Shown here: piece after piece, positions 1 through 64,000 of the stretch | Layout of the letters: each line of letters starts with the position of its first letter | Position numbering within the stretch: position 1 is the first letter of the stretch | NCBI RefSeq assembly: GCF_000526395.1 | Contig: NZ_JAFZ01000001.1 | Span: 868,001-932,000, forward strand | Length of the DNA: 64,000 nt | Reading direction: 5' to 3' | DNA from: Aminobacterium mobile DSM 12262 | Lineage (GTDB): Bacteria > Synergistota > Synergistia > Synergistales > Aminobacteriaceae | Notes under the pieces: model-generated | What the model saw: the letters and a program-made list of their open reading frames with translations, nothing else | Told to the model about the DNA's origin: nothing | The model's database searches: none | Position numbers and translations under genes: made by a program

Positions 1-1790
1 ACTTCCCTCGGGATATAGAACAACAAGGGCTGAAATTCCCTAAAGTGTCCAAGCCGGAGCCTCTCTTTTATGAACTTGACGAGAAAGAAGACAAAGTCTT
101 TAATGAAACTATAAATCTAATTGCCAATCAATTTAGATACGCTCGATATATGCCCTTACTCTATTACAAAGGTAAACTTAGTCAGCTAGAGAAGCAATCT
201 CAGCGTAATATGGGACGTTTTATGAAAATTCTCCTCGTTAAGCGTTTGGAAAGCAGTTTTTTTGCCTTTAGAAATACTGGGCAGAGATTTCTTCATTCCT
301 ATGAGATGTTCTTGAAGGAATTAAACAATGGTCATGTCTATGTCAGTAAGAAACATATAAATAAAATTTTTGAACTATTAGAAAATGATGATGATGTAGC
401 TATCCAAAAATTGATTGATGAAGGCAAGGCAGATGGGTATGACAGTAACGATTTTAGTGAGCAACTTAAAGTAGATTTGGAACATGATCGCGATATTCTT
501 ATAAGAATTAAAAAATTGTGGGAACAGATAGATAGAGATCCGAAGCTTTTAAAATTCAAAGAAGAATTATCAACAAATAAAGTTTTGAAAAAAAACCATC
601 TTATCATTTTCACAGAATCTAAAGAAACAGCTAACTATCTGTATGAAAATCTTAATGAAGAATATTCTGGAGAAATTCTTTTATTTACCGGTGATTCTGG
701 GGAAAACGTTCGAGATAAAGTAATAGCGAATTTTGACGCTCGTGCCCGTGTTAGAAAAGATGATTATCGTATATTGATATCGACAGAGGTCCTCTCTGAG
801 GGTGTCAATTTACATAGGTCGAACGTTGTTATTAATTATGATATTCCTTGGAATCCAACGCGAATGATGCAGAGAGTTGGCCGAATTAATAGGGTTGATA
901 CCCCCTTTAACTCTATTTACACTTTTAATTTTTTCCCTACAACGCAATCTAACGACCAAATCAAGCTCAAAGAAGCTGCGGAATGCAAGATTAATGCTTT
1001 TTTGACACTTCTTGGCGGTGATGCAGAACTTTTAACTGAAGGTGAGCCTGTAGGATCCCATGAGTTGTTTGACCGCTTAACCTCGTCGAAAACTTTGGAG
1101 GGCGAAGAGGAAAATGAAGAAAGTGAACTTAAATATCTGCAAGTTATTCGCGAAATCAGAGAAGGATCCCCTGACCTTTTTGAAAAGATAAAGCACCTGC
1201 CTAAAAAAGCTCGCACTGCAAAGCGAAATGCCGAATTTGATAGATCTCTTATAACTTATTTTTGTCGAGGAAAATTGCAGAAATTTTTTGTTTCTCGAGA
1301 TAAAGAAGAAGCTAGGGAATTAGATTTTATGGCAGCAGCTAAATTGTTAGAAAGCACTCCAGATGAAAAAAAGAAGGATATTCCACGTGATTTTTATGAT
1401 TTGCTAGATAAAAACAAAACTGCTTTTGTTGCAGCTACAACAGATGAGGTTGTTAAGCCACAGAGCAGGGGAAGAGATAATTCAACTAAAATTATTCAAG
1501 TATTAAAAGCGACGTTGCATAGTACTCAAAGATTTACTGAAGATCAAGAAGCTTACATTGCAAGAATAATTACACAATTAGCAGAAGGTGGCTTACCTAA
1601 ACAAACTATAAAAAATACATGGAAGGCATTACAGAATCTGAAAAACGAAAGCCTAAATCCATTTAAAGTTTTGGCGGTACTTCAGTCTAATATTTCTGAA
1701 CGATTGCTTGAGAGTCATTATGCAGAAGATAAATCTACTGTTCTGGGGAAACGGGAAGTAATATTGTCTTTATACTTGGCAGGTGAATAA
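1..1790 (+). CDS. SNF2/HepA-type helicase, C-terminal part (5' truncated by window)
   Basis: The reading frame is open back to base 3, so the N-terminal ATPase lobe (Walker A/B) lies upstream of the window; the first in-window start (GTG, 45) is internal. What is visible is the helicase C-terminal lobe: an IIFTESKET segment, then ILISTEVLSEGVNLH and the arginine-finger motif QRVGRINR (about bases 770-890), typical of superfamily 2 SNF2-like translocases. A roughly 280-residue charged alpha-helical tail follows. The stop lies 2 bp before the methyltransferase start, so the two are almost certainly co-transcribed. SNF2 helicase plus large adenine methylase is the pairing of class 1 DISARM (drmD-drmMI) and of some helicase-assisted restriction systems. 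Which one cannot be decided without the upstream sequence. Confidence 0.85.
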   Translation, partial: FPRDIEQQGLKFPKVSKPEPLFYELDEKEDKVFNETINLIANQFRYARYMPLLYYKGKLSQLEKQSQRNMGRFMKILLVKRLESSFFAFRNTGQRFLHSYEMFLKELNNGHVYVSKKHINKIFELLENDDDVAIQKLIDEGKADGYDSNDFSEQLKVDLEHDRDILIRIKKLWEQIDRDPKLLKFKEELSTNKVLKKNHLIIFTESKETANYLYENLNEEYSGEILLFTGDSGENVRDKVIANFDARARVRKDDYRILISTEVLSEGVNLHRSNVVINYDIPWNPTRMMQRVGRINRVDTPFNSIYTFNFFPTTQSNDQIKLKEAAECKINAFLTLLGGDAELLTEGEPVGSHELFDRLTSSKTLEGEEENEESELKYLQVIREIREGSPDLFEKIKHLPKKARTAKRNAEFDRSLITYFCRGKLQKFFVSRDKEEARELDFMAAAKLLESTPDEKKKDIPRDFYDLLDKNKTAFVAATTDEVVKPQSRGRDNSTKIIQVLKATLHSTQRFTEDQEAYIARIITQLAEGGLPKQTIKNTWKALQNLKNESLNPFKVLAVLQSNISERLLESHYAEDKSTVLGKREVILSLYLAGE

Positions 1791-1792
1791 AC

Positions 1793-4700
1793 GTGAATAA
1801 CGAACAAGCTCGGGAAATTCTAAAAACAACGTTTGAAAATGCGTTTAACAAAGATAATTTTATAGTTTTTATCAAAAATCTTCTAAATAGAATAGAGGAA
1901 GCTCCTTTTACTTATCAAGGTAATTATATTCCTGACGCCTATAAACAATACATCAAAAAATTTGAACGAATAGGCAAATATAGTGATAGAAAACATAGTA
2001 TCGACATTCTTGTTGTTACTTTAAAGAAAGATACTTCCTTAGAACGCGCTAGGACAATGCAACGTAATTTTATTGCGTGGTATCTGAACGGAAGCAGAGG
2101 TGACAGCCTAAAAGATGCAGCCTTAGTTGCTTACATTTCTCCAGACGAAGAAGATTGGCGCTTTTCTTTGGTAAAGATGGATTATAAATTTGAAGAAACA
2201 CCCTCTGGAAACATAAGGATAAGAGAGGAAATTACTTCAGCCAAACGTTGGTCATTCCTTGTAGGTGCTAATGAAAAAAGTCATACAGTACAGAGCAGAC
2301 TTATAGATATTTTAGATGATGATGAACATAATCCCACTCTTCAAGAGTTGGAAAACGCTTTTGATATAGAGACTGTTACGGAAGAATTTTTTATTAAATA
2401 TCGTGATCTTTTTATTCGAACTAAAGAAGAACTTGATCGAGTTGTAAGAGAAGAGGAACAAGTTAAATCGAATTTTGACGCTCATGACATCGATACAGTA
2501 AATTTTGCAAAAAAGCTGCTAGGCCAAATTACTTTTTTATATTTCTTGCAAAAAAAAGGATGGTTCGGAGTCCCTCGGGGCGAGGATTGGGGCACTGGGT
2601 CGAAGCACTTTCTACGTGAATTATTTGATAAAAAGCATGGAGATTATGATAATTTTTTTAACGATATAATGGAGCCTCTTTTCTATGAGGCTTTGCGTAA
2701 CGATCGAAGACATGATGATCATTATTATAGCCGGTTTAATTGTAAAATCCCCTTTCTTAATGGTGGTTTATTTGATCCTATAGGTGGTTATGACTGGGTA
2801 GATGTTGATATAAAACTTTCAAATACGCTTTTTTCAAATACCCATGTAACGAGGGAAGGAGACATTGGTGATGGAATTTTAGATATTTTCGATCGCTACA
2901 ACTTTACAGTTAGAGAGGATGAGCCATTAGAAAAGGAAGTAGCTATTGATCCAGAATTATTGGGCAAGACATATGAAAAATTTAATGCTATTCGGCCAGA
3001 TAACTTTGATGAGTTCAGAAAAACATTGAAAAATGGCAAAAAGGGCGAAGAATCTAAGTTCAATAAAAAGTTTGGCGTCTATTATACACCTCGTGAAATT
3101 GTCCATTACATGTGCCAACAAAGTCTCATTAATTATCTTTGTACAGAGTTGAACGAAAATAATTCTTCTAGTCAAGAAATATGCGGAACCCAGATGAGTG
3201 TCTTGGGGAACCAGCAATTGAAATTAAATGTTGATGGAGTCGTAATGCCTCAAATAAACAAAGAGGAGATTGAAACACTTATTTATATTGGTGAACAGGT
3301 TACTGAAAATGAAGCTCGTGTTGTGAATGAAGGTAGAGAAACGCGCACTTACTCATATAAAATACCCCAAATTATTCGCGATAACGCTAACCTGATCGAT
3401 CAAAAACTTGCGGATATTACAGTGTGTGATCCAGCGGTAGGTTCAGGAGCTTTCCCTGTAGGAATGATGAATGAGATTGTTAGAACACGAAATGTACTCT
3501 CTACTTTCATAAAACAGGGTTCTTCTTCTCGCGGGGATTATGCGTTTAAACGTCATTGCATTGAACATTCTCTTTATGGCGTAGACATTGATCCAGGTGC
3601 TGTAGAAATAGCTAAATTGCGTCTCTGGCTCTCTCTCATTGTGGATGAGGATAATATGGATGATATCAAACCTCTTCCTAACCTTGACTATAAGATTGTT
3701 TGTGGGGATTCTTTATTAGCCTATCCATACACACCAATAGGACTTGAAAAAGTAGAAAAGCTAAAAGAACAATTTTTTGGTGAAGTTGACCCGAGGAAAA
3801 AACAGGAATTACGCAATCAAATAGATGAAGGTATCTTGGGGCTCTTTAAAAATACTCCTCGAAGCCTTGGCTATCTAGTTACAATGGATTATAAAATTAA
3901 TTTCTCTGAAATCTTTAGCCGAAACGGAGGATTTGATGTTGTAATTGCCAACCCTCCTTATATTCAACTCCAAAAATTACGAGGCAACCCGCTACAAAAA
4001 GCCTATAAAAATCAAAACTTTGAAGTTCATGATTCCAATGGTGACATATACTGTCTTTTCTATGAAAAAGGTATGGATATACTTAAAAAAAGGGGACACC
4101 TTGTTTTTATCACTTCCAACAAATGGATGCGTGCTGCCTACGGGGAAAAAATCCGACGATTTTTTGGAGAATACAACCCTTTGCAATTAATAGATCTGGG
4201 CCCGGATATTTTTAAATCGGCAACAGTAGATACAAATATATTCGTGATTCAAAAAAGTGGAAATAAAAATTGTTTGCAAGCAGTAACTCTTTCCTGTAAA
4301 GATAACTCTCATCTTAATATTTTGTCAGCTTTACAAAGAAATGGTGTGACGTTAAAGAACCTTAGCGAGGATACATGGTTTATAGGTAGTAACGCAGAGC
4401 TAAAGCTAAGAGAGAAAATAGAAAGAGTAGGTACACCTTTAAAGGAATGGGATGTAAAAATCTATCGTGGAGTGTTAACCGGTCTTAACGAAGCTTTTAT
4501 TATCGATACGGCTACCCGTGATCGGCTTGTTGCTGAAGATCCCAAGAGTGCAGAAATACTAAAGCCGATATTAAGGGGAAGAGATATTAAACGGTATAGT
4601 TATGAATGGGCCGGGAAATGGCTAATAGCCACAGACTTTGATATAGATGTACCTAACTTATATCCTGCAATTTTCAATCACCTTTTAAAATTTGAAGAAA

Positions 4701-5197
4701 AAGCGCGGAAACGTGATGATAAAGGTAAAAATTGGTGGAATTTGCGCGCTTGCTCTTACTACCCAGAATTTGAAAAAGAAAAGATTGTGTGGAAAAGGAT
4801 TGGTTCCGTGTTGCGGTTTGGTTATGATGTTAACAACATATATGCACAAGATAGTGCATGTATTATGACTGGTTCTAATTTAAAATTTCTCTGCGCTTAT
4901 ATTAATAGTACACTTGGAAACCAGTTATTGTTTAATAAAGCTCCTAAAACAGGAACAGGGGATGTTATTGTTAGCGTACAGGCTCTTGATCCTCTACCAG
5001 TTCCCCCACGAACAGCTAAAAATATTCAAGTCATTGATGAAATTGAAGTTTTATTTATTCAAATATTGACACACAAAGAACAGGACTCCAATTCAGATGT
5101 AAGTCTTTTGGAAAAACAAATTGATCAGCTTGTTTATCAGCTCTACGATCTTACTCCTGAAGAAATAGCCATAGTTGAAAGGGGGAACATGAAATGA
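1793..5197 (+). CDS. Eco57I/PglX-like N6-adenine DNA methyltransferase, possible restriction-modification fusion
   Basis: Encodes 1134 residues from a GTG start. The SAM-binding motif I is DPAVGSGAF at residues 546-554 and the catalytic motif IV is NPPY at 720-723, preceded by a YYTPREIV segment typical of Eco57I-type methylases. The C-terminal third looks like a TaqI-type target-recognition domain, ending in a LEKQIDQLVYQLYDLT helix usual for this family. The first 400 residues contain a DIL and DWRF region that could be a degenerate nuclease or a partner-binding domain; I see no convincing PD-(D/E)XK site. It sits 2 bp after the SNF2 helicase and overlaps the next gene by 4 bp. Likely role: host DNA methylation in a restriction or DISARM-like system. 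Alternative: a stand-alone type IIG enzyme. Confidence 0.85.
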   Translation: MNNEQAREILKTTFENAFNKDNFIVFIKNLLNRIEEAPFTYQGNYIPDAYKQYIKKFERIGKYSDRKHSIDILVVTLKKDTSLERARTMQRNFIAWYLNGSRGDSLKDAALVAYISPDEEDWRFSLVKMDYKFEETPSGNIRIREEITSAKRWSFLVGANEKSHTVQSRLIDILDDDEHNPTLQELENAFDIETVTEEFFIKYRDLFIRTKEELDRVVREEEQVKSNFDAHDIDTVNFAKKLLGQITFLYFLQKKGWFGVPRGEDWGTGSKHFLRELFDKKHGDYDNFFNDIMEPLFYEALRNDRRHDDHYYSRFNCKIPFLNGGLFDPIGGYDWVDVDIKLSNTLFSNTHVTREGDIGDGILDIFDRYNFTVREDEPLEKEVAIDPELLGKTYEKFNAIRPDNFDEFRKTLKNGKKGEESKFNKKFGVYYTPREIVHYMCQQSLINYLCTELNENNSSSQEICGTQMSVLGNQQLKLNVDGVVMPQINKEEIETLIYIGEQVTENEARVVNEGRETRTYSYKIPQIIRDNANLIDQKLADITVCDPAVGSGAFPVGMMNEIVRTRNVLSTFIKQGSSSRGDYAFKRHCIEHSLYGVDIDPGAVEIAKLRLWLSLIVDEDNMDDIKPLPNLDYKIVCGDSLLAYPYTPIGLEKVEKLKEQFFGEVDPRKKQELRNQIDEGILGLFKNTPRSLGYLVTMDYKINFSEIFSRNGGFDVVIANPPYIQLQKLRGNPLQKAYKNQNFEVHDSNGDIYCLFYEKGMDILKKRGHLVFITSNKWMRAAYGEKIRRFFGEYNPLQLIDLGPDIFKSATVDTNIFVIQKSGNKNCLQAVTLSCKDNSHLNILSALQRNGVTLKNLSEDTWFIGSNAELKLREKIERVGTPLKEWDVKIYRGVLTGLNEAFIIDTATRDRLVAEDPKSAEILKPILRGRDIKRYSYEWAGKWLIATDFDIDVPNLYPAIFNHLLKFEEKARKRDDKGKNWWNLRACSYYPEFEKEKIVWKRIGSVLRFGYDVNNIYAQDSACIMTGSNLKFLCAYINSTLGNQLLFNKAPKTGTGDVIVSVQALDPLPVPPRTAKNIQVIDEIEVLFIQILTHKEQDSNSDVSLLEKQIDQLVYQLYDLTPEEIAIVERGNMK

Positions 5198-5916
5198 GCA
5201 AAGATTCAATTAGTGAGGTTGTGGTAGAAAAAAGGCTTTTTGACAATGTTTCGAAAGACTTGTATCCAATAAGTTTAGCTAAAAATTGTACAATTAAAGA
5301 GTTTATAGATCACTATAATGAGCGAAATAAAGATAAACTTGTTAGTTTTATTAGGAATCGTTTTATGGAACGGTTTATTATTCCAATGGATATGGAAATG
5401 AACGAAGACTTCAAAAGCGATTGCAAAAGCGATTGCAAAAGCGATTGCAAAAGCGATTGCAAAAGCGACTTCTTATTAAATAAATATCGTCCTCTAAAAC
5501 ATGGTTTTTGTACTATGGCAATTTGTTGTTTGATGATCGAAGCCCTTCAAAGTTTTCGAAAAGGATTGCCAGATACTAGGGGGCAGACTAGAGATGTCTT
5601 TCTAGATTTCTTTAAAGAAAACAAAGACTTTCAGCTTAACAATGATTGTCTTCGTGAAAGTTTTTATGTAGGAGTGCGATGTGGCATTTTACACCAAGCA
5701 GAAACAACGGACGGATGGAAGATTTGTCGTGACGGCGAATTAATATCCGTTGAGGGAAAAAAAATTAACGCAACAAAATTTTTATGGGAGATGAGGAAAG
5801 TCTTGGAAAATTACTGCGAAGATCTAAAGAGATCTGAGTGGAATGAAAAGAGAGGACTTTGGCATAATTTCCTTAAAAAAATGGAGGTAATAATAAAGAA
5901 TTGTGAGGGTAAATAA
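5194..5916 (+). CDS. Defence-operon protein of unknown function with HEPN-like R-x4-H motif
   Basis: Encodes 240 residues; the ATG overlaps the methyltransferase stop by 4 bp (ATGA), implying translational coupling. I do not recognise a named family. Residues 74-93 are a tandem tetrapeptide (KSDC, four perfect copies plus a partial one), separating an N-terminal helical part from a second part. Around R162-H167 is VRCGILHQAET, which fits the R-x4-6-H signature of HEPN RNases or nucleotidyl-transfer toxins, with a helical setting on both sides. The gene is followed directly by the GGCT-fold gene. Inference: an accessory effector or RNase of the methyltransferase/helicase system. The HEPN assignment is weak because the motif is short and structure was not tested. 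Confidence 0.6.
   Translation: MSKDSISEVVVEKRLFDNVSKDLYPISLAKNCTIKEFIDHYNERNKDKLVSFIRNRFMERFIIPMDMEMNEDFKSDCKSDCKSDCKSDCKSDFLLNKYRPLKHGFCTMAICCLMIEALQSFRKGLPDTRGQTRDVFLDFFKENKDFQLNNDCLRESFYVGVRCGILHQAETTDGWKICRDGELISVEGKKINATKFLWEMRKVLENYCEDLKRSEWNEKRGLWHNFLKKMEVIIKNCEGK
5413..5472 (+). repeat. In-frame 12-bp tandem repeat (KSDC)
   Basis: The unit AAAAGCGATTGC is repeated perfectly four times (5413-5460) and followed by a partial fifth copy ending GACTTC. The unit is a multiple of three, so copy-number change adds or removes Lys-Ser-Asp-Cys without a frameshift. The bases before the array also read GACTTC, so the array looks like an expansion inside an ancestral sequence. Confidence 0.95.
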
Positions 5917-6399
5917 ATGATTGTTTACTTTGCGTATGGCTCCAATTTGGATAAAGAACAAATGCAAAATCGTTGCCCTTCTTCTTGCTTTTTATGCAAA
6001 GCTCTTTTAGAAAACTACAAACTAGCATTTACGCGGAAATCTACTAAACGGGGTGGTGGAGTTGCAGATATAGTTGAATCGGTGGGGTCAAGAGTTTGGG
6101 GCGTAGTATACCAGTTAGATGAAAGAGAATTAGAGTTACTTGATAAACGTGAAGGGTATGATCCAAATAGGAAAAAGAATATGGAAAAGAATTGTTACAT
6201 CAGAAAAGAATTAACAGTTTGTATGGATGGATATGAAAGAAAACAAATAATGGCTTATGCCTATCAGGTTCAGGAACCTTCCTCTTCTCATATTCCACCA
6301 AGTAGAAAGTACTTGAATCAAATTATTTCAGCTGCTGAATTTTGGGGTATAGATCCTGAATATATTGAAGAATTAAAAAATAAGGCGAGAAGTACTTAA
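5917..6399 (+). CDS. Gamma-glutamylcyclotransferase (GGCT/AIG2-like) fold protein
   Basis: Encodes 160 residues and begins immediately after the TAA of the previous gene. The N-terminus has YFAYGSNLD, the substrate-loop signature of the GGCT fold, and the LDKREGY segment near residue 75 supplies the conserved catalytic glutamate. Family members cyclise gamma-glutamyl amines to 5-oxoproline or act on gamma-glutamyl peptides. The placement as last gene of a helicase-methyltransferase-HEPN-like operon suggests a defence role rather than glutathione metabolism, but this is inference. A 283-bp gap to the preferred start of the next gene separates it from the Gabija-like pair. Confidence 0.8.
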   Translation: MIVYFAYGSNLDKEQMQNRCPSSCFLCKALLENYKLAFTRKSTKRGGGVADIVESVGSRVWGVVYQLDERELELLDKREGYDPNRKKNMEKNCYIRKELTVCMDGYERKQIMAYAYQVQEPSSSHIPPSRKYLNQIISAAEFWGIDPEYIEELKNKARST

Positions 6400-6682
6400 A
6401 ACAATATGGTTAGTCTCTTTAATGTAAATGGTTACAATATAGCGTTCAACAAAACCTTAAATGAAAAAATAGTGCTAGTTCTTTTGTTTTAACTTTTTAC
6501 TTCACATCCTGAAAATTTCTTTCTATTTTACTGTGCTAAAGAAAAACTATATTAAGAAAACAGTCCCTTTAAAATTTGAAGATGACTTCTCATTTCTACT
6601 CAGAACCCAAGAATGGAGAAATTGGTTACAAATCAAGCGTGTTTTCATTGAAAATTCCATTACACAGAAGGGGGTTGTGCTG

Positions 6683-8410
6683 ATGCGGATTGTCCGACTA
6701 AAAGTGGACCATTTCCGAGGAATTGAATCGTGTGATTTTTTATTTCCCGATAATACACGAATAGCGTGTTTTATTGGAGCTGGTGATAGTACAAAAACGA
6801 CCCTATTCAGGGCAATAGAATGGGCATTGTGGCCGAATTGGAACATAAATGTTGCAGATACAGATTTCTATAATGGAGATTTGACTAAACCGATAAAGAT
6901 TGAAGTTACAGTAACTGAAATTCCAGTTTTTTTATTATCGGAAGAAAAATTTGGACTCTATCTTAGAAAGAATCTAATTGATGAACCAGGAATTGATGAA
7001 CCAGGAATTGATGAACCAGGAATTGATGAACCAGGAAATGATGAACCAGCGGAAGGAGAGTCTCCTTGCTTATCTATACAGTTGTCCATCGGTGAGGATT
7101 TGGAACCACATTGGAGTGTCATATGTAATCGTCTAGATCCCAAACCTATTTCAACTAGAGATAGGCAAAGTATGAGTTTTGGGTCAGTGGGTGAAAACTG
7201 TGGTCGTGACCTCGTGTGGGGAAGATATTCAGCATTACAAAAATATGGAACTGCTCAAGTTCCTATTAAGGAGGCTCTACTTACTACGCTAAGAGAGGCT
7301 GCAAGCCATTCTGAATTAAGGGAGTTAAATGTTGTTTCAGAACAGGTTTTAGATGTAGGACGTCGCTATGGAGTCAGTTTTGAAGGAGAAGTAATAAGCC
7401 GGCTAATAATGAATAGTGGATCGATATCATCTTCTGCGGCGTTGTTTGATAACAATGTTCCTTTGAGACAAAGAGGGACTGGAAGCCAACGTCTATTGTC
7501 TATGGGACTTAACATCAATGCTTTTGAAGATGGGACAGTATTATTAGTAGATGAAATAGAGACTGGGCTAGAGCCATTTAGACTTCGTAGTTTAATAAAT
7601 GAGTTTCGCTCAACTCATGAGGATAATGGACAAGTACTTATGACAACACATTCTCCTGTTGTTGTTGCGGAGTGTAGTGTGAATGAGTTGCTTATTGTTC
7701 ATTCTAACTCAGGAAGAACAAGTGTTTTTTCATTACTAGATGAAGAAAATATAGATGCGATGCAACGAATCATTAGGACTAATCCTGAGTCTTTTTTGAG
7801 CAAACGGATAATTGTTTGTGAGGGAAAAACCGAAGTTGGATTTATTAGAGCTTTAGATGATTATTTAAGTAACACTGATAATTTCAGAATGGCCTATGAA
7901 GGGGTCACTACAGCGAATGGGTCTGGATCCGATGTTTTAACAACAGCCCAAAAGCTTATGGGTTGTGGTTACGATGTATGTGTTTTCATGGATTCTGACA
8001 GAGAAGATCAAGAATCCGAGAAAAATATTGCCTGTAAAAAATATGATATTCCTATCTATTCTTGGGCAACAGGTAATTCTATTGAGGAACAAATTTTTTG
8101 TGACAGTTGTAATACGATGCTTAAAAATTTGCTATCTGTTGCAATTGAAGATAAAGGTATTCAACGCATAAAGACGAAACTTCAAGATCTTTCGTTTGTA
8201 AAAATCGAAGACACTATTGAAATTAAAAGCACTACTAAAACTCAAAGAAAACAACTTGGAACTATTGCTAAAAAAGAAAATTGGTATAAGAGGATTGGAC
8301 TTGGACAGGAAATTGGAAATATTGTTTTTTCACATTGGTCTGAGCTTGATAGTAAAACGAATCTAAAACAGACAGTTGATGCATTAGTAGATTGGATAAG
8401 GAAAAAATGA
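6683..8410 (+). CDS. Gabija GajA-like class 2 OLD ATPase-TOPRIM nuclease
   Basis: An ATG at 6683 preceded by an AGAAGGGGG ribosome site gives 575 residues, close to known GajA proteins (about 580); a longer frame from 6533 lacks a good ribosome site. The N-terminal ABC-type ATPase has a variant P-loop (GAGDSTKT, 32-39, with Thr where Gly is usual), a SQRLLSM signature-like segment, Walker B LLVDE (D290, E291) and an H-loop TTHSP. The C-terminal TOPRIM domain has the CEGKTE glutamate (E380) and a DSD pair (437-439), as in OLD-family nucleases. A UvrD-like helicase gene overlaps its stop, which defines class 2 OLD / Gabija neighbourhoods. Residues 99-123 are an IDEPG repeat inserted in the ATPase domain. 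Confidence 0.85.
   Translation: MRIVRLKVDHFRGIESCDFLFPDNTRIACFIGAGDSTKTTLFRAIEWALWPNWNINVADTDFYNGDLTKPIKIEVTVTEIPVFLLSEEKFGLYLRKNLIDEPGIDEPGIDEPGIDEPGNDEPAEGESPCLSIQLSIGEDLEPHWSVICNRLDPKPISTRDRQSMSFGSVGENCGRDLVWGRYSALQKYGTAQVPIKEALLTTLREAASHSELRELNVVSEQVLDVGRRYGVSFEGEVISRLIMNSGSISSSAALFDNNVPLRQRGTGSQRLLSMGLNINAFEDGTVLLVDEIETGLEPFRLRSLINEFRSTHEDNGQVLMTTHSPVVVAECSVNELLIVHSNSGRTSVFSLLDEENIDAMQRIIRTNPESFLSKRIIVCEGKTEVGFIRALDDYLSNTDNFRMAYEGVTTANGSGSDVLTTAQKLMGCGYDVCVFMDSDREDQESEKNIACKKYDIPIYSWATGNSIEEQIFCDSCNTMLKNLLSVAIEDKGIQRIKTKLQDLSFVKIEDTIEIKSTTKTQRKQLGTIAKKENWYKRIGLGQEIGNIVFSHWSELDSKTNLKQTVDALVDWIRKK
6977..7051 (+). repeat. In-frame 15-bp tandem repeat (IDEPG) within the GajA-like gene
   Basis: The unit ATTGATGAACCAGGA occurs four times perfectly (6977-7036), followed by a degenerate fifth copy. 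It encodes Ile-Asp-Glu-Pro-Gly repeats and, being divisible by three, preserves the frame on expansion or contraction. It lies between the P-loop and the signature/Walker B region, probably in a surface loop. Confidence 0.95.
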
Positions 8411-9825
8411 CAAATATAACTGAATTACAAGACTTGGAGCATATGCCGTCTGCTGCGATTGTTGCCCCTGCTGGACATGGAAAAACTGAAATTATTGTAG
8501 ATATCGTAAAACGAACTAGGGGTAGATGTCTTGTTTTGACCCATACAAACGCTGGTGTTGAAGCCGTTCGCAAGAGAATGAGAAAAAGAGAAATTCCTAA
8601 TTCTAAATATAAAGTATTGACAATTGCCGGGTTTTGTATGTATTGGTGCTTTGCTTATCCATCAACTGCTCACTTTACACAGATAGAGGAAGAACCATGC
8701 GATGAAGACTATAAGCAACTATATGCGGGAGCAAAAATAATATTTGGAAAAGAATGGGCGCAGAATGTTCTTTCAGCATCATATTCAAAAGTTATTGTCG
8801 ATGAATATCAAGATTGCCTTCAAATTCAACATGAAATTTTTACAACTATTTCTAGTTTTATCCCAATAATTGTGCTTGGAGATCCGATGCAAGCTATTTT
8901 TGGATGGGCTGGTCAACTAGTAGATTGGAAATTGATTGATTTTCCAATTATTGAATTATCAACAAAACCTTGGAGATGGGAAAAGAGTAATCCTGCTTTG
9001 GGTAAGTGGCTGACAAAAGTTCGTTCTAAAATGTTATCAGTTTTGAATGGGGATACCGTTACATTAAATCTTAGAAACATTGATAATGTTGTTGAAATAA
9101 TCTCCAAAGATGCTTTATCATGGAAGAAGATATGGGAATGCACATCACCATTTAATAGTGTTACGTTCATAACACAGTGGTTATCTCAACAGGTTGAATT
9201 TTCTAGGATGACAAGAGGTCTTTTCCAAAATGACGAAGCTCAAGAGTGTAGAGATCTATTTGAATATGCATATTCTTTTGATTCTCTACGTGGAGCAGAA
9301 CTTGGATATAGAGTGTTAGCTTTTTTAGCGCAATCTGCTACTCACGTTTCTTCGGAATTATCTTCTTATTTTAAACATTTAGAAAAGAGGGATCTCGATT
9401 TTTCAAAAATTAAGAAACACAAAGATCTAGGATTTTTGATAACTGAATTATGCCAAAAGAAATCTCAGGATATAATAATTTCAATAATCGAATGGTTTGA
9501 GAGTCAATGCAAATTTTATATCTATAGAAAAGAATTAATAGCTGAAATGAAAAGAGGATTGCGATATAGTAAAATACATAACATTTCTGTGTTAAAGGCT
9601 ACAGAAGAAATTAGACGAAATCCTAAATTACAAAGAAAATATTCGAAATTTAGGTTCTTAGCTTCTCGTACCGTTTTATCCAAAGGATTAGAATTTGAGT
9701 GTGTTTTGGTTGATATGCGTCAACCGCTATGCGCCAAAGATTTTTATGTTGCGATTACAAGGGCCACTAAAATGGTTTATATTATTACTAATAATAGTAA
9801 TAATATATCATTTAGAGTACATTAA
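8407..9825 (+). CDS. Gabija GajB-like UvrD/Rep-family helicase
   Basis: Encodes 472 residues from the ATG at 8407, which overlaps the upstream TGA (ATGA) and has AAGGA just upstream; a TTG at 8392 is less likely. Superfamily 1 motifs are in order: Walker A APAGHGKT (20-27), a motif Ia-like THTN, motif II VDEYQD (D132, E133), motif III LGDPMQAIFGW, a motif V-like SKGLEF and motif VI VAITRAT. The protein is short compared with full UvrD/PcrA (about 700), as is typical of GajB (about 490). It should partner the upstream nuclease; in Gabija the GajA-GajB complex degrades phage DNA. The closest alternative label is generic UvrD-like helicase next to an OLD nuclease. Confidence 0.85.
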   Translation: MTNITELQDLEHMPSAAIVAPAGHGKTEIIVDIVKRTRGRCLVLTHTNAGVEAVRKRMRKREIPNSKYKVLTIAGFCMYWCFAYPSTAHFTQIEEEPCDEDYKQLYAGAKIIFGKEWAQNVLSASYSKVIVDEYQDCLQIQHEIFTTISSFIPIIVLGDPMQAIFGWAGQLVDWKLIDFPIIELSTKPWRWEKSNPALGKWLTKVRSKMLSVLNGDTVTLNLRNIDNVVEIISKDALSWKKIWECTSPFNSVTFITQWLSQQVEFSRMTRGLFQNDEAQECRDLFEYAYSFDSLRGAELGYRVLAFLAQSATHVSSELSSYFKHLEKRDLDFSKIKKHKDLGFLITELCQKKSQDIIISIIEWFESQCKFYIYRKELIAEMKRGLRYSKIHNISVLKATEEIRRNPKLQRKYSKFRFLASRTVLSKGLEFECVLVDMRQPLCAKDFYVAITRATKMVYIITNNSNNISFRVH

Positions 9826-10016
9826 CAAAAAGATTCGGAGAAGAATCTGGGGGAAGTTCCCATGACTTCTAGATAGGAATTTAGCTTTTATGTTAGAGAT
9901 GGCAAGACCTCACTACATAGCATTGACAAAATGAGGTGAAGGAAAAATCCCCCTCCTAACGAATTGTGAATTCTTTGGTCTGGAAAGAAATTCGCGAAAG
10001 AATATTGATACTACCT
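9826..10016. other. Intergenic spacer between the UvrD-like gene and the IS256 remnant
   Basis: No coding frame is supported. A 6-bp hairpin (AGATTC...GAATCT, 9831-9848) follows the helicase stop by a few bases but lacks a T-run, so it is at best a weak terminator. Confidence 0.5.
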
Positions 10017-10440
10017 TTATTGCTTCTTTTTACCGTGTTTTCTTGGGACTAGTGCCGAATTTCGGCTCATTTCCCCCAAGGCTTCCACAAGTCCCACACA
10101 TTTGTCGGAGATAAAGGGATGGACTCCCTTTAATCCACGTTCCTTCAGGCAACGGAGAAAGCCGAGCCAGCTTCTTTTCAGCCAGATCCCATCAAGGTAA
10201 ACATACGGGTATCCTCCCTGTAAAGGACAGTTTCTCTAGTTTCCAATGTGCCCATAAATTTTCTGGTTCATAGCGCTACGGTGAAGGGACTGACTTTGCT
10301 TCTCCAAAGGGCTTCCGTGGTGTCTTTCACACGTCTTACTGAAACTCCTGCCAGGTACATTCCTATCATGGCTTCCTCTACAGATGCCTCTTCTCTCCGA
10401 TATCGCTCGAAGGGCAGACGCCTCAGCGTCGCTATACGCT
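10017..10440 (-). pseudogene. IS256-family (Mutator-like) transposase remnant
   Basis: Read on the minus strand, the first half encodes LPFERYRREEA, then EEAMIGMYLAGVSVRRV and TEALW, hallmarks of IS256-family transposases. A frameshift near 10265 moves the reading to NQKIYGHI, an in-frame stop follows, and then YPYVYLDGIWLKRSW is fused directly to GFLRCLKERGLKGV and ISDKCVGLVEALGE. In intact relatives the last two blocks are separated by several dozen residues including an essential acidic residue, so an internal deletion has occurred. The C-terminal catalytic part is also absent. This is a dead fragment marking past mobile-element activity beside the defence genes. Confidence 0.85.
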
Positions 10441-10461
10441 AAAGAAGGAAAACGTAATAAT

Positions 10462-10514
10462 AAAGCGCACCTCCAAAGACACATAGAAACCAGCATTTGG
10501 AGGTGCGCTTTTTT
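10462..10514. terminator. Strong bidirectional hairpin terminator
   Basis: Perfect 16-bp arms (10462-10477 with 10496-10511) enclose an 18-nt loop. The + strand ends in a T-run (10509-10514) and the - strand arm starts with an A/T-rich flank. It lies between the transposase remnant and the convergent MBL gene and can terminate that minus-strand gene or plus-strand read-through. The long perfect stem could alternatively be a mobile-element end. Confidence 0.7.
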
Positions 10515-10570
10515 GTAAAGAACAGGTTATAACATTTTTTATATTGGTGGCTACTGTGAAAATATGAAAA

Positions 10571-11872
10571 CTAGAACTCACCCAAAATTCTAATTTCGCT
10601 ATTTTTATTTTCTGAAATTAAAAAAGGGAATTTACGATCATTCAATAGAGAATTAAAAATTGAAGGATCAGGGTGTCCATATTTATTATTTCCTCCAGCC
10701 GATATAATAAAAATGTCTGCCTCTTTTTTATTTAACTTAAAATTGTAATTGTGCGGTGAACCATGATGTGGAACTTGTATCATGCCAATTTTTCCCCAGT
10801 AGTTTTTATATTTATTGTTTAGCTCTTCCCAATTATTAGCGTCATAATCACCAAGATAAAGGCATCCAAGAGGTGGCTGGTCTTTAATTTTATTCCAACG
10901 GTTCAAAAAACATGGGACATCATCAATAATTTCTAAGAATGGACATTTAAAATACTCTCGATAATAGTAAGGTAAATAATTATCATAAAGATGTAAAAAA
11001 CGTAAAAAACTTAAAGAGCTTTCATAGTCCATCCAGTGTTTATAATAAAAGGATCCCTTTTTAATGTAATTCATATAAAAAGGTTCATGTTTCGGTCCAG
11101 AATAAAGTGTCATGGAATTCGAATTAAGTTCCCTATTTAGATTCTTATAAGCGTTTCTTAATTTTTTTTGTGTTTTAATATCTTTCCACATTTTTTTAAA
11201 GTCATCTGCAGATTCCAGGGAGATCCCTCTGTCATTTAACTCTTTTATTAGCAACGTACTTTTATCGCGTGCTTTATAATTAAATGGTGAAAAAGTCCAT
11301 TCGTTTCCCAGACATGTTGTTATTTCTGTTCCTGATTTTAAAATTGGTTCTTTTTGTCCGTTCTTCTTAGATGAGCTTTCTCTATTGAAGCGGTTATCGT
11401 CAGGGTCAAGTCTAAAAGAAGAACCTTCATCACTAAAACGCTCATCTTCATACCCAATAAAATAAACTTTCCCTTTAAAGTCGGGTATGCGGTTGACATC
11501 TTGTGCAGAGATTAAATTTTGAATAAATACGTTATTCCTACTATATATAGCATTATGAAGAAGGGCTTCTATCTTTTCTTCCTCAGTTAACAGAGGAAGA
11601 AAAATATTTTTGACATCACAATAATCTATTAGATATTTTAGGCCGTTAACGTGGTCATTATGTAAATGAGAAATGAAAACAGCGTCTATTTGTTCTTTGA
11701 AAGTGAAACAGCTTTTTATTTCTGACACTATAGTTTTTTGACTAGTTTCTGTACCACAGTCATAAACAACGTTAAAGAAATTATTTCTATCTCTATCAAA
11801 ATCAAAGAATTTTTCTGTGTAGAAGGCTCCTTGCCCTATAGGATGGAAACATCTTTCTAGTAATATTCCCAT
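10571..11872 (-). CDS. ComEC/Rec2-like metallo-beta-lactamase-fold hydrolase
   Basis: Encodes 433 residues from an ATG with GGGAGG nine bases upstream. The zinc-site motif H-x-H-x-D-H is at residues 69-74 (SHLHNDH), a GDYD segment supplies the bridging aspartate, and PHHGS lies at about 368-372, the pattern of ComEC-like soluble MBL hydrolases that act on nucleic acids or phosphodiesters. Between the motifs is an insertion of about 200 residues, rich in Asn, Lys and Tyr, that I cannot assign. There are no membrane segments, so it is cytoplasmic. It is a single gene, convergent with the UvrD-like gene and just as AT-rich, so it probably belongs to the island. Substrate and defence role are unproven. 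Confidence 0.75.
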   Translation of the reverse strand: MGILLERCFHPIGQGAFYTEKFFDFDRDRNNFFNVVYDCGTETSQKTIVSEIKSCFTFKEQIDAVFISHLHNDHVNGLKYLIDYCDVKNIFLPLLTEEEKIEALLHNAIYSRNNVFIQNLISAQDVNRIPDFKGKVYFIGYEDERFSDEGSSFRLDPDDNRFNRESSSKKNGQKEPILKSGTEITTCLGNEWTFSPFNYKARDKSTLLIKELNDRGISLESADDFKKMWKDIKTQKKLRNAYKNLNRELNSNSMTLYSGPKHEPFYMNYIKKGSFYYKHWMDYESSLSFLRFLHLYDNYLPYYYREYFKCPFLEIIDDVPCFLNRWNKIKDQPPLGCLYLGDYDANNWEELNNKYKNYWGKIGMIQVPHHGSPHNYNFKLNKKEADIFIISAGGNNKYGHPDPSIFNSLLNDRKFPFLISENKNSEIRILGEF

Positions 11873-12878
11873 ATTTCATATCCTCCCTCGTCATTGATAC
11901 TTCTACTGATTTTGTTAGTGTCATACTTTAATTTTTTTCTAAGCTAGTTTAGTAAAATACAAAAATTTCGACATAAAAACATAAGAATCTTAAACATTTA
12001 TTTTTAATGTTTACTAGATTATACACTGTAAATTAAAAATTATTATAAAAATTTTTATTAAATAAAATATAAACTCAATTATAAAAAATAAAGCTTTAAA
12101 AAATGAGGAAGGGATGTGGCTAGATGTGTGATAACACCTATATCATCCTCACAACTTGACAATCCCTTTTTGTATAAATATATATAAAATTATGCCAACT
12201 TTAGTTTAGTACAGACCTCTTCCATTGTCATAAAAGCATACGACACAGCAATTTCTTACCCAACCTATACAATCAGCCTTCAAACCAGATCAATATATCC
12301 ATGCGAAAAGGAAGTTTTGCGGCAAACCTGTAACTTACCACGATCGCACATATATGAGTCATGACCAACTTGTCCCTTTAATGAGCAACTGACCATCAAT
12401 AGTTATTGGAAGAGTGTTGGCGGCATGAAGTTTTTACATGAAATACATCGGGCTTCAGACCGTTTCGCACGCATCAGCTGGAACCTCGATGTCACCCCCA
12501 AAGTAGACTCTCTAGAACGGGTCATCGCGACAGTTTTTTTAATATGCCACATATCAGTTCCCCTGAGAAGCGTCGACCTGGAAAAACCGAATATCTCTTC
12601 CACGTTTTGACGCACAGTGGCGGACACTAAGGCCCGTCGCTACTATCTTGAATCGGTGCTGAACCCTGCTGTATTTTGGATGGATTTGGAAAAGCTAAAT
12701 CTGAAGGGAAGGGGGAAAACCACGAAACTCGACTTGAGCGTATTTTTTGCCGCCGATCGCTTTCAGCGCAAAATCTATTTGCTCGGTGTCAGGGGGGATA
12801 TGTACGTATCTTTGTATACCCTAATATGCGTTGGCCCTCTTCCGTTGTGGCGAATACATGTTAGAGGTATGCGTGTCT
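11873..12878. other. About 1 kb with no recognisable gene; composition boundary
   Basis: Bases 11880-12250 are extremely AT-rich and gene-free. From about 12280 the base composition rises to that of the downstream core genes. Short overlapping frames between 12403 and 12886 on both strands have no ribosome sites or recognisable motifs; they may be decayed coding or mobile-element DNA. I could not identify a family. Confidence 0.6.
12156..12184 (+). promoter_or_regulatory. Orphan consensus sigma-70-type promoter
   Basis: TTGACA (12156-12161), a 17-bp spacer and TATATA (12179-12184) form a near-consensus promoter pointing into the gene-free stretch. No protein gene follows on this strand for more than 6 kb. 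It could drive a small RNA or be a relic of lost DNA. Confidence 0.55.
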
Positions 12879-13235
12879 TTACGTAGCCTCCATGCCTTCA
12901 AGAAACTCTTTCAGCACCGTTGCGTTGTTCTGCTCATTATTCTTAGAGCTGTAGAGCAGCGTTACTTTGAGTGTTTTCGCTATCTCTGCAAGGGCTCGGA
13001 GCTCCTCAATGTGTGTTTCCAACTCTTCCTGATATTGCTTTTCGAACTCAGCCCACGAGAGTCCCCCGCCATGAAAAAGCTTTCGAAGCTCGTTTGATGG
13101 GGCAACCTCCTTCATCCATTCATCTACTTTTGCTTTCTCTTTTGATACTCCTCTGGGCCATAGACGATCGACCAAAATGCGGTGTCCATCGCTGGAATCC
13201 GCTTCATCGTAAATTCGTTTCAGCGTTATAGGCAT
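12879..13235 (-). CDS. DUF488 family protein (YeaO-like)
   Basis: Encodes 118 residues starting at the ATG at 13235, with GAGGAGGGG a few bases upstream; a TTG seven codons earlier overlaps that ribosome site and is rejected. The VDRLWPRGVSKE segment near residue 25 and the TLLYSSKN segment near 90 are the characteristic DUF488 blocks. Biochemical function is not established. It precedes no other minus-strand gene and follows fprA at 180 bp, so it may be read from the same transcript. A second DUF488-type gene lies at 41885. Confidence 0.85.
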   Translation of the reverse strand: MPITLKRIYDEADSSDGHRILVDRLWPRGVSKEKAKVDEWMKEVAPSNELRKLFHGGGLSWAEFEKQYQEELETHIEELRALAEIAKTLKVTLLYSSKNNEQNNATVLKEFLEGMEAT

Positions 13236-13237
13236 TT

Positions 13238-13344
13238 TTCCCCTCCTCGTTGGCAAGAACTCTAAGCCACTGACGATTATGGCCAGGCGGGCGAACTTGA
13301 TTCCTTATTGAGAAGAGGCTGCACTAACACCAGTGGCGCCTCAA
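13238..13344. repeat. Degenerate 65-bp direct repeat upstream of the DUF488 gene
   Basis: A segment beginning CCTCCTCGTTGGCAAGAA (13238) recurs in diverged form 65 bp later as CCTTATTGAGAAGAGG...CACTAACACCAGTGGC (13303-13344). The latter matches 14597-14638 upstream of fprA at roughly 80 percent over 40 bp. Two of the three copies include the ribosome-binding site of the following gene. Confidence 0.65.
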
Positions 13345-13415
13345 TTTGTAGTCTCGCCTAAGCGTGTAGCAGTGCCCCAACTCACAGCGACCCCTTCGTC
13401 TGTTCCGGCTTTAAC

Positions 13416-14585
13416 TTAAAGGAGAGCGTGTTTCTCCTTTATCTTGTTGGCGAGCCTGTCTAATGCCTCGAAATCTTCTTTCCGAGGATATCCCTTGCAC
13501 ATGACCGTATCTAACACGTCAACCTTAAGGTTGGGGATGAGCCCGGCGATCTGTTCCACAGCCTTGGTTCCCCAGCCATATGACCCGATAATAGCCGCAT
13601 ATTTCACTTTAGGCTTGAGGGCATTGGCGAGTTGGGTTACAGAAAAGACGATGGGATGAGGCCCGAAATGGACTGTAGGTGTTCCAATGACAATGGTGGC
13701 GGCGTCAACGAGGGCCATGGCGAGTTTTCCTATATCTGTTGACGATAATTCGAACTTTTCCACCTTAATATCCCGCTCTGCCAGGGAACTGACGAGATAC
13801 TCTACCATCTTTTCGGTGCTGCCATGCATTGATATGTAAGGAATCACTACTTTGTTGGCAACTGTATCTGAAATCCAGTTACGGTAGTAGTCGAGGATGC
13901 ACTGAGGCTTGTTGTAGATTGGCCCGTGGCTCGGTGCGATGAGTTTAACATCGAGGTCGCCAATCTTTTCCATGTTCTTCTTGATAATCGATCTGAAGGG
14001 CATCATTATTTCCGCATAGTACCGCTTGGCAGCTTCGCACACGTAGGGATCGTCGCCAGCGTAAAGGTCTGACGTGGCAAGGTGTGATCCAAAGAAATCA
14101 CAGGAGAAAAGGATGTTTTCTTCCTCCAGATAGGCCACCATCGTTTCGGGCCAGTGAACCCACGGAGTGTAAATAAAGGCGAGCGTGCAGTCTCCCAGCG
14201 AGAGTTTTTCGCCGTCATTTACAATCTTGATCCGTTCTTTCGCTACGTGGAGATGATCGATAAGCAGTTCCTGCGCTTTCTGAGAGCATATGAGTTGGGC
14301 GTGGGGATACGCCTCTAAAATTGTGGGTATGGAACCTGAATGATCCTGTTCTGCATGGAGCGATATGAGGTAGTCAATTTGCGGAATGTCACGCAGCTGT
14401 TCAAGCAAAATATCCACCTTTGCGGGGTCTACAGTGTCAATAAGAGTCGTTTTTTCGGAACCGCGCAACAGGTAGGCGTTATAACTTGTTCCGTCGGGAA
14501 GAGGAATGAGTGAGTCGAAAAGCCGCCTGTTCCAGTCAATTGCTCCCATCCATTGAACTCTCTCGCTTACTTTTCTTGGCTTCAT
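13416..14585 (-). CDS. fprA: A-type flavodiiron protein (FprA/ROO)
   Basis: Encodes 389 residues with a GGAGGGAAA ribosome site. The N-terminal MBL domain has the flavodiiron ligand set H-x-E-x-D-H (HAEQDH near residue 80), a further His-bearing VHWPET segment, CDFFGSH and APSHGPIY. The C-terminal flavodoxin domain begins at PYISMHGSTEKM, the FMN phosphate loop, and contains the GSYGWG loop. These cytoplasmic enzymes reduce O2 to water or NO to N2O using rubredoxin or similar donors and protect anaerobes from oxidative or nitrosative stress. No rubredoxin domain is fused and no rubredoxin gene is adjacent. It lies 93 bp downstream of the HerA-like gene on the same strand. Confidence 0.93.
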   Translation of the reverse strand: MKPRKVSERVQWMGAIDWNRRLFDSLIPLPDGTSYNAYLLRGSEKTTLIDTVDPAKVDILLEQLRDIPQIDYLISLHAEQDHSGSIPTILEAYPHAQLICSQKAQELLIDHLHVAKERIKIVNDGEKLSLGDCTLAFIYTPWVHWPETMVAYLEEENILFSCDFFGSHLATSDLYAGDDPYVCEAAKRYYAEIMMPFRSIIKKNMEKIGDLDVKLIAPSHGPIYNKPQCILDYYRNWISDTVANKVVIPYISMHGSTEKMVEYLVSSLAERDIKVEKFELSSTDIGKLAMALVDAATIVIGTPTVHFGPHPIVFSVTQLANALKPKVKYAAIIGSYGWGTKAVEQIAGLIPNLKVDVLDTVMCKGYPRKEDFEALDRLANKIKEKHALL

Positions 14586-14596
14586 GCGCTTTCCCT

Positions 14597-14638
14597 CCTT
14601 GTTGAGAAGAAGGCCGCACTGACACCGGTGGCGTCAAA
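14597..14638. repeat. Dispersed 40-bp repeat copy upstream of fprA
   Basis: The sequence CCTTGTTGAGAAGAAGGC...CACTGACACCGGTGGCGTC matches 13303-13344 at about 80 percent. It sits immediately upstream of the fprA start and overlaps its ribosome-binding site. Confidence 0.65.
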
Positions 14639-14678
14639 ACTTGCTGCCTGCACGGCCTCTGTACGTTTCATTTCGTCG

Positions 14679-17180
14679 TCACTCTCTGATTCTCACCGGA
14701 ATCCACGCAAGACCGAAGGCCTTGATGGTAATATCCGTACTCTTAGGGCGCACCAGAGATTCCCGTGTCGCTTCTTTGTATTTCTCCATGTTTCTCGTGA
14801 GAATATCAATTTCTTCGTTGAGCCGTGTTTCGAGGCCTGTCATTTGATTCTGTAAAAATTGCAATCTCTCTTCAGCTCTTGCCACATCCATTTTTTCTTT
14901 TTTAAGCCGTCCCGCTTTGGAGAGGGCAGATCCCATTCTGTAGGTGGATGTCGCCGTGAGGCTTTTTCTGCCGAACAATGCGCTTGCTAAAGCCGATCCG
15001 AAAGAGATAACTGTCTCCATATTCCGGTGTTTCGCCTGTTCGCTTTCTCTCTCAATGGCCTGTTCCGCCGCAATGAGCTGTTTTTGCAGAGTGGCCATTT
15101 TGCTGTCGTATTTTTTCCGTATCTTTTCGATTTCAATATCTCTTTTTTCCCGCAAGGCTTCGTCAATTCGTATGGTAAAGTCGGCTTCACTTTCTTCCGG
15201 CAGGCTGACTATTTTCAAGGGTTGGTTCTTATAGATGACGAGAGGTTTGTTCTGTCTGATCCATCGTTGGAAGGCTTTCCCCCATGTAGCGTAGTTGCGT
15301 GGTTCAGCCAGAGTTTTGGGAAGTTTAAGGAAAGGTATGCCCCCAGCGGCTGTTGTTCGCAGCTCTTCTGGAGCGATGTCGAGGTCGAAACCTCTTTCCC
15401 AATCAGGGTCAAAGGTGTCAGGTGCTTCTGTCCCCAGCGTGTATGTTATGTGAGTGTCGATTTCGAGGCTGGCGCTGGAGTAGTAGATGTCGCCGATTCC
15501 TATAATAAAAGGTTTATAGACCCAGGAACCGCCTCCCGTCGGAGTATCGACGAAGAATTCGGGGATATTCGGGGATATGGCTGGTTTGATCGACGTTCGT
15601 GGCGTTGTTGGTGTTGCTGACGTTGCCGCTGGTGGTACGGATGTTGCCGAAATTTGCTCTGCTGGCCCTGTGGCAGGTTCTGTCGGAGTTGCTTCAGTCG
15701 CTGCTTTAGCTAATGTTGTCAGAGCTGGCATTGACGCCGGCTCTGACGTTTCCGCCCCCGCCCCAGATGCCGGCGCTCTTCCTTCCATAAGTATTTTAAT
15801 GTGCTCCCGTGACAGAGGTCCTCGCAGGTACGACATGGCCCAGCGGGTCGTGAAGACGGAGGGGCTGTTTTCGTGGATATTATTAAGAAGGAACTCCCTC
15901 TTTTTCAGGGTTGTAATGGCCTTGTCGAGAAATTCCCGGTCACATCCTGAGGCGCTTTCGAGTCGTTCCATTCCTTCGAGAACACGGTCTTTGTCGCGCT
16001 GTGTTTGAAGGCGTCCGATAAACCACGTTCCAATATTTGAAAGGCCCTTATAGTCTAGATCTACAGGGTTTTGAGTAGCTAAAACCACGCCGATACCGAA
16101 GGCTCGAGCCTGCTTGAGAAGGGTGATGAGAGGTTTTTTAGAGGGAGGTTCTTTTACAGGAGGCATATATCCGAAGACTTCGTCGATATAAAGAATGGCT
16201 CGAAGGCTCGAGGTCCCTGTCTGCAACCTCATCCAGCTAACAATTTCGTTTAGAAGCATGGAGATAAAGAACATTCTCTCGTTATCGGAAAGGTGGGAGA
16301 CGGTAAAAATAGAAGCTCGTGGTTTCCCCTCCCGAGTGTGGAGGAGGCTTCCTATTTCTAGAGGAACCCCTGTCATCCACTGGTTGAACGCTGGAGACGC
16401 GAGGATCTGGTTCAGAGCGAGAGCCAGTTTAAATCGTTCGCTCGGTGGATAAAAGGTATCGGTAGGCATAATGCCAATGTGAGGGAATGGAGGGTTCTGA
16501 ATCCAGCTGATAATCAGCGGCAGATCGACATCTTTGCCTTCTCTCCAGCTTTGTTCAAATATTTTTGACAGAAGAAGGTGTTCCCGTCCAGAGAGAGGGT
16601 CAGATTCAATGTTGAGAAGAGAGAGGAGAGTGGAGGCGGTATTTTGAATCTTTTCTAAGAAAAGCTCGTTATCGCTCGTGATTCTATCCCCAGGGCATCT
16701 GAAGGAACCAAGCACGTTCACTTTCACACCTGCGCTGCTCCCAGGCGTATAGATGGTGAAGTCGACGGATTCCCTCATTTTTTTAATTCTCGCTCCGTCA
16801 ATTCTCCAGTCGGCAAGCCCCTTCGCCCATTTCGCGGCTTCCAGGGAGGCATAGTCTGCGATAGAAAGTCCCTGTGCCGCTGCGTCTTCCCTGTTGATCC
16901 ACGGCAAGAACTCTTCGGCCTTTTGCTCGGGGAAGGATAGAAGAAGGTTTGTAATGTCTCCTTTAGGGTCGATAGCGAGAATTGGAATGTTGTCCATAAG
17001 GGCTTCTTCCAAGAGTGCTATTCCAAGGCCCGTTTTGCCGCTTCCCGTCATTCCGATGATCATCCCATGGGTGGTCAGGTCTTTCGAGTCGTAGAGCACG
17101 AGTGTGTTGCTCTTTTTCCCTGTTGCGGGATCTATCTCGTTCCCGAGGTAAAATTTCCCCATGAGTTCGAAGTTTTCCAT
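14679..17180 (-). CDS. HerA/FtsK-like ATPase with Thr/Ala/Pro linker and coiled-coil tail (DUF87-type)
   Basis: Encodes 833 residues when started at the third of three consecutive ATGs; GGGAGGG abuts the first ATG, so the third has correct spacing (the longer frame begins at 17195). The Walker A is GMTGSGKT near residue 47, followed by PILAIDPKGD, and the Walker B LYIDEVFGYMP lies around 335; VLATQNPVDLDYKG is the HerA/FtsK sensor region. Residues about 475-550 are a low-complexity Ala/Thr/Pro linker. The last 160 residues include a strong heptad coiled coil rich in Glu, Lys and Arg. HerA-type ATPases translocate DNA or remodel complexes; no NurA nuclease is adjacent. The exact substrate is unknown. 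Confidence 0.8.
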   Translation of the reverse strand: MENFELMGKFYLGNEIDPATGKKSNTLVLYDSKDLTTHGMIIGMTGSGKTGLGIALLEEALMDNIPILAIDPKGDITNLLLSFPEQKAEEFLPWINREDAAAQGLSIADYASLEAAKWAKGLADWRIDGARIKKMRESVDFTIYTPGSSAGVKVNVLGSFRCPGDRITSDNELFLEKIQNTASTLLSLLNIESDPLSGREHLLLSKIFEQSWREGKDVDLPLIISWIQNPPFPHIGIMPTDTFYPPSERFKLALALNQILASPAFNQWMTGVPLEIGSLLHTREGKPRASIFTVSHLSDNERMFFISMLLNEIVSWMRLQTGTSSLRAILYIDEVFGYMPPVKEPPSKKPLITLLKQARAFGIGVVLATQNPVDLDYKGLSNIGTWFIGRLQTQRDKDRVLEGMERLESASGCDREFLDKAITTLKKREFLLNNIHENSPSVFTTRWAMSYLRGPLSREHIKILMEGRAPASGAGAETSEPASMPALTTLAKAATEATPTEPATGPAEQISATSVPPAATSATPTTPRTSIKPAISPNIPEFFVDTPTGGGSWVYKPFIIGIGDIYYSSASLEIDTHITYTLGTEAPDTFDPDWERGFDLDIAPEELRTTAAGGIPFLKLPKTLAEPRNYATWGKAFQRWIRQNKPLVIYKNQPLKIVSLPEESEADFTIRIDEALREKRDIEIEKIRKKYDSKMATLQKQLIAAEQAIERESEQAKHRNMETVISFGSALASALFGRKSLTATSTYRMGSALSKAGRLKKEKMDVARAEERLQFLQNQMTGLETRLNEEIDILTRNMEKYKEATRESLVRPKSTDITIKAFGLAWIPVRIRE

Positions 17181-17350
17181 CATCATCCCTCCCATTGCTT
17201 AATAAATCCACGTAAAAGGAGGCCACATGGTCTTCATGGCGTATCCTGTTTTTATTCAGAATTCTTGTGGAGACCTGACTATAGTCTGAACTTTTGGCAG
17301 AGACTTTCGCTTCTATATATGTTTGCCCCAGATTTTTAGAGCTATATTTA

Positions 17351-18145
17351 TTAACGTAGCTTATTTTTTACGACATTGGATTTTAAGCTCATTAAAACTT
17401 GGCAAATATCTTGAACTTCCCTGAGGGTTAGATTATCGAAGTTCTCGAGCTTATGTATGGTTACATTTATAAAATCATTATTCGATTCTTGCTCTTTGTC
17501 GGGAGCAATGAAAAAAGAGGCGATAGTTCCGGTAAGAATACTTATGAAGCCAATTCCCACCAACATTAATATAGTTGCTATAACTCGTCCTCCTGTAGTT
17601 GTAGGAACCATATCACCATACCCTATTGTAGTTGTAACAAAAGACCACCAGAGGGCGTCGTGGAAATTTATGTTTTCGAAATAGCGGATAGCTATCGCTC
17701 CAAATAATACCATGGAAATGGTGATGAAGAGAACGTATTGGAAGTTGTTCCGCCTCAGAAAGCGGGAAAGATAACGATGGGTTCGGCCAAAGTAGGCTAA
17801 CAATTTAACAATTCTTAAAAAGAGAAAAGAGGAGGGTACACGGAAGAGTTGGAAGAGGCGAATGGCTCGAACGCCTTTGAAAAGGGCGTTAAAGGGTAAA
17901 ATTGCCGTGAGTTCTATTACATGCTCTTTGACGTAGTCCTTTTTATCTTTTGTCAAAAACAAGTGGAGAAAATAATCTGCAACGAAAACACACCAGATTA
18001 TGAAATCAATGTCGTCCAATAATTTTTCTTCGTGAAGGGGAAGTGTTGTTCGTTCTTGAATGATAAGCAAAACGACAGAGAGAATTGCCAGTATGCCAAG
18101 GGATATTTCGTAAATATTTACGTTATTCCTTTTGCTGTTATCCAT
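17351..18145 (-). CDS. Voltage-gated-type potassium channel (six-TM, Kch-like)
   Basis: Encodes 264 residues in the inner membrane. The N-terminal half shows four hydrophobic segments; the fourth (from about residue 90) carries regularly spaced arginines (RAIRLFQLFR), resembling an S4 voltage sensor. The pore loop has the selectivity filter TTTIGYGDMVPTT near residue 170, with S5 before and S6 after. The cytoplasmic tail after TM6 is short, about 50 residues, and has no RCK domain. It likely allows K+ flux for membrane-potential control, and belongs with the Trk and NhaP genes of the window functionally but not positionally. Confidence 0.9.
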   Translation of the reverse strand: MDNSKRNNVNIYEISLGILAILSVVLLIIQERTTLPLHEEKLLDDIDFIIWCVFVADYFLHLFLTKDKKDYVKEHVIELTAILPFNALFKGVRAIRLFQLFRVPSSFLFLRIVKLLAYFGRTHRYLSRFLRRNNFQYVLFITISMVLFGAIAIRYFENINFHDALWWSFVTTTIGYGDMVPTTTGGRVIATILMLVGIGFISILTGTIASFFIAPDKEQESNNDFINVTIHKLENFDNLTLREVQDICQVLMSLKSNVVKNKLR

Positions 18146-18708
18146 AGTAAACGAACCGCCTATCCCGTAAAAGTTTCAATACCCTTGGAATTCGTTGCAT
18201 TTGTTGCGACTGTCACATTTACTGTGTTTGTCATAATTATGGCACCTCAACTTTAAGGATACGGCTCTGGACTCGAGGCCAATTGGCCGCAAAGCAACAT
18301 TCTTCGGATTCGAAACTATGTATCTTTGCCCGCGATGCCTGAATACACATCGGGACTGTGGAAAACCTTCGGATTCGAGACTATGTATCTTCGCATGTAA
18401 TGCCTAAACTCTCGCTGGGATTATTGAAAGCCTTGAGATTCTAAACTACGTATCTTCGCCCTTTTTATATTTTATATTAAAACCTGAATAAGAAAAATAC
18501 TATAGCTAGGAAACGTTTCGTGTTGTGTGAAAAATCTCCCCCGCCATTACGCCTGTTCGTCAAGATTTCCACCTTCTAAAATAAAAAACAAACAAAATTT
18601 GCATAAATAAATTCTCAGATGGTATTCTTATATAAACAATTTATTCATCTCGCCCAACGTTAACCTTGCGAAAAGTAGAGTTCAAGTGATAGGAGGTTAA
18701 CCATAGGC
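18146..18708. other. 563-bp divergent intergenic region
   Basis: Separates the minus-strand potassium channel from the plus-strand envelope operon. It holds the 65-bp tandem repeats (18302-18461) followed by an AT-rich stretch (about 18460-18650) that presumably carries the operon promoter. No protein frame is supported. Confidence 0.6.
18302..18461. repeat. 65-bp degenerate tandem repeat, 2.5 copies
   Basis: Units start at 18302, 18367 and 18432 with CTTCGGATTCGAAACTATG, CTTCGGATTCGAGACTATG and CTTGAGATTCTAAACTACG respectively, each followed by TATCTT(T/C)GC. Copies one and two also share an (A/G)ATGCCT(G/A)AA block, and the period is exactly 65 bp both times. The third copy is truncated after about 30 bp. 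Confidence 0.9.
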
Positions 18709-19914
18709 ATGAATATAATAATGGGCTGTCAATCCAGATGTACCCGTGAGCTGTTGTTTGCCTTTGTTTTTGTTTCTTTTGCCCTTTGCATATGGGCGCC
18801 TGTTGTGAGTTATGCCACCGTGTTCTCTCACTCGGGGCAGGTCTCTCTCTGGGGGGCATACAACGACGACACAGACAGTTCGTTGGGTATCCGATACATT
18901 CCCGAAATAACAATAAGTTTTGGCGCGGGCGCTGAAACGGGCGCTGAAACTGATACCGCCGCAGACTCCGAAACAGACTTAAACAGAGGCACGCAAACAA
19001 CGCAAACAGCCCAGACCCTTGACGCTCTCGTCTCTTTCAACATCCGCACCCTCTCAACCTTCGGTTCCTTCAAAGAGTTGGAAGACAAATTCCATGCCGA
19101 TTTGTATCGCTCCTGGGTGCGTCTCTCCGGCGAGAGGTATGAAGTGCGCCTCGGCCTCCAGCGAATCAATTTCGGACCGGCTCAGATCCTTCGTTCTTTA
19201 AAATGGTTCGACCAGATAGACCCCCGCGACCCTTTGAGCCTAACTGACGGGGTCAACGCCCTTCTTGGACGCTATTATTTCCCCAACAATTCGAATATAT
19301 GGGTGTGGGGCTTATACGGAAATGGCGATCCGGAGTTTGGCCTACGCTACCAGTTCCCAGTAGCCAATGGGGAGATGGCCTTTACATATCACAATAGGCG
19401 TGTCGACCGGGAGTGGTGGAACTCAAACACTTTTGCTTTTCCCCGCAGAGTAACCTTGGAAGACGGTCTGGAGCAGCGTTACGCACTCGATGGAAGTTTC
19501 GACGTGGGGATCGGTCTTTGGTTTGAGTTCGTCATGAGCCGCCTCAAAAAAGACTCCAAACACACTCTTTCCACCACATGTCTTACCCTTGGAGCCGACT
19601 ACACCTTTGATGTTGGTTCCGGCGTCCACGTTTTGGCAGAACATTTTATACGATCGCCCGGCAGTGACATATGGAATCATGAAAATGACGATGAAATATC
19701 CGCCCTTTCCATAGACTTCAGCACTGGCATTCTCGACACCGTAACCATCCTGACATACTACGACTGGCAAAAAAAAGAATTCTACCCCAACGTAAGCTGG
19801 CAGCGCACATACGATGACTGGCTTATTAACGTAACGGCTTTTCACAACGGCGACGATGCTAACAGCGTCTATTCGGGAACCGGGGTTGTTCTCACCTTTG
19901 TGTACAACTATTAG
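18709..19914 (+). CDS. Predicted outer-membrane beta-barrel protein
   Basis: Encodes 401 residues. An N-terminal signal peptide (hydrophobic stretch about 15-32, cleavage plausible after VSYA) is followed by alternating polar/aromatic segments typical of beta strands, and the chain ends in the aromatic residue of LTFVYNY, the usual C-terminal signal for outer-membrane barrel assembly. Residues about 68-100 are an Ala/Glu/Thr-rich loop with a duplicated GAET motif. AGGAGG lies upstream at a rather long spacing. It is the first gene before an ABC transporter plus LolA-like gene, so it may be a partner or client of that system. I do not recognise a specific family. Confidence 0.7.
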   Translation: MNIIMGCQSRCTRELLFAFVFVSFALCIWAPVVSYATVFSHSGQVSLWGAYNDDTDSSLGIRYIPEITISFGAGAETGAETDTAADSETDLNRGTQTTQTAQTLDALVSFNIRTLSTFGSFKELEDKFHADLYRSWVRLSGERYEVRLGLQRINFGPAQILRSLKWFDQIDPRDPLSLTDGVNALLGRYYFPNNSNIWVWGLYGNGDPEFGLRYQFPVANGEMAFTYHNRRVDREWWNSNTFAFPRRVTLEDGLEQRYALDGSFDVGIGLWFEFVMSRLKKDSKHTLSTTCLTLGADYTFDVGSGVHVLAEHFIRSPGSDIWNHENDDEISALSIDFSTGILDTVTILTYYDWQKKEFYPNVSWQRTYDDWLINVTAFHNGDDANSVYSGTGVVLTFVYNY

Positions 19915-19930
19915 GGAAGGGGGCCTGTTC

Positions 19931-20809
19931 ATGTCTATCGTAACCATAAAAAATCTGACAAAAAGATATCCTATGGGCAGCCATTTCTTTACGGCGCTGA
20001 GTAATGTAACCCTCGAATTCGAGAAGGGGGAATTCTGCGGATTAATCGGTCCCAGCGGATCTGGAAAGACGACTCTTTTGAACATTATTGGGGCTCTCGA
20101 CGCTCCAACGGAAGGAAATGTGGTGGTTATCAATAAAAACGTAGAAAACCTTTCTCACAAGGAATCTGCGGCGTTGCGCAACCATCATATTGGTTTTATT
20201 TTCCAGACGTACAACTTGTTTCCAGTCTATAGCGTCTACGAGAATATAGAATTTCCATTGCTGCTTTTGAAGATGCCGCCTAAAGAGAGAAGGCAGAAAG
20301 TTTACGATGCTCTAGAATGGCTGAGATTGACAGATAAGGTAAATTCCAAGCCGGCGCAGCTTTCAGGAGGAGAGTGTCAGAGGGTGGCAGTGGCCAGGGC
20401 TGTGGTGAAACGTCCGGCGTTGATTCTGGCAGACGAGCCTACGGCCAATCTTGATAGCGAGAATTCCTACAACATTCTGGAAATGATGGTGCGGCTCAAC
20501 AAGGAACTTGAAACCACTTTTATTTTTGCAACTCACGACGAGAAGGTCATGAAATACTTGAGACGTAAAATTCATCTCTTTGACGGGCACGTAGCGCGAG
20601 ACGAAATCATTGCCGTTTCCAGCTCTGAGGTTTCCTCGCAGAGTTCTATGTCGCTCAACACTGGCGAGGTTGTTCCCAGAGATAACCTCACGTCCCGTGA
20701 TGGAGCTTTATCGGGACCCAACGTAGGATCAGCATCAGCTTCTGTGGCTTGTGATGTTTCCAATGATCACCGTGCGCCTCGTTCCAAAGGAGAGAGCAGA
20801 CATGTTTAG
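19931..20809 (+). CDS. ABC transporter ATP-binding protein, LolD/MacB type
   Basis: Encodes 292 residues from the ATG at 19931, which has GGGAAGGGGG upstream; an in-frame start at 19856 falls inside the previous gene. Walker A is GPSGSGKT near residue 40, the Q-loop is FIFQTYNLFP, the signature LSGGECQRVAVARA, Walker B LILADEPTANLDSE and the switch ATHD. This pattern is that of the LolCDE/MacB family that energises lipoprotein extraction or periplasmic mechanotransmission. An unusual Ser-rich tail of about 60 residues follows the domain. It overlaps the next permease gene by 8 bp. Confidence 0.92.
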   Translation: MSIVTIKNLTKRYPMGSHFFTALSNVTLEFEKGEFCGLIGPSGSGKTTLLNIIGALDAPTEGNVVVINKNVENLSHKESAALRNHHIGFIFQTYNLFPVYSVYENIEFPLLLLKMPPKERRQKVYDALEWLRLTDKVNSKPAQLSGGECQRVAVARAVVKRPALILADEPTANLDSENSYNILEMMVRLNKELETTFIFATHDEKVMKYLRRKIHLFDGHVARDEIIAVSSSEVSSQSSMSLNTGEVVPRDNLTSRDGALSGPNVGSASASVACDVSNDHRAPRSKGESRHV

Positions 20810-22184
20810 CGTTGGCGTTACGTTAGCCTATCGCAATATAAAGGAAGCGGGACTTCGAACATGGCTCAACGTGGCTGTGCTTGCGATGACCATTGTTGTG
20901 ATCGTCGGTTTCCAGGGGCTTTATACAGGTATGCTCGCCCAGACGTCCAGAGCGATGATTGAAGACGAAATCGCAGGCGGACAATACTGGCATAAAGATT
21001 ACGACCCTTACGACGCTCTATCCATTGATAATGGACACGGTGTTATTCCAGAAAATCTGTTTTCCCTGATCGAAGAGAGAAGGGCGACACCTATTCTTAT
21101 TCGCCAGGCCACAATCTACCCTGCTGGACGTGCTCAGTCGGTTCAACTTCGGGGGATCGATCCTGCCCAGACCATTCTCCATATTCCCACGCGCTATCTT
21201 CACATTTCAGTTGCTTCCGCTAGCATAAACGGCGCAGGTAGAATGAATGGCGTTACTGGTTCTGTTAGCCCAAATAATACAAATGGCTCTGATAGAGCGA
21301 GTGGCGCCGGTGGTTCTTTCAGAGTAAATACCGCCGATATTTACGAACTGCCAATCCTCATCGGAAAGAGAATGGCGAAGAGCAAAAATATCGCTATCGG
21401 CGATTATCTGACTATACGCTGGAGAGATGCTCACGGGACCTTCGATGCAACCGAGGGCCAGGTTGTTTACATTATGGATACTCGGGTTCCGTCTATCGAC
21501 AACGGAATTATTTGGGTACCCCTTCAGACGTTGCAGCACATGACGGCCTTGAAAAATGAAGCGACCCTCGTGGTTGTGAGCTCCGAAGCTGTTGGGGAAG
21601 GGACCAAGTTCCCCCATAAGGAGCCACCCATCGGCGCAAGATCCCATGTTGTGAGCCCTGAAACTGAAAGTTCAGGTTCCTCTCAGGAGTGGCCTTTTAA
21701 AAGCCAGGCTTTTTTGATGAGGGACCTCACGGAAATGATAAAGACGAAGAGAATTTCAAGCGTTATTATCTATTCTATTCTCCTCTTTCTTGGCATGCTC
21801 GCCATTTTCGATACTCAGGTCCTCTCTCTCTTCAGGCGAAGAAAGGAGATTGGTACCTTGATTGCCTTGGGCATGACGAGAATGCAGGTTATTTTTGTCT
21901 TTACGCTGGAAGGTGTAATTCAGGGAGCCATGGCTATCGTCGTTGCCCTCATCTTTGGTATGCCTCTTTTAACGTATGTGTCGAAAAAGGGGATTGCCAT
22001 CCCCCAGATGGTGGAGGGATACGGTTTCGCCCTTTCCGACAAGCTCTTTCCCGTGTACTCCTTAGAGCTCGTTCTCACGACGATACTCTTAATGATGGTC
22101 GTTGTCGCAGCCATTAGTTTCCTCCCTTCGAGCAAAATAGCGAAACTCCAGCCTACAGAGGCGCTGAAAGGGAAAATATCATGA
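20802..22184 (+). CDS. FtsX/LolE-family ABC permease (first)
   Basis: Encodes 460 residues from the ATG at 20802, with AAAGGAGAG upstream; the start overlaps the ATPase stop by 8 bp. One N-terminal membrane helix (about 20-40) is followed by a large periplasmic MacB-type domain and three C-terminal helices; LSLFRRRKEIGTLIALGMTR is the coupling-helix segment of this family. A Gly/Ser/Asn-rich insertion (about residues 143-170) interrupts the periplasmic domain. With the second permease it forms a probable heterodimeric transporter in the inner membrane. Confidence 0.88.
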   Translation: MFSVGVTLAYRNIKEAGLRTWLNVAVLAMTIVVIVGFQGLYTGMLAQTSRAMIEDEIAGGQYWHKDYDPYDALSIDNGHGVIPENLFSLIEERRATPILIRQATIYPAGRAQSVQLRGIDPAQTILHIPTRYLHISVASASINGAGRMNGVTGSVSPNNTNGSDRASGAGGSFRVNTADIYELPILIGKRMAKSKNIAIGDYLTIRWRDAHGTFDATEGQVVYIMDTRVPSIDNGIIWVPLQTLQHMTALKNEATLVVVSSEAVGEGTKFPHKEPPIGARSHVVSPETESSGSSQEWPFKSQAFLMRDLTEMIKTKRISSVIIYSILLFLGMLAIFDTQVLSLFRRRKEIGTLIALGMTRMQVIFVFTLEGVIQGAMAIVVALIFGMPLLTYVSKKGIAIPQMVEGYGFALSDKLFPVYSLELVLTTILLMMVVVAAISFLPSSKIAKLQPTEALKGKIS

Positions 22185-23455
22185 TCTCTTTCCTTCTAAA
22201 AGGGCTGATCCGAGATCGTTCACGTAGTCTCTTCCCCGTGCTAATGGTGAGTGCCGGCGTTTTCCTCACAGTTTTTCTTTACTGTTTCATGCAGGGAGCT
22301 ATGGGCGACCTCATCAGCTCAACGGCGAAATTCGATACGGGCCATGTCAAGGTTATGACTCAGGCGTATAGAGACCTTGCCGATCAAGTTCCCAACGATT
22401 TGGCGATTATCGGGGCCGATGCGCTGCTTGTATGGTTGAAAGAGAATGAAAAAGAGATGATTTGGGCCCAACGGATACGCTTTGGCGGTCTTCTCGATGT
22501 CCCTGACGAGAGGGGAGAAACTCTGGCTCAGGCGCCTGTCATGGGCCTTGGAATTGACCTCTTTAGCGAAGATACGCCAGAAAAAAACCTCTTTAACATA
22601 GAGAAGGCCATGGTGCGGGGTTCCTACCCAAGAGGTCCGAATGAAATATTGATAAGCGATGAATTTGCTCAAAAAATGGGTCTTCATATTGGCAGCACGG
22701 TGACGCTTATTAGTTCAACCATGTATGGCGCTATGGCAACGTACAATTTTAAGATTGCCGGAACCGTCTATTTTGGCATGATTCCTATGGATAGGGGCAC
22801 GATCATAGCAGATATCAGAGACGTGCAAAATGCCCTCGATATGACTGACAGCGCAGGTGAGATTGTGGGATACACCCACGACATGCTCTATTCCGGCAGA
22901 CGAATGGGCAATGTTGCGCAGCGGTTCAACAAGACTTTTACAATGGCAGATGATGAGTTTTCTCCTGTGATGGTGTCTCTTGGCCAGCAGAATAATTTTG
23001 AGGAATATTTGAATTATGCTGAAGCCATGGAAGCCGTAATTGTTGGCATTTTCGTCTTGGCCATGTCCATTGTTCTCTGGAATTCAGGCTTGATGAACGG
23101 GTTGCGGCGGTACGGAGAGATAGGCGTTCGTCTTGCCATGGGGGAATCCAAGGGGCGGCTTTACCGTTCAATGATCCTTGAGTCTTTCTTTGTCGGAATT
23201 GCCGGTTCCGTCTTAGGGACCGCTTTGGGCCTCGTCGTTTCGTATTACATGCAGTACACAGGCATAAATTTTGGGGAGATGATGCCGAAATCGAGTATGC
23301 TTATCTCCAATATCATACGGGCTCAGGTTACGCCGGCAAGCTATATTATCGGTTTTTTCCCGGGAGTGTTTGCGTCGGTGACAGGGGCCATGTTTGCCGG
23401 TATTGGCATCTATAAAAGACAGACAGCCCAGCTCATTAAGGAGTTAGAAGTATGA
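22181..23455 (+). CDS. FtsX/LolC-family ABC permease (second)
   Basis: Encodes 424 residues; the ATG overlaps the previous stop by 4 bp. The topology is the same as its neighbour: TM1 near residues 14-38, a periplasmic domain, and three C-terminal helices with GLRRYGEIGVRLAMGESKGR as the coupling segment. The pair of permeases plus one ATPase matches LolCDE-like exporters, which move lipoproteins from the inner membrane to a periplasmic carrier; the LolA-like gene follows directly. Confidence 0.88.
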   Translation: MISFLLKGLIRDRSRSLFPVLMVSAGVFLTVFLYCFMQGAMGDLISSTAKFDTGHVKVMTQAYRDLADQVPNDLAIIGADALLVWLKENEKEMIWAQRIRFGGLLDVPDERGETLAQAPVMGLGIDLFSEDTPEKNLFNIEKAMVRGSYPRGPNEILISDEFAQKMGLHIGSTVTLISSTMYGAMATYNFKIAGTVYFGMIPMDRGTIIADIRDVQNALDMTDSAGEIVGYTHDMLYSGRRMGNVAQRFNKTFTMADDEFSPVMVSLGQQNNFEEYLNYAEAMEAVIVGIFVLAMSIVLWNSGLMNGLRRYGEIGVRLAMGESKGRLYRSMILESFFVGIAGSVLGTALGLVVSYYMQYTGINFGEMMPKSSMLISNIIRAQVTPASYIIGFFPGVFASVTGAMFAGIGIYKRQTAQLIKELEV

Positions 23456-24582
23456 AGAGGAAGAATATGTTTAGGGAATGGGGGATCCCCTTGGCTGAAG
23501 CTTACCCTCATAATATGGCGGTGTGTGCGGCGCTACACGTAGCGGTGGCAGGTATAGCAATGCATAAAACGGTGGGACATGTAGCTGCGAACATAGCTGC
23601 GTATAACATAGCTATGCTTATATCGGCAGTTACAGCCTTTTCGCCTGAAGGCACGTCTGTATCAGCGCTCAAGTTTGCGTCGCATTCGAGCGGCCACATC
23701 GGAAAGTTTGCGCTGGTTGCTTCGTTGAAAAGGGTGCTGATTATAGTTTTTATCGCTGTGGCGGTGCTGTTAGCAGTGTTGTCGTCTGCTCAATGTAGCG
23801 TTGTTGAGACTGTCGGTGTCGCTGCTTTTACCGACGCTAAAGATCTCCAGAGGCCCCTTCCGGACCTCATTCCCCTTACAGGCGAGGGGATTCTTGAAAA
23901 AGTTGACGAAAATTACGTTGCCAAGAATCGGAAGGTGACAAGTACTATGATTGTGAAGGGACAGCGCGGCTCCCGCACATTACAAGTGCTTTCATGGGTG
24001 CAGGGCACTGAAAAGGCCTTTAGCGAATTCCTTTCGCCTCCCCGTGAAAAAGGGACGAAAATGCTCAAACTCGAAGATGAGCTTTGGATGTACACCCCGT
24101 CAACCGATCGCATCATAAAAATAGCGGGGCATATGCTTCGGCGCTCCATGATGGGGTCTGACATATCCTACGAAGATTATATGGAAGATCCCAAACTCAG
24201 CAACATGTACAATGTGGAGCTTGTGGGGGAGGGAAAGGTGGGTAAAGAGCGAACAGGCGAAGACAAATTAGGCGAGCGAGATTGTTACCTACTTGAGCTT
24301 ACGGCCAAAAAAGAAGGAGTTTCCTATTATTCGCGAAAGATGTGGGTGGATAAAGAGAACTTTCTTCCTTTACGAGAGGATCGTTTCGCCAAAAGTGGCA
24401 AGCTTTTAAAGACCTTCACCATTAACGAAATATTTCAGGTTCAAGAGCGATGGTACCCTAAAAGGGCGACAGTTAAGGATGCGCTGGCTTCTGGTGAAGG
24501 CACAGAATATATTATAGATACTATCGAATTTGACGTTGAAATACCTGACTACATCTTCTCCAAAGCCTCTTTGCGCCAATAG
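23452..24582 (+). CDS. LolA-like outer-membrane lipoprotein-sorting protein with unusual N-terminal extension
   Basis: Encodes 376 residues; the ATG overlaps the permease stop and has AAGGAG upstream, so this start is well supported. The conserved domain begins near residue 140 (LTGEGILEKVDENY) and includes LSWVQGTEKAF, DELWMYTPSTDRI and YYSRKMWVDKENFLPLR, typical of the LolA-fold lipoprotein-sorting family found with MacB-like permeases. The signal-like hydrophobic helix is only at about 93-113 and ends in a cysteine. The first 90 residues are Ala/His-rich and atypical. A TTG start just before the helix would give a normal signal peptide but has no good ribosome site. Likely a periplasmic lipid or lipoprotein carrier. 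Confidence 0.82.
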   Translation: MKRKNMFREWGIPLAEAYPHNMAVCAALHVAVAGIAMHKTVGHVAANIAAYNIAMLISAVTAFSPEGTSVSALKFASHSSGHIGKFALVASLKRVLIIVFIAVAVLLAVLSSAQCSVVETVGVAAFTDAKDLQRPLPDLIPLTGEGILEKVDENYVAKNRKVTSTMIVKGQRGSRTLQVLSWVQGTEKAFSEFLSPPREKGTKMLKLEDELWMYTPSTDRIIKIAGHMLRRSMMGSDISYEDYMEDPKLSNMYNVELVGEGKVGKERTGEDKLGERDCYLLELTAKKEGVSYYSRKMWVDKENFLPLREDRFAKSGKLLKTFTINEIFQVQERWYPKRATVKDALASGEGTEYIIDTIEFDVEIPDYIFSKASLRQ

Positions 24583-24865
24583 GTTTCATATACCAGCCAT
24601 ATACCAACGGTACAGAATTGCTCTTACAATTACTCTTACAATTGCGATTATAACGGCTCCATGGATATTTTTGTTACCGACGAAGTGGCTCTTTAAATTC
24701 CCCCTCTTGGCTTTGAGCTGGTTGGCCTCCATGTATTGATATGGGGCATTTTATCAGCGCGATGTGTGCTATATCATGTATAATAGCCCAGCTCTTCAGA
24801 AACTTTCTATTGGGATATCCAAAAATTGGAATAACTCTCTGAAGATTTATAAATTTTAATTTAGA

Positions 24866-24893
24866 TTGTAATAATAAATTTATGTGCTATAAT
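24866..24893 (+). promoter_or_regulatory. Extended -10 promoter for the small gene at 25048
   Basis: TTGTAA (24866-24871), a 16-bp spacer, TGC and TATAAT (24888-24893) form a strong extended -10 promoter. Transcription would start near 24900, giving a leader of about 150 nt. Confidence 0.6.
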
Positions 24894-24952
24894 AACAAGG
24901 TTGTGATCGGGTGGTTTAAAAGCCATCTGGAAAAGATATAGCGTTTTTTTTT

Positions 24953-25016
24953 GCGACACGTCCCGTCATGTAGTTAGGGCGGTACCGAAACGTCATACTT
25001 CATGTGTCGCTTTTTT
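24953..25016 (+). terminator. Leader hairpin with T-run (possible attenuator)
   Basis: GCGACAC (24953-24959) pairs with GTGTCGC (25004-25010), followed directly by six Ts. The 44-nt interior contains the self-complementary CGGTACCG. Because it lies between the promoter and the ATG at 25048, it could attenuate the small gene. It could equally be the end of a short non-coding RNA. Confidence 0.55.
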
Positions 25017-25047
25017 CGGAATTTGTTAGGAAAGGTAAGGTAATTGT

Positions 25048-25206
25048 ATGAGTAAGAAGCTTGTTTATGTTAATGAAGTTCCTTTCTGGATGACCCCGGA
25101 AGGTCGTTTGGAAACAGCAGAACTTCGCAACGGCTGGGCTGTAGAGCGGATTATGCTCCGTACTTCCCGCGGGCTTAAAGCCCTTCGAAGTACCGCTTCT
25201 GTCTAG
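25048..25206 (+). CDS. Small basic protein, 52 residues, unknown function
   Basis: An ATG at 25048 with GGAAAGGTAAGG upstream opens a 53-codon frame ending in TAG. The product begins MSKKLVYVNEVPFWMTPEGR, contains ELRNGWAVERIMLRT, and is basic with no membrane segment. It has its own promoter, a leader hairpin, and two hairpins including a clear terminator downstream, so it is a stand-alone transcription unit. I do not recognise the family. The codon usage looks like real coding sequence. Confidence 0.6.
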   Translation: MSKKLVYVNEVPFWMTPEGRLETAELRNGWAVERIMLRTSRGLKALRSTASV

Positions 25207-25223
25207 GCTCGGAAGTTGATTCA

Positions 25224-25290
25224 GAGAGACACTTTTGTCTCTCCCAATTACGTAGATTACAGACCTCTCTCGTGGGAGGTCTGTTTTTTT
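25224..25290 (+). terminator. Double hairpin terminator after the small gene
   Basis: First hairpin: GAGAGAC (25224-25230) with GTCTCTC (25237-25243). Second: AGACCTC (25261-25267) with GAGGTCT (25276-25282), followed by a run of seven Ts. The second is a canonical intrinsic terminator. Confidence 0.85.
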
Positions 25291-25547
25291 ATGAGGGCGA
25301 ATATTATGCCTTTGTGCCTTTCGTTTGCGTTCCTGTCATTTGCGCCTCGAAAGCGACCCTTCCATGTTTTATGCGAAGTACAATTTTTGCCTGCCCATAA
25401 ATAGAATATATGCGCTATAACCTTTTCGTTAATTTAAATTGATTTTCTTAAGATCAATGATAAACTAACAAGAGTTGCTTTTTAACACTCGGAGTACCCC
25501 CCATTTATTCCTAAAAATATTAAAATATTGAGCAAAGGAAGATTGAT
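25291..25547. other. Spacer before the SulP gene
   Basis: About 250 bp with a rising AT content toward the SulP start. AAAGGA (25535-25540) serves as its ribosome site. Nothing else recognisable was seen. Confidence 0.4.
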
Positions 25548-27224
25548 GTGTACACACCAAAGTTATTAACGGAGATCAAGGCGTATTCCCGTGAAAAAGC
25601 CCTTGCGGACCTTTTCGCTGGAATGACTGTAGGCGTTGTTGCGTTGCCACTGGCTATGGCGTTTGCGATAGCAAGTGGTCTTCCACCAGAGCGAGGTCTT
25701 TTTACTGCCATTGTTGCTGGTTTTCTGATTTCGCTTTTTGGAGGAAGTAAGGTGCAGATAGGAGGCCCGACAGGGGCTTTTGTTGTTCTTATTTCAAGCA
25801 TAACACTTCAATATGGGTATTCAGGTTTGGCTTTATGTACGTTAATGGCAGGTATTATCCTTATTTTATTAGGCCTTTTTAGAATGGGCGGTCTCATCAA
25901 GTTTATTCCCTTTCCAGTCACCACTGGATTTACCACAGGCATTGCCGTTGTTATTTTTTCCACACAAATTCGCGATTTATTAGGTTTAAAAATAGAGAAA
26001 GTTCCCGCTGCCTTTCTAGAGAAATGGCAGGTCTATTTCGAGTCCCTCAATACTATGAGCTTTGGAACAGTGCTTGTGGGGATAGGAACCATAGTAGTTA
26101 TCCTCTTAATACAGCGATTTCGGCCCAAACTGCCAGCTATGCTGATAGGTATGGTCGTGGCTACTCTTGTGGCTCATGTATGTGCTTTGAACGTAGAGAC
26201 TATCGGAAGCACGTTCGGGGAACTTCCCCGTATGTTGCCAGCGCCGTCCTTCCCCAAAATCGAGTTCTCTCAGATAGGAGATCTCGCCAAGCCGGCCTTT
26301 ACTGTGGCGCTTCTAGCGGCTATAGAATCTCTTTTGTCTGCAACTGTGGCCGATGGGATGATAGGTGATCGTCACAGACCTAACGCTGAACTTATCGCTC
26401 AGGGGATAGCAAATGTAGGAAGCGTTATTTTCGGAGGCATCCCTGCTACAGGGGCTATTGCTCGTACAGCGACGAATGTTAAGAGCGGAGCTAAAACTCC
26501 AGTTGCCGGGGTCATTCACGCAGTTGTTCTGTCTTTGTTGCTTCTACTTTTTGCACCAGTGGCAAAGCTGATACCTCTCGCCGCACTCGCAGGAATTCTT
26601 GTGGTTGTTAGCTATAACATGAGCGAATTGCACAATTTTGTGTCTATCTGTAAAGGCCCGAAAAGCGACGCGTGCGTATTAATACTGACCTTTGCTCTGA
26701 CTGTCCTTGTCGACCTTACGGTAGCAGTTCAGGTTGGAGTTGTTTTAGCGGCTCTTCTTTTCATTTGGAGAATGTCGGAGAATACAGATGTCAACGTCAT
26801 TACAGAAAGGGTGCAAGGGAAGACTGTTGCGGAAGAAGAGTTTTATGCTATTGCACCACGGGATGTTCCAGAAGGAGTAGAGATTTTTGAAATCAATGGG
26901 CCTTTTTTCTTCGGGATGATCCACAGATTTAAGAACGCTATCCGCAATATGGAGGAACCGGCCGCAGCTCTTATTATCAGGGCGCGAAATGTATTGGCGG
27001 TAGATGCCACCGGGATACATACTCTGAGGTCTTTATATAAGCAGTGCAGGAAAAAGGGAATTTATTTGATTTTTTCGGAAGTCCATTCCCAGCCTTTAAA
27101 GGCTTTTCAACGGTCAGGATTGATATTTGAAGTTGGGCGAGATAATTTCTGTAAAAGTATGGATGACGCATTAAAACGAGCGAAGAACCTCCTGAAGATG
27201 ACGACGAAACCCCAAGAGGAATGA
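25548..27224 (+). CDS. SulP-family anion transporter with STAS domain
   Basis: Encodes 558 residues from a GTG with AAAGGA at a 7-nt spacing; the overlapping ATG at 25546 is out of frame. The N-terminal SulP signature PLAMAFAIASGLPPERGLFTA is present, then GGSKVQIGGPTGAFVVLI in TM3, and 10-14 hydrophobic segments to about residue 430. The C-terminal STAS domain (about 440-545) has the conserved VDATGIHTL motif. SulP proteins transport sulfate, bicarbonate, fumarate or other anions; the substrate cannot be told from the sequence. It is a monocistronic unit ending at a bidirectional terminator. Confidence 0.92.
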   Translation: MYTPKLLTEIKAYSREKALADLFAGMTVGVVALPLAMAFAIASGLPPERGLFTAIVAGFLISLFGGSKVQIGGPTGAFVVLISSITLQYGYSGLALCTLMAGIILILLGLFRMGGLIKFIPFPVTTGFTTGIAVVIFSTQIRDLLGLKIEKVPAAFLEKWQVYFESLNTMSFGTVLVGIGTIVVILLIQRFRPKLPAMLIGMVVATLVAHVCALNVETIGSTFGELPRMLPAPSFPKIEFSQIGDLAKPAFTVALLAAIESLLSATVADGMIGDRHRPNAELIAQGIANVGSVIFGGIPATGAIARTATNVKSGAKTPVAGVIHAVVLSLLLLLFAPVAKLIPLAALAGILVVVSYNMSELHNFVSICKGPKSDACVLILTFALTVLVDLTVAVQVGVVLAALLFIWRMSENTDVNVITERVQGKTVAEEEFYAIAPRDVPEGVEIFEINGPFFFGMIHRFKNAIRNMEEPAAALIIRARNVLAVDATGIHTLRSLYKQCRKKGIYLIFSEVHSQPLKAFQRSGLIFEVGRDNFCKSMDDALKRAKNLLKMTTKPQEE

Positions 27225-27247
27225 TAGTGCGATAATTTTTATATCTT

Positions 27248-27290
27248 TAGGGCCTTTCCGCCAGTGAGTGATGAGGCGGAAAGGCCCTTC
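27248..27290. terminator. Bidirectional terminator between SulP and MATE genes
   Basis: A perfect 13-bp stem GGGCCTTTCCGCC (27248-27260) with GGCGGAAAGGCCC (27273-27285) has T-rich sequence on the + side and A-rich on the other, placed between two convergent genes. Confidence 0.9.
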
Positions 27291-27294
27291 TTTC

Positions 27295-28698
27295 TTACTG
27301 ATATTGGGACGAAGATATCTCTTTTTTTATAAAGAGCTCTTGTCGTTTGTAGAGGCGGTCTATCCGCACAAGCTGAAGAGGCTTGTTCGGGGCAAAGAGC
27401 TTTAGAGACATTAGAAAAGTTCCTACTTCGGCAAAGGGAATGGCCATATAAATCCCCTTCGTTCCCAAACAAAGAGGGAGCACCATCAAAAAGATAGCTG
27501 GCAGTGCAAGACTTCTCGATATGGCAACAACCGCTGAATGAAGCGGCTTTTGCATGGCCGTAAAGTATGATGAAAAAACTATATTTACGCCAATAAGCAA
27601 AAATGCCGGCCAGAAATACGCGATAAACTCCTTGGCGATACGGGTTGTTTCTCCAGCCTCTCCATTGGTAAAGAGGTCGATCATCCTATCGGGAACTAAA
27701 ACGAGTAGAGCTATAATTCCGATCCCTATTAAAAAAACGGTTCCCCAGGCAACAAGGAGAAAGGAAGAGATGCGGTTTGATTTTTCTGCCCCAAAATTTT
27801 TACTGATAATAGGCTGTATAGCATCGCCAATGCCATAACAGGCCATGGAGCCCAGATAGAGTATGTAGTTTACAATAGTATAAGCAGCCACACCAGAGAT
27901 TCCCATTCTCTTGATCATGATCCAGTTGAAGATAAAAGTGAGAATGCCGGCGGATATTTCGTTAGCAAACTCAGAGAAGCCGTTATATGCGGCAAAAAGA
28001 ATTTCTTTCCAGGATCCACCATTTTTTTTGAACCGCAACTTTCCCTTTTTTAAAAGGAAGTGCGGCAATAATATGCTGAATAAGGCTACTTGCGACAATC
28101 CTGTGGCGAGAGCGGCCCCCTGCACGCCAGTATTAAGCTTGATAACAAAAAGCCAGTCAAGAGAGATATTAATACCGGCTCCAGTAACCATAGACGCAGC
28201 GGCAAGAAGAGGTCGTCCATCCACCCGTACAAAGTAAGAAAGGCAAATACCGCAGGTAAGAAACGGAATAAAAAGCAAAAGCATAGAAAGGTACTTTTTA
28301 ACCCAGGGAGCGATTTCAGGACTTGCGCCAAGGATGGTTACCAGAGTATCTATTCCCAATCTTCCTATTACAGAGATACTTGCGGCGATAACAAAAGTAG
28401 CCAGTAACGTTTTCGTAAAGATAGAAGAAGCTGTATCAGGATCTCCTTCGCCAAGATATTTCCCACAGTTAACAGAAGCTCCTATGGCCATCATGTAGGC
28501 AATCCCTCCTGATAATATAACGAAGGGGAGAGATAAGTTAACGGTGGCCAAGGCCATTTCTCCTACTTTATTGCCAAGAAAAGCAGCATCCACAGCACTG
28601 GCTGAGGACACGGCAATCATTCCTATAACTGTTAAGAAGGAATAATAAAAGAACACAGGAAAGATATTCCCGCGCAGAGGATCTAACATGTACTTCAC
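27295..28698 (-). CDS. MATE-family multidrug/cation exporter
   Basis: Encodes 467 residues starting at GTG (ATG three codons later is an alternative). It has twelve hydrophobic segments in two pseudo-symmetric halves. Typical MATE features are SSASAVDAAFLGNKVGEMALATVNL near the N-terminus, AIGASVNCGKYLGEGDPDTA, and in the second half a GIGDAIQPIISKNFGAEK loop. These are inner-membrane Na+- or H+-coupled drug and metabolite exporters. It is a single-gene unit divergent from the zinc-ribbon gene. Confidence 0.92.
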   Translation of the reverse strand: MKYMLDPLRGNIFPVFFYYSFLTVIGMIAVSSASAVDAAFLGNKVGEMALATVNLSLPFVILSGGIAYMMAIGASVNCGKYLGEGDPDTASSIFTKTLLATFVIAASISVIGRLGIDTLVTILGASPEIAPWVKKYLSMLLLFIPFLTCGICLSYFVRVDGRPLLAAASMVTGAGINISLDWLFVIKLNTGVQGAALATGLSQVALFSILLPHFLLKKGKLRFKKNGGSWKEILFAAYNGFSEFANEISAGILTFIFNWIMIKRMGISGVAAYTIVNYILYLGSMACYGIGDAIQPIISKNFGAEKSNRISSFLLVAWGTVFLIGIGIIALLVLVPDRMIDLFTNGEAGETTRIAKEFIAYFWPAFLLIGVNIVFSSYFTAMQKPLHSAVVAISRSLALPAIFLMVLPLCLGTKGIYMAIPFAEVGTFLMSLKLFAPNKPLQLVRIDRLYKRQELFIKKEISSSQYQ

Positions 28699-28911
28699 TT
28701 TTAATGCACCCTTTCAGGAAAAACAACAACACTTGGACAGTTACCATATTTGCGCATGTTCATTTCGCGGAAGATACTTCTATAATATAGCACAAAAAAT
28801 GAATAAAAATATGTATACTTTAATGAAAATGTACTTCTATATTCCACTTCTTTTTGCTAACAAAATTTGTTATTCTTTAAAAAGATTCTGTTGGTTAAGG
28901 AGGTTTTAAAA

Positions 28912-29163
28912 ATGCAGGAATATTGCCAGAGTTGTGGTATGCCCCTTGAAAACTCCCTTCGTGGAACAGAGGGGGATGGCACCGTATCTCACGACTATTG
29001 CATCTATTGTTATAAGAATGGTGAATTCACTCAACCTCACGTGACGATGGAAGAAATGATCAATATTTGTATTCCCCATATGCTAAAGTCAGGTTTCGAT
29101 GAAGAAGAAGCCCAAAGAATGCTAAGCGAGTTCCTTCCTACATTGAAGCGATGGAAGAAGTAG
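28912..29163 (+). CDS. Putative zinc-ribbon protein
   Basis: Encodes 83 residues from an ATG with a strong TAAGGAGGT site. Two Cys pairs, CQSCGMPL and CIYCYKNGEFT, form a zinc ribbon of the type often annotated as putative zinc-ribbon domain (PF12674-like), followed by a helical tail with ISIP-type and EEEAQRML segments. It is probably a small cytosolic regulator or metal-dependent protein; function unknown. It stands alone between the MATE gene and ribB. Confidence 0.85.
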   Translation: MQEYCQSCGMPLENSLRGTEGDGTVSHDYCIYCYKNGEFTQPHVTMEEMINICIPHMLKSGFDEEEAQRMLSEFLPTLKRWKK

Positions 29164-29486
29164 AAGCGATAAAGCTAAGACGCTGACACGCAATCAAAGT
29201 GGAGAAGTCGTCTCAATTCTTTCTTCTGACGGCCTCTCCTCACAGCAAACGTTGATTGCGAGGTTTCTTAGGCCCTTCTCTGCAGTGTCTTGTATGAACA
29301 ATCTCATCAGCAGATGTTCGTTGAGCGGGGTTTCTGATGGTTCCTCTCTGTATCTCCTTGATGAGCCCCGCCCTTGCTTCTATCCTTGCTATTGGCAGCA
29401 CTTTGTTCCTTTGTTGCCGGCTAAAATACTGCCGCGAGCCGTAGTGATAGTCGTCGCCATGACAGGTTTCGTTCCGTGGTTGCCGG
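29164..29486. other. Spacer between convergent zinc-ribbon and ribB genes
   Basis: Some 320 bp without a recognisable gene. Short frames exist but have no ribosome sites. It contains a 66-bp-offset direct repeat that includes the ribB stop codon. No obvious terminator hairpin was seen. Confidence 0.5.
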
Positions 29487-29489
29487 CTA
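29401..29489. repeat. Direct repeat, 66-bp offset, starting at the ribB stop
   Basis: GTTCCGTGGTTGCCGGCTA (ending 29489 at the ribB stop) and GTTCCTTTGTTGCCGGCTA (ending 29423) are near-identical. The TTGCCGGCTA core is perfect in both. Confidence 0.75.
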
Positions 29490-30131
29490 CATTCCATTCT
29501 CTTTCCGGTACAAAATAATATCCTGTACAGTTACAACGGGGAAATTATGTTTCTTCGCAAAAGCCGCTACTTCAGGCAAACGAGCCATTGTTCCGTCGCT
29601 ATTAGTGAGTTCGCATAGTACCCCGTACGGTTTCAATCCGGCGAGCCTCATAAGATCTACATTTGCCTCAGTATGCCCGTCTCGTTCCAAAACGCCTCCC
29701 TGTTGAGCCCGCAGTGGGAACACGTGGCCCGGATGTCGCAAATCACACGGTTGAGCGTCGTCAGCTATTGCGGCTTTAATCGTTCTCACTCGATCTGCGG
29801 CTGAGACGCCAGTTGTTACCCCTTCCGCAGCTTCTATGGAGATGGTGAAAGCAGTCTGGAATCGACTGGAGTTATGAGTTACCATCATGGGAAGTTCCAA
29901 GGATTGAACTTTCTCGGGGGTGAGGCAGAGACACACGATGCCGCTACATTCGCGAATAAGCATAGCCATCTGCGGCACAGTTAAACTTTCGGCAGGGAAA
30001 AAAAGGTCTCCTTCGTTTTCTCTATTCTCATTGTCTGTAACCAACACGCCACTTCCAGCACGAAGGGACTCCAACGCTTTCTCCACTCGCTCAAGGGGAG
30101 AGCCATAGGTGTTAAGCAACATACTATCCAT
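29487..30131 (-). CDS. ribB: 3,4-dihydroxy-2-butanone 4-phosphate synthase
   Basis: Encodes 214 residues. It converts ribulose 5-phosphate to DHBP plus formate in riboflavin synthesis. The metal/substrate motif [11 protein letters not shown] is near residue 33, followed by [28 protein letters not shown] and [24 protein letters not shown]. The ATG at 30131 aligns with the usual N-terminus of stand-alone RibB; TTG codons at 30140 and 30137 lie closer to the AGGAGG site and are possible. It has no fused GTP cyclohydrolase II domain and the remaining rib genes are elsewhere. An FMN riboswitch lies upstream, so it should be repressed when FMN is abundant. Confidence 0.96.
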
Positions 30132-30233
30132 TCTCAACAAATCCTCCTAAGTAGAAAAATAGAAATAGCAGGGCGGGAACTCTATCAGCGGCCTCTTCTT
30201 TTCTCCACAAACAAGCAGAGAAGGATAGTAGAT

Positions 30234-30374
30234 CGCCTGATCCTCTTTCATCCGGACTATTACCGTCGGCTCTGGAATTTAACCAGATCTACATTTTTCT
30301 TTCAGAAAAATGTGCGCGGGCTTTCCAGCTTGAACTGGTATACCGCCGATGGGGAATTCCACCCCGCCCTGAGA
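30234..30374 (-). promoter_or_regulatory. FMN riboswitch (RFN element)
   Basis: On the minus strand the conserved RFN blocks appear in order: CAGGGCGGGGTGGAATTCCCC, ATCGGCGGTA, AAGCCCGCG, then AATTCCAGAGCCGACGGTA and AGTCCGGATGAAAGAGGA. A variable hairpin arm (CATTTTTCTGAAAGAAAAATG) lies between. It is about 100 nt upstream of ribB. A downstream CCCGCCCTG (about 30168-30178) is complementary to the 5' CAGGGCGGG strand and could form the alternative, ligand-free pairing. Confidence 0.95.
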
Positions 30375-30594
30375 ACCGGCTTTAACACTGTAGCTTCAAT
30401 AAGACAAGAAGTCAATAAAATAACATCATAATACTATTTACACAAATACTCCTTGCCATCTTTTATTAATATTCTGTTATTATACTGTGTATGTTTCAAG
30501 TCTGAACATAATGGATAATGCGTCGTATAATAAATAAAAAAGAGCAACTGCGAGAGAGAAGAAGTGTTGGAGCCTAAAATGGAGGTTATTGGTA
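30375..30594. other. Divergent promoter region between ribB and the CNNM gene
   Basis: AT-rich spacer that should hold the ribB leader promoter on one strand and the CNNM promoter on the other. No gene seen. GGAGG at 30581-30585 is the ribosome site for the CNNM gene. Confidence 0.4.
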
Positions 30595-31893
30595 GTGATA
30601 GATAATTTTGTGGTTTTATTTGCGTTATTTTTTATTTTTATGTTCATCCTCTCGGCGTTTTTTTCGGCGAGTGAAACAGCGTACTCAAGTGTCAATAAAA
30701 TACGGCTCAAACGCTTTGTAGAGGAGGGCCGGAGAGGGTCCAAACGAGCGTTGGGCTTGGCGAAGGATTTCAATAAAACCATTTCAGCCATCCTCATTGG
30801 GGGAAATATTGTCGATATTCTTATGACGTCTGCTGCTACTGGAATTCTTTCGGTCCTTTTCGGGCCTATTGGGGCTGTATATGCGACGCTCCTCATGACG
30901 GTACTCATTATTCTATTCGGTGAAATTCTTCCTAAAGCTTTTGTAAAAGACAAAGCGGAAAACTTTGCTTTAGGTGCCGCCTCTCTCGTCCATTTTTTTG
31001 TTGTCTTACTTTCACCCTTAACGTGGTTAACCACCCGTCTTTCCCAGCTTTTACGAGGGAAAGACAAACCGGCTTTTTTGCCCAGCGTTACCCACGATGA
31101 GCTATGGAGTATTGTGGAGACCATGGGGGAAGAGGGAGTTTTGCCGGAAAGCGAGAAAGATTTGATAGGGAGTTCTATCAACTTCTCTGAGATCGAAGTT
31201 TGCGAAGTCCAGACGCCGCGGGTCGATCTTTTTGCTGTGAATGTAAACGAACCTATTGAGAACGTGAAGAATTTATTGCTTAAAAATCATTATTCCCGGG
31301 TTCCCGTATATGAAGGAACCTTTGATAACATTATTGGAATCCTGAACGAAAAAGATTTTTTGAACCAGTATATTAACGAGGGGTCTGTGAATATTCGTAG
31401 TATCATGTCTCGCCCCCTCCTCATTGCGGGGAGTGCAACCCTTATGGATGCCTTGAAAATGTTACAGCAAAACAAGGCCCATCTCGCCGTTGTTTTAGAT
31501 GAATATGGTGGAACGTCGGGTATTATCACACTTGAGGATATTCTTGAAGAGTTGGTAGGGGAAATTTACGACGAACATGACGATTTCAAAGAGTATTTTA
31601 CTCAGGTGGAGGAAAATACATATCTAGTCAGTGGAGACGCGTACTTAGAGGATCTCTTCGAGACGTTTTTGCATTTCTCCCATACGCCGGAAAGCGAATC
31701 GAGTACTTTGAATGGTTGGCTTTTCGAACAATTTAAAACGCTCCCGGCAGTAGGAGCGACTCTGGAATGGGGGCCTCTTCGTTTTGAAGTAGTGAAGGTC
31801 ACCGGACAGAGGATCCAGAAGGTCCGAATTTCTAGAGATCCCAACTACAAGGAACCAGACGAGGAAGATAAAGAGCGAGTGGTGATTTTGTAG
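30595..31893 (+). CDS. CNNM/CorC-family (HlyC/CorC) transport protein
   Basis: Encodes 432 residues from GTG at 30595 (9 nt after GGAGG); a TTG at 30589 is possible but too close. Domain order: DUF21/CNNM membrane region with about three to four helices (residues 5-135, including SAFFSASETAYSSVNKIRLK), a CBS pair (about 205-330, with DEYGGTSGIITLEDILEELVGEI), and a C-terminal CorC/HlyC transporter-associated domain (about 345-425). Relatives mediate Mg2+ or Na+/Mg2+ exchange and Mg2+/Co2+ resistance. A true haemolysin role is unlikely. Single-gene unit. Confidence 0.92.
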   Translation: MIDNFVVLFALFFIFMFILSAFFSASETAYSSVNKIRLKRFVEEGRRGSKRALGLAKDFNKTISAILIGGNIVDILMTSAATGILSVLFGPIGAVYATLLMTVLIILFGEILPKAFVKDKAENFALGAASLVHFFVVLLSPLTWLTTRLSQLLRGKDKPAFLPSVTHDELWSIVETMGEEGVLPESEKDLIGSSINFSEIEVCEVQTPRVDLFAVNVNEPIENVKNLLLKNHYSRVPVYEGTFDNIIGILNEKDFLNQYINEGSVNIRSIMSRPLLIAGSATLMDALKMLQQNKAHLAVVLDEYGGTSGIITLEDILEELVGEIYDEHDDFKEYFTQVEENTYLVSGDAYLEDLFETFLHFSHTPESESSTLNGWLFEQFKTLPAVGATLEWGPLRFEVVKVTGQRIQKVRISRDPNYKEPDEEDKERVVIL

Positions 31894-32048
31894 CAGTAGC
31901 ATGGTGAGACGCGCTTCATATGCGCTCGTCCTTTTCGTTGCATGAACATAGTGAGCCCTGACAGTTATGAAGCTCTTTGCAATGGGAAGTATAAGCAAAT
32001 CGTTCTGGTGAGTGCTCGTCTCGTTCTAATATTATGTCCCAGTGACAG

Positions 32049-32085
32049 AGGGAGGAGAAAGAAAAAGGTCTCCTCCCTGCATGTT
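32049..32085. terminator. Bidirectional terminator
   Basis: AGGGAGGAGA (32049-32058) pairs with TCTCCTCCCT (32069-32078) across a 10-nt loop, with a T-run (32083-32087) close to the + arm. It lies between convergent genes. Confidence 0.8.
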
Positions 32086-32086
32086 T

Positions 32087-33535
32087 TTACGGATTATACG
32101 GTTCAAAAACCGCTAAGAGAGCTCCATCATGATAAAGCTCCAGCCTGTTGTCTACTATTTTGAACCCGCTAACCAGCTCGAGGGATTCTAAATAGAGTTT
32201 TTCTGTCTCCATTGCCGACTCACAGTATCGTCTCGTCGCTGCTATTGGCCCCATATAAAGCTCCTTGCCTGTTCTGGAATAGGGACCGAAAAAGTTGTTG
32301 CAACCAGCGTAGCCTGTAACACGGTGAGCCTGTACATCAAATCTGAGAGTCATTGGCTGATTATCGGAGGGACTAAGCGTTGAAATTGTTTCCCCACGAA
32401 GGAGTGTGAGTTTCCACACTCTCTCTTCAAGATGAGAGGAGCTTTCCTCATCGCATGTTCGGTTTGGCTGTACCTCTATAAATCGGTCTATAACAAGCAT
32501 CTCTTCTATTTCGTCGCCCTCCATGGCAGGACGCATGGCTAGATGGGCCTCGACAACGGCATATACAGGCTTGCCCGCTTCATGAGGAAGGGCGGTATAT
32601 GCTTGTTCAAGGGATAAATATCCTTTTTCCATAGCTACAGGGAAAATTTTGCCAGTAAAGCAATCTGTAAAAAAGGCTGCGTCAGCCATATAGGAAAACA
32701 TCCCTTTCATAGGGATAGGGGAGAGGTGTTCTTCCACTCGCGTCTTTCTAGAAAGGGTGTAATTGAGGGAGGTTACAGACCTCCTACCTTCATAATCGAG
32801 CATGGTTATTTTCTGAGGGGAATCTATGGCGAAGAGAATTGTTTCAGTGTCGCTCTCATGGAGAGTGATTATCCCTCCATTTTTGGAAAGAGACCACCAG
32901 CCTAGAGAAGCAAAGGTTTCGTCTTTTCCTTTTTCAGCCTCTATATACGTGATATCGAGTTGATAGAGCCTGTCTGGACGAACCGTTAACGTATAAACAA
33001 TCCCTGGTCCGTCAGCTGCGGGAAGAAGTCCCTGATAGGTTGCGGGAAGTTTCAATAGTTCTTCTGCCTCTTTGTTGATAAGAACGGAAGGATCTTTTTT
33101 TAGGGTCCCGCCCATATCCGAAGGTATCTCTTCTTGGCTTGGCGTTAGCAGGGTCAGGTGTCCTTTAGCATTAGAGATAAAGAAAAACGAAGTATCGGGA
33201 TAATCGGGGTTAAGCTGATAGACTAGAGCATCGGGATTGCTAACTGTCCCTCGAAGAGATTCCCATTCACCACGGAGGGTGAGGGGAAGTTGTCCAGCCT
33301 GGTTTTCTAAAGAAGAGATGGTCATAACGTAGTTTTTAGCCTGCAGTGTGGATGCGTCAGAAAAAAGAGTTAAATCCACTTTGGAAGCAGTTTCATCAAG
33401 AGACAGTTTCAATTCCCCAGAGAAATGTTCTGCTTGAATGACCGGCATCTCTTCAGCTGATGCTCCTATTGTTACAGAGAGGAGAACGAAGAGAGCTATA
33501 CTTAAAAAGAAAAGATTTTTTTTGGTTGTTGTCAT
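32087..33535 (-). CDS. Envelope protein with NlpE-like, OB-like and META domains
   Basis: Encodes 482 residues from the ATG at 33535 with GGAGG at a 6-nt spacing; a start 13 codons upstream lacks a ribosome site. A signal peptide (to about residue 28, ASA/EE) indicates periplasmic export; no lipobox is visible. The middle contains an NlpE-type segment LPATYQGLLPAADGPGIVYT and a second part with MADAAFFTDCFTGKIFPVAME. The C-terminus is a META domain (VTGYAGCNNFFGPY and MGPIAATRRYC, about 400-480). In classical NlpE the corresponding segment holds a CxxC (CADCPG); here both cysteines are replaced. It may be an envelope-stress or adhesion-sensing protein. A leader terminator precedes the gene. 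Confidence 0.82.
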   Translation of the reverse strand: MTTTKKNLFFLSIALFVLLSVTIGASAEEMPVIQAEHFSGELKLSLDETASKVDLTLFSDASTLQAKNYVMTISSLENQAGQLPLTLRGEWESLRGTVSNPDALVYQLNPDYPDTSFFFISNAKGHLTLLTPSQEEIPSDMGGTLKKDPSVLINKEAEELLKLPATYQGLLPAADGPGIVYTLTVRPDRLYQLDITYIEAEKGKDETFASLGWWSLSKNGGIITLHESDTETILFAIDSPQKITMLDYEGRRSVTSLNYTLSRKTRVEEHLSPIPMKGMFSYMADAAFFTDCFTGKIFPVAMEKGYLSLEQAYTALPHEAGKPVYAVVEAHLAMRPAMEGDEIEEMLVIDRFIEVQPNRTCDEESSSHLEERVWKLTLLRGETISTLSPSDNQPMTLRFDVQAHRVTGYAGCNNFFGPYSRTGKELYMGPIAATRRYCESAMETEKLYLESLELVSGFKIVDNRLELYHDGALLAVFEPYNP

Positions 33536-33583
33536 GATGAACCTCCTCGTATGAACGTAAAAAAAGTTTAACATATTTAATGC

Positions 33584-33620
33584 AAAAAAAGTAGGGAAGC
33601 TAGGTGGGTAGCTTCCCTAC
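33584..33620 (-). terminator. Intrinsic terminator in the leader of the META-domain gene
   Basis: On the minus strand GTAGGGAAGC (33620-33611) pairs with GCTTCCCTAC (33600-33591) across a 10-nt loop, followed by seven Ts (33590-33584). It lies 49 nt upstream of the ATG at 33535, and no gene ends on this strand upstream of it. Confidence 0.8.
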
Positions 33621-33937
33621 AGGTACAGAGGAGAATCGGAGAACCAAACTTTTTTGTGCAAAAAACAAATACAGTAACAACATTTTAGACCCATAGGCGT
33701 TCTCTTTACGGGGTATGTAACACATTTTTTATAATAAGTAACACGATTATCCTAAGGAATTTCCCTCTAAATGTCAAGAGGTAAAAGATTTATTTATTGT
33801 CTGACAGCTTCGCTCAGGATTTTTTTGAAAAGAGGTGAGAACACAGGTAAAAAGATGTTTATTGCCAGGCAGGCTTGTGGCGAATCTAACTCTCTAGCCA
33901 TAGGTTTGCCAGACAGGTGGGATATTCCTCCTGTCCC

Positions 33938-33965
33938 TTGACAGGACGTATAGAGATATTATTAG
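33938..33965 (+). promoter_or_regulatory. Candidate promoter of the NhaP-type antiporter gene
   Basis: TTGACA (33938-33943) followed after 16 bp by TATTAG (33960-33965), about 65 nt upstream of the GTG at 34029. The -35 is perfect and the -10 weak. Confidence 0.45.
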
Positions 33966-34028
33966 ATGGCACATGAAGAATACGACTGCGGTGAAGGGAA
34001 AGCGCGGTTTTAATTGAGGTGGTAGCAG

Positions 34029-35504
34029 GTGTTTGATCTTCCTTTAGCTTTTTTAGTTACGGCGGTTCTTCTTGTTTTAAGTATTCTTTCGAGTAAGCTC
34101 GCCGATCGTTTTGGTTTTCCCGCCCTTCTCATGTTTCTCGTAATAGGGATGTTGGCTGGGTCAGACGGTCCTGGCGGTATACAGTTTGATAGCGCAGCTG
34201 CTGCCAATATGGTAGGAACTGTAGCGTTAGCTTTTATTCTCTTTGCTGGAGGGCTTGACACGAACTGGGAGAGCATTCGTCCTGTTCTGACACGGGGCAT
34301 TCTTATGGCTACGGTGGGAGTTGCCCTTTCAGCCTTTTTTATGGGACTCTTTATTCATTTTGTTTTAGGATTTTCCCTCCAAGATGGGCTCTTGCTCGGT
34401 TCCATCGTTTCATCTACTGATGCTGCTGCTGTTTTTGCAGTGCTCAGATCGAGGCGCGTCAGTTTAAAAGACCATCTCAGAGCTTTTTTAGAGCTTGAGT
34501 CTGGTAGTAACGACCCTATGGCTATTTTCCTAACCCTAGGTATTTTGCAGATTATGGCAAGAGATACTCTCTCTTGGGGGGAGTTGTTGCCTCGTTTTGC
34601 CATGCAGATAACTATGGGTGTTGTAGCGGGATTCATTATAGGGAAGGGTGCGGCGTGGGTTATGAATCGAATCCGCCTAGATTACGAGGGGCTTTACCCT
34701 CTCTGGGGAGTCAGTATTGTGTTGCTTACATACGGAGTGGTAGAGAAATTGGGGGGGAACGGCTTCCTGGCGGTGTATTTATGTGGCCTTATTTTAGGAA
34801 ATGGCGATTTTATTTATAAACGAAGTCTTATCCGGTTTCACGATAGCGTGGGATGGCTTATGCAAATCATCATGTTCTTAGTCTTGGGCCTTCTGGTGTT
34901 CCCCTCTCACCTTCCTGCAGTAGCGTGGGAAGGGTTGCTATGCTCTGCTTTCCTCATGTTTGTGGCTCGGCCGGTATCTTTATTTCTGACCCTTATCGGG
35001 AGTAAATTCTCTATCCAGGAGCGTATCTTATCTGCTTGGACCGGTTTACGTGGGGCTGTCCCCATTGTATTGGCAACGTTCCCTCTTTTAATGGGGCATC
35101 CTAAATCTGAGGAAATATTTAATGTAGTGTTTTTTATAGTCTTGACGTCAGTTCTATTACAGGGAAAAACGTTAATGCCCCTTGCCCGTTTCCTAAAGGT
35201 GGATAAGCCGTTAGTTCTGCGGGCACGATACCCTTTGGAATTCGATAAAACGGAAAATGATGTTCGAAGCGAGACGAGGGAGTTTGAAATTCTACCGAGT
35301 GCTGATGTGGTGGGTGAACCTTTGGAGAATCTGGGATTGCCTAAAGATGCCCTTGTTTTACTTGTGAGACGAGACAACCAGTTTCTCGTGCCGAGGGGAC
35401 ATACAGTATTGCAACCCTACGATACGTTGCTCGTGCTGGGGGAAAAGGAGGCTCTTCTTCAGACGAGAAAGATACTCCTCAAAACTCATGCTTCAGAGGA
35501 ATAA
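34029..35504 (+). CDS. K+(Na+)/H+ antiporter, NhaP2/CvrA type
   Basis: Encodes 491 residues from GTG with a GAGGTGG site. The CPA1 membrane domain has about 12-13 helices; conserved blocks include GMLAGSDGPGG, FAGGLDT, SSTDAAAVFAVLRSR and ELESGSNDPMAIFL, where the ND pair is the ion-binding site, plus a GLRGAVPIVLA segment late in the domain. The C-terminal 90 residues form a TrkA-C (RCK-C) regulatory domain. It likely exports K+ or Na+ in exchange for protons. It is convergent with trkH-trkA, so potassium uptake and efflux genes sit side by side. Confidence 0.92.
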   Translation: MFDLPLAFLVTAVLLVLSILSSKLADRFGFPALLMFLVIGMLAGSDGPGGIQFDSAAAANMVGTVALAFILFAGGLDTNWESIRPVLTRGILMATVGVALSAFFMGLFIHFVLGFSLQDGLLLGSIVSSTDAAAVFAVLRSRRVSLKDHLRAFLELESGSNDPMAIFLTLGILQIMARDTLSWGELLPRFAMQITMGVVAGFIIGKGAAWVMNRIRLDYEGLYPLWGVSIVLLTYGVVEKLGGNGFLAVYLCGLILGNGDFIYKRSLIRFHDSVGWLMQIIMFLVLGLLVFPSHLPAVAWEGLLCSAFLMFVARPVSLFLTLIGSKFSIQERILSAWTGLRGAVPIVLATFPLLMGHPKSEEIFNVVFFIVLTSVLLQGKTLMPLARFLKVDKPLVLRARYPLEFDKTENDVRSETREFEILPSADVVGEPLENLGLPKDALVLLVRRDNQFLVPRGHTVLQPYDTLLVLGEKEALLQTRKILLKTHASEE

Positions 35505-35575
35505 TCATAGGCAAGTGTTCCGATCTTTATGGCTTCATGTTCCTCAAAATGTACGCTTCAGAGGAATAATTGTGG
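35477..35575. repeat. Direct repeat, 67-bp offset, spanning the antiporter stop
   Basis: CTCAAAACTCATGCTTCAGAGGAATAAT at about 35479, the last codons and stop of the antiporter gene, recurs at about 35546 as CTCAAAATGTACGCTTCAGAGGAATAAT. GCTTCAGAGGAATAAT is identical in both copies. Confidence 0.9.
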
Positions 35576-35632
35576 AAACGCAGGAAAAAAGAAGTTTCGA
35601 GGTTTCTAGAAACTGTGTTGAGAAATAAAAAT

Positions 35633-35668
35633 AAAGCTCTCGACATGTATGTGTCGGGAGCTTTTCTT
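35633..35668. terminator. Bidirectional terminator
   Basis: AAAGCTCTCGACA (35633-35645) pairs with TGTCGGGAGCTTT (35652-35664; one G-U) with T-rich and A-rich flanks, between convergent antiporter and trkH genes. Confidence 0.88.
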
Positions 35669-37119
35669 TATTTGCGCCACGTTGCCGGAATGAGAAGGAT
35701 AAGAACGGTATAAAGCTCTAATCGCCCCAAAAGCATGCAAAGAGAAAAAACCCATTTCCCTGCAGCTGGAATGGCGGCGTAATTTTTAGTAGGGCCAACC
35801 ATGCCAAGGCCGGGTCCTATATTCCCCAATGTAGCAGCTACTCCAGATATGGCCGAAACCAAATCGAGTCCCAATAAGGTCATAATTAAACTTGCCAGTG
35901 TAAATAACCCTATATAAAGCAGGAAAAAAGCGGATATGGACCCCACTGTTTCCTTGGGGATAGTATGGCCAGCCACTTTCGTTTGAATAATGGCGTGGGG
36001 ATGGAGAAGCCGATATAGTTCTGTACGAGCATGGCGGACGAGAACCATAATGCGAAGATTTTTGATTCCACCGCCTGTAGACCCGGCACAGCCGCCAATG
36101 AACATTAATATAAGGAGCAAAAACTGAGTGAAAACAGGCCACAATTCATAATCAGCTGTGACAAAACCGGTGGTGGTTATAACGCTTACAACTTGAAAGG
36201 CGGCATATCGCAACGCATCAAAAATATTAGTATAGATGCTTTTTCTCAGGAGGAGAGCCGTAATGGCGAGGGTGCTTCCTGTAGTGACCCAGAAATAGAA
36301 ACGAAATTCTTCATCTTTCCACCATGCATTCAATTTCCCCCGAAGAAAATGGTAATGGAGCACAAAGTTGCATCCGGCAAGGAACATAAAAATAGTAATG
36401 ACCCAGTCTATGTATGGACTGTTGTAATAGCCTACACTGGAGTTTTTAGGCGAGAATCCCCCTGTGGCCATAGTGCCGAAAGTGTGGGTCAAAGCATCAA
36501 AAAGATTCATACCCCCAAAGAGGAGCAATATGGTTTGGAGGATGGAAAGAAAAACATAAACGCCCCAGAGCAGCAGGGCTGTTTGCTGTATTCGAGGTGT
36601 CATTTTCTCAGGGATGGGGCCGGGAACCTCAGCCTTGTAAAGATCCATTCCTCCTACGCCGATAAAGGGCAGAACAGCTAAGCTCAGAACGATGATTCCC
36701 ATGCCTCCGAGCCAGTGAGTAAGGTCGCGCCAGAAGAGGATTCCTCGAGGTAATGCCTCAATATCTGTAAAAATAGAAGCGCCGGTTGTTGAAAAGCCTG
36801 AAATAGCCTCGAAAAACGCGTCGGTAAATGTGGGAGCCGCCCCATAAAGATAGTAAGGAAGCCCACCAATTATGGAGGCTGTTACCCACGAAAGAGTAAC
36901 AACGGCAAAGGCCTCTTTAACTCCTAAATCCTGGTAGTTTTCTTGTTTTCCCCAGAGATAGAGAATTAATGAAATACAAAAACCTGACACAATAGAAAAC
37001 GCAAAGGCTTGTATATCTTGGCTTTTATCAAGAATAGCCCAACTTAACGGCCATAACATAAAAAGAGAGATCATAGCGGAAAGAAGAGCTAATACTCTTG
37101 CTACAAGGCGAAGTCGCAT
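35668..37119 (-). CDS. trkH: Trk potassium uptake system membrane subunit
   Basis: Encodes 483 residues. It is an integral inner-membrane K+ channel of the TrkH/TrkG/KtrB superfamily with four pore repeats: loops such as SGFSTTGASIFTD, GTMATGGFSPKNSS, VVSVITTTGFVTADYE and ATLGNIGPGLG carry the selectivity-filter glycines. The GGCAGSTGGGIKNLR segment in the third repeat is typical. It lies 2 bp downstream of trkA on the same strand, forming a two-gene operon. K+ uptake here would be gated by TrkA. Confidence 0.95.
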   Translation of the reverse strand: MRLRLVARVLALLSAMISLFMLWPLSWAILDKSQDIQAFAFSIVSGFCISLILYLWGKQENYQDLGVKEAFAVVTLSWVTASIIGGLPYYLYGAAPTFTDAFFEAISGFSTTGASIFTDIEALPRGILFWRDLTHWLGGMGIIVLSLAVLPFIGVGGMDLYKAEVPGPIPEKMTPRIQQTALLLWGVYVFLSILQTILLLFGGMNLFDALTHTFGTMATGGFSPKNSSVGYYNSPYIDWVITIFMFLAGCNFVLHYHFLRGKLNAWWKDEEFRFYFWVTTGSTLAITALLLRKSIYTNIFDALRYAAFQVVSVITTTGFVTADYELWPVFTQFLLLILMFIGGCAGSTGGGIKNLRIMVLVRHARTELYRLLHPHAIIQTKVAGHTIPKETVGSISAFFLLYIGLFTLASLIMTLLGLDLVSAISGVAATLGNIGPGLGMVGPTKNYAAIPAAGKWVFSLCMLLGRLELYTVLILLIPATWRK

Positions 37120-37121
37120 TC

Positions 37122-38486
37122 TTATTTCACTCCAAGTTTTTCCACAGCTATGGGCATAAGTTCAGATGAGGCAAAAAGAGTTACCAGATCATTTCCCTGG
37201 AGGGTTGTTTCTCCTTTGGGGACGAACACTTCATTTTCACGCTGGATAAGAGCTACTAGAATCCCTTTGGGAAGCCCCAATTCCGCCATGGATAGACCAA
37301 CAACGGGACTTGTTTCGGGAATAATGGCTTCGAACATTTCAGCGTCTATCTTTTCGAGAAGAGAGAGTGTTCCCATCCCTGATGGGTAGCGAACGTTGCT
37401 CATAATAACTGAAGCTAACGCCTGGTTGGGATTGACCATAGCATCTACGGAAATATAGTTGTCCAGACGCATGTACATCTGTCTGCGTACAACGGCGATA
37501 GTCTTTTTGGCGCCAAGAGCTTTTCCTACCACACCAAAGAGAATATTGGCTTCATCGCTTTCCGTAGCGGCAACTAAGCCATCAGCTCCCTCTATTCCCT
37601 CTTGACGCAACAACATCTCATCTGCGCCGTCTCCGCAAAGAACCAGCGTTTTCTCCAGCTCTGAAGCGATTCGTTCGCATTTCTCTCTGTTATGGTCGAT
37701 AAGGCGGATATCCAGATGTTTATACTGTTTTTCCAGACGGCGGGCAACTTGATAGCCCAGTTTCCCTCCGCCTATAATAATAACTCGATGAAGAGGGGTA
37801 CTCTTTTCCCCTTGAATCATTTCCTCCAACCGCCATATTTGATCTTTGCGGGTGGCTATAAAACAGAGGTCCCCTTCTTCCAAAATATTGTCTCCGTAAG
37901 GGACAAAGCCACCGCCGTTTCGCTGCACATATACGATGATGGCGGTTATTTGAGGGTAATGAAAACGGAGATCCTTTAGGGACACGCCAATGAGGGGGGA
38001 ATCATGGGCTATGCGAAAGGCATAAATACCTGCTACCCCTTCAAATAGTTCTGCTGCATCCATAGCAGAACTGACGGTTAGTAACTCTATAATCTGGCGG
38101 GCTACAGATCTTTCCGGAGAGCTCATTACGTCTATGCCCAGGCTTCGAGCCCAATCAGGGCTGTCGGTGTATTCAAGGCCCCGAGCCCTTGAGATCACTC
38201 GCTTAACGCCGGCCCTTTTTGCAATCCAGCACGCCATAATATTGACTTCGTCACGGTTCGTACACGCGACAAGTATATCGACTGAACACCCAGGGACAAC
38301 TTCGGCCTCGGCAAGAACTGATGGGCGAGATCCATTTCCACGAATAGCAATAACGTCTAGTTCGTTGTCTACCTTTTGTGCCCGTTCTTCATCCTCTTCA
38401 ATGACGGTAATATCGTGTCCTTCAGCTGAAAGACTTTTTGCTACGTGGTAGCCAACTTCTCCTGCTCCGACGATGACAATGCGCAT
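37122..38486 (-). CDS. trkA: Trk potassium uptake regulatory subunit
   Basis: Encodes 454 residues. Two tandem RCK units are present, each with a Rossmann NAD-binding glycine motif: GAGEVGYHVA (residues 7-16) and GGGKLGYQVA (about 235), each followed by a TrkA-C subdomain. It is cytoplasmic and ATP/NAD(H)-responsive, and gates TrkH. It is the first gene of the trkA-trkH pair. Confidence 0.95.
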   Translation of the reverse strand: MRIVIVGAGEVGYHVAKSLSAEGHDITVIEEDEERAQKVDNELDVIAIRGNGSRPSVLAEAEVVPGCSVDILVACTNRDEVNIMACWIAKRAGVKRVISRARGLEYTDSPDWARSLGIDVMSSPERSVARQIIELLTVSSAMDAAELFEGVAGIYAFRIAHDSPLIGVSLKDLRFHYPQITAIIVYVQRNGGGFVPYGDNILEEGDLCFIATRKDQIWRLEEMIQGEKSTPLHRVIIIGGGKLGYQVARRLEKQYKHLDIRLIDHNREKCERIASELEKTLVLCGDGADEMLLRQEGIEGADGLVAATESDEANILFGVVGKALGAKKTIAVVRRQMYMRLDNYISVDAMVNPNQALASVIMSNVRYPSGMGTLSLLEKIDAEMFEAIIPETSPVVGLSMAELGLPKGILVALIQRENEVFVPKGETTLQGNDLVTLFASSELMPIAVEKLGVK

Positions 38487-38725
38487 AATAAAATTACCCC
38501 TGCTTCCGCATTTTTATTTTCTGTTCATGTGTGTAAAACAATCATAATCCTAGCAGAGGCTCGAGGAAACGCAAGAAAAATCTGATTGCCGAAATAAAAG
38601 ATTTCTTTGTCCACAACCCCTCGACGTAGACGGCATCCCTGGCAATGTGCCGACGCGACAGACACCAGCTCGCTGAGAATGGCTTACCTGACAACATGTC
38701 AACGCAGAAAACGTCCCTGTTTTTT
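38487..38725. other. Spacer upstream of trkA
   Basis: About 240 bp between the end of the unknown minus-strand gene and trkA. Small frames here lack ribosome sites. No clear promoter or hairpin was picked out. Confidence 0.35.
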
Positions 38726-39775
38726 CTACGAGGGAATAAGCCAATATGGAGATTCGGGAACCATCCCTTCAAAAACAGAGAGAACTTTTTCCGCTGCATT
38801 TCTCCCAGCATGAAGAAAGAACAACTGGGACATTTCTGAAACAGTATATCGAAGGATCTGCTCTGGATAAAGAATATTCTGGAGTCTTCTGAAGAGGAGT
38901 GCGGCAAGGCGCCCAATCCTCTCCAACGGAACTTTTCCGTAAAGAAGATATAAATTTCGCAGCGTTCCACTGAGCCACGATGGATCCTGATGTTTGGTCC
39001 CTTTCCCGATAATGCCCTCTATTAGAGTTTCTTTTTCGCTATCGAAGGGAGCCTTAAAATAGCTATGGATCTGTGGAAAGACGTGGCCAGACAAGTAGTA
39101 TACCGAAGCGACAGAGAGATCTTCCATTGTGCAGTTCCGATCTTTCTTATGAGTGGTATCAAGGGTTAATCCATAAGGAATACTTTCTGTCCTTGTTGTT
39201 AAAAGAGCTTCTGATGTAAAGGCTCGGCCATGAAAAGATGCCATGTGGGCGGTAGTCCATCCAGTTTTCACCTCTCGAATGCTCCAAAACTCCCCATGCT
39301 TTTCAGGAATATCGATGTACATACTTGCATAATGTCCCCATCTCCAGCCGGGAAGAAGTTCCCATGGCAGGTGGGGAGCAGCGCTTGCAATACTAGATGT
39401 CACTACCTCCATTTGTACTATTTTCATAAACTGCCGTTCTGGAAGGGTGTCGTATAGATAGGGCAAAGCAGCCTCCCCCATAGCAGAAAGAATTTGGTGC
39501 CATCTCTGAGCTATATTTTCTCCAGTTTCGTTATTCTGTTCTGCTGCTAAAAGTGCGCTTTTATAGAGGGATACTATAAAATCTTTCCAATCAATGAAGC
39601 GATCATTGACATGAGCTATAGAGGGGATTTTTACTTCTTGGCTAAAAGAAGGGAGCCATACTGTTGGATCGTGAATTATTGAATCGAAAATATCTAACCG
39701 TAACAGGTGTTCCATATGCGAGCTGAAATTGAGAGCTTCTCGTACCAGATCCGGAGGATACTTGGAATAGAGCAC
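38726..39775 (-). CDS. Uncharacterised protein, 349 residues
   Basis: Starts at GTG with GGAGGTG nine bases upstream. The product is soluble-looking, with no signal peptide or membrane helix, rich in aromatic residues and histidines, including HLPWELLPGWRWGHYASMY and REVKTGWTTAHMASFHGRAF segments that look like a conserved core. I do not recognise a family and see no catalytic motif. It is on the same strand as trkA but 239 bp upstream, so it may be a separate unit. It may be a lineage-restricted protein. Confidence 0.75.
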   Translation of the reverse strand: MLYSKYPPDLVREALNFSSHMEHLLRLDIFDSIIHDPTVWLPSFSQEVKIPSIAHVNDRFIDWKDFIVSLYKSALLAAEQNNETGENIAQRWHQILSAMGEAALPYLYDTLPERQFMKIVQMEVVTSSIASAAPHLPWELLPGWRWGHYASMYIDIPEKHGEFWSIREVKTGWTTAHMASFHGRAFTSEALLTTRTESIPYGLTLDTTHKKDRNCTMEDLSVASVYYLSGHVFPQIHSYFKAPFDSEKETLIEGIIGKGTKHQDPSWLSGTLRNLYLLYGKVPLERIGRLAALLFRRLQNILYPEQILRYTVSEMSQLFFLHAGRNAAEKVLSVFEGMVPESPYWLIPS

Positions 39776-39955
39776 TCTTTAACTCACCTCCACAACCTTG
39801 TTCTGCAAAATATCCATACTATGCCACTCTTTCTCGTTTTAGGGAAGTAAAAACTACCTAAATCGTAAAATTTACTCTCTTTTTTGAAAAAGCTCTTTTT
39901 CTATTCTTTTTATCGTGATAGGCTGTACTTAATATCAAATCACAAAGAGGGTATT

Positions 39956-40849
39956 ATGACAATACATTTAAAAAATGAAAAACCATTCATTCCACCTTTT
40001 ATTGTCTTAACGTTGGGAATAGCCGCCATATCTACAGGAGCCATTTTTGCCAGGCTAGCAGATGGCGTCCACCCTCTTGTCATCGCAGCATACCGAGTGG
40101 GGTTGGCCTCCCTTATCCTCTGTCCTCTGGCCGGGCTACGTTGTAAAAAAGAAATCTCCCTTTTACAACCAAGGGAGTGGTGGGCTCTTTGTTTGGCAGG
40201 AATATTTTTAGCGCTGCACTTTGCATTTTGGATATCATCGCTGTTTTATACTTCAGTAGCTAGCTCTGTTGTTATTGTAGATACAATTCCTGTCTGGACA
40301 GCTATACTCTCTCCTATAGTGACAAAAGATTTAGTGCGCAAAAAGACAAAGATAGGCATAGCAATTGCTTTTGCAGGGGGAGTGATTATCAGTTTGGGGG
40401 ATTTTTCCCTCGGCGAACAGGCCCTATGGGGCGACTTTTTAGCTCTTCTGGGGGCGTGGACGGCTACATGCTATTTTCTGTGTGGCCGGATAGCACGACG
40501 AAAAATCTCGTTGCTTACCTACACCTCTCTTTGTTATGGCATAGCTGCCCTCTGTCTCTGGAGTGTTATATGTGTGAAAGGGGTGCCGGTACGGGGTTTT
40601 GACCTCTCTGTATGGGGCGCTTTCTGGGGAATGGCTCTGATCCCCCAAATACTTGGGCATAGCAGTTATAATTGGGCTCTTCGGTATGTCAATCCTGGTG
40701 CCGTGTCTGTAGCTCTTCTTGGAGAGCCGGTGGTCAGCTCTTTCCTGGCGTGGCTGATTTGGGAAGAGGCAGTGGGAAAGGCTGTTTATAGCGGAGGAGC
40801 GTTAATTTTGCTTGGCATATATATTGTCTCTCGAAGTGAGGCCGCATAA
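39956..40849 (+). CDS. DMT-superfamily (EamA) transporter
   Basis: Encodes 297 residues from ATG with AAAGAGGG upstream; a start 24 codons earlier lacks support. Ten hydrophobic segments arranged as two EamA repeats, with IFARLADGVHPLVIAAYRVGLA in the first and YNWALRYVNPGAVSVALLGEPVVSSFLAWLIW in the second, typical of drug/metabolite exporters. Inner membrane; substrate unknown. Its last codons seed a tandem repeat downstream. Confidence 0.9.
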   Translation: MTIHLKNEKPFIPPFIVLTLGIAAISTGAIFARLADGVHPLVIAAYRVGLASLILCPLAGLRCKKEISLLQPREWWALCLAGIFLALHFAFWISSLFYTSVASSVVIVDTIPVWTAILSPIVTKDLVRKKTKIGIAIAFAGGVIISLGDFSLGEQALWGDFLALLGAWTATCYFLCGRIARRKISLLTYTSLCYGIAALCLWSVICVKGVPVRGFDLSVWGAFWGMALIPQILGHSSYNWALRYVNPGAVSVALLGEPVVSSFLAWLIWEEAVGKAVYSGGALILLGIYIVSRSEAA

Positions 40850-40935
40850 GGAGATTTCTCGGAGCGAAGCCTCATAAGTAGGTCTCTCGGAGTGTGATGC
40901 TTCATAAGAAGTTTTCTCGGAAGCGAGGCTTTAGA
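40829..40935. repeat. 28-30 bp tandem repeat extending from the EamA gene end
   Basis: Units begin at 40829, 40857, 40885 and 40915 with TCTCGAAG, TCTCGGAG, TCTCGGAG and TCTCGGAA, and three of them contain CATAAG. The first unit encodes the last residues and the TAA of the transporter gene. Confidence 0.88.
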
Positions 40936-40988
40936 AGAGGGATGAGCTTGCCTTTTTATTCCGGACGAAAAGGAGAAGATGAGACATT

Positions 40989-41813
40989 ATGGAATACCGC
41001 TCTGTTTTTATTTCAGACGCACATTTGGGAAGCAGATGGAGCAAAGTTGAAGAATTGGCCTCTTTCCTTTCTTCTATTATTTGTGAACGTCTCTATTTAG
41101 TGGGGGACATTCTCGATGGATGGAAATTTAAACACGACGCTCTGAAGAGTCGCTCGGCTTATTACATCCTTCAGCTGCTTTTAAAGTTGTCAGAAAAGAT
41201 GGAGATCATCTATATTCCCGGCAATCATGACGATTTCCTTGACCAATATGAAGGAACAACTTTGGGCGGAATACACATACGCAGAGAGGTTGTGCATATT
41301 GCTGCTGATGGTCGGAAATATTTGGTTGTGCATGGAGATGAATATGATGGCGTGTCCAGTCATACTCATTGGCTTGCCAGAGCGGGAAATGTCGCATATG
41401 AAGCGACGTTATGGTTTAACGAAGGGATTAGCGGACTCTTTTCTTTTGCAGGGAAAAGACCTCGCTGGTCATTTTCTCGATGCCTCAAACGGGGAGTGAA
41501 ATCCATAGTGAAACGTATGAGCGGCTACGAGAACAAAGTTTTGAGAGCAGCAGAGCTGCGAGGGTTAGATGGCATTATTTGCGGGCATATTCATTATCCT
41601 GCCATGAGGCGGATCAAAGACATTTTATACTGCAACACGGGAGATTGGCTTGAAAGTTGTTCTGCCGTCGTGGAAGATCGAAGCGGAGCCTTAAGATCTT
41701 TTTATTGGCGTCCATTTTTTACTCCAGCCCAACAGGCGTTGGATCTTCCTAAAATAACAAGCCTTTTCCCGTTGTCAGAGATACCGTTACCTTTCCTCAG
41801 CTGCAAAAGTTAA
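40989..41813 (+). CDS. UDP-2,3-diacylglucosamine pyrophosphatase-like metallophosphoesterase (LpxH-type)
   Basis: Encodes 274 residues. Calcineurin-like motifs: SDAHLG (D, H; residues 9-14), GDILDGW (about 38), GNHDD (about 77), VVHGDEYD and GHIHYP (about 200). The DGW and THWLARAGN elements match the LpxH-like branch that cleaves UDP-diacylglucosamine to lipid X in lipid A synthesis, consistent with a diderm. No other lpx genes are adjacent, so a generic phosphoesterase role remains possible. AAGGAGA lies 11 nt upstream of the ATG. Confidence 0.82.
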   Translation: MEYRSVFISDAHLGSRWSKVEELASFLSSIICERLYLVGDILDGWKFKHDALKSRSAYYILQLLLKLSEKMEIIYIPGNHDDFLDQYEGTTLGGIHIRREVVHIAADGRKYLVVHGDEYDGVSSHTHWLARAGNVAYEATLWFNEGISGLFSFAGKRPRWSFSRCLKRGVKSIVKRMSGYENKVLRAAELRGLDGIICGHIHYPAMRRIKDILYCNTGDWLESCSAVVEDRSGALRSFYWRPFFTPAQQALDLPKITSLFPLSEIPLPFLSCKS

Positions 41814-41884
41814 TACTATTATGTAAAATTGCTTTGTATATTAACGAGAGGATGTAATAATATCTCTGCCGAGGGTAAAGAAAA

Positions 41885-42298
41885 ATGAAGACGTCTTATT
41901 TTGCTCATAAAAATATTATTGCGAATCCTCATGCAGTGGCGATTTGTCGCGGAGTTCCCAAATGGTTTCATGGAAGAATCTACTCACCATTGGCCCCCTC
42001 TTGGGATTTACTCCTCTATTGCAAAAAAAATGCGCTATCACCCCTTCTTTGCGCGCGAAGCTATTTTAAGGAAGTGCTTTACGCACTTGATCCATGGACC
42101 GTCTACAATGAAATAGGTGCTGAAGCTATCCTTTTATGCTGGGAAAAACCTGGCGAGTTTTGTCACCGTCGCATTGTGGCGGCTTGGTTCGAGTGGCACT
42201 TGAAGGTGAACGTCCCCGAACTAGGGTATGAAAACCTTTTGTTTGAAGATAATACAATAGACATGGAAAGCATCATGAACGATAGGAGTCATCTTTAG
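41885..42298 (+). CDS. DUF488 family protein
   Basis: Encodes 137 residues. The C-terminal block LLCWEKPGEFCHRRIVAAWFEWH with the Cys-His arrangement is the DUF488 hallmark. The N-terminal half (ICRGVPKWFHG, LAPSWDLL) is also typical. Function is not established in the family. It precedes the split chromate transporter by 16 bp and may be in the same operon. It is a different subgroup from the DUF488 gene at 12879. Confidence 0.82.
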   Translation: MKTSYFAHKNIIANPHAVAICRGVPKWFHGRIYSPLAPSWDLLLYCKKNALSPLLCARSYFKEVLYALDPWTVYNEIGAEAILLCWEKPGEFCHRRIVAAWFEWHLKVNVPELGYENLLFEDNTIDMESIMNDRSHL

Positions 42299-42314
42299 AA
42301 GGAGCTGACGTATT

Positions 42315-42845
42315 ATGACGCCCTGGCAACTCTTTAAAATGTTTTTCAAAATAAGCTCAGTCACCTTTGGGGGCGGAGTTGTAATCTTGGGAATGGCTGA
42401 AACGGAAATACGGAAACGAGGGGATATGGACGAAAAAACCTTGCTCGACATTGTTAGCCTTTCTGCCGCCATGCCTGGACCTATCGCTGTTTCCTCCTCT
42501 TTCCTTATAGGGAAACATTATTGTGGAATTTCAGGGGCTGTAATGGCGATTCTAGGAGTGTTGGTCCCCCCTTTTACTGTAATTCTTCTGCTCTCTAATT
42601 TCGTTCTTGCCCATCAGCATTCCCCGGCTCTAAAAGCTTTTTTCCTTGGAGTTATCTGTGCCGTGGCCGCTCTGATTTTTAATGTGGTGGCGCGCCAGTT
42701 AAAAAATATAATTTTCCCCGATATAGTAAATTTACTTCCATATGCTCTCGTTATCCTTCTCATTACGTACCTCCATGTTCACCCTCTCTTTGCCATTGCC
42801 GCAGGAGTGGTTGTCCAATGGTTTAGGAAGGAGGGGAAGGCATAA
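42315..42845 (+). CDS. Chromate transporter (ChrA) half, first subunit
   Basis: Encodes 176 residues with about five hydrophobic segments. The FGGGVVILGMAETE motif and the SLSAAMPGPIAVSSS segment are typical of the N-terminal chromate-transporter domain. Short-chain ChrA proteins work as heterodimeric pairs, and the next gene, sharing one base of the TAATG junction, is the other half. It likely exports chromate or another oxyanion; the physiological substrate in an anaerobe is uncertain. Confidence 0.9.
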   Translation: MTPWQLFKMFFKISSVTFGGGVVILGMAETEIRKRGDMDEKTLLDIVSLSAAMPGPIAVSSSFLIGKHYCGISGAVMAILGVLVPPFTVILLLSNFVLAHQHSPALKAFFLGVICAVAALIFNVVARQLKNIIFPDIVNLLPYALVILLITYLHVHPLFAIAAGVVVQWFRKEGKA

Positions 42846-43369
42846 TGAAGCTTCTGTTATTGGCTTTAGCCTTTGCTCGCATTGGAGTGGGGGCTTTTGG
42901 CGGAGGGATCTCTACTATCCCCCTTATCGAACACGAGCTTGTGGTCAATTATGGCTGGCTTTCCCCTAGCGAGTTTAGCCAGGTTCTAGCGTTAGCCCAG
43001 GTTACTCCAGGTCCAATAGCTATTAATGCAGCGACCTTCGTGGGGGTTCAGCAGGCAGGGATTATAGGAGCTTTTGTTGCAACTCTCTCTGTGGTTTTAG
43101 CGCCATTGACAATATTGCTCATAGTGCTTCTTATTATGAAGAAGAGCTCAGATCGGGGCGTTGAACATTTTAAGGCTTCTTTGCGGCCGGCAGTAGGGGC
43201 TCTTTTGACGTTAGCCGTTATTCCCCTTATGAAAACCGCTTTATCTCAGTGGAAAGGCGCCGTTCTTTTCGCAGTAGGCCTTGCGCTTTTTCAGACGAAG
43301 TTCTTTAAAGACCGCCCCCCGTTGATGTTCGTACTTTTCGGCCTTATAGGCTTGGTTGTTTTTCGATAG
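42845..43369 (+). CDS. Chromate transporter (ChrA) half, second subunit
   Basis: Encodes 174 residues; the ATG shares its A with the TAA of the first half. FGGGISTIPLIEHELV and LALAQVTPGPIAINAATFVG mirror the motifs of the partner. The two form an inverted-topology heterodimer in the inner membrane. Confidence 0.9.
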   Translation: MKLLLLALAFARIGVGAFGGGISTIPLIEHELVVNYGWLSPSEFSQVLALAQVTPGPIAINAATFVGVQQAGIIGAFVATLSVVLAPLTILLIVLLIMKKSSDRGVEHFKASLRPAVGALLTLAVIPLMKTALSQWKGAVLFAVGLALFQTKFFKDRPPLMFVLFGLIGLVVFR

Positions 43370-43403
43370 GATCAAATCCATATTCAGGCTAAGGAGGAGG
43401 GTT

Positions 43404-44474
43404 ATGACCGTAAAAGGGAAACACAACCCCAGAACTGCAAAGACAGGGCTTCCGCCAGGAAGCCTCGTACATGTAGGTGAGCAGAAAACGAGACAGACGT
43501 CGTTGCGTTTCATGCAGTATAGCGAAAATATATTTACAGAAAAATCTTTATCCAGCCTTGATGAATTTGATAAAAATGTCGTAGAAGACACAGAGGTATG
43601 GCTCGATATAATGGGGATACATGATATTCCAGTTGTGGAATCTATTGGCGAAAGGTTTTCCATTCACCATCTTGTGTTAGAAGACATTCTAAACACGGAG
43701 CAGCGCCCTAAAGCCGAAGATCATGACGCATTCGTATATGTCATCCTTAAAATGCTCGATATAGACCCTGTCTCTTTGAAAATACGAGTTGAGCAGGTCA
43801 GCCTTATTCTGGGAAATAACCTCATCCTATCTTTTCAGGAAGAGCCAGGAGATGTTTTTGATCCTGTCCGAGAGCGAATTCGCAGTGCTGCTGGACGGTT
43901 TAGGCGTCTTGGCGCAGATTACCTCCTTTACGCTCTTATGGACGCTATTGTCGATAGATATTTTGTTATTCTGGAGTGCATAGGGGAGAGTATAGAGGAG
44001 ATAGAAGAGGCTTTGCTCGAAAATCCTGACGCCCATTCCATACACGACCTCTATCTGAGGAAGAGAGAGCTTCTGACGTTGCGACATGCCGTATGGCCAT
44101 TGAGAGAGGCGGTCAATTCGCTGCGAAAAACAGACAATCGTTTGATACAACCAGAAACGTTGGCCTATTTCGAAGACCTTTACGATCATGTTATTCAAGT
44201 TATAGACACGGTGGAAACATTTCGGGAAACAATTGCCAGTATGCTTGATCTCTACCTCTCTTCTTTAAGCAACCGAATGAACGAAGTGATGCGCGTTTTA
44301 ACAGTCATCTCCACACTTTTTATCCCCCTAACCTTTATAGTAGGTGTATATGGCATGAATTTTAAATATATGCCGGAACTCGATTGGAAGTGGGGATACA
44401 TATTTGTTTGGTTGCTTATGGGCCTTATTATAAGTGGGATGGGTATGTGGTTTAAGCGCAAAAAGTGGTTTTAA
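43404..44474 (+). CDS. corA: CorA-family magnesium/cobalt transporter
   Basis: Encodes 356 residues from the ATG at 43404 with AAGGAGGAGGG upstream; an earlier in-frame start at 43356 overlaps the chromate gene. A long acidic N-terminal cytoplasmic domain leads to two C-terminal membrane helices with the YGMNF signature between them (GVYGMNFKYMPEL) and a basic KRKKWF end. It forms pentameric Mg2+ channels in the inner membrane. Confidence 0.95.
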   Translation: MTVKGKHNPRTAKTGLPPGSLVHVGEQKTRQTSLRFMQYSENIFTEKSLSSLDEFDKNVVEDTEVWLDIMGIHDIPVVESIGERFSIHHLVLEDILNTEQRPKAEDHDAFVYVILKMLDIDPVSLKIRVEQVSLILGNNLILSFQEEPGDVFDPVRERIRSAAGRFRRLGADYLLYALMDAIVDRYFVILECIGESIEEIEEALLENPDAHSIHDLYLRKRELLTLRHAVWPLREAVNSLRKTDNRLIQPETLAYFEDLYDHVIQVIDTVETFRETIASMLDLYLSSLSNRMNEVMRVLTVISTLFIPLTFIVGVYGMNFKYMPELDWKWGYIFVWLLMGLIISGMGMWFKRKKWF

Positions 44475-44516
44475 CTTCTGAAGGGGCTGTTTGTTTTTAG
44501 GGAGGTGTCAGTAAAC

Positions 44517-45254
44517 ATGTACGGGAATTTAGCTGATACCATCAGCTCAGCGCGTTCCCTTGTGGCCTTCTCCGGGGCAGGAATGAGTACGGAGTCGGGG
44601 CTTCCTGATTTCAGGTCTTCCAAAGGGCTCTGGGCACAGTACGACCCAATGGCGCTTGCATCTGTCCATGCAATGGAAAACAATCCTGGAGCGTTCCTCG
44701 ACTTTTATCGTTGCAGAATCAAGGCTTTAAAGAAAGCGGCGCCTAATCGTGCTCATTATGTGCTGGCAGACTGGGAGAAAAGAGGACTTTTGAAGGCGGT
44801 CATTACGCAAAATGTAGATGGCCTCCATCAGGAAGCCGGCTCGAAAGCGGTAGCGGAGCTTCATGGAAGTCTGCGTCGAGCTAGGTGCCGAAAGTGTTCT
44901 CATGAGGGTTCTTCCGATCTTTTGTTGCACGAAAAATCGTGCCCCCTTTGTGGAGGGTTTCTTCGCCCAAGCGTTGTCCTTTTTGGAGAAGCTTTGCCTG
45001 AAGAACCTTTAAATGAAGCTCAGAAACTTACTGCCACTAGCGATGTCTTTATCGTTCTCGGCTCGTCTCTCAACGTGTCGCCTGCCAACCTGTTCCCTGT
45101 GGAGGCGGTTCGACATAAAGCGACGCTTATTATTATTAATCAGGAACCGACTCTCTATGACGACGTGGCTTCTTTTGTAGTGCGGGAAAATCTTGTGGAA
45201 GTATTAGTCCATCTCCACAGAATTATTTTTAGAGAAAGAGGGGGCGCTCTATGA
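44517..45254 (+). CDS. cobB: Sirtuin-family NAD-dependent protein deacylase
   Basis: Encodes 245 residues from the ATG at 44517 with GGAGGTG nine bases upstream; the GTG at 44505 lies inside that ribosome site. GAGMSTESGLPDFRS is the NAD-binding motif, ITQNVDGLHQEAG has the Asn/Asp pair, ELHGS has the catalytic His, and two CxxC pairs (CRKC, CPLC) form the zinc module. It removes acetyl or acyl groups from lysines using NAD+. It overlaps the next gene by 4 bp. Confidence 0.95.
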   Translation: MYGNLADTISSARSLVAFSGAGMSTESGLPDFRSSKGLWAQYDPMALASVHAMENNPGAFLDFYRCRIKALKKAAPNRAHYVLADWEKRGLLKAVITQNVDGLHQEAGSKAVAELHGSLRRARCRKCSHEGSSDLLLHEKSCPLCGGFLRPSVVLFGEALPEEPLNEAQKLTATSDVFIVLGSSLNVSPANLFPVEAVRHKATLIIINQEPTLYDDVASFVVRENLVEVLVHLHRIIFRERGGAL

Positions 45255-46303
45255 TTAACCTCATTCGGAAAGGGGCTCCCGTCCTGATCTTAAAAGGGGA
45301 TAAAGATCGGATTATAACGTGGCTTCAGAAGCGTTTTGGCACCGCTATACTTTCTTTGCAGAATATGTCTTTTGAAGAGACGGTTGCTTTCGTGAAGCAA
45401 GAAGAAACGGCTCTTTATGTAAGCAATAGTCGTGATACCTCGAGAACTCTTCCTACCATCCTCGTTACGACAAGTCACCCAGATAAAATCTTAGAGCGCA
45501 TTATCAACGAAAATGCTACCGAAATGATCGAATGCGTGGAGAGGCTCCCGCGAGTCATCTTTTTTCGGGTCTTTGGGGACTATCGCACTGTCATTAAAGA
45601 GATACAAAATGATTTTGGCGGACGTTTAGGGAAAATTGGGCCGGAACTGCTTTTTGTGTCGGAGAATAGTGGAGTCCCTGTCTGTTTTACAGAAAAATCC
45701 TTGAAAAAGAGCATTGCATTAACGAAGGGGGATGTTTTTGAAGACATACTTTATATAGATATGCCTTTTGAAGAACTCTTCCGCAGATTGAATAATAGGG
45801 CTCTCCACTATTTCAATGCAGGTTTGGGATACCGGGATTGGAACGTAATGGAAATTCGTCTCTACGATGCAGACCTGCAATATTGGCTCCATAGCCGCCG
45901 GCTCAGATTGGCTCTTGAAGCTTTGGAAATAGGCATGATTATTGGGGAAGGATGGGGAAAAGACTACGCCCACATCCTTATGCCCGTTTCTGTCTACTGT
46001 ATCCGCATTCTGACTTTTTGGGAACCTAAAATTGTAAAGCGGGCTTTAATGGGTCTCGAATATACAGAGGCTGGCAAGCGTTTTGTAGACCTTGATCTTT
46101 ACTATAACCGTAAAAAGTTTTCCTGGGGAGAAGTTCCAGGGGGAGAGATAATGCCGAGAAGTGAGCGGGAACGGCCTCGAACAACACTGTCTATGGCTTT
46201 TCGTAAAGAGATCATGCAGACGATCCTTCCAGAGGAACGGCAGGAAATAGAAAATATTGAACGGGCGATTCTTGAAAAAATTCCTAAGAGAAACGATGTT
46301 TAG
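45251..46303 (+). CDS. Uncharacterised protein, 350 residues, coupled to cobB
   Basis: The ATG overlaps the sirtuin stop (ATGA). There is no signal or membrane segment. I do not recognise the family. The middle contains FNAGLGYRDWNVMEIRLYDADLQYWLHSRRLRLALEALE, well structured and basic, and the C-terminus is charged and helical. The coupling suggests a functional link to the deacylase, but no catalytic motif is visible. Possibly lineage-specific. Confidence 0.75.
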   Translation: MINLIRKGAPVLILKGDKDRIITWLQKRFGTAILSLQNMSFEETVAFVKQEETALYVSNSRDTSRTLPTILVTTSHPDKILERIINENATEMIECVERLPRVIFFRVFGDYRTVIKEIQNDFGGRLGKIGPELLFVSENSGVPVCFTEKSLKKSIALTKGDVFEDILYIDMPFEELFRRLNNRALHYFNAGLGYRDWNVMEIRLYDADLQYWLHSRRLRLALEALEIGMIIGEGWGKDYAHILMPVSVYCIRILTFWEPKIVKRALMGLEYTEAGKRFVDLDLYYNRKKFSWGEVPGGEIMPRSERERPRTTLSMAFRKEIMQTILPEERQEIENIERAILEKIPKRNDV

Positions 46304-46395
46304 TATACCCTGTCTCGTATGTCAAGGTAGAGAAAAGTCTGTGGTAGAATACGCTTACTACTTTTTTGTTTCTATGTTTGAAAGGAGAAACTTTT

Positions 46396-48291
46396 TTGAC
46401 TCAGACTTTTTTGCCAGTATCCAAGAAGGATATGCGGGCCCGGGGTTGGGATGAACTGGATTTCCTTTTCATCAGCGGTGATGCATACGTAGATGATCCA
46501 AGCTTTGGTCATGCCATTATAACCAGGATTCTTGAGAGAGAGGGGTATCGTGTAGGAATTATCCCTCAACCAGATTGGCATAATGTAAAAGATTTCGAGC
46601 GTCTCGGCCGTCCTCGCCTCGGCGTTATGGTTTCGGCAGGGAACCTCGACTCTATGCTCAATAAGCTGACAGCCTCGAAAAAGAGCAGGAGTACAGATAG
46701 CTATTCTCCTGGCGGGAAACGGGGATACCGACCGGACCGGGCTACAATCGTATATTGCAACCGCATCCGCGAGCTCTGGGGTGATATTCCTATTGTTATA
46801 GGGGGTATCGAGGCAAGTTTGCGGCGATTTGCCCATTATGATTATTGGTCTGATACTGTTCGCCGCTCAATCCTGATCGATAGTCAAGCAGATATTTTAG
46901 TGTACGGCATGGGTGAAAAGCAGATAATCCAGGTAGCATCCCTCCTTGAAAAGGGATTGCCTGTATCTGAAATACAAGATATAGCCGGGACATGCTATAA
47001 AACTCGTACTCTTGAGCGGCTCTGGGATTATGAAGAGTGTCCATCCTTTGAGGATGTGTTTCGAGATAAAAAAGCTTTTGCCGATGCGTTTCGTATCCAA
47101 TATCTGGAGCAAGATCCTATTCGCGGAAAGATTGTCGTTCAACGTCACGAGACCTTTTATGTGGTACAGAATCCGCCGGTGTTACCTATGACGACGCAAG
47201 AATTAGACGAAGTATATGAGCTTTCTTATATGCGCACGTGGCATCCTATGTACGCTAAAGACGGGGGAGTTCCTGCCATTCAGGAGGTACGGTTCAGTAT
47301 CACAACTCATCGCGGTTGTTTTGGGGACTGCGCTTTTTGTGCTATAGCGTCTCATCAAGGAAGAATGATACAAAGTCGCTCGGAGGAGTCTATTTTGCGA
47401 GAGGCGAAATTATTGACCACTCTTCCGGATTTTAAAGGATATATCCATGACGTAGGCGGCCCTACAGCAAATTTCAACTCTCCATCATGTCAGAGCCAGA
47501 TGGAGCGGGGCACATGTAAAAATAAGCAGTGTCTTTCCCCTGAACCGTGTAAAAACATGAAGGCAGATCATGAGGGGTATATCCATCTTCTGCGTCAGAT
47601 ACGAGCACTTCCCCGAGTGAAAAAAGTCTTTATTCGGTCGGGCATACGTTTCGATTATTTATTGGCGGATAAAAAAGGAAACTTTTTGGAAGAGCTTTGT
47701 CGGTATCACGTTAGCGGGCAGCTGAAAGTTGCGCCAGAACATGTATCAGATACAGTGCTTCGTCTTATGAGAAAATCTAGCGGGAATGTCTATAAAAAGT
47801 TCATGAATCAATATGAGGCCATGAACAAAAAGTTGGGAAAGAAGCAGTACCTTGTTCCGTACTTTATATCGAGTCATCCAGGGGCGGGCTTGAAAGAGGC
47901 TATTGAACTTGCCGAGTTTGTGCGAGATCTTGATTTTATGCCAGAACAGGTACAGGATTTTATACCGACGCCCGGGAGCCTTTCTACATGTATGTATTAC
48001 ACGGGTATAGACCCATTAACGGGGGAAGAGGTATACGTCCCCCGAACAAATGAAGAAAGAAAAATGCAGCGTGCCCTTTTGCAGTACCGGAAGCCATCAA
48101 ATCACCGACTTGTTCGCGAGGCCTTAGCGATCGCGCATCGGGAAGACCTGATAGGGTGGGGAAAAAATTGTTTAGTTCCTCCCGAAGATCACGCACAGCC
48201 TAAAACTCCCGTTACGTCCTCTCGATCTTCGAAAGGGGCTAAGAATGTCCGCCGCCAGAGGCGTGGTGATAGGAGGCGCAGAAAACCGTGA
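46396..48291 (+). CDS. YgiQ-family radical SAM protein
   Basis: Encodes 631 residues from TTG at 46396, which has AAAGGAG at a 9-nt spacing; an ATG at 46366 has no ribosome site. The N-terminal YgiQ domain has a B12-like Rossmann start ([24 protein letters not shown]) and [17 protein letters not shown]. The radical SAM cluster motif is CFGDCAFC (C-x3-C-x2-C, about residue 312), followed by the TRG-like DVGGPTANF and a KVAPEHVSD segment. Substrate unknown. It overlaps the next gene by 4 bp. Confidence 0.93.
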
Positions 48292-48989
48292 GAAAGCCTT
48301 TAAAAACCTATCGCTTTGTGTTGATATGCATAGGAGCGCTTAGTATTTCTTTATGTGGAAGTTTATGGTATCTGGCTACTCAGGGGGACGTTGGTGAATC
48401 TTTTTCTGAGGATGCCCCCCCTGTTTCTCCTCCTCAGCATCCTGTTAAGCCACCTGTTTTAGAGATGGGTTTAGACGAAAATGGAACGAATACCCAACAC
48501 GATGCTCTTCAGGTGGCTCCTGCAACGCCTGCATTACCTACACCATCAGCACCGACGCCCACCTCGCTGGAAGATATAGAAAACGCCATTGTATCTCCGT
48601 CAGATTCTCCGTTGCTCCCTCGACAAAAAACACGGGAAGAAGAGTTGAGAGAGCTAAAAAACTATATACGTCCCAAAGAGGCATCAAAGGAAAACATGGT
48701 TTCTATTCCTGTAGCTGATAGTGTCATTAAGAAGGGGAAGGAACTTAAAGAATCTATAGAGGGAGAGGCAAAAGATGCTATGCAAGAAACGTTTGACGTT
48801 CTCCCAGGCATTGCTGCAGAAGTAGAGGAAGCGGAACTAGGCGTGCAGGGCAATAAAGTGACTATAAAATTCTCTATGCCGGCAGATAGAGTTAAGATAT
48901 TTGGCGAGCTACCGTCGGAGCCCCCTAAAAAGAAGCACATAACCTCAGACGACGTGTCGTCCGACGATGTGCATGCTGGCAAAGAATAG
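48288..48989 (+). CDS. Membrane-anchored Pro-rich protein of unknown function
   Basis: Encodes 233 residues; the GTG overlaps the YgiQ stop (GTGA). One N-terminal hydrophobic segment (about 10-30) suggests an inner-membrane anchor or signal. A Pro/Ala/Ser/Thr-rich linker (about 40-110), charged helices and an acidic tail with a repeated SDDV motif follow. No recognised domain. Confidence 0.7.
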
Positions 48990-48991
48990 CA

Positions 48992-49918
48992 TTAGCTTTT
49001 CGCTGTTTCCTTTCCTGAGGCAGCGATAAAACGTTGAAATATGAGAGGGGCCGCTTCAGTGAGAAGTACGGCTATAAAAATAAGGACACAGCCGGCAGTC
49101 ATGTGAGCTGTAAAGGTTTCGTTCAAAAGTAAAATGCCTGCAAGAGCTCCAAAAACAGATTCAAGGCTCAGTAAAATAGCAGCGTGAGACGAGGGGGTAA
49201 ATTGCTGAGCCGCGTTTTGCACAGATAGGGCGAAGACAGTACAAAGAAGCACAGTGAAAGCAATGTCTCCCCAAGCGCTTGGGGCTACAGCTACAGGCCA
49301 AGTCTCGAAAAAGAGGGCGCAAAAGATACTCAATACGGCTGTCGTCCCGATTTGAAGGGCGGTTAGAGCGAGAGGGTCAATGGAGGCTGCAAAATATTCA
49401 ATGGCCAGAATATGGCAGGCAAAGAAAAATGCACAAGCTATGGTAAGGAGGTCTCCCCTGTTAAGATTTAAAAGAGCCTCCCCATCTCCTTGAAGTGAGA
49501 GGAGTCCCATTCCTACGAGACAGATGAACGAAGAAACAAAAGTTAGAGTTCCGGGGAAGATTTTTCGTATCGCCCATGAAAGAAAAGGTACCATAACAAC
49601 ATAGGTAGAGGTGATGAAAGCCTGTTTTCCCGCTGTAGTATACTCTAGCCCTATAGTTTGAGTCACGAACCCCAGGAAGAGAAAAACGCCTACGAGGAGG
49701 CCGGAACGAATCTGTTTTATTGTGAGCGTTTCAAGTCTCTTGCGAAAAAGAAGGGCTAAAATGAAAAAAGAGGCTGTGAAACGCACAGAGAGAAGGTAAA
49801 ATGGAGGGAAGCTGTCTAAGGCACCTTTCATTGCCACAAAACCAACGCCCCAAAAGAGGGCAATGAGAACCAGTGCGCTATCAGCAAATAAAACTTTATA
49901 TCGAGTTAATAAAGACAT
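48992..49918 (-). CDS. DMT-superfamily (EamA) transporter
   Basis: Encodes 308 residues from the ATG at 49918 with GAGGAG eight bases upstream; a GTG three codons earlier is possible. Ten hydrophobic segments with a FWGVGFVAMKGALD start, TAGKQAFITSTYVVMVPFLSWAI in repeat one and SHAAILLSLESVFGALAGILLLNE in repeat two. Drug/metabolite exporter of unknown substrate, unrelated in detail to the EamA gene at 39956. Confidence 0.9.
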   Translation of the reverse strand: MSLLTRYKVLFADSALVLIALFWGVGFVAMKGALDSFPPFYLLSVRFTASFFILALLFRKRLETLTIKQIRSGLLVGVFLFLGFVTQTIGLEYTTAGKQAFITSTYVVMVPFLSWAIRKIFPGTLTFVSSFICLVGMGLLSLQGDGEALLNLNRGDLLTIACAFFFACHILAIEYFAASIDPLALTALQIGTTAVLSIFCALFFETWPVAVAPSAWGDIAFTVLLCTVFALSVQNAAQQFTPSSHAAILLSLESVFGALAGILLLNETFTAHMTAGCVLIFIAVLLTEAAPLIFQRFIAASGKETAKS

Positions 49919-50342
49919 ACATGTCACTCCTCATCTATTTTAAACGAAAAATACGAGTCGCATCTTTTGAGTTTGTAGGCACAACGTAAAACTGACAAGA
50001 AAAAACATAGGATAAGTGAACTAAAGTTTCAAAAACAAAATCTTGATACATTATCTCATGTTTAGTGTTGATAATAAAGGGTTACATGCCAGTACGTAAG
50101 GTGTTTGAGTGCGGTTCCACGCAGGTAATAGTAAGAAGTGAGGGAAATGGTGTTGAGCTTGAGCTGCTCCTCCTACATGTCCGTTGTTATATGCTAGTGT
50201 TGGCGAGGAATGAGGGGGATATATGGGATAAACTTTTATTTACAAAGAAAAGTTTCACGGAGTATAATGTATGCGCGAAATATATCAATCTTGAGACAGG
50301 GAAAAAACTGTTCTCCATCAAGTAAAAGGGGGGTTGTCATAG
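49919..50342. other. Spacer and promoter region upstream of the hydrogenase operon
   Basis: A possible frame (50065-50325, 86 codons; alternative ATG at 50086) has weak coding character and contains the operon promoter inside it, so I regard it as spurious. The rest is AT-rich divergent spacer. AAAAGGGGGG just before 50343 is the ribosome site of the first mbh gene. Confidence 0.5.
50239..50268 (+). promoter_or_regulatory. Promoter of the mbh-like operon
   Basis: TTTACA (50239-50244), an 18-bp spacer and a perfect TATAAT (50263-50268) lie about 75 nt upstream of the mbhA start at 50343. It is the only good sigma-70-type promoter seen before the 14 tightly packed genes. Confidence 0.6.
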
Positions 50343-50828
50343 GTGTTTATTTTTATAGCTTCCTTTCTGATGTATTTGCTGCTCGTGTGGTCTGGTGGAA
50401 GCATTAGTTTAGTTGAGATAGGGATTGGTGCGATTCTGGCGACGATCCTCGCTTTTGCGTCTCACACGTGGAGCCCTTCTAAGCCGCTCAGTTTTAAAGC
50501 GCTGAATCCTCTAAAATGGTTAACCTTTCTTTATTATCTTTTAGTTCCTTTTGCCATAGGGCTCATTAAGGCTAATATCGACGTGGCGACTCGAGTTATA
50601 ACAGGAGATATACATCCCGGGATCGTGAAACTAAACCCAGGGCTGAAGAGCGACGTGGCCAAAACCATTCTGGCTGATTCCATAACGTTAACTCCAGGAA
50701 CATTAACGGTGGATGTAGATGATGATGGGGCTTATTACATCCATTGGATTAATGTATTGGATGTTTCTCCAGAGGAGGAACAAGTGTACGGTTCTTTCGC
50801 TCGGTGGGCAAGGAGGTTGGCGGATTGA
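50343..50828 (+). CDS. mbhA: Mbh subunit A, MnhE/MrpE-like antiporter subunit
   Basis: Encodes 161 residues, starting with GTG. Two N-terminal helices and a soluble part with SITLTPGTLTVDVDDDGAYYIHWINV, the hallmark of MrpE/MnhE. First gene of the operon, whose order matches mbhA-N of Pyrococcus furiosus. It belongs to the membrane ion-translocating module. Confidence 0.92.
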   Translation: MFIFIASFLMYLLLVWSGGSISLVEIGIGAILATILAFASHTWSPSKPLSFKALNPLKWLTFLYYLLVPFAIGLIKANIDVATRVITGDIHPGIVKLNPGLKSDVAKTILADSITLTPGTLTVDVDDDGAYYIHWINVLDVSPEEEQVYGSFARWARRLAD

Positions 50829-51085
50829 GTATCCAGCTATTAATGTGGGGAGCTATGGTGCTCGGAATTCTTGCTATTGTTATTTTCGGTCGTCTTATCG
50901 CTGGTCCGACGATTCCAGACAGAGCTGTTGCCCTCGATACGGTGAACACTCTCGTTGTGGCCATTATGATCTTGCTGTCAGCTGTTTTCGATTCAGTAGT
51001 AATGATAGATGTGGCCATCGTTTATGCAGCTCTTTCCTTCGTGGGAACGATGTTTATTGCCCGTTTCATAGAAGGAGGGATGTAG
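50825..51085 (+). CDS. mbhB: Mbh subunit B, MnhF-like
   Basis: Encodes 86 residues from TTG at 50825, which overlaps the previous stop (TTGA) with AAGGAGG at a 7-nt spacing; a GTG at 50804 sits before that ribosome site. RLIAGPTIPDRAVALDTVNTLVV and VDVAIVYAALSFVGTM-type helices match MrpF/MnhF. Confidence 0.92.
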   Translation: MSIQLLMWGAMVLGILAIVIFGRLIAGPTIPDRAVALDTVNTLVVAIMILLSAVFDSVVMIDVAIVYAALSFVGTMFIARFIEGGM

Positions 51086-51086
51086 G

Positions 51087-51467
51087 GTGCTGGAGAAATA
51101 CCTCGTTGGAATTTTTATTACTATCGGGCTTTTTTTTAATACGCTAGGGGCTATTTCGCTCTATAGATTTCCAGATGTATATACGAGACTTCATGGAGCG
51201 ACGAAGTGCACGACCTTTGGAAGCATTTTTACGTCGTTGGCCGTTATAGCGTATGCTGCTTTCCGTATACACCAAGGTGGGGGGAGTCGGTTTACAGTTT
51301 TGATCATCCACGCCGTAGTGGCGGTGATGGTTCTGCTCATAACGAATGCTACAGGAGCCCATGCCATTGCCCGGGCTGCGCACAGAAGTGGAATTGTCCC
51401 CAAAATGGCAGTGGTTGATCGTCTTGCGGAAGAAGAAGAACGTAAAGGTGGTGTTGTCAGTGAGTGA
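51087..51467 (+). CDS. mbhC: Mbh subunit C, MnhG-like
   Basis: Encodes 126 residues from GTG, one base after the previous stop, with AAGGAGGGA upstream. SLYRFPDVYTRLHGATKCTTFG is the MrpG/MnhG signature. Three membrane helices. Confidence 0.92.
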   Translation: MLEKYLVGIFITIGLFFNTLGAISLYRFPDVYTRLHGATKCTTFGSIFTSLAVIAYAAFRIHQGGGSRFTVLIIHAVVAVMVLLITNATGAHAIARAAHRSGIVPKMAVVDRLAEEEERKGGVVSE

Positions 51468-51723
51468 GATTTTCCATCTTGCCGTCCTTGTACTGCTCAC
51501 TTTATCCGCTTTTTTCGCCGTATGGTTTCGAGATCTTCTCTCTTCTGTCATCTCTTTAGGCGTTTTTAGTCTGGTCATGGCTGTAGAGTTTTATCTTCTG
51601 CATGCGCCAGATGTGGCCATTGCCGAAGCGGCTATTGGTGCCGGCCTGAATACGGCAATTTATATCATTGCATTGAGAGGGTGCGGAAAAGCGCGGAGCA
51701 AAACCGGAGGTGACATCCGGTGA
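51460..51723 (+). CDS. mbhD: Mbh subunit D, DUF4040 / MnhB N-terminal-like
   Basis: Encodes 87 residues from GTG at 51460, overlapping the MnhG-like gene by 8 bp, with AAAGGTGGT upstream. Three helices with the conserved HAPDVAIAEAAIGAGLNTAIYIIAL of MbhD and the MrpA C-terminal region. Confidence 0.9.
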   Translation: MSEIFHLAVLVLLTLSAFFAVWFRDLLSSVISLGVFSLVMAVEFYLLHAPDVAIAEAAIGAGLNTAIYIIALRGCGKARSKTGGDIR

Positions 51724-51992
51724 AAAAAACTCTTTTTATAGTTGCGGCATTGATTCTCGGCGGGCTTGTTTGGGGAGGCCTGGATTCCATCCATCCCTTC
51801 GGTGATCCAGGACAGGTGGCTATGGACAATTATTTTATTGACCATGCTCTTGTTGATCGATCGGCCGAGAACGTGGTTACCTCCATAGTCTTCGATTTTC
51901 GAGGCTTTGATACTATCGGAGAAGCAGCCGTTCTTTTTACAGCTGTGTGCTCAGTTACCGCCTTGTTCAGGGAAGGGGGCAAAAAGAAATGA
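51720..51992 (+). CDS. mbhE: Mbh subunit E
   Basis: Encodes 90 residues from GTG overlapping the previous stop by 4 bp. Two helices flank a periplasmic loop; ENVVTSIVFDFRGFDTIGEAAVLFTA is conserved in MbhE and the corresponding MrpA C-terminal segment. Confidence 0.9.
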   Translation: MKKTLFIVAALILGGLVWGGLDSIHPFGDPGQVAMDNYFIDHALVDRSAENVVTSIVFDFRGFDTIGEAAVLFTAVCSVTALFREGGKKK

Positions 51993-52471
51993 AGCCTCTC
52001 TCTGTTGTTGTTCGGACTGGATGTGATTTATTCGCCTGGTTTATGGTGATCTTCGGTGCGTACGTTATCATACATGGTGATGTAACGCCTGGGGGCGGAT
52101 TCCAGGGAGGAGCTGTGGTGGCCACATTCCTTGCGTTTTTACTCGTGGCTTATGGCTGGAATACGCTTAAACTCTGGCTTCAGGAGAGCGTTTACAATGC
52201 TATGCTTGGCTTCGGCCTCTTGTGTTTTTTAGTGTTGGGATTTATGGGAATGCCCGCCTCCTTCTTTTATAACTTTGTAGCGATTCCCGCTGCTGAAGTT
52301 GCGAAGAGCGGACACGGCATTATCCCTCCTTCGGGAACTATTGCCTTAATGGATATAGCTGTAGGTATAGAGGTGACAGGAGGGCTTTCCTTGATTCTCG
52401 TCTACATGTTTAAAGGAATTCACCTGTTCGATAACTACGAGATAGGAGAGGAGAGCGGCCATGATCGGTAA
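51989..52471 (+). CDS. mbhF: Mbh subunit F, MnhB-like
   Basis: Encodes 160 residues from the ATG at 51989 (ATGA overlap), with GGAAGGGGG upstream. HGDVTPGGGFQGGAVVA is the MrpB/MnhB fingerprint. Four membrane helices. Confidence 0.92.
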   Translation: MKPLSVVVRTGCDLFAWFMVIFGAYVIIHGDVTPGGGFQGGAVVATFLAFLLVAYGWNTLKLWLQESVYNAMLGFGLLCFLVLGFMGMPASFFYNFVAIPAAEVAKSGHGIIPPSGTIALMDIAVGIEVTGGLSLILVYMFKGIHLFDNYEIGEESGHDR

Positions 52472-52808
52472 TGCCCCATTCCTCATAGTAGGAGTTCTCT
52501 TCCTTATGGGTCTGATAGCCGTGCTGACGGAGAAGAACCTTGTGAAAATTGCTATCGGTATAAGCATTATTGAATCAGCAACGAATATGTTCCTTATAGT
52601 TTTGGGATACCGCACTGGTGGCACAGTTCCTGTGAGGTTTTTAGCAGCAGGTGAGGGCGTTATGGTTCTTCCTACACCTCAGGCTCTTACGTTGACAGCA
52701 ATTGTTATTGCCTTGGCGACAACGGCGTTGATGCTCTCTTTGATCATGCTGTTATATCGCCATTATGGGACGTTGAATATTGACGAGATACGGAGGTTGC
52801 GAGGATGA
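52461..52808 (+). CDS. mbhG: Mbh subunit G, MnhC/NuoK-like
   Basis: Encodes 115 residues; overlaps the previous gene by 11 bp, ribosome site GGAGAGGAGAG. Three helices, with a KIAIGISIIESATNMFLIVLGY glutamate helix and PTPQALTLTAIVIALATTALML, as in MrpC/NuoK. Confidence 0.92.
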   Translation: MIGNAPFLIVGVLFLMGLIAVLTEKNLVKIAIGISIIESATNMFLIVLGYRTGGTVPVRFLAAGEGVMVLPTPQALTLTAIVIALATTALMLSLIMLLYRHYGTLNIDEIRRLRG

Positions 52809-54370
52809 GTTGGCAAGAACACCTTCCAGCAATGATCCTGGCCATTCCCCTTCTTGGAGCCTTTGCAACGCCTCTGTTTTCTTTAGGCGGGAAGACCCTG
52901 CGGAACGTTTGGATGGTCAGTATTTCGTTTATCACAATGATCGTGGCTTTCCTGATTTGGAGGACTGTAACGGTTAATGGCGTTCTGGTATACGTCATGG
53001 GTGCTGAGACGGCTACGTTGGCCTTACCTTCCGGAATGGCCTACCCAGTTAGAATTATTCTGGAGATAGATGCTTTCAGCGCCTTCATGGCCCTTGCCGG
53101 GTCTATTGCCTCTTTTGCGGGGGCTATGTACTCGATCCATTTCATGGATCGCTTCTCTGGCCTGAGCCGTTTTACATCTCTTTATTTCCTTCAAACAGCA
53201 GGAATGCTCGGGATGATGGTTACCGGCGACCTCTTCAACTTCTTTGTCTTTTTGGAGATATCGTCAGTGGCATCCTTTGGCTTGGTGGCTTTTTGGAGAG
53301 ACCGTCCGGAATCAGTGGAAGCCAGCTTTAAATATATGTTAGTATCCCAGCTTTCCGCTATGATGGTTCTCATCGCCATAGGCTCTCTTTATGGTCGTTA
53401 CAATGCCCTTAATATGGCTGGTATCGCTAGTATGCTCCATCTTGGAGTGGTGGAAAAATTAGTTCTGGCTTTTCTCGTTGTAGCCTTAGCCATGAAGTGT
53501 GGTGCCTTCCCCATGCATATGTGGATGCCAGACGCATATGCGGAGGCTCCGGCAGGCGTAACGTGCCTTTTAGTGGCGGTGAGCCAGGCCTCTCTCTATG
53601 GATTGATGCGTGTTTGTTATACCCTCTATGGAACCACCATGGGAAGCTCTTTTGTACCGTGGGTCATTATTGTTCTCGGAATGGCGTCCATGTTCTTTGG
53701 GGTCTCCATGGCTGTGGTACAACACGAAGTCAAGCGACTTATGGGATATCATTCCATTTCCCAGGTAGGGTACATGCTTCTGGCTCTCGGTGTGGGCTTA
53801 TTATCTCTCGGCAATCCCCAGACTATGGCAGACTACGGTTTTATGGCAATGAAGGGTGGCATCTACCACATCTTCAACTACACAATGTATAAAGGATTGC
53901 TCTTCCTTACCGCCGGATCTCTTTATTACGCTACGGGAACCCGAGATTTGGATAAACTTGGGGGCTTGGCCAGGCGGATGCCCTATACCACCTTCATGTT
54001 TGTTATAGCGGCGGCAGCGATTTCGGGCCTACCGCCCTTCAACGGTTTTGTGTCAAAGTTGCTGATCTACGAGTCAACATTTGCGCTCCATCCTTTCCTT
54101 GCCGTAGCGGCTCTTGTAACGTCTGTCCTTACTCTTGCTTCTTTTGTTAAGGTCTTTCAAACTGCCTTCCTGGGACCGGAGAAAAAATGTTATGCTTCGG
54201 TTTCTGAAGTGCCTGCGAGTATGCTTATGGGCATGGCTCTCTTGACCATCGTTATTCTTGGGCTTTCTCTCTTCCCGTCCTGGGTACTCTCCAACTTGGT
54301 TGAACCGGCAGCGAAAGCCTTGGTGGATCAGAGCGGGTATATAGGCGCTATTATGGGAGGTGGGCTATAG
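52805..54370 (+). CDS. mbhH: Mbh subunit H, MnhD/NuoN-like antiporter subunit
   Basis: Encodes 521 residues with about 14 helices. The key Glu is in FFVFLEISSVASF (TM5), the discontinuous-helix lysines are in KCGAFPMHMWMPDAYAEAP and EVKRLMGYHSISQVGY, and the late Lys is in GLPPFNGFVSK. It is the main proton/Na+ translocating subunit of the membrane arm. Confidence 0.94.
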   Translation: MSWQEHLPAMILAIPLLGAFATPLFSLGGKTLRNVWMVSISFITMIVAFLIWRTVTVNGVLVYVMGAETATLALPSGMAYPVRIILEIDAFSAFMALAGSIASFAGAMYSIHFMDRFSGLSRFTSLYFLQTAGMLGMMVTGDLFNFFVFLEISSVASFGLVAFWRDRPESVEASFKYMLVSQLSAMMVLIAIGSLYGRYNALNMAGIASMLHLGVVEKLVLAFLVVALAMKCGAFPMHMWMPDAYAEAPAGVTCLLVAVSQASLYGLMRVCYTLYGTTMGSSFVPWVIIVLGMASMFFGVSMAVVQHEVKRLMGYHSISQVGYMLLALGVGLLSLGNPQTMADYGFMAMKGGIYHIFNYTMYKGLLFLTAGSLYYATGTRDLDKLGGLARRMPYTTFMFVIAAAAISGLPPFNGFVSKLLIYESTFALHPFLAVAALVTSVLTLASFVKVFQTAFLGPEKKCYASVSEVPASMLMGMALLTIVILGLSLFPSWVLSNLVEPAAKALVDQSGYIGAIMGGGL

Positions 54371-54711
54371 TGTGGAGTAAAGTCTATTCAGGATTTGGAT
54401 ACTGGGACGTGATCTCTTGGCTCATCTTCTTCTTAATCGCGTCTTTCTTCGCCCTTTGGCTTCGCTCTCTTGGAAGGCGGGATTATAAAGAAGGAACGGA
54501 ACAAGATGAGATTTATTGGTCCGGGAACCCAGTTCCGGAAGACGGATCTGAGATTACGGTACCGGCAAGTTCTGCCTATTGGGGATTTAGGAAAGCTCTT
54601 GAATCCTATTATTCGATTTTAACGAACATTCACAGTGGTCACATGAGAGACTATGTAGGGTACTTTGTAATAACAGCTGCTGTGATTGCTGCGTTGATCC
54701 TCATAGTGTAG
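54370..54711 (+). CDS. mbhI: Mbh subunit I
   Basis: Encodes 113 residues from GTG sharing one base with the previous stop. Two helices flank a hydrophilic middle (YWSGNPVPEDG). Homologous to MbhI, the subunit linking the antiporter module to the hydrogenase module. Confidence 0.85.
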   Translation: MWSKVYSGFGYWDVISWLIFFLIASFFALWLRSLGRRDYKEGTEQDEIYWSGNPVPEDGSEITVPASSAYWGFRKALESYYSILTNIHSGHMRDYVGYFVITAAVIAALILIV

Positions 54712-54722
54712 GAGGCGGGAAA

Positions 54723-55187
54723 ATGAGGCTGGATAAATATCTGGAAGTACTGCCTAAATCTCTGTGGGTTATGACCTGCAACTCAGGTTCATGTAATGGC
54801 TGTGATATAGAGATAGTGGCGACCATTAGTCCACGTTACGATATAGAGCGTTTCGGCATGAAGCTGGTGGGAACGCCGCGCCATGCCGACGTTTTGCTTG
54901 TAACTGGTCCTGTTACAAAGTACATGAAAGATCGCTTGCTTCGAATTTATCACCAGATGCCCGACCCGAAAGTGGTTATAGTGGTGGGCAACTGCGGTGC
55001 GTCAGGGGACGTTTTCTATAAATCCTATAACCTTGAAGGCCCCGTGGATAATGTTCTTCCCGTAGATGTGTATGTTCACGGATGTCCGCCTCGCCCGGAA
55101 GCCATTATTGAAGGTGTGACAAAAGCTGTTTTAAAGCTTGAGGCGAAGCGTGAAGAGTTGCTGAAGGCAGGTGTGGAAAAACCATGA
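54723..55187 (+). CDS. mbhJ: Mbh subunit J, [NiFe]-hydrogenase small subunit (NuoB-like)
   Basis: Encodes 154 residues. Iron-sulfur ligands: CNSGSCNGCDIE (C24 and C27 of the cluster set), VVGNCGASGD and VHGCPPRPEA give the four-Cys site of the cluster next to the Ni-Fe centre. Cytoplasmic peripheral arm. Confidence 0.94.
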   Translation: MRLDKYLEVLPKSLWVMTCNSGSCNGCDIEIVATISPRYDIERFGMKLVGTPRHADVLLVTGPVTKYMKDRLLRIYHQMPDPKVVIVVGNCGASGDVFYKSYNLEGPVDNVLPVDVYVHGCPPRPEAIIEGVTKAVLKLEAKREELLKAGVEKP

Positions 55188-55729
55188 AGATCCCTCATGA
55201 TTACGTGCAAAATAGCATAACAACTGAAGAGGTTGTAGCCTCTCTTCGAAAAAACTTCGGCGACGGTGTGGTTGTAGATGTGCGGGAACATCGGGCAGGG
55301 AAAGATCAGGCCCTCTCTTTTTCGCAGTTATGGCTTGCCATTGATCGTGATAAGTTCCTTGATCTTGTTGAAACTCTTTTTACATTCGACTTCCTGCATT
55401 TCCATATCATCTCTGGCAACGATGATGGTGATGTCATCACTTTGAACTATCATTTCACTCTTTTCCGCAGTGCGGGCCGTGGAAAACGCCTCGGCGTAAC
55501 AGTGAGCGTGTCTGTTCCTAAAAATGATCTCACCATGCCATCTTTATACAACCAAATTCCTGGAGTGGAATATAGCGAGCGGGAGATGCGAGAAATGCTC
55601 GGCGTTGATTTCGACGGTCTTCAGAATAAGGCCTTGATCTTTTTACCTGAAGATTGGGATGAATCTATTAAACCGTGGCGTCGAGATGAAACGGGACCAC
55701 AGCCTGAAGATATTCGTGAGCTCTCGTAG
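55184..55729 (+). CDS. mbhK: Mbh subunit K, NuoC-like
   Basis: Encodes 181 residues; overlaps the previous stop by 4 bp. The ending part PGVEYSEREMREMLGVDFDG matches the NuoC/30-kDa subunit motif. Structural subunit of the peripheral arm. Confidence 0.9.
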   Translation: MKIPHDYVQNSITTEEVVASLRKNFGDGVVVDVREHRAGKDQALSFSQLWLAIDRDKFLDLVETLFTFDFLHFHIISGNDDGDVITLNYHFTLFRSAGRGKRLGVTVSVSVPKNDLTMPSLYNQIPGVEYSEREMREMLGVDFDGLQNKALIFLPEDWDESIKPWRRDETGPQPEDIRELS

Positions 55730-55740
55730 GAGGATAAATC

Positions 55741-56979
55741 ATGGCGAAGGAGAAAGTCCATACATATAAAGTACCTATCGGACCAGTGCATGTGGGATTA
55801 AAAGAACCGATCACGGCCTGGCTTGATCTTGATGGAGAAAAAATTATAGACGCCCGGGTTCGGCCGGGGGCCATTCATCGTGGCATTGAATATATGGCAA
55901 GAGACCGAAACCCCATTCAGGTAATATATCTCGCTGAGAGGATTTGTGGCATCTGTTCTTTCAGCCATATAACGGCTTTTCTTAGAGCGGTGGAAGACGC
56001 GGCGAACATACAAGTTCCTCCAAGAGCTCAATATATTCGCTCTCTTGTTCTTGAACTTGAAAGAATCCACTCCCACACATTATGGGCTGGAGTGGCCTGT
56101 TATTCCATAGGTTTCGACTCGGCCTTCCATTTAGGAATGCTTTTGAGAGAGAAGGTCATGGATGTTTTAGAGTGTTACACCGGAAATAGAGTGAACTATG
56201 GGGTAGGGACGGTAGGGGGGGTACGTTGGGACATAACGCCCGACGTGGTAAAAGTAATAAAGGAGATGGTGGCATACTACCGCAATGAACTTGGGGCTTT
56301 TTACGATGTAGTAACAGAAGACCCTGTGGCTAAGGCACGTATGAGACATGTGGGGGTTCTTACATACGAAGAAGCTATGCGCTACTGTGCGCTAGGCCCT
56401 ACCGCTCGAGCCAGTGGTGTCAGATGTGACCTTCGTTGGTCTGCCCCCTACGAAGCATACGCAGATCTAGATGTGGTGCCTATCGTTCCTCAAGATTATT
56501 TTGGAGAAGTTCATGGAGATGTTTTTGATCGTTTCCTTGTTCGAGTGCTGGAGCTCTACCAATCTTTGGACATTATAGAAAAAATTATTGACGGACTCCC
56601 TGAGGGAGATATTGTTTTTGAGAAGAACTTAGTAAAAGTCCTCAATATTTTGAAAGCGGCGGATGGTATTGGCTGGAGTTGCATCGAAGCTCCTCGTGGT
56701 GATGATACCCACGTTATCCGCCTTAAAGGCGGAGATGAGCATGTTTTTTGGTGGAAAGTTCGAGCTCCTACCTACGCTAATGCCGTCTCATGGCCTCTCA
56801 TGTTCCGAGGTAATGAATTAGCCGATGCTCCTCTCATTATCAATAGTGTCGATCCTTGTATTTCCTGCATGGAACGGACCCTTGTAACTGGTTGTAGTCA
56901 TAAGGCGGGACAGGTCTACTCGAAAAATCAGCTTTTGGAAATGTGCAGAGATAAGACGAGGAGGCTGAGGATGGCATGA
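55741..56979 (+). CDS. mbhL: Mbh subunit L, [NiFe]-hydrogenase large catalytic subunit
   Basis: Encodes 412 residues. Both Ni-Fe ligand pairs are present: RICGICSFSH (C69, C72) and DPCISC (C373, C376). This means it should be a genuine H2-forming hydrogenase rather than a cysteine-poor complex I (NuoD) or sulfur-reductase relative. VWWKVRAPTY and GTVGGVRWD further match the large subunit. A 33-residue tail follows the last motif. Confidence 0.96.
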   Translation: MAKEKVHTYKVPIGPVHVGLKEPITAWLDLDGEKIIDARVRPGAIHRGIEYMARDRNPIQVIYLAERICGICSFSHITAFLRAVEDAANIQVPPRAQYIRSLVLELERIHSHTLWAGVACYSIGFDSAFHLGMLLREKVMDVLECYTGNRVNYGVGTVGGVRWDITPDVVKVIKEMVAYYRNELGAFYDVVTEDPVAKARMRHVGVLTYEEAMRYCALGPTARASGVRCDLRWSAPYEAYADLDVVPIVPQDYFGEVHGDVFDRFLVRVLELYQSLDIIEKIIDGLPEGDIVFEKNLVKVLNILKAADGIGWSCIEAPRGDDTHVIRLKGGDEHVFWWKVRAPTYANAVSWPLMFRGNELADAPLIINSVDPCISCMERTLVTGCSHKAGQVYSKNQLLEMCRDKTRRLRMA

Positions 56980-57971
56980 TTATCAACTTTGTTATGAAGC
57001 TTGTAGCAGGCATGGCTCTCATGTTGCTCGTTTCGGTGGTAGCCATTTTATTTGATGGAGCAGACCGAGTGATTCATGCTCGTATGCAACGTCGCTGGGG
57101 GCCGCCCCTCTTTCAGCCTTTTTACGATATTTTGAAGTTGCTGGGAAAAGAGAACATCGTTCCACGCAGAGCGGTGAAGTGGGCTTTTAACGGCGCACCG
57201 TGGTTTGCCGTGGCTACTATGTTACTGATATTTCTTTACATTCCTATAGGTTCGCTGCCTCCTATCCTGGGAACAGAAGGGGATATGATCCTCGTTATCT
57301 ATCTTCTCAGTCTTTCGGGAGTTGCCATGGCCGTAGGCGGCTTCGCCAGTGGAAACCCTATAGCTAACGTAGGGGCTCAACGCGAAATGATCCTCATGAT
57401 GAGCTACGAGCTTCCCTTGGCAGTAGTGGCGACAACCATGGCATGGGTTGCGTATAAACATGGGGTCCCTGGTCAGCCATTTAGCTTGGAAACGTTTATA
57501 GGAGTGCCCATGTGGGGAATTGTAGGGAAGATGGGCTTGCTGGGCCTCCTCTGTCTGCTTGTTGCCTTGACACTGGTTGTGCCTGGCGAAACAGGCAAGG
57601 GTTTCATGGACATTCCGGAAGCGAAAACTGAAATATTGGAAGGGCTTATTATTGAATATTCCGGAACGAATTTGGCATTGCTCAAAATAACCTTTGCTTT
57701 AAGAGCATTGGCATTGTCGGCTATTATTGTATCTCTGTTCTTGCCATGGTCTGTGGGGCGTCTTGTGAATCTCTCTGGTCCCACCCTTTTCATTGTGGAT
57801 TTCCTGTGTTTCTGGGTAAAGGTTTTCGTTGTCCAGGTTTTGGGAGTCACCTTTATTCGCACAGCTTTCGGGCGGCTCAAAATATGGCAGGCTTCACGAT
57901 TTTATTGGATAAATGTAGCGGGGTTGTCTTTGGCAGGAATGGTTCTTGTGTCCATTGACGTGATGCTTTAG
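56976..57971 (+). CDS. mbhM: Mbh subunit M, NuoH-like
   Basis: Encodes 331 residues with about eight helices; 4-bp overlap with the previous gene. QRRWGPPLFQPFYDILKLLGKE and ETGKGFMDIPEAKTEILEGLIIEYSG are the NuoH/HycD signature loops. It couples the catalytic arm to the membrane arm. Confidence 0.94.
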   Translation: MIINFVMKLVAGMALMLLVSVVAILFDGADRVIHARMQRRWGPPLFQPFYDILKLLGKENIVPRRAVKWAFNGAPWFAVATMLLIFLYIPIGSLPPILGTEGDMILVIYLLSLSGVAMAVGGFASGNPIANVGAQREMILMMSYELPLAVVATTMAWVAYKHGVPGQPFSLETFIGVPMWGIVGKMGLLGLLCLLVALTLVVPGETGKGFMDIPEAKTEILEGLIIEYSGTNLALLKITFALRALALSAIIVSLFLPWSVGRLVNLSGPTLFIVDFLCFWVKVFVVQVLGVTFIRTAFGRLKIWQASRFYWINVAGLSLAGMVLVSIDVML

Positions 57972-57987
57972 GGGAGGGAGCCATTTT

Positions 57988-58764
57988 ATGTTGAACAGAA
58001 TGTCTTTACAACTTTTGCGGCAATGGGTCGATCGTATTTTTACGAACCCCTTCCCCCTCTCGTCTATGCCAGATTCTCTTTCAGAAACTATGAAAGAAGT
58101 AGAGACGGGGAAGGTCTCCATCCATCCACCAATAGAGCCGAAAGGGTATTTTAGAGGTCGGCTGGACTACGATAAAGCTCGTTGTATCGGGTGCAGGCTT
58201 TGTGTGCGAGTATGCCCGGCAAATGCCACCGAGTTTTTACCAGACGAGAAAAAAATACAGATACATACTGACCGTTGTTGTTTTTGCGCTCAATGTACGG
58301 AAATTTGTCCGGTAAAATGTCTGTCTATGTCGAGGGAGTTCTTAATCTCTTCATACGATCGAAAAGAACAAATAGTAGTGGATTCCGGCTCGCCTCAGAA
58401 GGAAGAGAAGGTTGAGGCTGAAAAAAGGCAGGCAGATCAGCGGGAAGAAGCGAAGCAATCGAAGCAGCAGGAACAGCCAGAACAGCCAGAAGAACCATCT
58501 CAATCGAAGCAGCCAGAATTGCCAGAATCAGCCCGGCAGGAACAGTCTATGCCGCCAAAACAATTGGAGCAATCAGGGCAAGGCCAGCCGGAACGGCCTG
58601 AAGAATTACTGGAAGAAGATCCACCTACACCTTCTGCGAAGGAAGAACTTTCTCCGAAGGGCAAAAAACAGGATATTCGGTCTGGGGCTTCTTTTGAAAA
58701 TAAGGACAGTAAGAAGAAAAGAAAAAGAAAGAATAACAATCATAATAGCAACAATAATAAATAA
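57988..58764 (+). CDS. mbhN: Mbh subunit N, NuoI-like ferredoxin with long charged tail
   Basis: Encodes 258 residues. Two [4Fe-4S] motifs are intact: CIGCRLCVRVCP and CCFCAQCTEICP. Residues after about 128 form a Gln/Glu/Pro/Lys-rich low-complexity tail ending in a KKKRKRKNNNHNSNNNK-type stretch; usual MbhN proteins stop soon after the second cluster motif. The GC content and codons of the tail match the operon. It should accept electrons from reduced ferredoxin. Confidence 0.92.
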   Translation: MLNRMSLQLLRQWVDRIFTNPFPLSSMPDSLSETMKEVETGKVSIHPPIEPKGYFRGRLDYDKARCIGCRLCVRVCPANATEFLPDEKKIQIHTDRCCFCAQCTEICPVKCLSMSREFLISSYDRKEQIVVDSGSPQKEEKVEAEKRQADQREEAKQSKQQEQPEQPEEPSQSKQPELPESARQEQSMPPKQLEQSGQGQPERPEELLEEDPPTPSAKEELSPKGKKQDIRSGASFENKDSKKKRKRKNNNHNSNNNK

Positions 58765-58768
58765 ACAG

Positions 58769-58866
58769 GAAGGGACTCTGCTTAAAGTGCATCTCCACCA
58801 AACGCTGGATTTCCCCCCAGCTTTTAGGATGCTGTACAGCTTTGCAAAAGAGAGTCCCTTTCTTTA
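58769..58866. terminator. Long hairpin between mbhN and gltX
   Basis: AAGGGACTCT (58770-58779) pairs with AGAGTCCCTT (58851-58860) and is followed by TCTTT. About 70 nt lie between the arms, including the palindrome GCTGTACAGC. Shared by the convergent genes. Confidence 0.6.
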
Positions 58867-58877
58867 TGGTCTATATT

Positions 58878-60194
58878 CTATTCTACGAGATCGTAGTGAG
58901 CGAGGCGTCGCTGGACCTCGTCTTTCCCAAGATGCCGGGCTACCTCGAAAATGCCGGGGCTCACCTTTACGCCAGTGAGAACCCATCGTAAGGGCATAGC
59001 CAAAATCTTCATCTTTACGTTTTTCTCTTCAGACCATTTCCTGGCAAATTCTTCCATAGCTTCATCTGTCCATGGTTCTAAGGTAAGAAGATCGCTATAA
59101 AAAACTTTAAGAAGTGCCTTATGCTCTTCCGTAAGATCGCTTCCATCATAACGAGCTTTTACAGGCTCGAAGGAAACAAAATAATCGGAATACTCCGCAA
59201 GCTCTTTTGTGGTGCGGCCCCGTCCCCCCATAAGTTCCAGGGCTTCAGCGAGGTATTTCTTGTCATGGCTATCCACTGGCAATCCAGCCTCTCGCCAGAA
59301 AGGTTCCACCATTTCGAGGCGTACCATGGGATCCAGCTCTTTAAGATGTTCCTGATTAATAAAGTTCAGCTTATCCATATCAAAAACAGCGGCCCGTTTG
59401 TTCACTCGTGAGAGATCAAAGGCGTCTATAGCTTCTTGTCGAGAGAAAACCTCTTTATCGTCGCCTACAGACCACCCGAGAAGAGCAAGAAAATTGAAGA
59501 CGGAGTTAGGCATATATCCCATGTCTCTGTACTCATAAACACTTGTGGCGCCATGGCGTTTAGAGAGTTTTTTCTTGTCTTTTCCCAAAATCATAGGGAG
59601 GTGTGCAAACTGAGGTTCTTCCCATCCAAGAGCCTTATAGATAAGAAGCTGCTTGGGAGTGTTAGAGATATGATCTTCTCCGCGAATGACATAATTAATG
59701 CCCATAGTATAGTCGTCAACAACAACAGCGTAGTTATAGGTGGGCATGCCGTCACTTTTTATCATGACAATATCTTTTAGAGTTTCACTTCTCACTTCAA
59801 TATGACCATATACAATATCGTTAAATGTGAGAGTTAAACCCTCTGGGACTTTATAGATAACAGCCGGGCCATCAGTGTATGCTTTCCCTTCATCGAGAAG
59901 TTGCTGGGCATATTTATTGTATATTTCAAGGCGTTCCGATTGCCGATAAGGTCCACAGGGCCCTCCAATATCTGGGCCTTCGTCCCAATCGAGGCCGAGC
60001 CATTTCATTCCAGCCATAATAGTATCTTCATACTCTTTCGTGGAACGTTCTCGGTCAGTATCTTCGATACGGAGAATGAATTTTCCTCCTGTATGTCTGG
60101 CCCAGAGCCAGTTAAACAATGCCGTATGTCCCCCTCCTATATGGAGTGCTCCAGTAGGGCTGGGGGCAAAACGGACACGAACCTCTTTATCCAT
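58878..60194 (-). CDS. gltX: Glutamate--tRNA ligase, short form
   Basis: Encodes 438 residues, about 30-50 shorter than most bacterial GluRS. HIGGGHTAL (residues 18-26) and KLSKRHG (about 222) are the two class I synthetase signatures. Between EGKAYTDG and VIYKVPEG the usual Cys-bearing, zinc-binding-type insertion (CFCTPEEL...RC) is missing; the frame is open and no frameshift is apparent. Charging of tRNA-Glu, and perhaps tRNA-Gln in indirect pathways, is the expected role. Downstream it is convergent with mbhN. Confidence 0.96.
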   Translation of the reverse strand: MDKEVRVRFAPSPTGALHIGGGHTALFNWLWARHTGGKFILRIEDTDRERSTKEYEDTIMAGMKWLGLDWDEGPDIGGPCGPYRQSERLEIYNKYAQQLLDEGKAYTDGPAVIYKVPEGLTLTFNDIVYGHIEVRSETLKDIVMIKSDGMPTYNYAVVVDDYTMGINYVIRGEDHISNTPKQLLIYKALGWEEPQFAHLPMILGKDKKKLSKRHGATSVYEYRDMGYMPNSVFNFLALLGWSVGDDKEVFSRQEAIDAFDLSRVNKRAAVFDMDKLNFINQEHLKELDPMVRLEMVEPFWREAGLPVDSHDKKYLAEALELMGGRGRTTKELAEYSDYFVSFEPVKARYDGSDLTEEHKALLKVFYSDLLTLEPWTDEAMEEFARKWSEEKNVKMKILAMPLRWVLTGVKVSPGIFEVARHLGKDEVQRRLAHYDLVE

Positions 60195-60511
60195 TTTCAG
60201 GATTCCTCCTTGTGTCTAATGTCCATTAACGCAGCTATTATACATGTTCTGGAATGAAATAGGGGAGAGAAGCATGCCATAAGGTTGGTATCTTTCTTTA
60301 GTAGTGTCGCTACGTGTCGCCGAAGACGCCTAATGCCGCCGACGATGTCTCCATGAGGTCGGCATCTCTCTTTAGCAGTCTTGCTTCATCTCTATAAAGC
60401 TCCTTCTAATTTCCATGAAAGTTATTTGGATTATAAGGTATTATAACTATAAGAAAGTACGATTACAGATGATTATTCGAAAGAAATATTTATGTAGGGG
60501 GCTTTCGTACG
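60195..60511. other. Divergent spacer between gltX and the pyrophosphatase gene
   Basis: Contains a direct repeat (60282/60356, offset 74 bp) and an AT-rich stretch from about 60400 that presumably holds the pyrophosphatase promoter. AGGGGG near 60496 is its ribosome site. No gene seen. Confidence 0.5.
60282..60390. repeat. Direct repeat, 74-bp offset
   Basis: AGGTTGGTATCTTTCTTTAG (60282) and AGGTCGGCATCTCTCTTTAG (60356) match at 16 of 20 positions; the similarity continues as (T/C)AGT(G/C)T. Confidence 0.75.
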
Positions 60512-62137
60512 ATGAAACCGATTTATGTGTTGGGGCATCAAAACCCCGATACAGACTCTATCTGTTCCGCCATAGCGTATAGCTATTATAAAAATACACT
60601 CACTTCTCAAGAGAGCTGCTATGAACCAGTGAGGCTTGGACCTATTAATAATGAAACCCGATTTGTTCTCAATCACTTTAACATGCCGGTCCCGGCTCTT
60701 TTAGAGAATGTTTATGCCCAGCTTTCTGATATAGCCTACGACACTCCTTTGAATATAAGAGAGAGCGCTCCGTTGTCGGAAGTATGGCATATTATGATGG
60801 AGAATAATATAAAGACAGTTAATATCGTGGATGAAGATTTTTCCTTCGTGGGGCTCGTAACGTTAGGGGATATAGCGAAGGCAAGCCTGGAAATTTCTCA
60901 CGATTTCTCAGAGTTCAATGTCCCTTTACAAAATATAGTGGAAACCCTCAGTGGCGAAGTAATCTATGATTCCGGCAATAATTTTTGTGGCAACGTTTCC
61001 GTAGCGGCCATGAAAATTGAGGATGTGGAGACTCGCTTGATAAAAGGGAGCCTGATTATAGTGGGGAGCCGAAAGGATGTGCAATTACTAGCTCTCCAAA
61101 AAGGGGTCAATACTCTTGTCTTGACAGGCGATGCTCTCGTGACGGAAGAGGTTTTGGAGCTGGCTCGGGCGAATAACGTGAATCTTGTAAAAGTGCCTCA
61201 CGATACCTTTACAGCCGCCAAGCTTTTAAATTTGAGCGTTCCTGTTCATTATGTAGCAAAAACTAAGGGGTTAGTGACTTTTAATATTGATGACTACGTT
61301 GATGACGTAAAAGAGGCTCTTTTGAAATATAAATATCGTTACTTTCCCGTGCTGAGCAACAAGAAAACGGTTGGGATGCTTGCCCGCCGGCATATATTGG
61401 AGTTTGTCGGAAAAAATGTTGTTCTTGTAGATCATAACGAAACAGCTCAATCTGTAGAGGGGCTTGAGCAAGCGCAAATATTAGAAATTATAGATCATCA
61501 TAGAATAGGCAGTATAGAGACAGCACAGCCTATCATTTTTGTAAATCGTCCGGTAGGGTGTACTGCCACTATTATCTATAATTTGTATAAAGAAAATAAC
61601 ATCCCTATCCTCCCAAATATTGCAGGTCTTATGTGTGCTGCCATCCTATCTGATACGTTGATGTTTAAATCCCCCACCTGTACCTCTGAGGATGTTCGTT
61701 CAGCTCAGGAACTTGCTCAAATCGCTGGTATTGAACTCGAGGATTTTGCTCGGTCCATGTTTGTGGCGGGAACATCTCTTGGGGGAAAGACAGCGAAAGA
61801 AATTTTTTATACAGACTTCAAGAGTTTCCCGGTAGGGGATTATAAAATTGGCGTAAGTCAAGTGAATATATATAACACAAAACTGGGCTCCTTAAAGGAC
61901 GACATCATCGCTTTTATGCAAGAGCTCCAGGTAGAGGGGGACTACGACATCCTTCTATTAATGTTGACTGATGTCCTTAACGAAGGATCAGAGTTTTTGT
62001 ACGTAGGAAGTCATGTGGAGGTCCTTTCCAGGGCTTTCGGTATCCCTATTGCGGGGGAGAGTTTCTTTCTTCCCCATGTGGTTTCGAGAAAAAAGCAAGT
62101 TATACCCCAGCTTATATCGGCTCTTCGTTCCTTGTAG
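60512..62137 (+). CDS. ppaC: Family II (manganese-dependent) inorganic pyrophosphatase with CBS domains
   Basis: Encodes 541 residues. The DHH domain has GHQNPDTDSICSA at the N-terminus, VLVDHNE at about 312 and the DHHRIGS motif near 330; the DHHA2 domain follows (VSQVNIYNTK and RKK near the end). Between the N-terminal motif and about residue 290 lie a split CBS pair and a DRTGG-like domain, giving the 'CBS-PPase' architecture that is regulated by adenine nucleotides. It hydrolyses pyrophosphate to drive biosynthesis. Confidence 0.95.
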   Translation: MKPIYVLGHQNPDTDSICSAIAYSYYKNTLTSQESCYEPVRLGPINNETRFVLNHFNMPVPALLENVYAQLSDIAYDTPLNIRESAPLSEVWHIMMENNIKTVNIVDEDFSFVGLVTLGDIAKASLEISHDFSEFNVPLQNIVETLSGEVIYDSGNNFCGNVSVAAMKIEDVETRLIKGSLIIVGSRKDVQLLALQKGVNTLVLTGDALVTEEVLELARANNVNLVKVPHDTFTAAKLLNLSVPVHYVAKTKGLVTFNIDDYVDDVKEALLKYKYRYFPVLSNKKTVGMLARRHILEFVGKNVVLVDHNETAQSVEGLEQAQILEIIDHHRIGSIETAQPIIFVNRPVGCTATIIYNLYKENNIPILPNIAGLMCAAILSDTLMFKSPTCTSEDVRSAQELAQIAGIELEDFARSMFVAGTSLGGKTAKEIFYTDFKSFPVGDYKIGVSQVNIYNTKLGSLKDDIIAFMQELQVEGDYDILLLMLTDVLNEGSEFLYVGSHVEVLSRAFGIPIAGESFFLPHVVSRKKQVIPQLISALRSL

Positions 62138-62233
62138 AAAAAGATATCCCATGGTGCTTCATTATTAATGGCGAGAGTAACAATAATTCATTCCTTTGAG
62201 TTATTATAAAAGACGTGGTAGAAAAAGAAGGAG

Positions 62234-64000
62234 TTGAATACCCTGAAAAAAAGATCGATACTTCTTGTTGATGGGCATGCATTGGCATTTAGAGCGTTCT
62301 ATGCCTTGCCAGAATTGAATGCCCCAGATGGTACACCTACAAACGCTATTTTAGGTTTTGTCAATATGCTCTTTAAAACAATTGACGAATGTAAACCGGA
62401 TATGACGGCTGTTGTATTCGATGCCCCTGGCAAAACTTTCCGTCACATAGCATACCCTGAATATAAAATGGGTCGGAAACCAACGCCGGAAGAATATAAA
62501 GTTCAAGTTCCACTCCTTCAGGAACTCATGGAATCTATGGGGATTCGGATTGTAGTCAAGGATGGGGTGGAGGCCGACGACGTTATAGCTTCCGCGGCAT
62601 GTAGTGCTGCTCGTCTGGGGGTTGACGTTATAGCCTTGACCTCAGATAAAGACATTCTTCAGGTTCTTCAGCCCGGCGTAAGAATTATCAGGCCCATACG
62701 GGGCGTTTCCGAGTTTAAAGATTACGACGAAAAAAATTTTGAAGCAGAATGGGGATTTCCTCCCTCCGCCATGCCAGACTACCTGGCCATGTTGGGAGAC
62801 TCTGTAGACAATATTCCGGGGGTTCCTGGAGTTGGAGAGAAAACGGCGAAAAAGTTGCTCTCCCAATATGTGTCCCTTGAAGATATTTACGATCACTTGA
62901 AAGATCTGAAGCCAGGACTACAAAAAAAGTTTGAAAACACGAAAGAGCAGGCCTTTAAGAGTCGGGAGCTTATTCGCTTAAAGTGCGATGTTCCTGTCAC
63001 TGCCGAGGAGTTTAGGCAGACAGACGTACAGTTCGAGAAATTCGAAGAGCTATGTCAACATCTCGGACTTTCAAAAATATACCAAAGGGTTAAGGAAGAA
63101 CAGTCTCCCTCCCTTGAGCTTCAGCAAGAAGAGCTTATTATTGGCGATGCCGTTGAGGGAAATTTGGACGAAGTCCTCGCAGGCGATACGTTGGCTCTTT
63201 TTGGTCAGGTTGAAGGAAGCTATCCTGTAGGTCTTTCAAAAGCCAGACTCGTTGTTCGCTCTCAGGACGGAGCCTTTTGGCATGGAGTAGTACAAAGTAC
63301 CGATGTTCCTCAGCCTCTAAAAAAATGGCTTCGTCATGGTCATGTTATTACATCGGATTATAAAATGTTGCAGGCCTTCCTGAAAGAAGATGCCCCAGCT
63401 CCGGAAAGAGTATGGGATGTTCAGGTAGCTCATTATCTGCTGCACCCCGACGCGAAGGCTCATAGTCCCTTGGAATGGTCGGGATCGGAAATATTCGATC
63501 CGATAGAAGGGGCTGGGTTGCTTTGGAAAACTAAAAATGAACTTGGAGAGCAGCTCGCTCGTTACGAAGGTCTTGTTGATGTAATGGATAAGATAGACCT
63601 TCCCTTGGTCCCTGTGTTGTGGAAGATGGAGAGTTGGGGGGTAGGCCTGGATACAAACTCCTTTGAAGCTCTGGAGAGAGACCTACAGGAACGGATTGGA
63701 GAGATAGAGGAGCGAATAGCTGACAAAGGGAATGAACGTATCAACCTTAATTCTCCAAAACAGGTTGCCTGGCTTCTCTTTGAAAAATTGCAGCTTCCTC
63801 CTATAAAAGAGACAAAAACAGGCTATTCTACAGACGTTACTGTGCTGGAAGAGCTCGTTAAAATGGATCTGCCTGAAAGCGAAGTACCGAAACTATTGCT
63901 GGAGCATCGCGAGTTATCTAAAATTCAGTCAGGTTTTGTCCATCCCTTGATGAGCGCTGTAAACCCAGAAACAGGGTTCATCCATGGAACTTTTGAATCC
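62234..64000 (+). CDS. polA: DNA polymerase I, 5' part (runs off window)
   Basis: The frame encodes SILLVDGHALAFRAFYALP and the H3TH region DYLAMLGDSVDNIPGVPGVGEKTA of the 5'-3' exonuclease domain (about residues 1-290), then an exonuclease-like domain and the start of the polymerase domain (INLNSPKQVAWLLFEKL, TGYSTDVTVL). The gene is truncated by the window end. An in-frame TAG at 62219 limits the start to TTG (62234) or CTG (62243); no ATG or GTG is available before the conserved sequence. AAGGAG ends directly at 62233, so TTG has no spacing whereas CTG has 9 nt. Confidence 0.93.
   Translation, partial: MNTLKKRSILLVDGHALAFRAFYALPELNAPDGTPTNAILGFVNMLFKTIDECKPDMTAVVFDAPGKTFRHIAYPEYKMGRKPTPEEYKVQVPLLQELMESMGIRIVVKDGVEADDVIASAACSAARLGVDVIALTSDKDILQVLQPGVRIIRPIRGVSEFKDYDEKNFEAEWGFPPSAMPDYLAMLGDSVDNIPGVPGVGEKTAKKLLSQYVSLEDIYDHLKDLKPGLQKKFENTKEQAFKSRELIRLKCDVPVTAEEFRQTDVQFEKFEELCQHLGLSKIYQRVKEEQSPSLELQQEELIIGDAVEGNLDEVLAGDTLALFGQVEGSYPVGLSKARLVVRSQDGAFWHGVVQSTDVPQPLKKWLRHGHVITSDYKMLQAFLKEDAPAPERVWDVQVAHYLLHPDAKAHSPLEWSGSEIFDPIEGAGLLWKTKNELGEQLARYEGLVDVMDKIDLPLVPVLWKMESWGVGLDTNSFEALERDLQERIGEIEERIADKGNERINLNSPKQVAWLLFEKLQLPPIKETKTGYSTDVTVLEELVKMDLPESEVPKLLLEHRELSKIQSGFVHPLMSAVNPETGFIHGTFES

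What the first reader, a model, noticed from the sequence alone, without database searches (positions are those of the whole stretch)
24866..25290. Stand-alone 52-codon gene with strong promoter, attenuator-like leader and double terminator
The complete transcription unit around an unrecognised small basic protein is compact. The leader hairpin with T-run suggests conditional expression, possibly a new riboswitch or ribosomal-stress type control.
Basis: partly seen in the sequence, partly recalled or inferred. Interest (0 to 1): 0.6.

Follow-up and report, generated by a model that had tools for sequence, protein, structure and literature searches.

The report
Synergistota microprotein with attenuator–pseudoknot leader
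This is a real, previously undescribed tiny protein gene shared by a large part of one bacterial phylum (Synergistota), and in many of these bacteria it carries a conserved folded RNA leader that probably controls how much of it is made.

Summary
The 52-codon ORF (25048-25206) is a real gene: relatives occur in 73 of 188 Synergistota genomes (36 of 63 genera, E≤0.001), dN/dS is about 0.1-0.2, and Pfam, NCBIfam, PHROGs, PADLOC and PDB have no match. It is monocistronic; no neighbouring gene is conserved across families.

The leader has two conserved parts. Part A is a terminator-like hairpin, mostly 98-121 nt before the start codon in six families. In 15 copies just behind tRNA-Asn no promoter follows the tRNA. 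In nearly all unlinked copies a private extended -10 promoter stands upstream of the same hairpin. That fits an attenuator. In this window the hairpin has decayed and may be weak.

Part B (24950-25035) is a two-helix RNA with a probable H-type pseudoknot ending just upstream of the ribosome-binding site. 15 of 19 pairs show compensatory changes over 24 sequences. It occurs only in front of this gene and matches no Rfam family.

Best reading: a new microprotein family, transcriptionally tied to a tRNA operon in several lineages, under attenuator plus pseudoknot control, probably autogenous. Ligand and protein function are unproven. A metabolite riboswitch is possible but less likely. "Double terminator" is one terminator plus one hairpin.

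The parts
24866..24893 (+). Promoter: -35 TTGTAA, spacer 16, extended -10 TG-C-TATAAT; start of transcription inferred near 24900
   Evidence: same type of box at the same place in G001, G002 and f8
24908..24952 (+). Leader part A: hairpin 24908-24929 and T-run 24944-24952; decayed descendant of the attenuator-like terminator of relatives
24950..25035 (+). Leader part B: whole covariance-model match (R1)
   Evidence: (90.8 bits; the window sequence was part of the model)
24953..24959 (+). P1 5' strand (pairs with 25004-25010)
   Evidence: all 7 pairs show changes on both sides, 98% of cells paired
24975..24981 (+). P2 5' strand (pairs with 24991-24997)
   Evidence: all 7 pairs show changes on both sides, 80% of cells paired
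24985..24989 (+). Pseudoknot 5' strand CCGAA in the P2 loop (pairs with 25015-25019)
   Evidence: four-pair core invariant in 24 sequences; fifth pair varies, partly compensated
25004..25010 (+). P1 3' strand
25015..25019 (+). Pseudoknot 3' strand TTCGG, just upstream of the Shine-Dalgarno region
25029..25040 (+). Shine-Dalgarno region GGAAAGG / AAGG
   Evidence: sequence; conserved in alignment
25048..25206 (+). Microprotein gene, 52 codons plus stop
25224..25243 (+). 3'-UTR hairpin without T-run; a similar hairpin lies after the ORF in f8 relatives
25259..25290 (+). Intrinsic terminator

Best explanation
This is a stand-alone gene for a new Synergistota microprotein family: a 40-55-residue, predicted all-beta protein with core motif KLVYxxGxPxWxxPEGxFxxAE, probably made at a high level. 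In the lineages around this window it is under two-layer leader control. (A) Transcription starting at the private promoter, or in other genera at the upstream tRNA-Val-Asp-Phe-Gly-Cys-Asn operon, meets a terminator-like hairpin whose 5' arm can instead pair with a CCAGAA-type sequence just upstream, so that only a regulated fraction reads through (an attenuator; decayed and probably leaky in this window). (B) Transcripts that read through fold an element of about 70 nt: P1, P2, and a P2-loop CCGA pairing with UCGG just upstream of the Shine-Dalgarno region. Forming or opening this pseudoknot sets ribosome access. Because the element occurs only before this gene, the likeliest trigger is the microprotein itself, as with ribosomal-protein leaders, perhaps as part of a translation-linked role suggested by the tRNA linkage. 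Shown: gene, family, promoter-like sites, terminator-like hairpins, covarying P1 and P2. Inferred: attenuation, pseudoknot, translational switching, autogenous trigger, high expression, translation-linked function.
For: Family and selection: 73-78 of 188 genomes; dN/dS 0.09-0.18; in five comparisons 16-30 differences at codon position 3 against 4-12 at positions 1 and 2. Part B: (15 of 19 pairs with changes on both sides, reached by 0/500 shuffles; P1 98% paired; slid controls 33-47% paired). Gene specificity: (22 of 23 matches directly before the gene; the other, E 0.003, lies in an unrelated coding sequence). Attenuator logic: 15 of 15 tRNA-Asn-linked copies have no promoter-like site above 8/12 between tRNA and ORF; 10 of 12 unlinked copies have an extended -10 box upstream; hairpin at a near-fixed distance in six families; pairing of the upstream sequence with the terminator 5' arm above shuffles, 14.2 vs 10.8 +/- 0.5; different but matching sequences in L001, L015, L033. 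tRNA linkage. Near-consensus promoters and short leaders elsewhere in the phylum.
Against: The pseudoknot core (CCGA/UCGG) is invariant, so it has no covariation; its fifth pair is compensated in two of the 24 aligned sequences and broken in six. Many families (most f4 genera, f5, f10, many f1 genera) have the gene without part A or B, so this control is not essential to the protein. In the window itself the attenuator is weak. No conserved patch of basic residues suggests RNA binding, and pI ranges from 5 to 10. No expression data. The upstream pairing in tRNA-linked copies partly uses the obligatory CCA end, so some complementarity may be coincidental or inherited.
Confidence: 0.5

Rival explanations
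1. Part B is a metabolite- or ion-sensing riboswitch that controls a single gene; the protein serves an unknown task tied to that ligand.
For: Compact covarying fold with a conserved P2 loop (GNACCGANA-like) and a probable pseudoknot next to the ribosome-binding site, as in small translational riboswitches.
Against: One target gene in every genome, no metabolic neighbours, no Rfam match.
Confidence: 0.2
2. Part A is only the ordinary terminator of the tRNA operon, kept as a relic after the tRNA was lost; the leader structure is mainly an mRNA stabiliser or processing site, and the gene is constitutively expressed.
For: In 15 genomes the hairpin lies just after tRNA-Asn; in f4 other 5'-terminal hairpins occur without a T-run; the window copy has decayed.
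Against: Unlinked lineages in f1, f4 g37, f7 and f8 keep a stable hairpin between a private promoter and the ORF; in the tRNA-linked genomes the gene has no other visible promoter, so read-through is needed in any case. A pure stabiliser does not explain the conserved loop and its invariant complement.
Confidence: 0.25
3. Part B is a stand-alone small RNA, and the ORF is incidental.
For: Structured, conserved, with its own promoter.
Against: The ORF is under strong purifying selection and far more widespread than the RNA; the RNA has no terminator of its own between it and the ORF.
Confidence: 0.03

Closest known systems
Ribosomal-protein and other autogenous leaders (e.g. rpsO/S15 pseudoknot, L20 leader; from general knowledge)
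   Same: Gene-specific structured 5' leader, pseudoknot near the ribosome-binding site, small protein product, one copy per genome
   Different: No Rfam match; the product matches no ribosomal protein in Pfam or PDB; binding by the product is untested
Transcription attenuators (leader terminator/antiterminator pairs; from general knowledge)
   Same: Terminator-like hairpin with U-run directly after the promoter, with an alternative pairing partner upstream
   Different: No leader peptide was recognised and no T-box or known aptamer was found by Rfam; in 15 genomes the upstream partner overlaps the 3' CCA of tRNA-Asn and no separate promoter is visible
Small translational pseudoknot riboswitches (preQ1, SAM-II type; from general knowledge)
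   Same: Size, pseudoknot close to the Shine-Dalgarno sequence, conserved loop nucleotides
   Different: Single target gene without a metabolic link; no Rfam match even at permissive thresholds
SLH motif, found by analysis of Thermovirga lienii, Synergistota (PMC6429828)
   Same: Candidate structured cis-regulatory RNA of Synergistota found by comparison
   Different: Reported mostly upstream of S-layer-homology genes, also in Firmicutes; ours is upstream of this microprotein only. The sequences were not compared here

Membership tests
Any Rfam 15 family | covariance-model match to the leader in the window or in relatives | tested here: not met
   no leader match; only sub-threshold chance matches, tRNAs, and an FMN riboswitch elsewhere in the window
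Known protein family (Pfam, NCBIfam, PHROGs, PADLOC) | profile match to family members | tested here: not met
   nothing significant (best E 0.03, single members, unrelated families)
Intrinsic-terminator attenuator | stable hairpin followed by U-run between promoter and ORF | tested here: inconclusive
   met in G001, G002 and in f3, f6, f7, f8, f4 g37 and part of f1; the window copy itself does not meet the criterion
Intrinsic-terminator attenuator | mutually exclusive antiterminator pairing | tested here: inconclusive
   complementarity above shuffles with some sequence change on both sides, but related copies share the CCAGA by descent
Intrinsic-terminator attenuator | signal-dependent read-through | not testable with these tools
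   needs RNA end mapping or in vitro transcription
Autogenous (protein-binding) leader | conserved covarying structure unique to the gene of the binding protein | tested here: met
Autogenous (protein-binding) leader | product binds the leader and represses its own synthesis | not testable with these tools
   needs gel-shift and reporter assays
Metabolite riboswitch | ligand binding by the RNA | not testable with these tools
   needs in-line probing
Metabolite riboswitch | several targets or neighbours linked to one metabolite (usual, not obligatory) | tested here: not met
   one target gene, no conserved neighbours; single-target riboswitches exist, so not decisive
Known protein fold (PDB) | significant structural match of the predicted model | tested here: inconclusive
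   two models, pLDDT 80.9 and 82.1; no Foldseek match at E<=0.001; best VIA Z 3.8, rmsd 3.0 over 49 residues, 6% identity

The most novel reading that the evidence does not exclude
A Synergistota-specific, translation-linked microprotein is co-produced with tRNAs by regulated read-through of a tRNA-operon terminator. In the tRNA-linked genomes the antiterminator helix includes the 3' CCA of tRNA-Asn, so read-through would sense whether the nascent tRNA has been processed. The microprotein then feeds back on its own mRNA through a new pseudoknotted protein-binding element. Lineages that lost the tRNA kept the same switch behind a private promoter.
Probability: 0.12. Interest if true: 0.85.

Novelty: new variant of a known kind. 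Interest (0 to 1): 0.6.

Why it matters
It adds an uncatalogued protein family spread through much of a bacterial phylum, and an uncatalogued structured RNA with strong covariation. If the attenuator reading holds, a protein gene is expressed through a tRNA-operon terminator and the switch survived loss of the tRNA and gain of a private promoter, which gives a natural series for testing how such leaders evolve. It also gives a small, testable autoregulation candidate in Synergistota, for which a 2022 paper states that no genetic system had been established (PMC9318921).

Tried and rejected
Rfam at gathering and permissive thresholds on the window and five relatives' loci: nothing on the leader. 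Folding energy alone: no signal. Pfam, NCBIfam, PHROGs, PADLOC and PDB sequence searches: nothing. Foldseek and VIA-align on two models: no significant match; weak rows include choline-binding hairpin modules, cold-shock proteins and nitrite-reductase small subunits (best Z 3.8), not used as evidence. Spread outside Synergistota: viral contigs none, plasmids none, phages only two chance-level rows (E 0.1). One scan of genome contigs found only two further Synergistales records, but it reaches close relatives only. Shine-Dalgarno sequestration by the U-run after P1 is predicted in the window but, by eye, not conserved (e.g. L006, L007), so not adopted. rRNA or other mimicry of the P2 loop: a pattern search of the own genome gave only chance-level matches. 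A partner gene: neighbours differ between families, and even between the three congeneric genomes. A viral-contig scan with the full alignment was not possible.

Full report
What is there. The window lies in a 2.1-Mb Synergistota genome (record titles of close hits name Synergistales and Acetomicrobium; the genome is probably Aminobacterium-like, which is an inference). At 25048-25206 a 52-codon ORF starts with ATG and is closed upstream by an in-frame stop. An extended -10 promoter-like site (24866-24893) lies upstream and an intrinsic terminator (25259-25290) downstream. The '+ second terminator' is a hairpin without a T-run (25224-25243).

The ORF is a real gene. A single-sequence search of 61 relatives found 19 genomes with matches, down to E 1e-24 in congeners. 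A profile found 73 of 188 Synergistota genomes and 36 of 63 genera at E<=0.001; a deeper profile found 78 genomes and 40 genera at E<=0.01, the last few being marginal. Against five relatives dN is 0.10-0.32 and dS 0.64-3.5, with most changes at third positions. The 61-row alignment has invariant L5, W14 and G19 and near-invariant V6 and P17. No library knows it. AlphaFold2 gives an all-beta model of moderate confidence for two different members (pLDDT 80.9 and 82.1) without a significant fold match.

It is a stand-alone unit. Neighbouring genes differ between families and even among the three congeneric genomes. Elsewhere in the phylum it has near-consensus promoters (10-12 of 12), mostly short leaders and strong ribosome-binding sites. 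High expression is inferred from this.

tRNA linkage. In families f1 (several genera), f3 and f6 the gene lies directly after tRNA-Asn, in f1 and f6 as the end of a tRNA-Val-Asp-Phe-Gly-Cys-Asn run. In 15 such copies the distance from the CCA end to the ATG is 101-160 nt and the best promoter-like site in between scores at most 8 of 12. Unlinked copies in the same and other families carry an extended -10 box (10 of 12 tested), mostly 160-208 nt before the ATG.

Leader part A. Between tRNA or promoter and ORF lies a terminator-like hairpin (-9 to -27 kcal/mol, with a T-rich tail), mostly 98-121 nt before the ATG, in f1 (part), f3, f4 g37, f6, f7 and f8. Just upstream a CCAGAA-type sequence can pair with UUCUGG in its 5' arm. 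The pairing is stronger than for shuffled upstream segments (14.2 vs 10.8 +/- 0.5, 0/500; ten-representative subset 14.8 vs 11.2 +/- 0.75, 0/1000) and is kept by different sequences in L015 (UCAGU/ACUGG), L033 (CUGGAAG/CUUCCGG) and the window (11 pairs). Since the rows are related, the shuffle figures are not probabilities. A hairpin kept between promoter and ORF through a change of promoter source argues for attenuation. In the window the second, terminating hairpin is decayed, so the local copy may be leaky or non-functional.

Leader part B. A model from 12 leaders finds 23 matches in 188 genomes: 22 directly precede the microprotein gene, including extra copies in G066 and G067; one at E 0.003 lies in an unrelated coding sequence. 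With weaker matches added, 24 distinct sequences show P1 98% and P2 80% paired, 15 of 19 pairs with changes on both sides, a covariation score of 0.415 against 0.179 +/- 0.014 in shuffles, and 33-47% paired when slid. That alignment was fitted to the model, which leans towards the structure; the MAFFT alignment of 12 sequences already gave 90% paired and 5 doubly changed pairs. The P2 loop CCGA is complementary to UCGG just before the Shine-Dalgarno region in all 24. The core never varies, so the pseudoknot is likely but rests on complementarity, not on covariation.

Mechanism. Part A would set how much RNA is made and part B how well it is translated. The trigger is unknown. Gene-specific occurrence favours the product itself; a single-target riboswitch and a passive stabiliser remain open. 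The tRNA linkage makes a translation-related function the first thing to test, but this is a lead, not a result.

Literature. Searches for Synergistota small proteins, signature proteins and structured RNAs found no description of this gene or RNA; only open-licence papers are searchable. PMC6429828 studied Thermovirga lienii and reported the SLH motif, which has other targets.

Noticed in passing
L049 1712-2199, 6702-7189, 13840-14329; L050, L051, L052 (genomes G067, G066, family f7): A unit of about 490 bp (3' half of tRNA-Cys, leader, microprotein gene, 3' flank) is repeated several times, some copies frameshifted or truncated, with unrelated genes between; it looks like duplicated islands or attachment-site repeats at tRNA-Cys.
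   Followed up: partly
window 30236-30380 (-): FMN riboswitch (111.6 bits) upstream of a ribB-like gene ending at 29487.
   Followed up: no
window 17843-17930: ARAGORN's tRNA-Phe call is 88 nt long and does not look like a normal tRNA by eye; Rfam does not find it; probably a false positive.
   Followed up: partly
f4 loci, e.g. L060, L062, L066, L068: 5'-terminal hairpins of differing sequence directly at the inferred transcript start, before a strong ribosome-binding site; apparently covarying.
   Followed up: partly
L019, L074, L076 (family f3): A different leader hairpin CGUC...GACGG with a loop CUCCUCCCCCUC that is complementary to the Shine-Dalgarno sequence GGGAGGG; possible ribosome-binding-site sequestration.
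   Followed up: no
L064 (G186:C166): An f10 genome bin carries an f7-like copy besides its own; probably contamination or transfer.
   Followed up: no
L053 1433 (G043:C14): A second, divergent paralogue of the microprotein in one f8 genome, without the leader.
   Followed up: no
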